A stretch of DNA of 64,000 nucleotides from Thuidium tamariscinum (lineage: Eukaryota; Streptophyta; Bryopsida; Hypnales; Thuidiaceae). Position numbers and translations under genes: made by a program. The notes under the pieces were generated by a model, which saw only the letters and a program-made list of their open reading frames with translations, did not search any database and had not been told where the DNA came from. The stretch is taken from the NCBI GenBank assembly GCA_947034885.2, contig OX344754.2:8935001-8999000 (forward strand), in the 5' to 3' direction. Below, one piece after another: positions 1 to 64,000 of the stretch; position 1 is the stretch's first letter, and each line of letters opens with the position of its first letter.

Positions 1-128
1 TGATTACTTGTGCGAAATCACCTTCAAATTTCTGAGAGAAGTGACTATTTTGATACATAGAAGAGTCAGAAATCATAGTTCACTACAGTATTAGAAGCAG
101 TGCTGATAATCATGGGTTGATGCTGTAG

Positions 129-797
129 ATGGAGCTCTCAAAGTATTTATACGATAGCTTGTCCGAAGTCCCAAATGTGCGAATCTATGGACCTCGAGCA
201 GGTGCCGGAAGATGTGCATCTTTGTGCTCTTTTTCTGTGAAAGACGTTCACGCTTCAGATATGTCAACTTTTCTTGACCAAGAGGTGAACCACTCTTTCA
301 CTCTTTCATAATATAACTGTTTTCCTTCAGAAAAGAATCCTCCTCTAACTCAAGCTACTGTTCCACTAGTTTTTGCGCAATGGATCTCGAATTATGACTA
401 GAGACATTCTTTTTATTCATAGAGTTTTTAGCTCAAAACAGTAACATACACTCGGTCAAGGATACAATCAAGGTCCAAATTGTTGCAAAATTTTAAATTG
501 ACCCGTCCTTTCGATCAAACACAATGTTTCATAACCGATTATTCACCAAGTCCAATCAACCCTCATACTAAAAAAAAGAAAGGTTGCCGAGCTTCATGGT
601 CTGATTGATATATAATTGTCACGCAGCATGGAGTTGCTACTCGATCGGGTCATCACTGTGCTCAACCTCTGCACGATTATCTGGGAATTTGTGCAACTCT
701 ACGAGCTAGTTTGTACTTCTACAACACAACCGATGAAGTGGATAAGTTCATCGAGGGTTTAAGAGATACCATTTCTTTCTTCTCAGTGAGCCAATGA
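129..797 (+). CDS. NFS2: Plastid cysteine desulfurase (NFS2/SufS-like), C-terminal two exons only
   Basis: This is the 3' end of a gene whose first part lies before the window. The exons I read are 129-284 (after acceptor TGTAG, donor GTGAAC) and 627-797 (after acceptor CGCAG, ending in TGA); the junction is in phase. The first exon carries the small-domain sequence around VRIYGPR and LCSFSV and ends in FLDQE. The second starts [14 protein letters not shown], which holds the conserved cysteine that carries the persulfide in SufS/NifS-type group II desulfurases, followed by RASLYFYNT near the C terminus. The family is PLP-dependent, removes sulfur from cysteine, and supplies the plastid SUF iron-sulfur pathway; its PLP lysine lies upstream and is not visible. 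The ATG at 129 is an internal methionine and not the start. The plastid assignment comes from similarity to plant NFS2. The gene is convergent with the FtsH gene. Confidence 0.9.
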
Positions 798-3759
798 GTT
801 GAGTAGGTTTCAATTAGTTAAAGATTTAGCATGTAAGCTTAGTTAGGTATCTCAAATTCAGAGATGCACATACTTAGAATTTATTTGATGCTAGTACATT
901 GCTGGCAAATTACAGTTTGAAAGCTTAGATACATCAGGACCACTTTGGTATTGTGAAAATATAGTGATTACCACACTTAAACCGCCCAAATGAGTATCTC
1001 AGCTGGGTCATTGATATTAAATTGTTTTAATTTGAGTTGGGTGTCGTTAGCAATTAAAAAGGGTTTCAATGCCCTTATCATGTATTTTTTGGACACCTTA
1101 TCAATGTGTCATGAATTTTTGAAGCATTTATTTAAAATGTACTTGTGATAACCTCTCGGCTCTTGTGTTTAAAGATTGTACATTTTAGGGAAAAAAATTA
1201 GATGGATTAGGTTGAATTATTGGATCAAAATGAGGTTTGCATACCTAATAATGTTGCATTTAGGATCAAAATGAGGTTTTCATATTAGCACTAATGATTG
1301 ATTCCATCTAAGTTGGTGAATTGAAACAACCTTCACTCTATCTATGTACTTCCATTTAATTTTAGAAACTTAAGATAGATTGTTCAAGATGGACTTGATT
1401 ACTTGTGGAAGCCTATCACTCCATGTAGTTGCAATCATGTGCAATTTTAGGGCAACAAAGAAGGTAAAGGCATTCAAGAATTCTCTTAGAACATGAACAA
1501 GGAAGCTAAGGTGATTGTTATGCAATGCCTTATTTCAAGGATATCTTGTAGTGAAGTATAATCCAAGATTAGAAATGTAGTTGCAACATAACATTGACAC
1601 ATAAATGTCAAGTATGCTTTCGTATTGAAGTACAAAAATGAAGGGAATGCCTTTGATAAAAAGTAAAGGCTTCTAATAGTTAACCTTCTATCTATAAAAT
1701 TTTCTTGAATAGTCAAAGGAATTTAATTGCCCACATGCAAAGAAGCTAAAATTGTAGAGCAACCTTATATAATTACTCACACATTTACTCTTACATTTAG
1801 TATGAAAGTACAATTAAGGTCACCCAACCTATGACAAACAAAATGAGTGATTTGCACTATTGCAGATAACCAAATATATTCAATTTATTTTCATACAAAG
1901 ACAAATGTAAGGAATGAAGAGAGCAATTTTTAATTTTTAATTTTTAACAAACTATGAATTTATTGGAAGAGTGCTATCCAATTGACCCATAAGAGTCTAC
2001 ACTATCCTAAAACTAACAAAAAGTTTATCCATGGTGGTCATCCTACCACTTAATTCAATCACAATCACCAAGCATGGAGCCCTACAAGATTTTCTAAGAT
2101 GTTGACAACATGAACAAATAATAATATCATTTCTTGTGATGGAATTTACATGGGAAAGGTAGAAGTTTGCACGATAGTCACTATTAACTCCATCACCATC
2201 ATCCAAGGTATTGATTCAAGCATTTATTTTGGCCAATAACAAACCTAAAGGAACCAGTCCATTTCCAATCTTTAAGCAATTGAATATATTTGGAATGTAG
2301 GTATGTTGAGTAGAAAATTTTTCCTATGCACAAAATTAGATTTAAAGAGAATTCCATAACTTTTCACAATTTTATTTCTTGAAACAAAATTACTATGAAT
2401 TTTTTAAATGAATATTTTTTGTCCGATACTAGTCATATAGGTCATCCTATTTTTGACTAATGATTGGTTGTAAAATCCAAGGTCATGTAGCCCAATCATA
2501 ATGCACCATTCCTTATCACTTATTCATTTCATAACATATTGAAAATAGACCTCTCTACACTACTAAAATGGGGGGATAAAGAATGGGACAACTTCCATAA
2601 TAAATGTATTGGAGGCAAACCATTCCTAATCACCCCCTATTTTGGCAATGAAGAGAGCCTTATTTTTGTGTAGTAGACATGAGTAGTGATTAATTATGGC
2701 ATAACTCAATTTCCAACGTAGTTATGGAACATTGTGATTGGCTATAAGTCTCTCTCTATTGCAATTAGCCCTTAGTTAGTTTTGCAAGCAACCTTTAGTT
2801 GGAAGTAGGAAGATCAATATGACCAATGTGGGATGAACAAAATCTTCAATGAAATAATTTATAGTAATTTTGTTTTGGAATATAAAAATTCAAACAAGTA
2901 TGGAATCTCATTTTCAAATTTGTTTCTATGTATAAAAAAAAAATTGTATCAAGATACCCACCGTGGTCAGAAATGGGTTGCCTCTCTTAGTCCTAATCTC
3001 ATTTTTTTTTAAAAATTTGGCATGGACTGATGTAAGACTCTAATTGGTTGTTTCCTGGGTGCATATCATGGGTGTTTTGCATATCACAGTCTGGTTTATC
3101 TTATGTAAATTCTTTGCCAACTCAAGACGTCAGATGCGGAGTGCTAAAGACTTCAGAGACTGCCCCACGCCACGCCACATGGTTGATTGGTCGCATACAC
3201 GCTCTGAGAACTAGGGATCCAAAGCTTGATAGGGATCACCTCTAGACCACTTGAATTCACAAGAATACTCCCAACACATTCTCACCACAGTGTGAACTAC
3301 AGTGTAAAAGTTCTTCGTTCCATGGTATTTGTCTCACTCAAACATTTGATCGAAATTAACAGCAAATACTCAAGTAGGGTAGCGAGTATTACAATGCATT
3401 TTCAAAGACATAATCTAGCAGATGAAAGAAGAAACACAAGGAGAAACCAAAAGCAGTTTTCTAGGATAACTCCACAATCATGGAAAAAATCAACCAAAGA
3501 GGAAGATCTAGCTTCAGACTCTTGTAAGTCAAAGATTCGAGATCAAACTTCAAGATCAGCAATAACGTTGAAGGCATGAATTGAGTTACATAAGAAACGC
3601 CAAGTGTTACCACAGTCTGGCCAGCAGCCTGTTCGTTTCTTACAGTAGTGTACAGCCGATATGACACTCCAACTAGCAATAAATCCGAACTTTAGACAAT
3701 ATGGAACAAAGCCCTGCAGCAATTCTCTACAAATCTCTACAACGACAAAATTCACGTGA
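798..3759. other. Intergenic, AT-rich, no gene seen
   Basis: This lies between the converging NFS2-like and FtsH genes and includes their 3' ends. No reading frame here has a recognisable domain. A CACTA-like MITE sits at 2558-2675. A short direct duplication of GGATCAAAATGAGGTTT occurs near 1224 and 1262. A locally GC-richer patch at 3100-3240 contains CCACGCCACGCCACA, reminiscent of the GC-rich patch near 32900. Confidence 0.6.
2558..2675. mobile_element. Probable CACTA-type MITE, degenerate
   Basis: The left end reads CACTACTAAAATGGGGGG and the right end, reverse-complemented, reads TACTACACAAAAATAAGG. Inner arms around GGGGGGATAAAGAATGG (left) and CACCCCCTATTTTGG (right) also pair imperfectly. 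The AAAATGGGGGGATAAA block is shared with the small CACTA MITE at 28937-29084. No clean 3-bp target duplication was found, so the boundaries are approximate. It has no coding capacity. Confidence 0.45.
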
Positions 3760-7039
<3,280 letters not shown>

Positions 7040-7284
7040 TTAATTGCACGGCCCACAAAATTCTCCTGAAATTCGATTTTCTTCTTTCGCCTGCATGCCA
7101 AATTCGTACGCAATTCAGTCTCACGTAATCAATCCACTGATAATTAAAACCTAGACAGACAGTATTGCGCTCAATACACCAACCCCAACACATCAACACA
7201 GAACCCTCCAAAGCGGTTCCGAAGTCGACAGCTGCACCCGAAAACTAATACAAATTGCGAGAGACACGCGAAGAGAGCAGCAAA

Positions 7285-7925
7285 TTTAATCTCAAAATCC
7301 AATAGATCCAGTGACCGGTGCAATGCACCAAACCCTACCACATTGAATCTACACCCACTAAAACAGATCCGAAACCGAAAACTCTATAAGAATAACGATA
7401 ACCCAACAGCAAGCTCGCGAGTTCCAGAACTGAACATCAAATTTGGAAGCTCCAATTCACAAACATTCCAGTTCAATGCACCCATACCTACCAATTAAAA
7501 CCACACCCACAGAAACAGATACAAAACCGAGAACCCCATGGAGGAATCGAACCAGAACACGATGACCCATAAACGAAACAAGCTAGAATCAAACCTCACA
7601 CTATTTGGAAACTAAAACGAACAGACATTCCAGCTCCATGCACCCGAAACCCACCGGACGAAGCCACACCCCACCAAGACAGATCCTCCACCGAAAATCC
7701 CATGCAAAAACGAACTAAAACCCAACAACCAAACCTCCGCGAATTTTCAAACCAGGACCTCAAATTTGGAAGCTCGACTGCACAGACATTACAGTTCAAT
7801 GCAATAAAACTCACCAAATTAGAGCTACACCCACAAAAACAAATCCAAATTTGAATACCCCATTCAAACAATGAGACAAATTAACATAACCCAACAACCG
7901 AACCAGCAAGATTCAAACCTGGAAG
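7285..7925. repeat. Four-copy degenerate tandem repeat, period about 161 bp
   Basis: Units start near 7285 (diverged), 7439, 7602 and 7763. Each of the last three begins ATTTGGAA, then has ACATTCCAGTTCAATGCACC or a close variant, a CCACACCCAC stretch and a C-rich AACCCAACA segment. Spacings between equivalent positions are 163 and 161 bp. The array ends about 280 bp from the FtsH start codon, so it is in promoter or 5' leader territory. Confidence 0.7.
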
Positions 7926-8445
7926 CTTCAATGCGTTCGCGTCACACAATCTGGCTCAAATTGCACCGGCTGTGGCAAGTCCCGGAACCTGAACTTGCAC
8001 AAGAAAATGAACTGACATGTAGATTCATTCAGTGGCTAAAAGGGGTTGATGGCCATTTGGGGGAGGGGAATAGCGGTTGCTGCATCCTTCTTGTTTGCGG
8101 ATGGGGTTTCGGCGTCGTGGGCCGCTCAGGAAGCGCCACGTCTCGGCAACGCAGCCGTTGGATGGAATCCTGCGGCTGCGAGGTTCATTTGGCTGTGCCT
8201 TGACGAACGAGGCTGCTTGTGCGTCCACACACGGAAAAGGGGTGTTGGAGACTTCAGTTGGAAGCCGCGAGGGGAGGGTTGCGTGAACATGCTTGCCGTG
8301 TGGCGGTTGAATCCTCGGTGGAGGGAGGGAGGTCTTTCATTCTTTGATGATGCAAAAGAGTTTTGTATGTGAGTAGGAGAATGGGAAACATCTGGCATTC
8401 ATTTGGGGATTCCATGGAGTTTTAATTCTCACTAGGTTGGCCCGT

Positions 8446-8463
8446 GCCGTTGCCACGGTCTAA
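8446..8463. repeat. Short GC palindrome in AT-rich DNA
   Basis: CCGTG and CACGG arms flank CCGTTGC just after an ACTAGGTTGGCC motif. A similar CACCGTTGCACGTGG stem lies at 27622-27636 inside a MITE. The function is unknown; it may be an end or subterminal hairpin of a decayed element. Confidence 0.35.
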
Positions 8464-8639
8464 TTTTTTTAATGTATAGAAACTTCAAAATTCAATAACT
8501 TTCATGCCGTAGGTTGGAACACCATGAATCAAAGCCTGTGCACCCCTCCTCACTGAGGGCTTTCTGACGGTACCAAACACGCACCCGGGGGACTCACGGT
8601 CCGGGAGATCTCAATGTAACAAACATCCAAACAAACAGC

Positions 8640-9004
8640 ATATCTTCATAGGGGGGATTTAGCATAGCTGGAGGGAGTTTTTTCTATAAATAATATTTCT
8701 CTAGTATAAGCGAATGAAAATCATGGATATTGGAGAGAAAAAAAATTCAAATGTTGTATGTAATTTCTATTATTTTTTAAAGTGTTGGCTCTATAGACCA
8801 CTGAAACTATTCAATAGATGCCTCTAAATTTGAACACTGCTAAAATCAACATTAAGCCAATTAGATTTTGGTATGTGTCTTTTAATTGTGTCATCAAATT
8901 ATAGTCAAACATTCGGAGAATACATTCAGTGCAATCTAGGGATGGTTTTGGATGAGTCTACGGTCCACTGTAAGATATAGGTGTAGTATTGGGTGTTTCT
9001 TCCT
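8640..9004. mobile_element. Truncated relative of the 12.5-kb TA-flanked MITE
   Basis: The right end reads GTATTGGGTGTTTCTTCCT followed by TA. Reverse-complemented this is AGGAAGAAACACCCAATAC, matching the AGGTAGAAGCACCCATTAC ends of the element at 12537-12889. The interior shares the CATAGCTGGAGG and GAAAATCATG blocks with that element. No matching left terminus was found, so the left boundary is a guess. Confidence 0.5.
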
Positions 9005-9077
9005 TAATGTAGCATACTAGAGAAGTTGTTGGGTAAGGTGAAAACACCTAGAATTGTCAAAATAAGCAATTCAACCA

Positions 9078-9380
9078 ATGGCAATCAGCCCTTTTTTTTC
9101 TGGCGATATGGTGCCAGAAAGCACCATTTCAAAAAAAAAAAAAAAATTCGCCAGAAAAGTATCGAAAAAAGTAACCTTTTTTCGCCAGAAATTTACCATT
9201 TTTATGAAAAACGTGGATGAAATCGCCAAATTTAGATGATAAAGTGTATGAATATAACTATAAAGTATTTCTTAGTGCAAAAGTTGGATGAATGTAGAAA
9301 TACAATGCTTCACCAAATTTTAAATGATCGCCATGTTGGCACTTTCTCAAAAAGCAAAAAAAAAGGGCTAATGGCAATTG
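9078..9380. mobile_element. Inverted-repeat element with TTTCTGGCGA motifs
   Basis: The left arm TGGCAATCAGCCCTTTTTTT pairs imperfectly with the right arm ending AAAAAGGGCTAATGGCAATT. Inside, TTTCTGGCGA occurs once and its complement TCGCCAGAAA twice (near 9148 and 9182), along with a 16-A run. A related block (GGTGCCAGAAAGCACCATTTC here) recurs at 54389-54428. It is probably a non-coding MITE; the superfamily is not assigned. Confidence 0.5.
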
Positions 9381-12291
9381 ACCCCTTATTATTGGTAGTG
9401 CCAATTTGTGGTTATTAGATGACCAAAAGTTGACGTGAAGGGACATAGAAAGCATTTTTTTCATCCATTTTTTCTTGTTGGCCTTTTATAGAGGGTTATG
9501 AAGACTACCTAGTTGAATTTGTAGTCTTGCTAGTGTTTGTCTTCATTTGAATGAAAAGCTAGTAAAAAACAAATCACAAAATATGCCATTTTAGTATATT
9601 TTGGGAAGTTGCTACTTCTTGCTCTAAATCTAAAATTTCTCTACAAAAATGATAATTTTTGAGTTTGAGCCCAACTAATGAAATGAAGTTCATTTACTCT
9701 AGTTTTCACTCTAATTTAAATTTTGAAAAAATTATTGAAATTCAATGTTTTTATTGCAATTTTAACTTCAAATGTATTTTCAATGTCTATCAAATTTTAA
9801 TTATAGAATGATACAAAAATTGAATTAATACTATGTTCACCTACAAAATTGAACAAACAATACTTTTATGTTGTTAAATGAAGTCAGACCCCTTTGCATC
9901 CTTGAAAAGAAGACTCTAAAGTGCAAGAAGAAAATGGTCTTGTTTAACTCTTTAGCCAATGCCAATCCTTGAACAAACTGACAATCCTTCTTTAGTATCT
10001 AGCAAAGGATATATAATACCTTGCCAACGTGAAGACAACCATTGTTTGGTTATACAATATTCACATTGTTTTCAACCTTGCCTTAAAGGTATTGGCTTAA
10101 TATTGTTTATTAATGCTAGAAGATCCTTCTGTTTTGATCTCCATTGGACAATTATTGATTGTTGAAATAGAAAGGTCTTATTGCAATTGGACCTGTCCAA
10201 TGAGTACCCCTTGTCTTTTAAGTAAATGATTCATACATTACCAAAAAAGTTGACTTCCACAATGACTAGCATGTCTTTTAGGATTAACCCATAAACTATA
10301 TATTATACATTTTTTGAGTTATGAACAAAATATAGCATTATTTAGTAATGAAGCAAGGGCCCCTTTTACGTCCTTAAGAACAAGCCCCTTACAATGAATA
10401 AAATTTTCTTATGTGGTTTCCTAGCAAACCCTAATCCTTGAACTAGCCCTTAAGTGCCTTAATCTTTCAAAGTGTAATTTGTTTAAGAAGAAAAACATCG
10501 TCTTGTAGTTATCTCCCATTAGAAAGGATTTGAAGACAAGAGAAGTTTGTTTCAAGGTTGTTCCCCACCCCATTCTTTGTGATGTTAAGAAATTCAGATC
10601 AACTCAATTGGCTGAAATTTTTGAATTTTTGAAAAAATGAAAATAAAAATACTTTTTTCCAAAAATTCTAGAAAGTATTAAGAAACCTAAAATTGAAATA
10701 AATTCCAAAAAATTCCAAAAAATACTCAAAAAATGATAAAATAATAATAAAATAATAAAATATTGATGTAGCAATTTGTCGCCCATATTAGACTGCTTTT
10801 GTAACATGTTTCTAGCACGTTCTTACAATTTGGGAACTCAAAATAACTTGTGGGCTTCCAATGCTTCAAATCTCTTCTAATAAATGAAGCAATTTCTATT
10901 TCTTTCAAAATGTAATCATATATATGTTTAAAGAGATGACTTATTAATGTACATACCAATTTTGATTGTGAAATTGCATGAGAGTTGCTAGATTATAACA
11001 ATAAAAATGCATGTATCATATTTAGTATACTACCTTTTCCCACCATATTTGGGAAATTTGGATATAGGATTTTTTTAGGAATTAGAAGAGACAAAAGCAA
11101 CCCAAAACTGTGATAGCATACTGAAATGCACTTCCAAGAACTTGAAGTTTAAATGAAGAGCTATTAAACTCATTATACAATCCACTTTGCAATTGTTGAA
11201 AAATAATTTTCATAATAAATAGAAATTGCAAATAACTCCAAATCAATACTTGCATGTTGAAATCTTCAATGGTGAAAATCATGAAAATTACTTTATTCTT
11301 TCCATTAGACTCATTTTCATATAAAAAAGATAGGTACAATCTTCTAGATTTCAAATCAAGTGAATCGGAAAACTTCGTTCAAGATTAGGAAAAGAAGTAA
11401 AATTGGCAAGCTTTATTTTTCCACTAATGGTATAGATATGCCTTTGGAAACCTCTCAAAATTGGAACTTAATCTTTTTTTAATGAAAAATAAAAAATTTT
11501 AATGGTTAATATTGAAAACTACATAATTATATGGTTGATTGTCCAACTAGGAATTAATTGACAAGTCTCTTTTATACTAAGCTTGTATAGTGAATAGGGT
11601 TTTAAAGGGACCAAAAAATTAAAAGGACTTAATATTGAAACATGTTTTACAATCCCTATAAAGGGACTTATTGTAGAAAACTATGGATGTTTGAAACACA
11701 ATGTATGGTCCCCATACCGACTTTAATAACTATTGATGTACAAGAAAGGTAGATGTTTATATAATGTCAAATGTCACTTAATTAGTATGGATCCTTATAA
11801 AACTCCTTTTGATTATACATATTTAATAAAGCATAAGGTTGACCTTTGCCTCAAAGTCAAATCTAACTAGATCAAACCAAATTTATCCTTTTATTTATTT
11901 GTTTCATAAAAATTTGACATTTTTTACCTATGGAAAGATATATTTTTGTATATTTTATTTTTTCAAGATAATTTATAGAAGAATCAAATTATTGTAGTTT
12001 TTTTAAGTTAACAATGGAAATAAAATGATTGAAATTATAATATTTATTAGAATAATTTGAAACTTTTACCACAAATAAAGGATAAAATAAAAAACTTATT
12101 TTTGGAATTCAAATTGAAAATACATTTCAAAAGAAGAAAATATATATGATAAACAAAGCATGTTGTGTTATTTGGATTTTTAACACACGGAGCTTACAAT
12201 TGCAATAATTCTTTCAATTTAAGAATTTTTTCAAAATTTCAAGATGAAGCAAAAAGAAAATTTGTCAAGCTTAATTTTTTATGGGTCCCTT

Positions 12292-12362
12292 GGTAGACGC
12301 TTACGCTCCAATGACTCAAACTGCGGTGAGGAGCTTGAACCCTTAGTAGACGCTTACGCTCC
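12292..12362. repeat. Short direct repeat TAGACGCTTACGCTCC
   Basis: Two exact copies of TAGACGCTTACGCTCC lie about 55 bp apart (near 12293 and 12347) in a GC-richer patch amid AT-rich DNA. Nothing else identifies the patch. Confidence 0.6.
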
Positions 12363-12536
12363 CAATATAGGGAACTTCGGCCCTACTGGGAACGGGGAAC
12401 GGGTGGAACCATCCTTTTTTATATTTAAATCAAATACCAAACAATGGTTGTACTGAAAGTTAAAATCACAGGCTGACCTTTTTGATGCGTGGAGCTTCAG
12501 CTCTTAAAGCTGATTTTACGGGTTAACTCCAGTTTA

Positions 12537-12889
12537 AGGTAGAAGCACCCATTACAGCCGAAGTTAGCAGTTTCAGCATAGTTGGAGGCACCTTTCCCTA
12601 TAAAGAATATTTTTGTAGTATTGGCAACTGAAAATCATGAATTTTCCAAAAAAAAATTAGAATTTTTGGACGAGGCATTTAATTTCTGTGAATTTTCAAA
12701 GTAGGACTTAGTAGAGCACCTAAATCTGCACTCCTAGTAAATCTGCCTGGATTCTCACACCAAAATCTACAATAATCAGAACCCACCAACCACAACTAAA
12801 GTTTCAAGGTACTAAGTTAGTGGGGACACTTTGTAAGAAACTCTAATGTCGAACTATGGACACACTAAAAATAATGGGTGCTTCTACCT
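12537..12889. mobile_element. TA-flanked MITE, 353 bp, TIR AGGTAGAAGCACCCATTA
   Basis: The left end AGGTAGAAGCACCCATTAC and the reverse-complemented right end AGGTAGAAGCACCCATTAT match over 18 bases. TA lies directly outside both ends (12535-12536, 12890-12891), the target duplication expected of Tc1/Mariner-type elements. It has no coding capacity. Its interior has a GAAAATCATGAATTTTC block also found near 8716 and 34805. Confidence 0.75.
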
Positions 12890-12916
12890 TAATCTCTGCT
12901 TCATCCCCGTCCAGGG

Positions 12917-13047
12917 TTTTTTTTTCTGGCGACAACTGCTACAGTGAAGCCCTGCGTGGACTTCTACCAGAGGTGAATTTTGGGAGGGAGCGAGGTGCAG
13001 TGGCTTAGAAGACTGACAATCATGCATGTTGTCGCCAGAAAAAAAAA
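12917..13047. repeat. Perfect 20-bp inverted repeat with 91-bp spacer, upstream of UTP15
   Basis: The left arm TTTTTTTTTCTGGCGACAAC (12917-12936) is exactly complementary to the right arm at 13028-13047. It lies about 50 bp before the telo-box and 200 bp before the UTP15 start codon. CCCCGTC occurs a few bases outside both arms. It is probably a small foldback element; the CTGGCGA core is shared with the element at 9078-9380. Confidence 0.7.
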
Positions 13048-13096
13048 CGCTGTCCCCGTCGTGTGAACAGGACTCGCAGTCCGTGCCCTAAGTCTT

Positions 13097-13110
13097 AAAC
13101 CCTAAACCCT
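13097..13110 (+). promoter_or_regulatory. Double telo-box in the UTP15 promoter
   Basis: AAACCCTAAACCCT lies 134 bp upstream of the UTP15 ATG. AAACCCTA telo-boxes are known to be enriched near the start of plant ribosome-biogenesis and translation genes, which fits the downstream gene. The regulatory role here is inferred. Confidence 0.65.
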
Positions 13111-13243
13111 GCATCCCGCAATTTGTTCACCGGGGTCTGAGATTTCTGCTTTCGAGCATCGTTCGCGATGGCGCGACACGAATTGCGCTTGTTGTGAAAA
13201 TTTTCAGAGGAGAGAACATTCCTACTCCAGGAAAGGATTTGAA

Positions 13244-16200
13244 ATGGATGGGGGTAGGAAAGATTACGTGCCCGTGAAAGCCAAGGCGTATCCGGCTTCC
13301 AAAAACCCGCTTGCTGCTGATGCCCGCTACTGGAAAGCCTTCAAGCTTCTGAGCACGCCTCAGCACATTGCCGCTGTAACGTCGATCGATTTCTCTCCAG
13401 TCGGTCACCACGATTTTGCGGTCTCATCGTCAACTAGAGTACGGTTTTGGAAACCATTTATATCTTCACCCTCTTTACGATTTTGTGTCGCCATTTGCAA
13501 TTTTAGTCGTTTCGTTCAATGGCTTGTGGTGTTCTAATTATTGTGTGGATGACTTGGTCTATTTCAGGTTACTATCTATGATGGAATCACGGGAGAGGTG
13601 AAGAAGGCTATTTCACGGTTCTCTGATGTGGTGCGTGTCTGAACCTGTTGAGTTTTCTCTTAGTATCACATTGGTAGTTCGTAGGAAGTAGAGCAATCTG
13701 TTTTCTTACTGATATTCTGGATTTTTGCATTAGAATACAGTTTTCGGTTAGTGCATGTTTAGCAAGGAATGACTGTCATTTTCGAAGGATAAGGGATCAT
13801 GTTACTGGCATGAGGTTAATTTGCAGTCATTGAATTCTTTTTCGATAGGCATACTCGGGAACCTTCCGATCAGATGGACAACTCCTTGCAGCCGGTGGCG
13901 AAACAGGAATTGTACAGGTATTAAGTCTGTCGTGATACTAGTCATTCTGACAAAATAGTAACTGGCAGAGTGACATCCCGGCTTAAAATTAGTACAAATT
14001 CGGAATTTCTGTGCTGTGGTTTACATGAATACTTAGAATGAGGTGAATTAGAAGATGTTAAGTGCAACCGTTTATCAGCGGGTCGCAATTATGGGGTCTG
14101 GACATTTTTTAATAAATTTTCCTGGAAACAGAGTGGAAGCCGCATCCTACCCAAATTGTTTTATATTCTTGTTGGATTCTTCTGGAATTAGTTATGATTT
14201 TTCAAAGTCTACAATCACGGTGTTTATGAGGCGCCCCTTCCCTAATATGTACAATATCTGCATATTGAAGAATTCATAATCACTCCATACACTGGATTTG
14301 ACTAGGGCCCATTTTTTGAGCGTGTGCTGTTTTAGAGTATTATTCCTTTTGAGATTAGTGAAACGAGTTATGGAATCGCAGGTATTCGATTTGGGCAGCC
14401 GTCAAATTCTGCGACAACTGAAGGGGCACAAAGGGTGCGTGATCTGTCACTCTAGTGTGTTCGCTGTTCCCAGCTTTAGCATTGAAAATTTTCGAGTATT
14501 TATTCATGATGGTGCTAGAGGATGCTAGTAACGTTTTAGCGTATGATGCCTAGCAATTGCGACGTAGGATTTGGTTGTTAGTCATTGTATTGGCGAGCCC
14601 TCAACCGGTGATGCCAATTTGTCAATGTTAGTAATAGGTTGAAGAATGAAAGGAAAAGGGACAAAATGAGGTATATTTTTTAAAACTTTGAAGCAGAAAG
14701 TCTATGCTTTCAGTGGGAAAGCAAACTCATCTGGTTCCTCAAGTTGCTCAGCTGCAAATTTCTTCAGACAAAGCTGAGTATCCTTTGGTCTGTGTAGGGC
14801 GGTCCACTGGGTTCGGTATGCTCCCCAGGACAAGCTGCACATTCTGTCGGCAGGTGATGATCGCACCGTGCGGTGGTGGGATGTTGCCACTTCGGTATGT
14901 ATTCTTTCACTAGGAACTGTCATTAGATTGCTCTACCCCATTGATTTCTGCTAGACATAAATTAGTATTGGATGTGAATCTTTGATGCACTGATGACTGG
15001 AGGCCGATGTATAAACACGGGATGTCAGCGTCCTTTCCGCCGGCATGCATGGGCTGATTACATGAAATGGTACCTCTTCTGCCTGCTTACTCGAAACCTC
15101 TCTGATGGTATACTCCTATTCGTGTCTCAGGAATCGTTGTCAACTTTGGAAGGTCATACCGATTACGTTCGGTGTGGTGCTGCTAGCCCTTCAAGCAGTG
15201 ACCTCTGGTGCGTTTTCTAGTTGGTGTGTATTTTTGATTGAATGTGATTCTTATCTTTGTCTGTATCTCTGTTTATGGAACTATATTTTTCTTGGAGTCT
15301 TCTTGTGCTCAAAACAAGAGTGGTTGGTGCTGCAGGGCTACTGGATCGTATGATCATTCAGTTCGTCTTTGGGATACACGCACCCCTAAATGTGTCTTGC
15401 AACTGGAGGTTCGAATTTTATCTTATGATACCTGACTTCATTCGTAAATGAACATTTGCAGGTCTTTTGCCAGATATCATATTAGTCGTAGTTTAGATGG
15501 TCGTAAGCAAAATTGAGCAAAGATGAGATTACATTCTGCTTGAAATTTTATGAGTTATCTTGATATGATTCTCTTTCTGTCTTGTGTGGTTATACAGCAT
15601 GGGAAGCCATTGGAAGATGTGCTTTTCTTTCCATCGGGAGGCTTGTTGGCTTCTGCTGGGGGCACTGAAGTAAAAATATGGGATATAGTAGGTGGAGGAA
15701 GGCAGATTCAAACGTTGGGAAATCACCAGAAAACTGTGACATCTCTCAGTATGACTGCTCCGCGTGACTCCAACTCCTCACACGAGGAAGGTGGTTCAAG
15801 ACTTTTGACATCTTCTTTGGATGGCCATGTTAGAGTCTTTGATTTGAATAATTTTAAGGTATTTTCCCCCTACTCTCTCTTCGTCGTGTGATCAGTTTTT
15901 GTGAGTTATATGTCGACCAAAGAGCAACGAGCGTAATCCTGCTTTGTTAGTGTATCATTTGGAATTCTGTAGGCTAGGCTTGTGGGTTCTACTTTTGTAA
16001 TCACAAGGTTCCATGGAAGGCCTGAATATCTAGTTTGGGAGCATCTTTAGGCTCGCCTGCCTGAGTTTGTGGTTGTCTTTCTGTGTTATTATTTTATTTC
16101 TCTTCCTTTCAAGGTGAGTGCGCTTGTTCTAAATCGAAAGCATTGAACGCTTTTTAGGTCACACATGCTGCTAAGTATCCACATCCGCTTTTGAGCATGG

Positions 16201-17517
16201 GTTTGTCGGCATCAACTCAAATTTTGGCAGTAGGGACTGCCTCAGGGATGCTTTTTATCCGGAAGAGGGAAGTAACCAAACTGAAGGCAAAGGAGGAAAA
16301 ACCGAAGTCTTTACTGGATACTTCAAGGCCTAAGAAAGCAAGACAATTACGCCCAAATAATTTTCGCTACTTTTTGCGAGGCCGCTCAGAAAACGCAACG
16401 GTCAGTTACATATGAGTTCTCTGTGAATTCTTTGTTTTCAAAGAATCCTTTCTATTCAATTATATCTTTGTCTAGGCTTATCTACAGTTTCGTTAAAGGC
16501 TTATTATCCATATCTTGTATAAAGGTGACTGCAATTGAAGCTGATCTACTCACAGAGAATGTCACATATACTGACCTGGACTTCTATATGTCTAATCAGG
16601 AAGGTGATCACGTACTAGTTCGACCTCAAAGGCAAAAAGTTAATGCTCGAGATAAGTTCCTGCGGAAGTTCATGTACAGGGAAGCTCTCTCTGCGGCGCT
16701 GTCAACATCAGATCCCACGGTTATTCCTCTTTCCTTCTAACTCAATCTGGACGTACCACTAACGTAATTTTCTTATTGTAGTATGAAAATCCTGCAGCCA
16801 TTTGGCAATATTTCACAACTCTGCGGAACACTTGAAACATAGCAAACTTGTAAAGGCAGCTCTTAAGTATTGACTCGAGTAATCACTTTTTACTCTGTAC
16901 AGATTATCGTAGCTGTGATAGAGGAGTTGGTGGCTCGACGTGGACTGGTGAAGGCTATTTCAAATCGTGATGCGCCCTCTCTTGAACCCCTAATCGAATT
17001 TCTCTCCAAGTAAGATTTTCTGGAACAGAGGTCTGAGAATTCATATGTTCCAAGTACTGTTCTGATCCTTAACGTTGTTACTTTTATACACAGCTTTCTT
17101 GCTCTCGTGAGTGTTTTACTTTTTTGCTGAACTCCCTTCGCTTCCTGTGATGATGAGCAGATATATTGTGATGCCGAAGCAGACGAGGCTTCTGATTCCA
17201 GTCACTCACTTAGTTCTTGATTTGTATTCGGAATCTCTTGGTATGTCGCCGTCAATATCACATTTGGTAAGTATTTTCATCGCTAATATCCCTACGTTTC
17301 CATGTTCTGATGTCCTAGAACTGGTACGAGGAATGCATGTATTTGGACTCTCCAGCTCTTACGTCCTAAAATTTTGATCCAGCTTTAACATCTTAATAAC
17401 TTTCTACAGGTATCAATTCTAAGGGACCGTGTTGGAACAGAGGTGAAGCTTCAATATCATTTGCAGTCCTTGCAAGGTATGATGGAGCCTCTAATTCAGG
17501 CATCAGCACAAATTTAG
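13244..17517 (+). CDS. UTP15: UTP15, WD40 subunit of the small-subunit processome
   Basis: The exons are 13244-13438, 13568-13630, 13849-13917, 14382-14434, 14798-14894, 15131-15207, 15336-15408, 15598-15858, 16158-16400, 16600-16719, 16903-17009, 17161-17266 and 17410-17517: 1572 nt, 523 aa, in phase, ending in TAG. WD40 blades are visible as LLAAGGETGIVQVFD, LHILSAGDDRTVRWWDVA, ATGSYDHSVRLWDTRTP, LLASAGGTEVKIWD and LLTSSLDGHVRVFD. The C-terminal UTP15 domain includes KFMYREALSAAL, AVIEELVARRGL and LQSLQGMMEPLI. Family role: nucleolar pre-rRNA transcription and 18S processing in the t-UTP/UtpA complex (Arabidopsis SLOW WALKER1 is the plant counterpart). Exon 10 could instead begin at 16525, which adds 25 codons in frame; I prefer 16600 because the shorter join reads like other UTP15 proteins. 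Three donors are GTGCGT. Confidence 0.95.
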
Positions 17518-19411
17518 AGTTAATTTTTTAGACCCCCATCTATCCTTCTTACTTCCCCCGTGTTACAATTTTGGCACTTCAGTGCTAGATTTGGCCTCAT
17601 GCTGATTATCTCAGCTGTCTATTGTACTGTCGAGCTTGAAAGGAAATGCCTCGGCAGCGCGCAAACGAGGCTCAGGCATCAGTGTCTAGGTAGTCATCAG
17701 GCTTAGCGTCATCATCACTGGACTTTAACAGTTCACGCATGTTGGGCAGGTTTATGCTTGCTCATCCCCGGTTGAAAGAGGAGTTGATTTGGACAGAATA
17801 TTTTATGGGAATTTCTTGCCTTGCCCTCTGTCACGTCATACGGGTACTAGTCGCACTCTGACAAGGAACTGGATGGGACAGAGCCCTGAGTCATGTTGAA
17901 ACACTGTGGTCTTATTTAGGCAGAGGATACTCCTTGTGTCACTGTAAGCATTTTAGCATACGGAGTGATGTTAAAATGTGATTGGGGAGTGATGTTTGGG
18001 AGATGTATAGTACTTGGGGTACCAGAGCAGAGATCAGATTTTTATCAGTGCATGTGACCTTTCTCATGCAATTTATACCAAGCGGTAGATTTAGACCAAC
18101 CTAAGTGACAATAGAGAATCCAATTTTCATGGGTCTCAGCGTTTCAACTGGGATTAACAAACAACAATTGCCATGTGACTCAGGGCTTTATATTGTAGTG
18201 GGAGGTCTAAAAGCCGTTGTAAGGGTGCCGTGAAAATGATCGTTCAGATAGCACCACCTTGCAACCATCTTGCTCTTTTCATTCCCACTGTGTTGTACCA
18301 TATTGTGATAGCTGATTAACTTAAAGTATTTGTTTACTCAAGAAGCACCATTTAGCATCATTTTGTGAATCAACACATACTCTGTACATAATAAACATAA
18401 GACCAGTGATTCTATAACATTATTTAGTATGGTTAAAAGTTCTCCACAATACAATCCTAGAGTCAAAATTATGTTGTAATTGTCAGTCCTCGCGTCCTGT
18501 CTGTCCCCGCCAGGCCACCTGTGGCTGGTTGGTTTGTACTTCTCCTTTGGCAATGAATTGGCTTTCATTTGTTTCAAAAAAAAAAAAAAAAAATTATGTT
18601 GTAATTAGAGAAAGTGCTGAAAAATTAATAATCGCACGAAGAAACTGACATGGCCAATCAATAAAACTGCGGTCAATAAATTGGAGAAGATTGTAAGAGG
18701 GTTAACGACATTTTCATCTAATTAAGTTGAAGTAAGGACGAGCTTAGCTTCTCTATTTCTCCATGGACTCAAAAGACTCCCCACTACATCGGTGCACAAT
18801 GAAAATGCAATCTTCAATCAACTTATGGTTATCAACTCATTGCTTCAAAGAAACTTTTACACAGTCCCTTCAAAATAGGAACACAACAAACCGCCCAGTC
18901 TCATCCAAAATTAAGTACAACTAAACCAATTACCCCAATAACACCAAATAACATTAAGTGCAGCATTGTAAATTGTATATCAAGTGAGCCGCTAGGTCAA
19001 CCGAGTTACCATGAATGGTTTGCTCAGTAACCAAAGTAACAAATCTATCGTCCCTACTCTCTTTCACAAATCCAAACCCCCAAAAGTTTCTAATTAGTGT
19101 AGTTAGTAGCTTTGAAGATGCAACCCAAGAGTGCCTCATTTCGGTTGCACTTCCATTGTAGGATTCACTGAAGAATTAGTACTACTAGTAAGGGTGTACA
19201 AGAATAACTAGAGCTGATCTTCAACTCCATGCTCTCAAAGGAAAAATGAGATTGGGCTAACCTCAATCATGGGCATCTGTCGTTGTGATGCTCCCTCAGC
19301 AATGTTGAGAATTTCCATAGTGAAAATGGCCTTAGCTTTTAAATACCTTCGTCAGGATTGTAGAGAAGAAACAATTTGTCATTGTACAGTACATCAACCA
19401 AATGTTGGCAA
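17518..19411. other. Convergent 3' intergenic region between UTP15 and DUF707
   Basis: It holds the 3' UTRs of both genes and one retroposed insertion at 18482-18589. No frame shows a recognisable domain. Polyadenylation sites were not determined. Confidence 0.6.
18465..18606 (+). mobile_element. Short poly(A) retroposon with 17-bp target duplication
   Basis: AAAATTATGTTGTAATT occurs at 18465-18481 and again at 18590-18606. Between them is a 94-bp GC-richer segment ending CTTTCATTTGTTTC and an A tract of 14 or more. A long perfect target duplication plus a poly(A) tail is the mark of LINE-type reverse transcription. The segment could be a 5'-truncated L1-type LINE 3' end, a SINE or a piece of mRNA; which one is not decided. 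Confidence 0.85.
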
Positions 19412-22400
19412 CTATTCTTGCAAAATTGGGTTCTCTTTCAGAGATTCTAATCCGTCCGCCCATCTCTTCTTGTTTTCGGACCACTCCAAGAAGCTTCTTG
19501 CGATGACCTCCCCTCTTAGCTTCTTCGGGTTGTCAGCCTCAGCTCCCTGGAGATTCATTCCCTTACTGGGTCAGATTCTGTTGTTTTTGGCAAAAACTTT
19601 GCATTGAAACAAGTGGCTTATTTATTATTAAACTGCCTCAATCCCCCAGACGTCTCAAAGCTTGTGGGGAACTCTGTGAATAATGTAGCATGATTAAGGA
19701 AAATGAAAATTGTAGCACCAAATTACCGTCTCCTGAGGTGATACAAAGCTCCAAAAAAAAATGTTCTGGAACCATCGTAAGAAAATTATGAAATATGAGT
19801 GACTTAGACCAGATTATGGGACCTTCACACCAGTTCTACTGAAAAAGTGCATGTTTTCTCATAAGAGCTTGGAAGTTTTACTTAACCACTGGAGTTGAGT
19901 CACTTTTAAGAATGTCTTTCATGAAGACAAAGTGAGTCTAAGAATTGCCTAATTATGTTCTATTCGGAGGATCATTTACACATCTGAATCAATTTCTTTC
20001 CTTACGACAGCATAAAATTTCTCTTAATTACTGCAAAGAGATGAGTCCAGGTGATGATAGCCACTAACTAACCTGTGTTCCGAGAGAAGGAATTTTATTG
20101 TGCACTACCCATTGCGTATCCACAATCCCAATGTGCTCATGTGGAGCTCCATCAATGCACGCTTGCAATTCGAAATCTAGGCCCCATGCCATCACCAGAT
20201 CATTCTGCAACGACAAAGAAACTCTCCTTAGTCATGAGAAAGTAGACCTGGTCATTTACATGGACAAAAACGAAAGGTCAAAAGTGGTTTACAAACGCAC
20301 CCTTTGCCTTCTAACAAGATATCCACTTCGGCAGCATAAATTACAAAGAATTTAGTTATTACTGGACAAAAATTAAGCATACCTGAATGAGATGCCAAAC
20401 ACAACGCCACACTTTACTCACAAACACTGGTGCTTGAATCTCCACGAACCTGAAACACGTAGAACTACGTCACTAACAACAGCACAGGCCCTCCTTCAAT
20501 GGTAGAAACGTATTTGAGGAAGTTGGATCTTCCATTATAAGCCATTCAAAATTGGAATCCGGAGTTTGGTATAAATCCGTTTGTTTGATTGGAGAGTCTC
20601 AAATTCAAATTGTAAATTAGTTTTAGGATCTTAAACTACGATTTTCACAGGTGACAAGGCTAAGGATTCAACCACTATCACTAGTACCAGACGACGTCCG
20701 AATCAAGCCATCCAAGTCGTCCAAAGCAACAAAAAAATATCCGCATCAGTTCAAAACATACCCGAATGAGCACAACTTTGTCCGAAAACCAAGCTGTAAA
20801 AAGCAACAAGACTTGTTGATTCGAGCCCTCTTTTCTACTACGGAGTAATGAGAGATGTAAGCATACCCGGCACATGGGGGGGTGACTTTGCTTTTGGTGC
20901 AATTGTCAAAGAGGTCTTCCCAGGGAGTGCGTTTGTGCACTTCATTGCCTGTCCAGGATTGGCGCACTGTAATGGGCCAACTGCTGGCTCCATCCACAGC
21001 TGGCTGGGATATTTGCAGTTCATGTCTCTTCATTATTTCCATGTACCTGACCCCACACAACAGAGACTGATTAGTATTAACCCAGTTGATTAAATGGCCA
21101 AAAGTGTCTGTTTTCATATCTAGGGGAGTTCCAATGAATAATTTAGGAAGTTCCAAAGAAACTAGCGAAACATACCTGTAGAAAGCAGGAAACATGCCCG
21201 ATATGGTTGCCTATGTGACCTAACTTGGCTACTGTCATATATATAGAAGTTGATATTAATCATTTAGAAAACTTCCAAGGTGAGGTAGCGAAATATATAG
21301 TAAGATGAAACCGAACTCGCCATTTCAAAAAAATCAAATTATGTTTCGAAAGGTATTGTAATTGGCTACGAGATTCCAAACTGGGCTTTCTATTCTCAAA
21401 TTCAAGCACTAAGATTATATCAATTAACAAGAGCTGGAATAACGTTCCTTCAATTACTTCGATGCTGTGTAATATATGTCCGTCTTGCACATTCAAGGAA
21501 AAACAGGAAGGAAACGGGGTTCATATGTACGTACTCCATTGGGTCAAAATTGTCCACCCCCAAGTCTTCGTCCCAAACGAATACATACTCATAGGGTGCA
21601 ACCACATCAGGGTGGAGAAACCTCTTCGCAAACCACCTGCAAAGCAGAAACGAATGGCAAACTTGATCCTCAATCTTAAGCATTGATCTTGCACCCCTAT
21701 CTATAACCATTTAACACTTCTGATGTGAAAAAATTAAATAAGCAGTCAAAAATGTGTACTCAAAGCCAAGTTAGTCAGCAATCAGTGCAGTGTTAGATCA
21801 TCCAACCATTTGGATTGGCCAGTGCTCTGAATGTGAATGACTCGGTCGTTCCATTCAAATTCTCCCCATTCATCGACAATGTTGTCATAGTGAAACAAAA
21901 TGATCTGAAAGTGCTCCTTCGGAAACTGCATTCACAATGGACTTCGCATGAGTATTTAGTTCGCAATGGGAAGGTAACTGAAACAAGGCATTTAAAATTA
22001 AAGGATGCTAAAAATGTTAGCAACTTGATTACGGGCTTTTATGCTACGTAACCTTATAACCAACAAAAATTCATCTTATCAGCAAATGGTCGAGCATATT
22101 AGCAAGTAGTTGGGCTTATTAGCGAGTGGTGTAATCATGGCTTGGCTAAATGTCTACAGTCACTAATCTTTGAATTTCTATGGCGTAGTCCTGTCACTTA
22201 ATAATGATCTACAGCTAGCCTCCCACTTTGAATTGGCAGACGAAATCATACATAGTAATAAAATTGATCTCAACAAATTCAACTCTCTTATCCAAAAATC
22301 TCTTTAATGATATTCCAGATATCATACTCTTACATATGTCAAAATTCTTGAAGCAGCGCAAATGGCATCCTCCACCTAAATTTGAGATGCAGAAAAGGGA

Positions 22401-24256
22401 CAATGAAACCTCAGAATTCTGACCTTTTCAATGATAGCGTTGACGCTCACATTCTGCTTGATTCCAACTGCCAAGGCAAGCAGATTCTTCGGGGCTTGTT
22501 TGACGTCCTGCACACGCTCCACAAATCAGCCAAAATAATCTCAATTAAGGTATTTGCATCCCCCAAGTACAGTAGTGATATTATGTAGTGTTGATCACTC
22601 AATAGTGTCACTCCCTTAGTAAGATGCTTCCATCTTCTAATGAGAAATTCACACCCGAGTGTAAATGAGCTAGGGCCTCAATTTAAGTAAGGATTCAAAG
22701 CACTTCAATATGTCACCATCTACATCTCCCAATCCCAGCCACTCACATGAAAAAACAAGGTACTCTATGTGGTAAGAGTTATGCAATAAAATTCATGGTC
22801 TTATGTCAAAGTACGCACTTCCTTCAAAGACATAGAGTGTATGTCCATAAGTGGCATCATTCATCAATTTTCAAGGACATATACTGAACGTCTAAGACTA
22901 GCAGTACAGATCGTTCTAAGGATAGTGATTCGTGACATTGAAATCTAAAACAAAAACAGTAAATAAATGTAATAACTAGGGTTTAGGGTGCCCAAAATTT
23001 ACATTCTTTGGGGTTCCCACGAGCCGATGGAAATGGTAATCAGTAGTCCTGTGAATGAAGGTTTGCGGAAGCTTATCCACCAGCGTGGGATTCCGACACA
23101 CCCACCCAGATGCATTCTTGTAATACTTCCCTGAGGAGGTTCTGTTTTGCTTTCCTTTTGAAACGGAGTGTTTTCTCTGTTGTTTCTGCTGGAAAGATGT
23201 GCCAGGCTTCAGCAACACTTCCGCTACTTGGGCCAATCTCCCAAACTGCTCACATGGAGGACAGTGCTTGGGCTCCACAATGTGTCTCGTCTCTCGTAAG
23301 TCCCTCTCAATTCTGTACTCCAGGGCGTTTTCCTCGAGAACAATGTTGGAAGGTTTGCTCTGTGATTTGATGACAACATGGCCTCTATGTGGTGAGTACC
23401 AAGAACTTGTGATACATAGTTGCTGCATCAGACACATTGCCACACTTTTAGAAGACCATTTCTCAAATTCTCATTATGCATCAATTTGCAGTGACATGAA
23501 AATGCCGAACAGATCGGACCACGTGGCAGGGATCCGAAGGAAAATCAGGACACGCGTCAGCTGCAAGGCGTCTGAACCGCATCAAAACACTGGATTGGTT
23601 CCCACACAAAGCAATTTTTGAGTTAAGTTAAAATGGGTTAGAACTTCCTAATCAAAACCGAAGTAGACCACACCAGGGGCAAACGAGAAAACCTAAACAT
23701 TCCTCTATAATAACACACTCTGTTCTACAGCTGCACACTCCTCTTACAAAGGCACATATACTCCCCAGAATCTGTTGACAAATGATTGCACAACTTTCAC
23801 AGTTGAAGTTCGGGACACACAAGAGTGCTAATAGAATCCCATTTGTCGCCATGAGGCCGTGCCATTCATAGAGTGCAATGTAGCCTAATATCAGTGTCAG
23901 CAAAAACTAAACCATCAACAAAAGCCAATGTATCATCGACATTTACACCAAACTCAGAGTGTTGAGACGAAAACGAAACCTCTACAAAACTCTCCAATTG
24001 AAGCAGTTACAGAACAAGCACCGAAACACAAAAGAGCGAGAACAGAAGCTAATCAAAGCTGTAAAAGGCGAGCTCAATAAACACCGACATAACACACAAT
24101 CACGCAGCAAACATGTACAAGCAACAAAAGCTGCAAGTGCCGTACCTGGTTGAAGGAGATGGCGCTGAGGAAGCCGAAGAAGAAGCCCAGCAACACCAAC
24201 ACAATGTGGTTGAGTGGCGTGCCCAGCACGCTGCTCCCGCTCTTGCCGATCTTCAT
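19412..24256 (-). CDS. DUF707 family putative Golgi type II membrane protein
   Basis: The model is complement(join 19412-19546, 20073-20204, 20383-20449, 20867-21046, 21535-21636, 21807-21925, 22424-22507, 23003-23422, 24146-24256): 1350 nt, 449 aa, in phase, ending in TAG. The start is the ATG at 24256 (MKIGKSG); frames reaching further upstream begin with TTG. One membrane span lies at residues 15-35 (IVLVLLGFFFGFLSAISF), giving type II topology. A 140-aa stem exon follows. Then come DUF707 (PF05212) landmarks: LLALAVGIKQ, ILFHYDN, EWGEFEWND, WWFAKRFLHPDVVAPYEYVF, WDEDLGVDNFDP, MAWGLDFELQACI and IGIVDTQWVVHNKIPSLG. Plant members are sometimes called lysine-ketoglutarate-reductase trans-splicing related, a name with little support. 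The acidic WDED region resembles the nucleotide-sugar binding patches of glycosyltransferases, but the activity is unknown. Confidence 0.93.
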
Positions 24257-24411
24257 TATAACTCCACCATCCCGGCCTTCCCAAGCTCGTGAAGGCAAAG
24301 AATTGAAGAAATCAATAAACCCTGCCAAACCCCGGCAGCTGATCGATCGATGGAGTAGTTTGTCCAAGGACCTATAGTCAGTAGCCTCTCAAGCCTCAAC
24401 CCACCGTCCTC

Positions 24412-25145
24412 TTGAGCTGCAATAAAACCGCCTCTCTGACACACTTACTAATGCAGGGACTGACAGGGATTCAGCCACTTATATCTTATATCCCAGCCTT
24501 CCCTCTACTTTCTCAAGTTCCTGCACCTCAACGTGTAGTCGTCCTGCATGCATGTACGCACCATCATCTTACAATCACTTGGAAAAATCTCGCTTCTGTT
24601 CCATCATCGCCAAGTGCCCAAGCGCACACCAAGAAATGGAAAAGCGCAAGCACCAGCTTTCTGTTGAACGCACTCACTCACTCAGGTGCCTGCACTACTG
24701 TCTGTCCCTCTGTAGCAGCTGAGATATGAATGCTGGCTATGGCTAACTTAGTTTGTAATCACGTCATCGAGCTCCAGTGGTGCTCCTGAGCTACAGTAAG
24801 CCCCCGTCTCTCTGACACAACAATGCAAGTACTGACAAGCATCTCGGGATTCAGCTCCTAGCGCAGCCTTTCGACTACTTTTGCTTCTGCCATTCAAGTC
24901 TTTGATGGAGGAAACTTTCACATAACTCAGTTCTGCGAATACGCACTATCGTTTTACAATCACTTGGAGTAAATTCTCTACATCATCGCCAAGCGCACAC
25001 ACAAAGGACCCGCCTCTGTCGAACTCACTCGGTCACTCACTCCGTCGCCTGCTGCGCACTACTGTACTGTACTGTCTGTCACACTGTAGCAGCTGCGATA
25101 TGAAAATCAACGCCGGCTATGGCTGTGGCTATGGCTTAACTTACC
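24412..25145. repeat. Duplicated segment upstream of the DUF707 gene
   Basis: Two imperfect direct copies lie at about 24412-24755 and 24787-25145, offset 375 bp. Shared landmarks in order are CTCTCTGACACA, GGGATTCAGC, TTACAATCACTTGGA, CATCATCGCCAAG, TCACTCACTC and CTGTAGCAGCTG. The first copy starts about 155 bp upstream of the DUF707 ATG, so the duplication covers the likely promoter and 5' UTR. Confidence 0.75.
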
Positions 25146-25654
25146 TGCAGAGTTCGTGATCACGCCATTGTGCTCCTGTGGCGTTTGCATCTCAGCAAGC
25201 TTCCTCAATCAGCTTGACTGAGGCATAATGAAGCTTGCATCGTGGGAACACTGCAGTAGCTACGTTTGTGGCCAGGACTGGTGTATTGATAGGAGCACCT
25301 GCGATGAGGTTGCTCTACGGTTGTACTGGGTACAAGTGTTTTGTTGATGATAAGAGACTGGCGTGGGTTCCAGTTTTTACGTGAGGTTGTTCCTGGGTGG
25401 GTGGAGTTGGGTTTCGCCATGGAATTGCCGTGGTGGGTGCCAAGAAGAGGCTGCCAGAGGTCGGGCTGTGATTTAGGGTTGCTGCAAGAATTGAAGAATT
25501 GAAAGCTACCTGGGCATTAATAAGTTACGGCATTGAAGAGAGGTTGTCAGGGAGTCATTTCTCTACCTGGGCTTTTTCTTGGGAGAGTCTGACTGGGGAG
25601 TGGGGACTGCATGCTTGCCAGGGGATGGACTGATGCCAGTGCCAGTGGTTTCGG

Positions 25655-25667
25655 GGGTTTAGGGTTT
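25655..25667 (-). promoter_or_regulatory. Telo-box-like motif upstream of DUF707
   Basis: GGGTTTAGGGTTT is the complement of AAACCCTAAACCC, 1.4 kb upstream of the DUF707 start on its sense strand. The distance makes a promoter role uncertain; it could simply be short interstitial telomere-like sequence. Confidence 0.4.
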
Positions 25668-25841
25668 AAGGAGGGTTAAGTTCGCCCATGGTGCTGATGG
25701 TTTCTTGGTTCGGATGCCTTGGATGACTGGGTGGGACTGACAACGGTGCTTCTATGCTTACCTAGGAGTGCAGGGATGGTGATTGACTATGGAATTTTCT
25801 AACAACACTGCAATTCCTGAATAGGGACACCATTCTAGAAT

Positions 25842-26137
25842 AAGGTAGGGGGCTGTAATTGCAACCCTGTCTCTAAAAGCAATCCGGTAGATTTTGCTTC
25901 TAACATGTACCAGAAGTGTACATTTCAGGAGGGGGTCACTTTTAGAAACTACCGTATTTTCAACTTCAAAAATTCATAACTAATTCCATGAAGGTCCAAA
26001 AATTATGAAACGACTTGGGTTAGATGTCAATTCCATTTTTCTTACCACGAAAATTTACTAAAAATTGTTTTAAGGAGTTTAGCTTCCCAAAAATGCAAAT
26101 CAGCTGGTAAAGGGTCGCTTTTACAGCCCCCTACCTT
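25842..26137. mobile_element. TA-flanked MITE, 296 bp, TIR AGGTAGGGGGCTGTAA
   Basis: The left end AGGTAGGGGGCTGTAATTGC and the reverse-complemented right end AGGTAGGGGGCTGTAAAAGC agree over the first 16 bases. TA flanks both ends (25840-25841, 26138-26139). The interior block with ATTCATAACTAATTCCATGA, TATGAAACGACTTGG and AAAATTTACT is shared with 31320-32059, about 32250-32390 and about 33020-33160, defining a family. Confidence 0.75.
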
Positions 26138-26211
26138 ACAATACAAATTTGTGTAGTGTGCTGCCATTGTTGTAGTCAAATAAGGCTATTCCTTAATCTC
26201 CGAGGGCTCTC

Positions 26212-26482
26212 AGGTAGGTACACCCAAAATGGCACTTGACCTTAATGCGCCATCTACAATGTGCATACATTTCCAAAATCAGTCATGTATCCAAACTATA
26301 GATGGCGCTTTTAGAAACAGACTTTGACCGTTAATGGCTTTTGCATATAGGATCCAAACCCTTTGTTCTTGTGCATTGGAACATGCTTTCACTTGCCAAC
26401 AAGACTATATATAAATCTGAACAACGTGATAACAGGACCTAGGCACAATAAGAATAAGTGGCTTTTTTAGATGTACCCACCT
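26212..26482. mobile_element. MITE, 271 bp, TIR AGGTRGGTRCA; second copy at 61961
   Basis: The left end AGGTAGGTACACCCAAAATG pairs with the right end GATGTACCCACCT, which is followed by TA. The left flank is TC, so the target duplication is broken here. Interior landmarks GCCATCTACA, CTTTTAGAAACAGA, TTTGACC and CACTTGCCAACAAGACTAT are shared in order with the element at 61961-62226, 35 kb away. Confidence 0.75.
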
Positions 26483-27377
26483 TAATATCCACATTTGAAT
26501 GAAAAACAATTAGGATAGTGCTATGTGTGGTCTAAATACTTTCTTATTCGTCCAAAAGAAATCTTGAAACTTTAAAGGATAACTTTTGTATATGATCTAT
26601 ATGATGTAAATAATATGTTTCTACAAAGAAATATGTTCCTACAAATATGTGAGCCAAAATGTACAAAAAATGAAAAAGGACTCAAAAAACATTACAAGAA
26701 GTGAAGGGGCAAGGTAAGTTCTTTAAAACTTGGTAATAATGTTGTAGGTTGAAATATTTGGGACTAAATTCAAAAAACAAGTATTTATTTCCATTGTATA
26801 GATATTATCAATTAGTGAGGTTTTTGTAGGCTAACATCAAAATTTAGTTGACTTTATTTAATTGAACTAGGTTAAAGAAATACCCAAAGTAAGAAGATCA
26901 AATATAGAATCTTTAAATTTAGATACAAAAATCTATTGTCATAGGGCAAAAATTTCAAATTTAAGTGGTAAATTAAATCAAACCCATATAATATATTCTT
27001 GCACAAAATTGTCTACATCATCTTTTTATGAGAGCCTAGGGTCAATTATAAAACTCCCACATTTACCACTTTGAAACTTTATAATTTTATACATGGTGTC
27101 CAAAAAATGCATGCTACAAGAATACATAATTTTTTTTGGAACCCAACAAACAAGGACACTCATATTCTTTACTTTGAAAATTCAAAGTTTATTCATTTAT
27201 TATTAAAAAGATGCATGCTACAAGAATTCAAAAGTCTCTTGTGGATACAATAAACTTAAATGTAACAAGTGTTAAATGTAAAAACTACAAACAAAGACTT
27301 ATTTTGACAAGTTTAGAAGTAGTTAGCTACAAGTCATGTTGCTAGTAGAGTCCTCTAAGTCAAAAAAAAAATCTAGA

Positions 27378-27667
27378 GGAGGACACTTCCCGTTTTTTAA
27401 TAACCTACGTGCGGCGGAAGATAGGGTACATTTAAATAATCTTGAGTAAAATTTATAAGAAATTTATATATAAAATAGGGGACATTAAAAAGGCAAAGTG
27501 TTTTTAAAATAAAATAGGGATGATAATATGGCTGATTTTTCCGCTTTATGGTAAAATAGGGGCTCTTTTAATGTTGCCAAGTAATGATTACAAGTAATTG
27601 ATAGCCCCCCTAAAAATACCCCACCGTTGCACGTGGGTCCCCCAAATACACAAGAAGTGTCCTCCCT
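27378..27667. mobile_element. MITE, about 290 bp, TIR AGGACACTTC
   Basis: The left arm GGAGGACACTTCCCG and the reverse-complemented right arm GGGAGGACACTTCTTG pair. After a few mismatches pairing resumes at CCTACGTGCGGCGG against CCCACGTGCAACGG, so the imperfect arms extend about 50 bases. No clear target duplication was found. Confidence 0.55.
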
Positions 27668-28936
27668 TGGAAAAAAATTGTTTCATTTATTTTGAATATA
27701 ATTGCAGACGTGATCTTTGGTAAAGAAATGTAATTGTTCACATCAATATAAATGGATTAAATGTCCAATATGAAGATGAAATTCAAATTATTGATATCCA
27801 AGGTTGTATATAGTATATACATCCCAAAACAAGTTATAAAGTTGCTTTGAAAATATTTAGCAAATTAGTAATTTCCACTACAAAAAAAGAGGGGTATAAA
27901 TGACTGTAGAGGGATGACTCAGAAATGACTAAATGTCCGGTTTGACTAAATAGTGACTAGTACCTCTGTAATTGCACCAACCCAACTGAATTTACATAGT
28001 CCTAGTCATTTTTCAGTCATTTTTCAGTTATGAGTGCGACTAGAAGATGAAGACATGATAGACAACAAAATTCATCTACATTTTTTCATTTAGAGTGCCA
28101 TCAATAAGAGCACAAAAGGAAGGGAAAAATCAGCGTGGATGCTAGAGTCATTAATGAATATGACATAGTTATTGATTGTAACTTAATTTCATTACTTCAC
28201 GAATCGAAAATGACTAAAGGGTTACAAAAAGGCTAAATTTCCATATTTTAAGCCAAGGACGGGCAGGGCAGCTTGCTAACGTGGATGGAAATTGTTCTAA
28301 GACTACTAGAATGCGACTGCACTTTACTACTGTGTGACTCTAAAATGACTGCAAGGTCTTTTGTAGGGTCATGTTGTAATTTTTTGCTCTAAAGATGGGC
28401 ATGATATGAAAAACATTGTAGAGTATGATATGAAAATACATTGTAGAGCTGAAAATAATTTCACACCCCTATTTTATACAAGAAAAAATGGTTTAATTTA
28501 TTTTTCAATTCTAAAAATAACTCTTTATTAAAAGTTCATTTTTCTTCATTATTGATGCAATGGTCATCTAAATGTATCCTCAAGAAATATTTGAATTTTT
28601 AATTGTGCCATTTTAGTTCATTTCTCAATTTATTCTAAAAATCATTTCATACATTATTTGAGTTGGGCATATAGTGTATGGTGTATGGTATTTTTTGGCA
28701 ATAGAAATCTATAGTCATTATTGGACAAAGCTCAAAATTATAGGTTGAAATTATAATTTATTAAAAAAAATATATTTAAAGAGTCTAAAAATGACTTGTT
28801 GGTACATGATTTATGATAGATACACTAAGTGAGCTTCCCAATGATGTAATTGTACTTCACTACTATGTAACTTAAGAATTGCTACAAAGTCTTTTGTAGG
28901 GCTATGCTAAAAAATTTTGCTTTTAAGATGGAAAAG

Positions 28937-29084
28937 CACTATAAAAAAAATGGGGGGATAAATGACTTGTTCACAATGACTGCACCAACAACAATGACTA
29001 CAAAATAGTCATTTTGTAGTCATTGTTGCCAATGTAGTCATTGTAGACAAGTCATTTAATTTATCCCCCTATTTTCTTGTAGTA
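28937..29084. mobile_element. Small CACTA MITE nested in copy A (148 bp)
   Basis: The ends are CACTATAAAAAAAATGGGGG and, reverse-complemented, TACTACAAGAAAATAGGGGG, followed inward by ATAAATGACTTGT on one side and ATAAATTAAATGACTTGT on the other. AAG flanks it on both sides (28934-28936 and 29085-29087), a 3-bp target duplication as expected for CACTA. The same insertion is present in copy B at 43305-43435, so it preceded amplification of the large element. Confidence 0.85.
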
Positions 29085-29999
29085 AAGACAATATGCTAAC
29101 ATAGACAACAATCATTTCAAAATTACTAGGATGCAACTATACTCATCTGATTTATGATTTTTTAACATTCATATCCTAATACCTTTCTTGAGCTAATAAC
29201 TTTTCTTTTAGTCATTCCAATAATTCTACTCCTTGTTTATTTTCTTCATTTTCTTTTAAAAGAAAATTTCAATAGAATACTTTTGTCTTTTTTTTTGGAA
29301 ATGATGCATTACAAGTGGCCTTTGTCTTTGTTAGCATTAAAAAAAAAATTTCCTTAGGATCCATTTGTATGATTTGTTTAAACTCCTATCTATATGCCAT
29401 TATGCCAATAATGACTTTTGAAAATTTGTGCCATTGTCAATGAACTACTTTTGAACACTTCATATGCCTTACACTTGAATTACTAAATGTCCCAATAAAC
29501 ATACAGTAAGATATTTAGATGAATTCAATGACATTTGTTAAGTTCTATTTTTTCCTTGTGCAAATACCACCACCACTACTTTAGTTTTACTACAAAATGA
29601 TTTTCTACAACTGCCAAATGACTTCATGTAACTACCAAATGACTTCCTGTAACTACCAAATGACTACTCAATACTTTTGAACTACTACACAACTACTCTA
29701 CTACTACTTTGGCACCTTGTGTCAATCCTTTTCAAATCTTTTAGCAAATTTTATTTATAACTTTTGATTAGAGGCTTAAAATCTAAAACAAATTTTTGGA
29801 GATGAAAGTGAGATTGATTCCCCAACTTTAATTAGTTCAAAGTTTTTTGAAAAAAGTTAGTCTATTATGCCTCAATGAGGTTAAAAATATGACTTGTAAT
29901 GCAATTCCTGCGTTTTACATATCCCACAAGCTTTGTCTTGCCTACTACTATCCTTCCTCTATAAAAGGCTTGTCATTTCATCTAATTGTATCCACATAT

Positions 30000-30123
30000 T
30001 AAGTGGATTTTGAAATGATATATGGCATATGGTGTATGGTGTATTCTACATGATATATTATATATGATGAATTGTGTATATGTTGTATGGTGTATTGTAT
30101 ATGTATGGTGTATGGTGTATCAT
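30000..30123. repeat. TATGGTGTA-rich simple repeat inside copy A
   Basis: Repeated ATGGTGTATGG and TATATGATG units form a simple-sequence tract. The complementary tract (ATACACCATACACC) is in copy B at about 42290-42410. It is a property of the element and not an independent locus. Confidence 0.7.
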
Positions 30124-31319
30124 TGTGGAACTTTGAATGTATTCATATGTGACTGTTGAATGACTACTTTAGAGAAGGAAGACATAACTAAAATATAACT
30201 CACCCTTTCTCAAAAATGTCTCAAAAATGACTAAGATGCAACTTCAAAACCCCCTTATTATTAAGTGCCACGTGTCAAAGACCCCGCCCTTAAACGTAAC
30301 TATATCACAACTGGAATATGACTACAGTTTTACTGACATCATTGTCCACATCAGCATTAGTCAGACTGTCTGACAACTAAATAATGACTGTCTGACAATT
30401 GAACAATGACTGACACGTCACCAAAACTTCAACTATACCGCGACTTAGAAATGACTTATAAATTAACCTACGTGGACAGCCACGTAGGTGAAATTTTCCC
30501 AAAAATGGTCAGCTGCCCACCCTTTTCACAAAATTTTCAAGTAAAATTTCTTTATCCCTTAGACAGATTCATCTATTAGTCATCCAATTTCCAAATGGAT
30601 GGTGATAATACACCCGCAGTCATTTAAAGAATGACTTGTCCACAATGACTACAGGGCCTAAAGTCATTTTTCAGTCATCTCGGTCCAAAATGACTCATTT
30701 TCAGTCATTTTTCGCAGTCATTTATACCCCAGTTTTTTTGTAGTGATTCATCTACTGAAAATGGGAGAATATATTGCCTAAGGATTGTTTAACAGTTAGA
30801 GATTAGAGCACTATTTTCTATGTCAAAGACCAAGAATCTTCATTTGTGATTTGATAAAGGTGAAAATTAGCTCCAATGCCTTTATAACAAGTGGCCAACC
30901 CGATTTGATGAAACAAATTTTTTATAAAAAAATAAACATGATTTAACATAGCGAGAACTTGCTGAATTAAGTGCACCAAAAAATGAAATGCCAATTCTTG
31001 AGCTAGGAGCCAATGTCAAATGTAATTTATAAAATATTATTATCTTCAACAAATCACATCCATTGGATTTTATGCAATTGACCTCAAGGAAGATTGACCC
31101 AAGCTCTAGGTGTAGAGCAAAATTGAAAATTTCAGCCCCCCTTTTTACTAAGTTTTGTTAAATTAGCTTTAGTTAGCTTCTTGGCATCAAGGCCTTTACA
31201 TATAGGAAATTTAGCCCCTACTCTAATTTTATTCTAATAAGTAGTTGAGGCCAATCTTTAACCCAAAAGGAACTAAATTTTTTTGCACTTAGCCTTAAGG
31301 GATATTGATGAGGCCTTTA

Positions 31320-32059
31320 AGGTAGGAGGTTCAAAATCCACTTAAGCTCTATAATCGTCATCCTCCTCAAATGTATACTACTTGTACATGTTGTTTTTCA
31401 TCTTTATAGGATTGTACAAACAATGTGCATTTGGCAATTTATAAAGGTGAGTAAATTTGTCTTCAAAATTCATTAGTAATTATACAAAGCTCCAAAAAGT
31501 ATGAAATGACTCATATTTAGATAGAGCCACCTATACCCAATCACTTTAACAATTTTGGAGTATATCTTGAGTAATTTGAGGTAGTACAAATTTTATTCTT
31601 GTATAAAGATAAGAAATATTGCAACTATAGAATTTTTGTAATTCTATTCCCCAAATTGGAAATAGTATGAATTTTGGAAGCCATAAAATGTTTAAAATCC
31701 ATGGCCAATGTCTAGAGCCTTCCAATTCAAATTATATCAAAGACTACTTTCTTGCTTGGTACTTTCCACATACTTTATGACACTTTGGGACATGTGTCAT
31801 AAACTTATTAGTGCTAACCTTGAAAAGGACAAAAAATCACATTCAAAGCTTTGGTTTGAAATCTATTCCAACCTTGTTTGGAAATAGCTATGTCCTACAA
31901 TTTGGATATGGGTCCCTAATCAAGAATAGGTGGCTCTACTTTAGATGCCAATTTCACTTGTCTTTCAAGGAAAATGTATTGAAAAATATTTCAAGAAGCT
32001 TCACCTCCCCAAAATTCAAGTTTCCCTTTTAGATGAGTATTTTTTTGCTCCTCCTACCT
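31320..32059. mobile_element. TA-flanked MITE of the 25842 family, split by a later insertion
   Basis: The ends AGGTAGGAGGTTC (left) and, reverse-complemented, AGGTAGGAGGAGC (right) pair, with TA outside both (31318-31319, 32060-32061). The interior matches the 25842-26137 family, but the shared block is interrupted at 31522 and resumes at about 31939. Without the insert the element would be about 316 bp, close to its relative. Confidence 0.7.
31523..31937. mobile_element. TIR element inserted into the MITE at 31320
   Basis: AGAGCCACCTAT at the left and, reverse-complemented, AGAGCCACCTATTC at the right define the ends. The host MITE sequence reads TATTTAGAT before and ACTTTAGAT after the insert, a probable 9-bp target duplication with two differences, suggesting a Mutator-like element. 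The boundaries come from where the host repeat is interrupted. Confidence 0.6.
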
Positions 32060-32098
32060 TAAGAGTAAAGCAGTCCTAATATCATCTCAAAAGAATTG

Positions 32099-33170
32099 TA
32101 AGAGAGGAGGCTCAAAAACCACTCAAGCTCAAAAACCACCCACCTTCTCAAACATACATTGTTTGTACATGCTGCTTTTTCATCTTTATAGGAATGCACA
32201 AACAATATATAGTTGAGGGGATGACAGTTTTAGAGCCCTATGCCATTTCAGCTTCAAAATTTCATAATTAACTCCACAAAACTCCAAAACATTTGAAACA
32301 ACTTGATTTAGATACCAATTCCACTTGTCTTTCAAGAAAAATTTACTGAAAAAAAATTCAAGAAGTTTCACCTCCCAAAATTGAGTTTCAGCTCTTAGAT
32401 GGGACATGGAGATTATTAAGACCGCCTGCACAATTTCAGAGCATGTGATCAGCAGCAGAACGTATGTCAGATCACTGGCAGGGGGGATCCGTTGGGGTCA
32501 ACAACGCCCACCTGTGACTTAACTTATCACTGCTGAAGGGTACCTGACTACCTGACTACCTTGCTCATCATGATCATAGATGGACAAGTGGACAACACCT
32601 TCAAAATAAGCAATTCAGAATTATAGTTGTAGAAAAAAATTTATATTCTTGTAGTATTAAAGTATGTTCCCACTTGTGCTTAGTTTTCCGCTGTTTTGTG
32701 CACAGAGTGGGAAGAGCACGAATATCAAAGCCATGCCAAGGAACAGTGGAAACCGATCCTATGTGGAGGGGTGCCCTGGAGCAGAAGTAGGCGCTTTGGC
32801 AGTACGGAACGCTGTAAGAACATGGTGCAGCGCACATGCCAAAAATCCACCCTGCCACCCGCCATGACACGTGGCGGGGCGTTAGTGGTTCACCATTGGC
32901 GCTGTTTGTAACGCTGCCCTTCCTGCGCACAAGTCTCCGCCACGCCCCGCCACGCCTTACCGATTTTTTATTTTTTTATTTTTCAAATTTTTATTTTTAT
33001 TTTTACAGAAATAACCACTACGTTTCAACTTCAAAAAATTGAAATTAATTTTGTGAAGGTCCAAAAAATATGAAACGACTCCAATTTGATGTGAATTCTA
33101 TTTTATTTTCTTAGGAAAATCTACTTAAAATTGTTCCAAGATATGAAGCTTCTCCCAAAAGACTATTAGA
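32099..33170. repeat. Two partial copies of the 25842 MITE family
   Basis: 32099-32411 keeps the order GAGGAGGCTCAAAAACCAC, TTTTCATCTTTATAGGA, TCATAATTAACTCCACAAAA, GATACCAATTCCACTTGTCT and TTTCACCTCCCAAAA, matching 31320-32059 in direct orientation. 33020-33165 keeps only the interior block (GAAGGTCCAAAAAATATGAA, AAAATCTACTTAAAATTGTT). Neither has two intact ends. Confidence 0.65.
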
Positions 33171-34483
33171 TATGAAATGATAGCTAAAGAGCAAACTACA
33201 TTGGCTTTGATGTGTTTTCTAAACAACAATGAAAAGGAACAAGTTATACTAACATAAATGTGTTTTTTTCTTTTATCTTATTTTTTTTTTAAAACACATT
33301 GACAAATGAATGTGTTTTTTGATTTGTAATCCTTCCATGGAAATGAATTGCACCATTACATAATTTTTTTTTAGCATGAATTACAATTCACACTCGTAAG
33401 TTTAATCCCCACATGCCTAAATTGCATTATATGGCAACAGAATAATTTGGGGCAATCCACTACAAATGGAACTTTTATTTATTTTTCCTTATAGTCTACG
33501 TTGCAAAAAAAATTCTTCATAAATTATTTTTTCAAGAGATAAAAATTTGATGTTGTTTTTTAACCCCTAAATGTCCAAGGCACCCAAAAGTGGTGTTGAA
33601 GAAACTTTGAAGTTAGATAAAAGCTTATCCAATTTCTATTTTTAGTAGTTTATATTTTTGGCAGATTTTTTTTGAAATCTAGTTCTAGCATCAACAGTCC
33701 AATTCTGAAAATGAACAATTATGATTTTTCTATGTAAGATTCAGTGCAAGGGTACCCATGACACATATGTCATATTCAAAAAATATAATTTATGTCCCTA
33801 AGTGCACTAACCCCTCCCACAAGAAGTTAATACACTTAATGACACATGATATTGAGAAAATATATCTTACATCACTAAGTGCACTAATCCTTCCAAATAA
33901 GGTTAATTCACTTAATGACATGCATGTAATATTGTGAAAATATATCTTAGATTCCTAAGTACACTAATTCCCGTAAAAGTGGTTAGTGTAGTTTTAGGAT
34001 AATGCTACTTTAAAGCACAAAAATTGATGTGTCAATAACTACACGAGGCATGAGCTTAGGGTAAAACTCTTACAATCTTAGTCTACTTTGAGGTTGTTGC
34101 ATTTACATTTTATTTTTCCATATTACTCAATTTATTTTACTTTAGCCAAACCATAAAAATAGTTTAAATCCACAAGTACAAAGTTTACTATAATTTTTCT
34201 TCTCACAAGTTCATAGTTTTTAAATTGTTACTACGTTCTCTTATATAATCCGGAGTAGTTTACAAGAAAATTGTTAAAAAGAAATTACCATATAATTATA
34301 AAAAACAAATTTTTTGCCCAAATAAGCTCAAACCAATGACTGTTGGACCTATAGAACAAATTCATTTGAATTTGTGAAGAAAGAATTTTTTTTCTTACAT
34401 CATATTTTTTATCTACACAAAAGCTTTGATTGAATCCATTTGCATTTATTATGGGAAAGTTATGGACAATGATGTTTTTCTAT

Positions 34484-34559
34484 AAATTTCATAATCTTCT
34501 TGAATAGCTTTTGAAATTAAATTCATTAAATTCCATAATCTTCTTGAATAGCTTTTGAA
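34484..34559. repeat. Two-unit tandem repeat, 44-bp period
   Basis: AAATTTCATAATCTTCTTGA at 34484 and AAATTCCATAATCTTCTTGA at 34528 both continue ATAGCTTTTGAA. It is a simple local duplication in intergenic DNA. Confidence 0.8.
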
Positions 34560-34774
34560 GCTACCGGACCCAAAAAACAATGAAACCCCACCACAGGCAT
34601 CGTCACACATGATATGTTTAATACACAACTTCCAACAGATGTATAGAACGTATATGCATAGCTGTATGCCTTAATAGCCGTGCCGAACCACCGATGTAGT
34701 CAGACCGAACATGCATCCTCCTCTTTGTGATACCAACGGCCACTAGCACTTCTGCTCATGTGTAAACTTAAGCA

Positions 34775-34940
34775 CAAGTATGAACATACCTTTAGGAAAT
34801 TGGAAATCATGAATTTTCAAAGAAGAAATTGTAATTTTTGGATAAGATATGTAATTTTTATGAATTTTCAAAGTGGATCTTTCTAGACCACTAAAATCAC
34901 CACATAGTTAGAACTTACAACCAAAATCTAGAATCATCAA
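34775..34940. repeat. Fragment related to the 12.5-kb MITE interior
   Basis: GGAAATCATGAATTTTC, TGAATTTTCAAAGTGGA and TAGACCACTAAAATC follow the same order as GAAAATCATGAATTTTC, TGAATTTTCAAAGTAGGA and TAGAGCACC in 12537-12889. No matching termini were found. Confidence 0.5.
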
Positions 34941-37282
34941 TAGTTAGTCAATTGTGTTACCTTGCGTGTAGATCAGTTTCAACAGTTCATGCCAAAATAG
35001 TTTACTTTTAGTAATTCAACAATTCAACAGACACATGGGAATTTTTTAATTTTTGGCACTTTACAAAGATACTCCTAATTTTGAATCAATTCTTTCTATC
35101 CATCTATAAGTGAGTTCCTTTTTCTAATTTTTCTCAAGAACAATTTTTTCAAAATTTCAGAAATAGTTGAAAATAATTTTATAAATTTTGACATCTTTCA
35201 AAATTTTCCAAGTTATTTACAAAATTGACCTACATGTATGGTAACCCCTCAAGAATTAAGGCCATTCCTCTATCAAAAAACTTTTGAAAACTACTATTTT
35301 TACTACATTCAACAAAATAAATAAATAAATAATTTAAGAATTTAACCATAGGAGCTTGTACTTAATTTGATAGAAATCATATGGTAAAAATTTCATGAAG
35401 TTTGAACTTATTGATTGAAAGATATGAGCATTATATGTTGGAATTTTTTTTGGAACTATAGTCTTCAATTTCACATGGCTTTGACCGCCATTTGTGAAAA
35501 AAATTTACATAATAGAATTTGAATGTATAATTTTTGTGTTAAAGAATTAAGTTGAGGGTTTAGGAAAAAAATTCTTGAAAAAATACACTTGATTACCATT
35601 CTTTAAAAAATTATTAAATAGAAGTAGGTCGAAGATTGAAAGAAAAACTAAATAGCTAATAACTCTAAACTGGGATTGAAATACAGTAATTCCAAATGTG
35701 AGATTGCTCTAGCAAGTAAATGTAATCATGCCCAACAACTTTTTATTGAAAAATTGAGAAAATTGCATTCAAGAATGAATCTTTAGGTGTGTTTTTTTAA
35801 GACATTTAGATTGCCCAAAAAACAAGATTGTCCATAGCTTTCTCATTACTAGTTCAAATAGAATAAATCAAAAGCTTTACATGTAGACAAAAACATATTA
35901 TCTCAAAAAAAAACATTTAATAATTTGCTACTTGCCAAGTTTAGTTTTGGGCTTTTTGTAGTATAATTTTTGCTCCCATGCACTAATTGAAATGAAAATT
36001 ATATTTCTATAAAGCTAATTAGTTTTTTTGTATTATAAGAAAGTTTCAAAATGTTTCACCAAAAATTAAAGTCATAGGAACTTGCCCAAAATCCATTTTG
36101 TCCGTGAGAGGACAATGGTCCTTTAGGGGTTAAATATGGGAATGGTTTAACTTTTAAAGACATTCCACAGCTAAGCTTGGTCAAACTTCATTAGATTTTT
36201 ATCTTGATGTTGAAAATAAAAAGAGATTTTTATACTTCAAAGGTGTTCATGCAAGGAGAGTCTAGAATTATAGAATACTCTATGTTCACAACTTCAAAAA
36301 TTTATAAAATAAAACTCAAATGTTGAAACACTACAAAACTATTGGGGTTGTTGAATTTATCTTGAGGTTGCTAACAAACTCGTCAAGTTCTTTTAGTAAT
36401 TCAATCTTTGAAATAAATAGAAATAGAAAAAATATCGCTTTTACATACTACCCCTAAACTCCTAAGATAATTACACCTAACTTTGTCCAAATAAGCAATT
36501 GACTATTATTATTAAGTTTCCTAAATTTTATTGGATCTTGCTAGAAGTTGAAATTAAAGACTATTTTTTATTTTTTATTGATATTCTTAAAAAAAATTTA
36601 CACGACGAACCAATATCCATCTTTACAAGTTAGCCTTTGTCCTTTTTAGAAGAATGAATGTCACATCACATGGAATAAATGATATTTTTCAAGAATATAG
36701 AGAACTTCATACATACTAAAGGTTCCTATTCACAAGTGCAAATAACATAATTGTATTTGTACAAACCATTCTATCACTTCAAAACAAATTACCATATTAT
36801 ATAGATCCTTTGAGAATTTTGTAGAATAGATGCTACAATATTGATATCACAAAAATATTCTTAACTTTCATGCCAATACTTACAAAGAATTGAAATCAAA
36901 TTTGGAGCTTTTTACTACCAAAAAAAACCATATCATTTTTTCCTACTCTAAACCCTAAAGTTTCTTAATTATGTCTTCACCAAAAATGCTTCTAAAGTGC
37001 CATTTTAGTATAAGTATCAAATTTTAGAAATAAAGAAGTTTTTTGGACGCATATAACCATAGGATCTAGTTATAGTATTATAATTTGAATAGATGTGGAA
37101 AAAAATTCAAAATTTTCCACCAAGTGGATTGCAAGATATTACCATTTGCCAATTGACATAAGTGTTTTCTTGGGTCCTCTGAAAAATAGGGTAGTTGCAC
37201 TTTACAAAGGTCACATTTGTATGAAAAAAGGTTCATGTTGTTGATGCTTCTTTGAATTCATTCTTCAAGACAAGTTGTTTAG

Positions 37283-38016
37283 GGGCAATTGCAAGAAACA
37301 CTTGTCCTATTTTTTGTCACACTTAGTGTGCTGATTTGTTTTTTGGCCATAACTTCTATGTTTTGGCTTTAAATGACTCAAGATTTATAGATAAGATACT
37401 CATAGGTACCATACACATTCTCTAATTTTTTAATAATTTTCAAAAATAGTTTGATTTCAAAATAGTACTAGTGATTGAATGTCACACTTGGTAGTTTAGG
37501 GGTTTTTAGTCACTAAGGAGTACCTTTTTTTAATGATTTTGAGATGAAATTTGGATGAAATGGTCTTCTAGTAGACTTACAACTCTCCACATGAGGGATT
37601 TTGAATAAAGTTGTTTTTATGTTGTGTGGAAGTCCACAAAGTGAGCTTCCTTCTGGTTGCATTTTTAAACATATAAAGTATTATTTTAGTGATTTTTTTG
37701 ATGAATGACCATCTCCATAGAGTTGTTGAAAATGGACACCTTTTACTTTTTGTATTTACTTATTTTTACTAATTTTTACGAATAAAAACATTAAGGTATG
37801 TATTTTCTTGAGGTTTGGTGCTTTTTAAATTCTTCTACTTAGAGAGTTTTTCTATCAATTTCCTTCGGTGAAAAACTTCATCTTAGAGGTGTTTACATTA
37901 TTCAAATTTTTCAAATATTTTTCAAATTAATTTTCTAATTTTAAAGTACTCCAGAAAAAGTCACGAGTACTGTAGTAAAACGCAACAAATAGGACAAGTG
38001 TTTCTTGCAATTACCC
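37283..38016. mobile_element. TIR element, 734 bp, with 4-bp target duplication TTAG
   Basis: The left end GGGCAATTGCAAGAAACACT continues TGTCCTATTTTTTG; the reverse-complemented right end GGGTAATTGCAAGAAACACT continues TGTCCTATTTGTTG, two differences in about 34 bases. TTAG flanks both ends (37279-37282 and 38017-38020). A diverged relative of nearly equal length lies at 45484-46208. It has no coding capacity. The superfamily is unclear. Confidence 0.8.
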
Positions 38017-38020
38017 TTAG

Positions 38021-39516
38021 GTAATTGTCTAGAAACTAAAACTCCTTATTATTTACATCTCATTAATCAAAATGTAATGATTGAAAAATTTTCACACATG
38101 TATGGATCAAAAAAACTAATTTCAATTTCTAAAGGGGGGAAAAGAAAATTTTCTTGTATGCTCAAAGTTTTTGACCGAGTCAAAAACCACATATCATACA
38201 TTAATTTTTTTAACCATATAGTCAAAAGTTATGAAAATTGTTGTGCCTTAAAGTTATTTCTTGTTCACATTTTGTGTGAAGATTTCAAATTAAAAAAGTA
38301 AAAATTTCATTTGTAGTGAGCTACCCAAATTGCTAACTAAAGATGTTGAAAATGTAGTTTGGCCCTATATGGATTAAGCATGCAATTTTTTTTTTATAAT
38401 GCCTCTTCATATAAAAAAAGTCTTGATTTTCACATATCGATAATGCCTATGTTTTTTCAGCTCACAAAAACTCAAACCATTTTGAATTTCCCTTCACATT
38501 CAATTATAACTTTGTTTCCAAAATTGCATCTTCATCTATGCTTGAGGGCCAAATGCTTTGAACCTCTAAGGATCAAGTGCCCAATTGACGTAGACAAGAA
38601 ATTTTGGATAGGTTCAAACAAAGTCAATTTTTAATAGATATTTACAATTTCTTCAATACATGTGAAAACGTATCATTTTGGAAGGAATGTAATTTTTTCC
38701 TAATTGAGTTTCAAATCAGAATTACATTGCCTAAGATGCTTTGGGTAGCATATAGAAATCTCTTCTTATATTTTTGAAATATGGTAAGTATGTAACTAAT
38801 ATGACAATATAGAATGCAAATATAAAACAATGACTATGTCTAGTGCATAAACCTAACCCTAGGAGGAGTTATATTGTGTTGATTGTATCAAAAAAGGTCA
38901 AAAACAAACTTATTCGTCTAACTTCAAATGTTTTATTCTTTCAATTTATTAGTCCAAAAATTAAAACTCTTTTCTACACTTTTCCTACAATAGTCTAATT
39001 AAATTTTGTATGGTTGAATTTCTTCCCAAATCTAATTTTTTTTTCTCCCTACCTAAAAAGTCACAATTTTTGACAATTTTTGCCCAAATATGGTCATTCT
39101 TTTAGAGATGATATCACTTTAGGGATTAGCCTCATAAAAAGCATCTATACATTATAAATAGGCTATAATTTCACATCTATATATATCTAAAACATCTTTT
39201 GACTTCTATTTTTCACCCTTTTATATTAAATGTATCTATTACAAATAGTAAATTGACCAATCATAAATTCTAATATAGGATGGAAATGACTAAAGTTAGA
39301 TTTGGTGAATTTTGATTTAGGTCCAATAAAATATACAATGTCTATCACGTTCAAGATAAAAAAGAGATTACATTTCAACAAGAAGTCTAAAATTGCTTTT
39401 ACATAATTTTAAGAATAAAACAAAAACTAATGTACTTTTACATTAATGGAAAAGAAAAAGGCAATTGGGTATATAGGAACTTTAAGACAATAAAAAAATT
39501 TAAAGACTTTATATTA
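38021..39516. other. Intergenic AT-rich DNA, nothing recognised
   Basis: Frames of 91-98 codons overlap here, but they show low complexity, AT-driven composition (Lys, Phe, Ile rich) and no motif. No repeat with clear ends was found. Confidence 0.6.
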
Positions 39517-39942
39517 TCTTTTTGTCTATTAATTATTAAATTTGGTAATGCAACACACTAACTTTAGTAGAAGTATTTACTTTAATTTATTTTTTGTTCA
39601 CAATTTGGCCCCAAGAAGCATCATCATTTGGTCCAACTCTACTACTATCATATTCTAGACTAAATTAATCTAGCTTTTGAAGTCACCATCCTTGGTCCTT
39701 GTCTTTGTGGTCTTCAAGTGCCATTGCACTTTAATCATCTAAACCAATGCAACACTATAAGAAACTTGTGTTTTAGATGATGGATTTTAAGTGACATCCA
39801 TTGTAGCACCCCATGTTTTTTATGTCCAAATTAAATTCCGTCATAACATTTTGATGTTATGACGGACATTAGTTTGTACATAAAAACACGGGGTGCTACA
39901 ATGAATGTCACCTAAAATTCGTCACCTAAACATAGGATTCTT
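39517..39942 (+). repeat. Direct-repeat copy 1 of a segment also at 41375 (unoccupied site)
   Basis: This 426-bp stretch matches 41375-41688 plus 44500-44611 with about five substitutions and no indels apart from the 2.8-kb insertion. It therefore supplies the empty-site sequence TGTCCAAATTAAATTCC for the CACTA insertion of copy B. Beyond 39942 the two copies no longer align. Confidence 0.9.
39753..39942. mobile_element. CACTA-type foldback MITE, 190 bp, lacking its last 6 bases
   Basis: It starts CACTATAAGAAACTTGTG and runs to AGGATTCTT, where the terminal GTAGTG seen in the other copy is missing. The two halves are inverted repeats of each other for about 88 bases (for example CATTGTAGCACCCCATG against CATTGTAGCACCCCGTG), and the short loop is itself palindromic (ATAACATTTTGATGTTAT). 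The whole element can fold into one hairpin. Confidence 0.8.
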
Positions 39943-41374
39943 TAACCAATTTTCTTTAAACCCTAAAAGACCAACATGCATTCATTGGTTGTATAGAAAT
40001 TTTGCACATGTGACTAGATATTTCTCTATTTTTGGCCTAAGTTTTAATGGAATGTGAAGGCTATAAATATCTTTCATATGCACTAAATTTCTTGACATTT
40101 CAAAATACAAGTCAAAAGTTATAGCCTTATATGTTGTTTTTTCCACATCTGGGCATTTTGGGCAGATTAGAAAAGATCACTTTTTCCAAAAATAAAAATT
40201 TGAAATTGATTTTCTAGAGTTATATATATGTGAAAAGCTTTGAATCATTCCATTTTGATCAATGAGTCAAATGTTATGAGGATTTATTGTTTATGAGCAG
40301 TTATGGATTCTTTACTCTAAAATAAACTTTGAAGTCCTTTATCTTATTTAATTTCAATATTTTTTGAAAAAGAATTATAGGATGTAGATTTTTTATTACA
40401 ACATTGCAACCATTGAGATTGGCATTATTCTATTCCATAATTAAATTCTTAACAATATAGTATTTCTTATCACTCTCTACTACTATCTATTTACTATTTT
40501 TTCCCATATATTGTACAATTCCAAATGCTATGAAATTTTTCAAGCATATATTCAACTTGTCTAGGAAAAAGAATCCAAATAAGAACCACTATTTTGGACA
40601 TTTTTTCATATAAAAGTGAGATTCCAAAGTATAGTTGCCTTGTTATTTGTAGGGCCAAAAAATGATTTTAAGTGAATTTGAATGCTTATATCTTTCAATC
40701 CACATGGTGGAAGTATTTGAAAATTTTACCGTGAATTATTGGCATAAGCTTTGTTTTAATTGTATAAGTAATCAAAATGTGCAAGAAGGTACTCACATAA
40801 AATGTAATGAGTGCAAAGAAGGAAGTACCATCGAAAGTACTTATGATTTTTCTTATTCTAAGGAACTCATGAACATATGCTTATGTACATAATTTGAAAT
40901 ACATGATTTAAATGAGTTCCACATATTCATAGAAGATTTGATGGTCATGTTACAAAGAAAAATAAGGAGAATTTAAAGAAAAATAGGAAGCCTACACCAT
41001 TCATAGTACTTCAATGTGCATTCAAATCCAAAAGGATTTGGGGAATCACAAGTGTTAAGACAATTTGGCATACATGAGAATATGCATGTCATGATATCTT
41101 TCTCTAATGTTCCAAATCAAGTTAAAAAAGATGGAGATAAAAAGAAAAAGGACATCCTACAAGGTAACCAACTATTGCCTTTTTGAGAAGATGGCACATG
41201 TTCTCAAGTTATCATACTATAAGATCCTAGTATTACATGTACCAAAATTTTTTTTTTTCAAAAATTTGGTACTTGCTCTAAAAATGGTACTTTTTGAGCA
41301 TGTTTTGTGAACACATAATCATGAAACTAGGGGTTAATGTATGATTTTCTAGGTGATTCTTAGGGTCCTACATG
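39943..41374. other. Spacer between the two direct repeats, no gene seen
   Basis: AT-rich. A 76-codon frame at 40662-40892 has two CxxC pairs, but it stands alone with no splice context or family match and is probably chance. Confidence 0.55.
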
Positions 41375-41688
41375 TCTTTTTGTCTATTAATTATTAAATT
41401 TGGTAATGCAACACACTAACTTTAGTAGAAGTATTTACTTTAATTTATTTTTTGTTCACAATTTGGCCCCAAGAAGCATCATCATTTGGTCCAACTCTAC
41501 TACTATCATATTCTAGACTAAATTAATCTAGCTTTTGAAGTCACCATCCTTGGTCCTTGTCTTTGTGGTCTTCAAGTGCCATTGCACTTTAATCATCTAA
41601 ACCAATGCAACACTATAAGAAACTTGTGTTTTAGATGATGGATTTTAAGTGACATCCATTGTAGCACCACATGTTTTTTATGTCCAAA

Positions 41689-44496
41689 CACTACAAAAAA
41701 ACTGGGGTATAAATGACTGCGAAAAATGACTGAAAATGAGTCATTTTGGACCGAGATGACTGAAAAATGACTTTAGGCCCTGTAGTCATTGTGGACAAGT
41801 CATTCTTTAAATGACTGCGGGTGTATTATCACCATCCATTTGGAAATTGGATGACTAATAGATGAATCTGTCTAAGGGATAAAGAAATTTTACTTGAAAA
41901 TTTTGTGAAAAGGGTGGGCAGCTGACCATTTTTGGGAAAATTTCACCTACGTGGCTGTCCACGTAGGTTAATTTATAAGTCATTTCTAAGTCGCGGTATA
42001 GTTGAAGTTTTGGTGACGTGTCAGTCATTGTTCAATTGTCAGACAGTCTGACTAATGCTGATGTGGACAATGATGTCAGTAAAACTGTAGTCATATTCCA
42101 GTTGTGATATAGTTACGTTTAAGGGCGGGGTCTTTGACACGTGGCACTTAATAATAAGGGGGTTTTGAAGTTGCATCTTAGTCATTTTTGAGACATTTTT
42201 GAGAAAGGGTGAGTTATATTTTAGTTATGTCTTCCTTCTCTAAAGTAGTCATTCAACAGTCACATATGAATACATTCAAAGTTCCACAATGATACACCAT
42301 ACACCATACATATACAATACACCATACAACATATACACAATTCATCATATATAATATATCATGTAGAATACACCATACACCATATGCCATATATCATTTC
42401 AAAATCCACTTAATATGTGGATACAATTAGATGAAATGACAAGCCTTTTATAGAGGAAGGATAGTAGTAGGCAAGACAAAGCTTGTGGGATATGTAAAAC
42501 GCAGGAATTGCATTACAAGTCATATTTTTAACCTCATTGAGGCATAATAGACTAACTTTTTTCAAAAAACTTTGAACTAATTAAAGTTGGGGAATCAATC
42601 TCACTTTCATCTCCAAAAATTTGTTTTAGATTTTAAGCCTCTAATCAAAAGTTATAAATAAAATTTGCTAAAAGATTTGAAAAGGATTGACACAAGGTGC
42701 CAAAGTAGTAGTAGAGTAGTTGTGTAGTAGTTCAAAAGTATTGAGTAGTCATTTGGTAGTTACAGGAAGTCATTTGGCAGTTGTAGAAAATCATTTTGTA
42801 GTAAAACTAAAGTAGTGGTGGTGGTATTTGCACAAGGAAAAAATAGAACTTAACAAATGTCATTGAATTCATCTAAATATCTTACTGTATGTTTATTGGG
42901 ACATTTAGTAATTCAAGTGTAAGGCATATGAAGTGTTCAAAAGTAGTTCATTGACAATGGCACAAATTTTCAAAAGTCATTATTGGCATAATGACATATA
43001 GATAGGAGTTTAAACAAATCATACAAATGGATCTTAAGGAATTTTTTTTTAATGCTAACAAAGACAAAGGCCACTTGTAATGCATCATTTCCAAAAAAAA
43101 AGACAAAAGTATTCTATTGAAATTTTCTTTTAAAAGAAAATGAAGAAAATAAACAAGGAGTAGAATTATTGGAATGACTAAAAGAAAAGTTATTAGCTCA
43201 AGAAAGGTATTAGGATATGAGTGTTAAAAAATCATAAATCAGATGAGTATAGTTGCATCCTAGTAATTTTGAAATGATTGTTGTCTATGTTAGCATATTG
43301 TCTTTACTACAAGAAAATAGGGGGATAAATTAAATGACTTGTCTACAATGACTACAAAATGACTATTTTGTAGTCATTGTTGTTGGTGCAGTCATTGTGA
43401 ACAAGTCATTTATCCCCCCATTTTTTTTTATAGTGCTTTTCCATCTTAAAAGCAAAATTTTTTAGCATAGCCCTACAAAAGACTTTGTAGCAATTCTTAA
43501 GTTACATAGTAGTGAAGTACAATTACATCATTGGGAAGCTCACTTAGTGTATCTATCATAAATCATGTACCAACAAGTCATTTTTAGACTCTTTAAATAT
43601 ATTTTTTTTAATAAATTATAATTTCAACCTATAATTTTGAGCTTTGTCCAATAATGACTATAGATTTCTATTGCCAAAAAATACCATACACCATACACTA
43701 TATGCCCAACTCAAATAATGTATGAAATGATTTTTAGAATAAATTGAGAAATGAACTAAAATGGCACAATTAAAAATTCAAATATTTCTTGAGGATACAT
43801 TTAGATGACCATTGCATCAATAATGAAGAAAAATGAACTTTTAATAAAGAGTTATTTTTAGAATTGAAAAATAAATTAAACCATTTTTTCTTGTATAAAA
43901 TAGGGGTGTGAAATTATTTTCAGCTCTACAATGTATTTTCATATCATACTCTACAATGTTTTTCATATCATGCCCATCTTTAGAGCAAAAAATTACAACA
44001 TGACCCTACAAAAGACCTTGCAGTCATTTTAGAGTCACACAGTAGTAAAGTGCAGTCGCATTCTAGTAGTCTTAGAACAATTTCCATCCACGTTAGCAAG
44101 CTGCCCTGCCCGTCCTTGGCTTAAAATATGGAAATTTAGCCTTTTTGTAACCCTTTAGTCATTTTCGATTCGTGAAGTAATGAAATTAAGTTACAATCAA
44201 TAACTATGTCATATTCATTAATGACTCTAGCATCCACGCTGATTTTTCCCTTCCTTTTGTGCTCTTATTGATGGCACTCTAAATGAAAAAATGTAGATGA
44301 ATTTTGTTGTCTATCATGTCTTCATCTTCTAGTCGCACTCATAACTGAAAAATGACTGAAAAATGACTAGGACTATGTAAATTCAGTTGGGTTGGTGCAA
44401 TTACAGAGGTACTAGTCACTATTTAGTCAAACCGGACATTTAGTCATTTCTGAGTCATCCCTCTACAGTCATTTATACCCCTCTTTTTTTGTAGTG
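41689..44496 (+). mobile_element. Non-autonomous CACTA element, copy B (2808 bp)
   Basis: The ends are CACTACAAAAAAACTGGGGT and, reverse-complemented, CACTACAAAAAAAGAGGGGT. AAA flanks both sides (41686-41688, 44497-44499). The matching empty site at 39826 has a single AAA, proving a 3-bp duplication on insertion. The element is near-identical to copy A but shorter by three losses of about 18, 21 and 22 bp, each at a short direct repeat. No coding frame is present. Subterminal ATGACT motifs are dense: seven or more lie within the first 150 bp counting both strands. Confidence 0.93.
43305..43435. mobile_element. Small CACTA MITE nested in copy B (131 bp)
   Basis: This is the counterpart of 28937-29084, at the same internal site and flanked by CTT on both sides (43302-43304, 43436-43438). 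It lacks one 18-bp unit between two copies of CAATGACTAC, so it is the shorter version. Confidence 0.85.
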
Positions 44497-44620
44497 AAAT
44501 TAAATTCCGTCATAACATTTTGATTTTATGTTGGACATTAGTTTGTACATAAAAACACGGGGTGCTACAATGAATGTCACCTAATATTCGTCACCTAAAC
44601 ATAGGATTCTTGTAGTGCAA

Positions 44621-45483
44621 GTAACTAAGTGCAAACCTTGATTGGTTAAAAAAAAAATCAAAACAATTAAAGGGGTTTTTCTTCAAGAGAAGTTGTAGAT
44701 GTTCTCTCAACTTTTTGCTTTGGTCTAATTCTATATCTTCATCCATATTTAGATGTGATCAAATTTGATGTGAACTATGTTTTTCAGAGCTAAGTTGGAA
44801 CCAATACATAGGTATTCATATCCCTTTAGTGATAGAAGATATATATTAGATGAAGGAATGGATAAACTACAAGAGTTTATGATCAATTATATTGCAAATG
44901 ATGGTCATTGGGGCCAAGTTGGGAACCAACGTACAAGTGTTGATATCCCTCTAGTAATAGAAAATATATATTCAAATGAGGAAGTGGATACATTGGAGGA
45001 GTTTGTGATTGGGTGATTCGTTTAGATGCAAGTAATGTTCCTTTGCATTGAGTTTGGGACCAATGCATAAGTATTGATATCCTTTTAATGATAGTCTATA
45101 ATATATTTTTGATTGGATGCCTTGATCAAAAGTTATGCTACCCAATAGAATTTGAGTAGTTTGGATAATTAAGGCATCTCTCTAACATCTTTTGTGAAGG
45201 CCCAAGTCAACTTTTGAAACTTGGCATGTATATGACTAGTAATATATAGTAAATAATTGTCAAAAAAAATGTAGTCCTAAAATGACATTCTAAAAATCAA
45301 AGTTTGTTAGCTATGTTGAAGAACTTTCAAGAAAAAACATTTTCTCTTAACTTTGAGCCCTATTATCTTGCAATTTGTGTAGTTGGATTTCTTGAAATTT
45401 TTCCTTCATATTTCAAATGTTTGTTTCTAACCTTTCATTATTTTGGTTTCAAATAAAAAATTTCTTCATTGCACAAAAAATCA
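44621..45483. other. Intergenic, with a tandem repeat
   Basis: Apart from the roughly 130-bp tandem repeat listed separately, nothing is recognised. Confidence 0.6.
44791..45114 (+). repeat. About 2.4 copies of a 130-bp tandem repeat
   Basis: Units start at about 44791 (AAGTTGGAACCAATACATAG), 44919 (AAGTTGGGAACCAACGTACA) and 45052 (GTTTGGGACCAATGCATAAG). Each continues with a GATATCC-like step and TTTAGTGATAG or a variant. A 79-codon frame (44777-45016) crosses units 1 and 2 and keeps the same frame in the LQEFM and LEEFV positions. It has no known domain. Confidence 0.65.
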
Positions 45484-46208
45484 AGGTGATTGCAAGAAAC
45501 ACTTGTCCTTTTTTTTGTCTCCTTGACCTTTACCAGGTGATTCTTTGCTCATAACTTTTTCATCTTTTGTTTTTTTGACTTGAAATTTGGAGTGAAGGTT
45601 TACACAAAAGTTTTACATATTATTTAATTTTTTCAATTTAAAAAAAATTATTTTACTATTTTTAAATTTCCCCTGATTGGGTGTCTACTTTGGCCATTTT
45701 GGGGGTTTTAGTCCTATTTTTGACCCAAAAAAGCAAATTTTTAGCTGAAAATTGGCATGCATAGACCTCTAGTATAGTTACAAAATTCCTAAAAATATTT
45801 TTTGAAAATATCAAGTTGTCCAACTTCCACATGTGCTCAAAGTGCACTACCAATGTATACTTGTACAAAATACAAAATATTTTTTTGAAGATGAAATTTA
45901 TTGGAAAAGAAGCATCTTTAAGTTAGAAAAATGTATTCTTCTATTTTATTTTCTTGAATTTTTTTAATATTTTTAAAAAATCGAAGAAAAAAGTGTCTAT
46001 TTTCATTGTATTTTCCATTGTCCTTTTATTGTATATAAATTTTAGAGATAAATTTTCTTAGGTCTGAATTTTAAGAGACATTATATTCTCATTTTTCTTC
46101 AAATTATCCATATTTTATTTTATTTAAAAAAATTATTTCAGAAGTCATAGGACTCATGGAAATAGGCCATTTTGAGACAAAACCGGTAAGTGTTTCTTGT
46201 AACAACCC
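45484..46208. mobile_element. TIR element, 725 bp, relative of 37283, target duplication ATCA
   Basis: The left end AGGTGATTGCAAGAAACACT and the reverse-complemented right end GGGTTGTTACAAGAAACACT align with the ends of the element at 37283-38016. ATCA flanks both sides (45480-45483 and 46209-46212). The length is within 9 bp of its relative. The interior is diverged but shares CATAACTT and GACTTGAAAT-like blocks. Confidence 0.75.
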
Positions 46209-46971
46209 ATCATGAAAAAATGCCACTAGTGTATAGCCAATTTGCTTAATCTCCTTGCATTGTAGGGTGATTTAGTGTAAGGTAAACTCGATATTTTCTT
46301 ATAAAAAATTTCATGAGAGAATCCAACAAAATATACTTACAAATAGTCAAAATTTTCAATCTAACTAGTGTAGAGCAAAATTTTTATCCCAAGTAGGCTT
46401 GAAGTCTAATGACCTTGTTTTACAAGAATGCAAAATAGCTTTTTTTTCACTTCAAATGTTATAGTTTTCAATCTACACAATTCAATGGGTTGAAATTTTC
46501 TATACATTTTTATAGTAGTATATTAAGGACAATTTTATACAATCAACGTTCTATGAACATTATTTTTAATTTTGGACAATGCACTAAGTAAAAGCAATTT
46601 CCAATCAATTCTCTTGAAAAACACCCTTGGTTCTTTAGGGGTCAAAATAGAGATCGTTCTATACAACATGTGTGAGTATGATACACCTAATATGGTAGAA
46701 GTATTTACTTTAATTATTTTGAATTAAGATCAATTTGTTCTTGGTTGCCTATACTAGTGTAGGTATTGAGTGCAATGGCACTTAAAGACCACTCAAGCTT
46801 AAAAGGACAACCAAGGATGGTGGCTTTTAAATATTTTGATTATACATTTTTCTTAAGAAGCCATTGCCATGATTGGAAGGACTTAGAATATGCCAAACTA
46901 AAGACTCTATGGATTGCGAAAGCCTTGCTTGAGTGCAAAAATATAAAAATTGTCTTTGATTAGGAATTCTT

Positions 46972-47121
46972 GAAGTTTTCAACTATACAATTCAAAATGG
47001 TAGAATATTTTGTCACTATATATCTATTGTTAAAAACTCAATGAATAGAAGTTTCAAATATACAATTCAAAATGGTAGAATATTTAGTCACCATCGATCA
47101 TTCAAAACTCAATGCCTAAAT
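46972..47121. repeat. Two-unit tandem repeat, 76-bp period
   Basis: GAAGTTTTCAACTATACAAT at 46972 and GAAGTTTCAAATATACAATT at 47048 both continue CAAAATGGTAGAATATTT, then a GTCAC motif and AAAACTCAATG. Confidence 0.8.
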
Positions 47122-48060
47122 TAAGTTTGAAGAAAAAATAGCATTTTCAAATTAACTTTTAAAGTCCAAAAGTTTATTCTTCATTAAAAGAAACCCATTC
47201 AAACAACTATTTTTGTTACAAAGAGCAAAAAAATATAGTAATTGTTTTTTATTGTATATCTAATTATAGACCCTTATATTATACTCATATATAAAAAATA
47301 TGTGGAAGAAATATCAAACTTTGACTTGCATTTAAAGCAAAAAAAATAATTTTTTGTGCACCTCTAATGACTAGATTATCAAACTTTGAATCCTATTTAG
47401 TTAAATTTTTTCACTTTAGATTTTGAATTTTGAATTTTTTTATTTTAAAGATTCTAGTTCCTAATCTATGAAAATAAATTAATAAATCATGGCAAAAAGC
47501 TCAAACCATAGGAGTTGTTTTGAAAATACATTTTGTCTCTTTTAGTGTCCCTATAGAAACAATGGGACTCTGAGAGTTAATGTAACAAGGAAAAAATCAA
47601 AGGAAAAATCAGCAAATACTTCTATCATATATCAATCTATGTCAACAATTCAAATTATCTTTTTCTTCATGAAATCGAATTATTCCTTATTTCTATTTTT
47701 TCAATGATGCTATATTGTATAGGATTCCTTTGCTTGAATTAGATATCTACAAATTAAAATTTGATGTTTTTATAGTATAAAAATTTACCATATACCCAAT
47801 CACATTCTAATTGCATTGGTTTCCTACCACCACAACTCTATTCAACCCAAGTTAGTAAGGAGGTTACTACTAACTCTTTTGCCCAAGTCACCAACCCAAA
47901 GTTGTCACACCTAATTGCAACCATTTTGTAAAATTGACCTCTTACAAATTCTTACCAAAAATATACTTATAGAGCTAAGGGTTTATTAATTTTGAATACA
48001 CCTATAATTTGCACTTTGAAAATTCACAATTTATTCATATAATTGAGTTATTTGTAAAGT

Positions 48061-48080
48061 CCCCCCCCCCCCCCCCCCCC
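48061..48080 (+). repeat. Poly(C) tract of 20
   Basis: An uninterrupted run of 20 C lies between GTAAAGT and TTTAGGC in strongly AT-rich DNA. Its length may be affected by sequencing error. Confidence 0.85.
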
Positions 48081-50340
48081 TTTAGGCATGACTTTTTTTG
48101 AAGTTGAGAAGGCAACTATAGTTGAAGTGTCAAACTTTTTTGCAAGATATTTATATCACACGACTTCAAAAGTGGGGACCAAACTTTTTTAGGCACCATT
48201 TTGATGGGAAAATAAGTTTCATACCCACTTTTATTTCAACTTTTTTAACTCAACCGACTTTTTCACAAAACTCATGGGTTTAAACCCCGGTTTAGTGTAC
48301 TTTACGAATAACTCAAATGTCTAAAAATGTATTTTAAGATTATCACACTAATAGATTAAATCAATGTTTGTCTACAGATGATTGTCATTTTCCTTGCTGC
48401 AACAAGAATTGCAACAAGAAATACGTGTCATGTACGATTAACTTACCCTCAGCATTCATACAAATAAACAAAGCTCAACAACTTGTTATTAGAGGCTGAA
48501 AGCATCTGCTCATACATGGGACAATGAATGGGACAGATCAAGCATGCCATGTGGTACACATGCCATATAGCCCGTCCCAGATAGCTGAATGGGGTTGATT
48601 GTGTGAAATCTCACCAATTCTCTTGAAGTCATGAAATCCACTAGAAAAACTTCATGCCAAAGTGACAAAAAATAAATAAAGATTTTCAAAGATGAAGAGC
48701 ACAAAAAAATCTATGGAAAACAAGGTTCCAAGATGCTAGGTAAAGGTTGACAGATGCAACAAATTGAGGTGATCATTATATGTACCAGATTGGAAAATGA
48801 TATTACTTGTGACTTACATGTACAAGCTCCACGTCTAACTCAAGAGTAACAGTAATTGAATTGGTCTGATAGTTGCAGTAGCATGGAATACATTCCAAAT
48901 TCTTCCATTGCATGGGGCAGTACTAAGTATGACTTGTGCAATCCTGTGCAGCCAAACACTTCCCATCAACCTGAACATTTATTAGAGTAACAAGCACAAT
49001 TCCTAAATGTGAAGTTTCTAACTGTCTCTCTATCTACATGCAGTCATATACCTCTACAAATCAGGGCCACAATCTGTACCTAGTAGACATGTTTCCAAGT
49101 TCCAACATTTGGGAAATAGCACTGTGTCTCAACAGACACTTTGAATGATCTTAAAAGAATGTAGTCATTCATGTATAGCATAAAAGCTGCATAGTCAAAT
49201 CGCCAAGTCAGACCGTCTCAAACAGTAGGGAAAGATATGACTGACGTAACATTAATCAGTAGACATCGAACCAAAAACTTCCAATTCACGCTGGAAAACA
49301 AATCCACTTGATCAAAAACTCTCCCTACAGTTGGGGTGAACGAAATAGTTCATGAACTATTCTACGGCTCAAGAACCAGAACTGGATAGGCTACTGTAAG
49401 CTTAATCATATGCACTGCTTTGGAAAAATTCTCATATTCAATTAAGTTGCAAAAACAGTTTATATTCAGGAACCAGTATCCACCAGAAGAAATAGAGGTG
49501 GTACGGGAACTCTCATTAGTTATGGCAGGAGCGACCTTTAGAAACAGAAATTTCAAAACACTATCCTGGTGGTCCAGGCTTTCTAGCGACCGGAAATTTC
49601 CAGAAATATGAGAACAGGTTTAGCATTTTCTAAATTATCATACACATAAAGAAGTGGATTAAACTGTGATCTTCAATTTACCTTTGAGATCTAGCTCCTC
49701 AAGGGAAGCTCTTGAAATTTGCTAAAGGAGGATTCATTCTGATGGCATTATAGAGAAGAGGAACCTTTCAGAAGATACTGATTTGTTAAACTGCCTCGGC
49801 TCTCTGCATGAAGAAACAGAACCTTCAATCAAAAAATAATATATAGCTACGAAACCAAAAAGGTTCTGTCCCAGTAGCAGTGGCTCGCATTTGAAGTAGG
49901 GTCCTATTCAAACTCTCTTCCCAAGTAACTTTTTTTTTTGTCAATGTCGGGCCTCCTGCACTTTGGTCCAAAGCCAAAAAACAAAAAGATAATTTGAATT
50001 GATCAAGAGGGAGACACCTAGGTGCATCTGTGTGCTGCTTTTGTATACTCTCAAATGTGCTTAGTCTTATCACGGTAAGATGAGTCAGGAAAGGATGAGA
50101 CGTAAGTCAGATAAAACATGCTCATGTGTAGTCAGATTTCTAATACATACCTCAAGCCAATGTCTTGCTTACACAACATTCCATGAAGTCGTTGTTTGAT
50201 AATGCGATGCTAGTCTTCATCTGATGCACTTAGCAATTTCACACCGTGTGGCGGAACGTTCTGGACGTACCAATCAATGTACGCGCAACCGCAAGAACAC
50301 ACACGTGATGTAGAGCTGAGAGGGAAATTCGCTACAGGTC

Positions 50341-52437
50341 TTAGGCGAGATCTGCAGGAACCTCTTCATCCGAATCAAATTCCACCTGCAACTCCATCCA
50401 CCACGTTCCGTTAGCCTGGCAAAGAAACAAGAACAATACCGCCAAGAGACACATTTAGTCAGTGCCAATCTTTATTAAACTATGAATGCACAAATGGTCA
50501 AAAGTGTCTAAGTTTCCATCTGTTTCCATATATATAGGAGTTGAAAGGAAGCTTCAAGGAAGGTAACATAATGCACCTATAGAAAGACGAAATTGAACCG
50601 TACAGTTTTGAATGATAGAGATATGTTCAATAGATACTAAACTCGAGATTAATCGCGTCCAAAGTGAACTTTCGGAGCTCTTGGGTTCAGTTGATAAAAG
50701 ACATTACTTCATCGCTTTATTTAGGTCTCCAATGATACCGTAATGAATAACAGAAAACCATGCTAGCGCAAGAACTGTCTTTTATATTCTGAAATGTTGA
50801 AGTATAGCGATGAAACAGACTGGAGGCATAGAATCTTCATTTACAAAACGCAATCATGAAAGGATAGTGTGTGATAGTGTGGATGCATACACTTTCGTCT
50901 CTAAACCATTTGCCGTTCCCATCCAGCCGCCAACCTGCTTCCCGCAATCGTAACAATCTCTCTCGCTCGCGACGCCAGTTTTGGTCCTCTTTCGTAACGA
51001 CCTCGGATTCTAATCCTTTTCGTCCTTGCTTTCGTGTGTCCAATTTTGATTGCCGCTTAGCTGTACTTGCAGATGTTTTCACCACATTGACAGGGCAAGT
51101 GGGAGCCTGTGAGGGTTTTGCCGAAAAAAAGAGCATGCCATGATCGATTTTCTGTTTCGTGTTTGCAACGTCTCCGGCAGTGCTTGTCACCTTAGAATCA
51201 TCCGGCATTGCTAGTGCCTGTGCCGTACGTTTGCGAGTAGCTTCCAGCAGAGGAGAACAAGCTGGCAAATAAGAGGACTGGGGCCTCTGTGTATTGACAA
51301 CTTCCTCTAGGGCTTTGCTAGCTTCAAGAGCTGTTCTCTTCTGAATCTCGTTTTGAAGACGGATATCCTTCTCCTCGTATTTCAATGCAGCTGCTTGATG
51401 CTTTCGACCTTTTCTGTGAATCTATTGAACATCAGAGAAAAACGATTAACAGCTGCTAAGTATGATATTGCAGAACAAAATAAAAACAGAAAACACAGCT
51501 GATCCCCTATGAAAAGTCAATTCGAATTCATCCGCTCAAATTGCCACATAAAACAAACTACCTCAATGGGGAAATTGTTGGTTTTACAGGGTAATTAATG
51601 ACGCAAACATGTCCACCAACATAGGCCACCCCTGAATGATACTCAGCTAATAATATTTCAATTTTCTTACAGCCAAATTCTCTTTACTTCCAAAGACTGC
51701 ACACTTCCATATCCAATTCATATCCGAATCACTTTGTAGCTTAAAATCGTAATGGTCAGAATGTTGCACTGGGCCTCCTGTGGGAAATGCAAGGGCAAAC
51801 CCGCGGAGAATGCACTGGACCTAAGCGTAGGTCCTCATTGCAACATATGTCCCAATTGTAATGAAGTTATTCAACAAGAAGATTTTCAAGCTTTCTCGAA
51901 GCGTTCAAAGAACATGGCAAGCGAATTGAACAATCAAGCCAAGCGATACAGTACGACCGCGAAGCTGAGATGTAATGGGCATATAAGAGCAATTCCAACA
52001 TGTATCAATTCACAGATCGGAAAACAAACCCAAACCCTAACCCTAAAACCAAATTTCTCGTAGCTTTCCAAATTGCCAAACCCAACAGATTTCAATAGAG
52101 CACACATAATTTTCAAATCCTAGAGAACTGCCAATCACAGAAAGTAGATTGCACAGCCTCTCGCTCCTTGTTTCCTCTCAAGTTGTTGTTTCTTCTCAAT
52201 TTTTGTTTCCTCTCAACAACAGCAGATGGGAGGTGAGTCTCCACGTACAATCAGCATGGGCACGGTGGCGAGAACAGGATGGTGAGGACAAACGAGGCAG
52301 GCGATCCGGCCATTAGACAAGCGGCGCCAGTGGTTGGAGTGTGGATCCAGCTGATGCACATCGGCCAGCATTTCATCCACTTGATGCTTCCGGTGCATGG
52401 CTTCTGGCACCCAGCTGTCGCCGCCATATGTGCTCAT
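50341..52437 (-). CDS. SCNM1: SCNM1-like zinc-finger protein, putative minor-spliceosome factor
   Basis: The model is complement(join 50341-50385, 50891-51421, 52249-52437): 765 nt, 254 aa, in phase, ending in TAA. The start ATG at 52437 gives MSTYGGDSW; the frame further upstream begins with TTG. The N terminus resembles plant SCNM1 proteins (GGDSW, basic RK, then NGRIACLVCPHHPVL). A U1/matrin-type zinc finger is formed across the first junction: C-x2-C in exon 1 (CLVC) and H-x5-H in exon 2 (HRKGRKH). A low-complexity middle follows, then WRRERERLLRLREAGWRLD with NGKWF, and an acidic tail VEFDSDEEV from the last 15-codon exon. Human SCNM1 is a minor (U12) spliceosome component; the plant role is inferred from homology. 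It is divergent from the snurportin gene 3.2 kb away. Confidence 0.88.
52032..52050 (+). promoter_or_regulatory. Telo-box array in intron 1 of the SCNM1-like gene
   Basis: AAACCCTAACCCTAAAACC contains two overlapping telomere-like units about 200 bp inside intron 1. First-intron or leader telo-boxes are common in plant genes for RNA machinery. Its function here is not shown. Confidence 0.5.
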
Positions 52438-55400
52438 CTCGACGCAATTCACTGGATCCACAAACCTCAAATCCGCTTCAGTTTCCTTCGCGCATTGTAA
52501 TCACTTAGAAAGCAAAACACTAGAACCTGCTTGGGTTCCTCTCTCCTTTAAAGCACGGTGGGGAGATGTTCTAGGGTAATCAAATTCAAATGCTTGCTTC
52601 ACGCCTCCTCCATCCGACTGCAACCATATTTTATGGGATTATTCCCCGAAATTCTTTGACAAAGCAGTCTTCACGAGGGACAGGGCATCTGTAAATTCAC
52701 CCCTGAAGGCGCAGGACGCTAAATCCTCCATTTGAAGTGGGCCTTAAACCCTGAATTTACCTGGGGAAAAACTCAGGAATTTTTTATTCTTTGCAAATTT
52801 TGAATTCATGTAGACTCCAAATTACCCTAGACATGACCTGAAATAGGAGCAATGTTTACCTTTTTTTATCCTAGATGGTCCAAAATTTACCTTCTTCGGC
52901 TTATTTCAAATATTTAGTGTCTTGTCCTAAAGGCCCTCGGCCTTGAAGGATATAAAAATATTATTGCTTTTGAAGTGTTTGAACACCTAGAATGCTACCA
53001 ATTTATTGGCCCTAAACCCTCACTAGACTCTATTGGGAGCTATGTTGTGTTCCTTAAGTGATTGGAAATGGATTGTAAGCTTCTATAAGGAAGAAGCACC
53101 AATAATTAACCATGCCTAAAAATCAACTTGTAGGATGCACTATTTCCAACCTTAGGGTGGAAATGAAGTTGTGATTGTTTGTTTGTGGTTGGAACTAATA
53201 AAGTTATGACACATGTTAAAAAAAAAGTGAGTGGAAAAGTAGTTTTAGATTGATTGGAATTAGGAGACTCTAGATATTGGTTTTTGGTACAATGCACATT
53301 TTGGCTTAAAAAATTTGTAGTAATTTCAATTTTTGCAATAAAATTCTGAAACTTTTTTTATCCCCAAATTTCCTATCTCCCTAAATGGAAAAAATTTCTA
53401 CCAACTCTTATTCCTAACCATTTGCTCCAAATGAGCTTATTTGATCATTTATTGGTACTTCTGTCTTAACTCTATAACTAACTTTTGATTAGTAAATAAT
53501 TAGAACTTCATATTATAAAGAAGAAAACTTAGAGAAGGCACAAAGATTTAAAATTAGACATTTGACAAGTACTTTTAAAGCAAGTAAAAAAATTAGAAAT
53601 TATACAGGTCTTAGCAAATCATGTTTACTAAAGCAAAATTTGGCCATTGATCCTCTACATTTGGCCTCACCTATAATAGATTCCCAAATTTTATTGTGTA
53701 GCTTCTAAATAAAATGTTAGAAGAAATCATTGACTTAGGGCCATTTTAGACCGTGACCAAAGTTTGAGAGGTTGTTAATTTCTACTAGTCAAAAATTGTT
53801 GAATTCTTGGTTTTTTACAATTTGATTAGTGAAAATTGATGGCCTCTCAAACTTTGGTCATAGTATAAAGTGGCCTTTAGAATCCATAATTGCTTAATTT
53901 GATCTAGGTCACTTGGGAGTTGAAAATTAATTTTCTCCATATTTTGCATCATAATACTTTTGTTGTAAAATTTAAATGGCTTCATTCGATTTGAGTTTTG
54001 GGTTTCTTGCTTTGTATTGTTCAATCTTTCTCTTTAGTCCAAGGAATGAATTAAAAAAAGCTTAAAGGCCATCAAAATTGAATGTTCATTTAAAGTTACA
54101 AAGTTGCAACTAATCTAATAAATGGGAAATCTAGACTCTATTTTGTTTTTCATGCAACTTCAAAACTTATAGATCTTACTATCAACTTCAAAACTTTGAA
54201 TATTTTATTATTGACTTTATATCCAATGGGACAATGCTTTGCAATAACAAAGATTACTTTGAGGCCTTGCTCCAAAATCAAGGCATTGCCAAAAAGATAA
54301 AGCCTCTTGAATTGCAATTCGGCTAGTCTTATATCTTTAATGTTTGGATTTTTTTTTAAAATTGAGTCCATAGTGGTGGAATTGATGCTTTTTTTTTGGC
54401 ACCATAGTGCCAGATTGCACCATTTCAAAATAGACTTCTACTTTTTGTCAGATAAAAGTAATCCTTTGAAATGATATGTATAAAAACATAGATTATTTTT
54501 AGTAGATTTTATAAAATTTTCTATTACCAAATTAATAATTTTTAATTTTGAGAATGATACTATAGAATAAATCAGTTGATAGTGGTATAGTTGTAGGGAG
54601 AATACATTTTAAAAATTATATTGTAATTAATTAGTAGATTACAATGTTTAACTTTTACAAATATTATTTCAAAAAGAGTTTTGGTAGTCTCTAAAATCTA
54701 TAGAGCTACTTAGTTTAAAATGTAAAATATGAAATCCTTGATCTAATTCTAATCTTTGAAATCCATTTCTTTTGAAAAAATATTAAAGCTTTCATTCCAA
54801 TCCTCAAAATTTCTACAAATTAAATAGAAAATGCAAAACCTCCATCAATCATATCATTAAGATAATTATTTTGACATTTAAGTGCTAGATATCATAGGTA
54901 TCTATGTTATTAGATTCCTTTTAAGTAGATGAAATAATCAAATAAATTTACTTCAATATTTTTTTGATGAAATTGCAATTAATATGTGACTTTTCTATTT
55001 CTAATCAGTTTAAGAAAAGTTGAATCTCACCTCCAAGAGCCCTTGTTAGGTGAAACCCTAGTTTTTTAATGTCCCCTTGCATAGGAACTTGAATAAGATC
55101 ATTATTAAGAAAAAATATATCTAGAATGATTTTTTATATTTAAATTAGATGCAATGCCTTCCCAAAAAATATGTTTAGTCCTTTTTGTGGGCACCAGGCA
55201 ATGCGTAAGACCTATAGAAATTGAATGGATTCAATTAAGACCAAAATAAATTTTTTGGTGAACTTTTTTAGCCCCTCAGATTTGTGAACATAACATTCAG
55301 TAGCAGCCTGTCACATTGCCTCCCACTGGATGAAATGGTGTGGAATATCCCACACGATTCCATCCAGCAGGTGAAATGGTGAGGAATATTCCACACCATT

Positions 55401-55642
55401 CAGTAACTAAAGTTGCAAACTTCAATCACAAAGGGAAAAGCAGTCCTTCTATGGGCTACTGAATGTTATGAACATGAAAATATTGTGTCTTGGGCATTTA
55501 GGGGTTAAAGTAATTAGTAATTAGTAAACTCAAGAAAGTTAACGCTCTCTCATTCGCTTCAGGTTCGTTCTGGCCGTGAAGTTCTGTGTGAGTGGGTTTG
55601 AGTTCTGAGAGAGACGCAGGATTTGCAGCGACAGGCGAGGCT
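52438..55642. other. Divergent intergenic region between SCNM1-like and snurportin genes
   Basis: 52438-52720 is GC-moderate and probably carries the SCNM1-like promoter. 52750-55280 is AT-rich with no gene; a block at 54389-54428 (GGCACCATAGTGCCAGATTG) matches the interior of the 9078-9380 element. A MITE at 55289-55470 sits just upstream of snurportin. Confidence 0.6.
55289..55470. mobile_element. MITE, 182 bp, TIR CATAACATTCAGTAGC, in the snurportin promoter
   Basis: The left end CATAACATTCAGTAGC is an exact inverted match to the right end GCTACTGAATGTTATG. The interior holds GGTGTGGAATATCCCACACG and GGTGAGGAATATTCCACACC, themselves near-palindromes. It ends 173 bp before the snurportin ATG. 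A second, diverged copy is at 63048-63335. AA follows each end, but a full target duplication is not certain. Confidence 0.75.
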
Positions 55643-58600
55643 ATGGCGGGAACGACGTTGGTGCCCGCAGGGCGGCAGCACAAGCGCAGCGTCTCGGACC
55701 AGCAGAAGCGGCGGGAGCTTGCTTTGCAGCGCCAGAAGCAGGGCCGTCGCGACTTGCAGCACCACGCCCGCCAGCTTGCCCTCAGTGCCCCGAATGAAGG
55801 CGGTGATGACTCGTACGTGGAGGAGCAGAAGGAGACTGAGGTGAGAGATTGGAGTATGTTATTTAGGAGTTTTTGCGAATTGTCTTATTACGGTGTGATT
55901 GCCATGTTCAGATTTTCTTATTTTCGTATTTCGAGGCTTGCGATCGGGAATTGCTCCTTGTGTATGTTTTTTTCCAGTAGGATTTTGGATTTTTGCAACG
56001 TCGAGTGTTGAATTGTGCTGTGTTTGCTTCTAACCTTGGTTCTTGCACCCCCGGCTTTTCGTGTCGTCCAACTTTGAATGCATTCGTTGACTAAGAATTC
56101 TAACTCGTTTGATTCATTCTTGATTGTCTTAGTACAGTGTCATTGTTATGTTTAGATTTTCATATTTTCTTGAAGTTTGTGACTCTCATTGTGATCGCGG
56201 GATTGTTATTTGTTGCAGGGGATAGTGCAATGATCTCTGATAGGTTTTGGATATTTTCAACGACAGTTGTTGAATCGTGGAGTGTTTACTGTGCTTCTAA
56301 GTTCTAACCTTGGTTCTACATCTCTCGTGTTTTTGCGTGGTCCAACTCTGTTTGCGTTCAGATGTTAAGAATTTTAATGCAATCGATTCGTTTTGCCAGG
56401 GCAATGTTGCAGGCACAGAACCAGTGGACGCTTTGTATGATTACAATGAACGAGAGGATGCAGAGGTCAGTCGGCCTAAATTCCACATGATGAGATCGCC
56501 GTGGAAGTCATTCGTTTTGTGATGCTTTTTTAAACTTTTCAGCGCAGAACCATTGCTGCAAAATGAAATACAAACTTTCAGGGACTTCGCTTGTAGCCAA
56601 GCAGGCTTGCCCTATTAGTGATGATCATTAAGAAGCAAGTCATATGCCAGGTCATGTATCCTGTTCATGGTGATCCAGCTCTAAAAGAAACTTGGCAGTC
56701 ACGTAGACCCTCCAAGTGGTTTTCTGTTGACGTTGTGATTGCGAGAAATGACATTATACTATTTTAGATTGAAAAATATGAAAAGGGAAATCCGCTGTAA
56801 TTTTAGAACATGCTTTCGTTTAAGTTGTTCGTGCCTTATGTCTGAGCATGGTTCCTTGTGCAGGTTGGGATGGAAGATGCAGAAAGTAGTCCAGGTAGTA
56901 AGCGCCAAGCACTGCTAGAAGGCGCAAGATTGAAGGGATTGAGGGCAAGAGAGTTTTTCTCTCGACAGTTGATGTTACCCGAGTGGATGGTGGACATCCC
57001 CCCTTATCTCAAAAAGGATTGGTAATGATCATGTCGATTAATCTTTTCCTAGGCTATTCAGCATATTAACGGCATAAGTTGTGAGTTTTTTAAAATTTAT
57101 TTCGTCAACTTGTATAACCAACATCTATATTTGTCTTATTTCAGGTTCATTATGCCAAGACCTGAAGGCCAGCGGTGTCTTGTCATATCAGCCAACGGCG
57201 TCACTCTGAGTCGTCAGCGTAATGGTCGGATTTTGCATTCCTTCCCCTCTGCGCTCCCTAATGGTGCTCGTACTAAGGAAGTAGCGGCAGGATCCCATGT
57301 GTACTGTATCCTGGACTGCATTTTTCATGCGGTATGCTCAATTCCCAGCATCCAAATATTTTTCTTGTAGCCTCAAAATCTCTTTCCATCCTTGACATTT
57401 TGTACGTTTGCGTGAGAGTTACGTGAGGCGGTACGTGGGCGTTGAACAAAGAATTTGTTGTGATTTGGATGTCCGCACGTCAGCCAATTGTTTGCGGGAT
57501 TTTATGTGACAGACGTATTGCATAGAAGTTTCAAACTCAATATGGTGAGAGTCAGCTGGTTCAGAGGTTGAGAAGTTCTGTAAACACTTGTTAAAACATT
57601 GAAGACCTTGTATTTTTCAATTTTAGAGTCAACAGTTTATTAGAGATCACTGTTGTTTCTTTTTGGAGTATCGTTATTTTAAGTGATTACAAGATTAGGG
57701 TTCTAATGGTAGTCTTACTTTGATTATCACACACGTTCTTTTTTGTTGTTTTGACAGCCTGATAAAACCTATTATGTCATCGACATGATGTGCTGGCGTG
57801 GCTACTCTCTGTTTGATTGCACTGCAGAGTTTCGATTCTTCTGGATGTCTACAAAATTGGCTGAAACCGGTGCTCTTTGTGCCCCGTCTGCTCACCATCA
57901 CTACCGATTTAGTGTGGTCCCTGTTTATGAGTGTAATGTGCCTGGCTTGGAAGCAGTTTACAGTGGGGCGGTAGGATTTGAAAGAGATGGGATACTCTTT
58001 TACAACAGGTTGATTCCCTCTCTCTACGGATTTATCTTATATGAGCTTAGAGGACCAGTAATTCTCCTTGTAATCATTTAATTTAGCGAAAGGATATTTG
58101 GATCAAATTGTTACAAAATCATCGATTCGGCTTATCTTCCCTACTATGACATTTCTGTAACCTTTATCTCACATTTCCGCTTTTCATTCGTGGTGTGGAC
58201 AGACACGCGCTTTATGAACTAGGCGTTACTCCGTTGGTACTTGTATGGAAGGATGCCCAATGTAGCCGATACTTGTTGGACACTGATAGTCAGGGTAATG
58301 TGCCTGACTATCAACAGGTACAAGAAAATTTTCACCTAATCAAATGAATTCCTAATCCAGCTCAGTGTTTCAGGTTATTTGTTTTTGTAGTGTAGACAAT
58401 TTATTTCTTCCTGCTCTTATATTTCTTCTTCTATTTGGTCTCAGGGTTCTCAGATGTTCTTTTCCTCGTAAAGTAATATCTTCATTTTATCTTATGTCAT
58501 ATTTTTGATGTGATTATGATCTTTTGAGCTATTTTCTTTTTTCCAATGTGTTCATTTGCTGGTATTTGTGATGCGGTGAGTGCAGGTGGTGCTAGAACTG

Positions 58601-59539
58601 AGTGGTGATGGCTCAGTGGTCACTAGTGATGACCCGCCTATTGTACTGGGATCACTTGCCCCTGACTTTCTTGAGAAGGTCAGTCCTTGCCTTCTTTTTA
58701 AGAACTTGAGGCTTCTTCAATAATATGAGAATTTTTTTTAAATTTATCTGCTATAAATTCCAGTAATTCTCATATAATGTGATGCACCGATGCTCTTGGC
58801 CCGGGAAACTGCTTGTTGTAGAAAAGAGAAGGGCTTCATGAATTCTTGCATGATCTTGTGTCTTTTATTTTACTTTGTGCTATGTTACCCGAGTATTATC
58901 TAATGAGCTCACTTTCCAATGTGTTTAGAATGCTCTGCACGTGAAACCTGGAATGCTTTTACGATTTGCCATTGGCGACCAAGGGCTTAGTTTGGTGGAA
59001 GGGAAACCTGTGTTTGCTGACATTCATTTTCAAGGCGTTGCAAATAAAAACCGTGCTCGTCGTGCAGATACCTGTACAAAGGTACATTTTGGACTGTTTC
59101 AATTTGGAAAAATATCACCTTTATCTGACCTTAAACTTGTGTGTAAGTTCAGTTTACTTTGATTTCTTATTTATATTGTTAGTTTCAGAATTTTTAGTCC
59201 ATTTCATCTCATATTCACGACACCTGTCAGGGTGTAACAAATATCGTCTAAGTGTTAAGGATGAGCGCGAAAGTCAATCATTTGTTAACGAAATCCCTTT
59301 GTTCGCTCAAATTTTGTCACGATTAGTAGATTCCTTGGTAGTTTAAGGGCTTGGATGCATGAAAAGTATATTTATACGCTTATTCTATGTCATTGCATCC
59401 ATCACCGCAAGTTTTCTGATTTTAGAGTGGGATGCAGATCCTCTTTCAGTTTGCTGCTCGACATGGTGCATTAACGATACATGATTTATTGATGGCCATT
59501 GAAGCCTCCGACGAAGAAGGGGATACCTCTATGGGCTAG
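55643..59539 (+). CDS. SNUPN: Snurportin-1, import adaptor for m3G-capped snRNPs
   Basis: The exons are 55643-55840, 56400-56465, 56864-57021, 57145-57331, 57758-58008, 58203-58317, 58586-58678, 58929-59081 and 59426-59539: 1335 nt, 444 aa, in phase, ending in TAG. The start is the first ATG; the frame extends upstream only to a GTG. A basic importin-beta-binding-like N terminus (RQHKRSVSDQQKRRELALQR) precedes a cap-binding domain: LPEWMVDIPPYLKKDW, CLVISANG, GSHVYCILDCIF, YYVIDMMCWRGYSLFDC, FRFFWMSTKL, DGILFYNRHALY and TPLVLVWKDAQ. The tryptophans in KKDW and VWKD align with the two that stack on the m3G cap in human snurportin. It is about 80 aa longer than human SPN1, with a plant-type tail (ILFQFAARHGALTIHDLL). 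Family role: nuclear import of spliceosomal U snRNPs together with importin beta. Confidence 0.95.
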
Positions 59540-61960
59540 GTTTAAAGTCATTTTGGTATGATGAGTATGAGGGCTAATTCCTTCTTATACAGAAGATGCT
59601 TCAGAGTGAATTTAACTGGAGAAGTCTTTCTTCGTATTCATCAGACTTTTCTGCGCAAGAGCTGCATCACTGATAATATTTCAGCTTGACGGTGTGACTA
59701 CAACCAGTTTCTCTTGTGCGCCTTGAGGTTTGCTGTTATCCTTGGGACAGTTATAAGAGCTGTGCCCGGCCTGTGCTGCTTTTTCACTCCATGGCAGCTG
59801 CGCAACCAGTAAATTGTGCCGGTGACTATGGTTTTAGTGCTAGTTAGTTATGATCAGTACTGTAGTTATGGAGTATTTTTAGTCTCACATTTGAAGTTTT
59901 TCGTAGTGTTGTTATTAGAACAGTCATTTGTAAGGATGCAGAAAAACTATTATTGTTTTGCCCATCGCTCAGTTGTACCTTGATGTTTGTGCTGGCAGGT
60001 TCTGTGGAGAAATTTGTATGGGCTCTCCCAACAGATTATAAGCTCCCAACTTCTGAATAGATGGAGCCAGAAAAGCTAGTACTAAGTTAGGTGATATTGT
60101 ATTGTACACGTATCCTTGTACTTTTGGATCTCTTGGACTCTAGTACTGAAATTCAATAACCTCCAAGCAGTCTCCTTATTTTTTGGTTGATCTAGAAGTT
60201 TGGAGATTTTAGTATCCTTGCAAAGAATCAAAGATACATTGATCTAATTTGTATATTTTTGTGGATGGTCTTGTTTGTGTTTTGCAAGATGACAATCTAT
60301 TGCCAATTTCACTCTGGTGGAGCATTCATTGCAAAGGAGTTTGTGCTATGTGTTTCAGTTGCAAGGTTATTTTATTCCAAGTGCTCTCATTGGCGGAGTC
60401 TTGAGGAGATTAAGAAAAGTCACCAAAATGACCAAGAGTGTGTCTAGGTTTTAGTTTCTGAACCTGAAACCCGTTGTTTGGCATCAGATAGCTTACTGAG
60501 CCTTACCCTGTGTTTTCATTGTCTATTGACGTGAGCACAAATGCTGCTTAAGCTATAGAAAGAAAAGGTGGGCATCAGCTGCATGTGAAGCTTGGGATAC
60601 TGACGTGTGGGAGAGTTCTAACATGCTCCAACATTGAGTATGTGTTTGCAGAGTAACATGCTTTGAGACAAGTCATTTGTGAAAACTTTTGAGCACTAAG
60701 TTACTAAAGGTATGTTCCCACTTGGGCTTTAGTAGAAGCACAAAAAGTGCTGTAAGCACGGTGTACAGGCAAAGTCGTCATGTCTTCACAGTTGGCTAGG
60801 TTCGATGGCAGGTGGGGACGATAGGTTGGGTCACTTGGTTGTAAGTGAAGGAAGGTAAAACAATCCATTGTGGTTAGATGACCATCTAATGAACATGTAA
60901 TGATTCAATAAGAGTTTTTAGGTCACAATCAATGATTAACCTAACATCAATGGAATGATTAGTGACCTTCATTAGGAACACCTTATTTTTTTAGTGTAAG
61001 TCATTGTAGGAAGTGACTTTCTATGATCTTCTACATTAGAAATTATTGTGACCACTTTAGGTGATTAAGACGAGCATATTGGATACAATTTTTGTTGGTA
61101 GTCTATTGACTCTTTTGAACAAATTACTTCAATAATTCATCAAAAATTCATACTTCGTTTGAAGTCTATAATTTCAATTGTTCTCACTATTTCTCACACT
61201 TGTCTTTATTTCTTACACTTACCTTTATGTGGGAAAAAATTTGAAAAATTTCAGCAATGACATGAGGGCAAACTCCAAAGTCTGCCCACAATGGGTTGTT
61301 TTACCCTTGACGGAGTGTGGAGACTCCAGCCACTTCTATTCTTTTCCTTCCCTTCCCTTGAAAATATAGTAATTAATTATTTGACCAGCTGTCAAATAAA
61401 CTACTCACTGTAGTGCTGGTCTATTTAACTTAGTTACCTTGTGTCATCCTCTTATCTCTGAATATCAAACAGCTGCAGTGAATCTCATGCCTTGATAGCA
61501 GGTGATGCTGAGTATGCTGTGCAGCGATCTCAGAATGGGTTGAGGGTTTTTAGCCAAATGTTCATTTTTGGAAGATTTTTTTTATAGAAATTAAGTTAGC
61601 AACTAAGCAAAATTTAGCCAGTTTTGGGATCATGGTATGCACTATTTGAGCAAACAGTGGAGTGGGCAGGCTGAGTGGAGGGAACACTCAACAGTACCCA
61701 TCCACTGATCCATTGGATAGAATGTGGAAGAACTTGAAGAACTGGCAGCAGGTGCAACCTACAGGTACTTTGAATAATTTTGTATCAAAAAGTACGGTTG
61801 TAAGTTTAGCAGGAACTAAATGTCATGCAATGGGGGAATGGATCACATTTGGAGTGGAGGGTATAATATTGCTTCTATTTTTGTCCGCTGCCCTCAGGGT
61901 ATCAGAGACCAGGCTTGCAACCCCAGAATACGTTATATACATAACTTATGCCCTGATGTA
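59540..61960. other. Intergenic downstream of snurportin
   Basis: 59540-60200 is probably 3' UTR and flank. TAAAGGTATGTTCCCACTTG at 60705 matches termini near 32658 and (inverted) 34794. No supported gene; the short frames lack motifs. Confidence 0.55.
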
Positions 61961-62226
61961 AGGTGGGTGCACCTAAAAGTGCAGTTACCTGAAACTGCCA
62001 TCTACATTTGGTGTACATTTGCAAAGTCAGTTATGTACAGAATTTGTAGATGGAGCTTTTAGAAACAGATTTTGACCCTTAATAATTTTTGCTAACTATA
62101 TCCAAATGTTGTGTTCTTTGGTGCATTTGAATGTGCACTTGCCAACAAGACTATGAAAATTTGAACAACTTTATAATAGTAATTAGACATAGTACCAATT
62201 AGTAGCACTTTTGGGTGTATCTACTT
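61961..62226. mobile_element. TA-flanked MITE, 266 bp, TIR AGGTGGGTGCACC
   Basis: The left end AGGTGGGTGCACCTAAAAGT pairs with the right end CTTTTGGGTGTATCTACTT. TA flanks both (61959-61960, 62227-62228). Interior landmarks match 26212-26482 in order, so these are two copies of one family. Confidence 0.75.
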
Positions 62227-62288
62227 TACTTTGTATGATGGCTTTCATCATAAGACAATCCCTTTGTTATTTGATACTTCTTTCATTT

Positions 62289-62345
62289 CAAAATGATCTT
62301 CCTATTGTTCATGATGCTTTGTCCCAAAATGATCTTCCTATTGTA
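62289..62345. repeat. 20-bp direct repeat, 36-bp offset
   Basis: CAAAATGATCTTCCTATTGT occurs at 62289 and again at 62325, separated by TCATGATGCTTTGTCC. It lies in an isolated frame with no domain. Confidence 0.8.
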
Positions 62346-64000
62346 GAAGGAAGGAGATTGGTAGACAATTTTTCACCCATTCTAGCAATTGCAATGATCA
62401 AATCCATGAAAATAGGGAGCATTTCCATCTCTATGCTAATTGATTCCCTCAATTGTAATTTTTTTAGTGAAGAATCATTGAGTTTGTGATTTAAATGGAT
62501 ATTTTGCTCCAATGGAAGGGAATGATTTACAAAGGCAATTTAGGTCATGGTAGCCACTTGTATAATCGATACCATTCTTGAAGGAGTGTTAGTTGTACCA
62601 ATGAAAAGTGAGTATATTATTACTTCATTGTATTAGAGTGGGTTTTCCTTGTATCTTCTTTTGGAGCATACAATCTAGTGGCCACAATGCTCCTAAGAAA
62701 TGGTTCAAAAATTTGACTTTTAGGCACTTTAAATTCACACTTTAAATAGGAATTTGAAACCTAAAATTCTCAAATGATAGTAGTGCATTGAACTTGGGTT
62801 ACAATTTTTTTAATGGAAATTTTTTAATGTCAACTTTAATCTTGAACATTTTGTCTAGTAGGAAGATCATTTAGAGACAAAAGAAGTATAAGATCTTCTA
62901 AATTGACCTTTGATCTTGATGGCAATTGATTCCCTTTCTGTTGTAAAAAGAAATTTGTATCTTTTCAATGGCTTGGGGTCTCAAAAAGGTTGAACCATAA
63001 ATAAAAACAAAAAAAATTGGGTGTATAACCATTCAGTAACTAGGTTTCATAACATTTTGTAGCTTGCAAAGATGCTATGATGAGAGCCCTCTCTATGAAG
63101 TTCATTTAGTACTATTGATCGATTGCTTTGATTAGTGCTTCTTATTACTACTTTTTTCATTGATTGCTTTTGTAAACCTCTCACTATTTTCATACTTAAT
63201 GCTCCTTGCCTCCATAGCTATTGATGAAATGTAGAACATTCCACATCATTTATTGGGGGAATGAAAAGATGAAGAATATTCTACATCATTCTATTAGAGG
63301 AAAGGCAATGAACATAAAAGCTATTGAATGTTATATTAGGCTAAAATATGACTAGCTAAATTGTTGTAGTTAGTTCATTAGTATGATAGCAAATAAGCCT
63401 ATATTCATATTTAAGGGATGAAAAGTATGCAATTGATGTGTGGACATATCTAAAAATTTTCTTTGGAATGACCAAAATTTCATTTTTGTCAAGGTTGCCA
63501 AATTTGTCAACCATCATATTTTTTTTCTAGAGATAGTTTTTAGAATCCTATAAAGGAAATTCTATTAGCCTTTAATTTGAACAAAGATATTTGCAATTGG
63601 TTGGAAGTCAAAATAGTGAATTATACAAGTTGGAAAAATAAGTAATTCATTCGCAAAAATAACAATCCCTTGTTTTGACTAGATTGAAATTTTGCAAGAC
63701 TATTAGAAATGCTCTTATACTGTCTTGTGAAAAATTGATAAATAAAATTAAAGTACATGCTACCCTATCTCATTGTTAATTTCAACACATTGTAAGTAAA
63801 TTATATTTTTTAATCAACCAAGTTTCAACACTCATACATTAGAATTATAAAATTTCAAAATTTCAAAACTTTCATCCATTTCATTAACTTTTTTCTTTAT
63901 TCAACCAAATTTTCATTTCAGTTCAATATGTAGATTATTTTTACTTTCCAGCAAAGTATCATATAACATGATTTCTAAAAAGCATTCAACATTCGTATTT
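62346..64000. other. Intergenic AT-rich end of window
   Basis: Contains the MITE copy at 63048-63335 and otherwise nothing recognised on either strand. Confidence 0.55.
63048..63335. mobile_element. Diverged second copy of the 55289 MITE family (288 bp)
   Basis: The left end CATAACATTTTGTAGC and the right end GCTATTGAATGTTATA are one to three changes from the CATAACATTCAGTAGC consensus. The interior keeps GAACATTCCACATCATT and GAATATTCTACATCATTC, like the GGAATATTCCACACCATT of the other copy. Confidence 0.65.

Follow-up and report, generated by a model that had tools for sequence, protein, structure and literature searches.

The locus pairs a transposon nested in another transposon with a related empty site: in the 64,000-nucleotide stretch of Thuidium tamariscinum DNA analysed here (the window), one segment is present twice, once interrupted by a 2808-bp CACTA element and once without it. 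With a probability of about 0.9, we favour an account in which this element inserted into an older MITE that had earlier been copied locally, belongs to a pair of sister copies produced by a local move, and would have been mobilised in trans by relatives that carry a transposase. Related empty sites are the standard proof of transposon ends. As in other such cases, one sequence is found both occupied and empty, with a doubled and a single target, while here the empty site lies on the same chromosome at a distance of 1.9 kb, and the MITE family to which the target belongs serves as a further outgroup. The direct before-and-after comparison fixes the ends and the target rule of a moss CACTA family, places the events at this locus in a relative order, and connects a non-autonomous family with its probable transposase source. 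The locus is a clean case of an ordinary kind, useful for calibration, and does not represent a new type of system. No paper title on this locus was found in the literature on CACTA nesting, excision, moss or composite insertions, and an earlier description is possible.

One target, occupied and empty

The features referred to below are as follows.

27876..30745, minus strand: element A, sister copy of element B, length 2870 bp, differing from B by 3 substitutions over 2807 aligned positions
39517..39942, plus strand: copy A, empty-site duplicate of the flanks of element B, 426 bp
39753..39942, plus strand: outer MITE in copy A, 190 of 196 bp; the terminal GTAGTG and the right target site duplication are missing
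39828..39830: unoccupied target in copy A, where AAA stands once
39943..41374: interval separating copy A from copy B; it contains dispersed repeat R (39956-40730 plus 41195-41337), interrupted by a further insert (about 464 bp)
41375..41688, plus strand: left part of copy B, host DNA (41375-41610) and the left part of the outer MITE
41608-41610 and 44618-44620: CAA target site duplication of the outer MITE
41611..44617, plus strand: outer foldback CACTA MITE split by element B, 196 bp without the insert and the second AAA
41686..41688: left AAA target site duplication (TSD) of element B
41689..44496, plus strand: element B, non-autonomous CACTA element, non-coding, 2808 bp
41689..41719, plus strand: 5' terminal inverted repeat (TIR) of element B, 31 bp
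43305..43435, plus strand: CACTA-like MITE inside element B, 131 bp (148 bp in element A), with CTT on either side
44466..44496, minus strand: 3' TIR of element B, 31 bp
44497..44499: right AAA TSD of element B
44500..44611, plus strand: right part of copy B common to copy A

The original prediction, that AAA flanks the insertion on both sides (41686-41688 and 44497-44499) and that a direct repeat at 39517-39942 carries the same flanks with one AAA (39828-39830) and no insert, is borne out. When 41375-41688 and 44500-44611 are joined without the insert and aligned with 39517-39942, the alignment is gap-free over 426 bp and contains 5 mismatches, at 39811, 39856, 39862, 39863 and 39916 (copy A coordinates). 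The comparison of one AAA with two supports the further claims that the states before and after insertion both lie in the window and that the element ends are fixed to the base. The repeat listing of the window contains an identical 300-bp pair at a spacing of 1858 bp and a 135-bp pair at 91% identity, which is far beyond chance; the distance between copies A and B is 1432 bp.

Searching the genome (363 Mb, 19 contigs) with the 426 bp gave 90 matches, with 40 of 758 candidates scored. Among these, copies A and B are the only places that match the host part of the segment (39517-39752, 236 bp), with no third place, and every other match extends 23 bases or less into it. The duplicated segment had been read as flanking sequence throughout. 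Its coordinates are right; however, 39753-39942 is a CACTA-ended MITE, so the repeat is partly non-host. Among the matches scored, the suggested search for further flank copies finds none of the host part beyond A and B, while the MITE part is dispersed.

This outer MITE, almost half of the 426-bp repeat, is a dispersed 196-bp near full-length hairpin with CACTA ends. Its left end is CACTATAAGAA (from 39753), its right end in copy B is TTCTTGTAGTG with 44617 as the last base, and the right edge of copy A falls 6 bp short of the MITE end. Element B sits in the left arm of the palindrome, and the outer element being a foldback CACTA MITE, the insertion is one of a transposon into a transposon. 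From 30 MITE loci taken, 2 are copies A and B and 5 are second-orientation rows of listed places, leaving 23 copies, all found using copy A as query. A perfect 3-bp TSD flanks 19 of these 23, as in foldback MITEs. An excision footprint in copy A had been named in advance as the finding that would count against the empty-site reading, and none is seen, since in all 23 other copies examined a single AAA occupies the target column, as in copy A. Moreover, copies A and B have in common 20 departures from the family majority over 196 columns, which indicates that they are one lineage and that copy A was not overwritten by another MITE.

The same family helps to place the five mismatches. Copy A has the family base at 39811 (C, 22 of 23), 39856 (G, 23 of 23), 39863 (C, 20 of 23, with the T of copy B in the other 3) and 39916 (A, 23 of 23). 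At 39862 the family majority G (21 of 23) is in neither copy, the A of copy A occurs in 2 of 23 and the T of copy B in 0 of 23. Judged by these bases, the changes at four sites would have occurred on the occupied copy B, and the fifth probably did so too.

Copy A keeps a nearly perfect 190-nt hairpin, and in copy B the hairpin is split by the insert. The RNA folding energy is -100.7 for copy A and -87.4 for copy B without the insert, the five differences being arm mismatches in B. Element B's own site has the lowest folding energy among 19 sites of its family; however, an insertion preference for hairpins is rejected, because the folding energy of the joined flanks at these 19 sites does not differ from that of four nearby controls each (p = 0.50; p = 0.59 without the site of element B).

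Element B, its family and a probable transposase source

Element B begins with CACTACAAAAAAACTGGGG and ends with CCCCTCTTTTTTTGTAGTG, and its 31-bp ends are 94% complementary in an inverted-repeat comparison, as expected of CACTA termini. Its longest stop-to-stop frame is 91 aa. The motif AATGACT/AGTCATT occurs 30 times, and ATGACT is present 35 times, compared with a mean of 1.9 and a maximum of 7 in 300 mononucleotide shuffles; these short repeats lie in both orientations, as subterminal repeats do, and are present beyond the ends too. Element B is a non-autonomous member of the CACTA (En/Spm, DTC) superfamily, with which it shares the CACTA ends, the 3-bp TSD, the short bidirectional subterminal motifs and relatives with a tnp2-type transposase. 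It differs in having no coding capacity and in holding a CACTA-like MITE of its own, whose first base is T instead of C. The nesting is thus of three levels, i.e. the inner MITE in element B and element B in the outer foldback MITE.

Searched with element B as query, the genome yielded 114 matches, with 40 of 3775 candidates scored; of these matches, 19 are full-length. A perfect 3-bp TSD is found in 18 of these 19, and the exception is element A, with TTC on the left and ATT on the right, so that the sister copy is not a clean case; one extra A in its flanks would make TTC on both sides. Elements A and B differ by 0.1% in substitutions (2 derived in B and 1 in A), and the other 17 full-length copies are at least 2.5% from both. 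Since the sister of B lies 11 kb away in opposite orientation, the element most likely moved locally, in a direction that we infer.

Three gaps of 18-22 bp separate A and B. Reading them as deletions in B is rejected, for in the alignment of the 19 copies they are unit changes in short arrays that vary in the family, and in the second of them the extra unit belongs to element A. Nine family copies (L054-L062) are interrupted near element position 1003, where they have about 145-150 additional bp, probably a further nested element. In Sphagnum, CACTA elements are reported at 6.8% (PMC9946827); they and the unclassified repeats are the two most abundant types there.

With respect to the transposase, a PF02992 search gave 150 matches in the genome (150 of 627 candidates scored) and 0 in 14 control genomes. 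The TIR pattern has 52 exact matches (22 forward and 30 reverse), compared with 0 for the same pattern read backward. When the two lists were compared by eye, three TIR places were found less than 5 kb from a PF02992 match and in the same relative orientation. Two of the three (L074 and L075) were taken for comparison, with one end of each covered. Over 5.7 kb, counted from the first TIR base, the two are 95.7% alike, and they match element B over its last 145 bp at 86% and over the 31-bp TIR at 94%. A 591-aa frame of L074 matches Transposase_21 (PF02992) at 1.1e-64 and also Transpos_assoc, the latter below the cut-off of that family. Beside another transposase match, 2.4 kb from family copy L044, no matching ends were found (L073). 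Judging from the shared end, element B was presumably mobilised in trans by the tnp2-type transposase of these long CACTA elements of the same genome.

Order of events and origin of copy A

Only in B is the MITE complete, with its CAA TSD. On this ground it most likely inserted at locus B first, and the segment was then copied from B to A, ending 6 bp short. In this second step, 426 bp (236 bp of left flank and 190 bp of MITE) would have been copied to a site 1.4 kb upstream, where it most likely served to fill a double-strand break under repair; both this mechanism and the direction are what we infer. In the third step, element B would have entered the left arm of the MITE by ordinary cut-and-paste transposition, duplicating AAA, with copy A never hit. 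The order that had been proposed, in which the duplication came first and the CACTA element later entered a single copy, has the best support, given the family AAA (23 of 23) and the family bases in copy A.

Repair-mediated proximal duplications, as described by Pace et al. 2009 (PMC2671141), have a mean length of 162 bp and a maximum of 619 bp, and 753 of 1,136 duplicons lie less than 3 kb apart. Like copy A (426 bp, 1432 bp from its donor), they are a few hundred bp long with the donor within 5 kb. However, they were described in vertebrates, whereas this locus is from a moss and the donor includes a MITE.

The sequence between the copies also bears on their age and direction. Repeat R, about 920 bp in total with TTAACCCCTAAAG-like inverted ends (39956-41337), shows 79-86% identity to those relatives that were scored (40 of 7626 candidates; 73 matches). 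With relatives at no more than 86% and the duplication diverged by only 1.2%, the repeat is probably older than the duplication. A paralogue on C2 joins repeat R to the left flank of copy B and continues weakly beyond 41375, which would fit an older arrangement on the B side; at the copy A join, its alignment runs through A-rich sequence only. The insert in repeat R (40731-41194, about 464 bp) has a relative at C1:35490001-35490479, which is a 94% match of 40732-41209.

Copy A might also be a by-product of transposition, formed by a one-ended or re-replication event like the composite insertions of maize Ac. This concerns the origin of copy A and is compatible with the rest of the favoured account. 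In composite insertions (Zhang et al. 2014, PMC4270019), a transposon and its flank are copied nearby, as here; the right edge of copy A lies 6 bp from the MITE end, and TTA is present on both sides of copy A (39514-39516 and 39942-39944). However, the terminal GTAGTG is missing from copy A, so neither this edge nor the left one carries an intact transposon end, and a re-replication composite insertion is rejected on that ground. The TTA may be due to chance, at about 2% per register, a 3-bp match being easy in AT-rich DNA, and 426 bp at 1.4 kb fits the proximal duplications that are reported in PMC2671141. We regard such an origin as unlikely.

Another possibility is that the segment was duplicated after the insertion and copy A lost its element by a precise excision that left one AAA. 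CACTA-type elements do excise, and a perfectly restored site is indistinguishable from an empty site by sequence alone. However, the target column of copy A is that of all 23 other MITE copies, which also leads us to reject an excision footprint; copy A has the family base at 4 of the 5 differing sites, and one more event is needed. In rice, according to two studies (PMC4423477, PMC5023962), deletions or filler accompany almost all excisions, a "perfect" excision leaves both TSDs, and mutations pile up at excision sites, whereas in this locus the empty copy is the unchanged one. The rice pattern transfers in part only, since few of the polymorphisms in PMC4423477 (15 and 1) were CACTA. From the above, precise excision is very improbable.

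Still less probable is a duplication after the insertion in which copying skipped the element by a template jump between the two AAA, making copy A a derived deletion. Repair synthesis is able to jump, and the end of copy A 6 bp short of the MITE end resembles abortive copying; but it is unlikely that a jump of 2.8 kb would start and land precisely at two 3-bp repeats, and the elements differ by 0.1% and the flanks by 1.2%, the opposite of what a younger duplication predicts. Finally, although the 426-bp copies are near-identical direct repeats around a 1.4-kb interior, there is next to no chance that they are LTRs of a small retroelement with 39943-41374 as interior, and we rejected this, for the 236-bp part is at two places only (among the matches scored, 40 of 758 candidates), the interior is at most 86% identical to its scored relatives while the copies differ by 1.2%, the outer MITE in B extends 6 bp beyond the repeat with its own TSD, and no further unit of copy A, interior and copy B was seen among the scored genome matches.

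The flanks differ at 5 of 426 positions (1.2%) and elements A and B at 3 of 2807 (0.1%; p = 0.0015), as expected if the duplication predates the spread of the sister pair. This contrast could reflect either an older duplication or local mutation at the insertion.

Differences close to the insertion point

None of the five differences is more than 86 bp from the insertion point, and the 236 bp of host DNA are free of them. With the insertion point set at 39830.5 (314 bases on the left and 112 on the right), the clustering over 426 bp has p = 0.010 for the maximum and 0.005 for the mean distance, or 0.026 and 0.014 when the adjacent pair is counted as one event, and the left/right test gives p = 0.018. 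Such clustering is unexpected under a uniform clock, so the number of differences may overstate the age of the duplication. However, the MITE and the host part also differ from each other (5 of 190 compared with 0 of 236, p = 0.017), and no clustering is found when the MITE is taken alone (p = 0.47 and 0.23). The pattern may therefore be a property of the MITE rather than of the insertion.

That the CACTA insertion itself mutated its target and gave the five differences on the occupied copy is a tentative idea, which we think is probably wrong. In grasses, Wicker et al. 2016 (PMC5023962) report a strong mutation effect at excisions and a slight one at insertions. The changes are close to the transposon there as well as here, but in this locus they sit on the inserted copy, and it is a single case. 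If the idea were true and general, insertion, beyond excision, would write local mutation clusters, which would be measurable in the duplicated or repeated targets of this moss.

Elsewhere in the window, reverse-strand open frames are present at 3760-7039, one of which is a chloroplast FtsH that suggests a moss as host. Its best match by E-value is from Ceratodon purpureus (88% over 95% of the query), and it is 99% identical to a metagenomic fragment over 71%.
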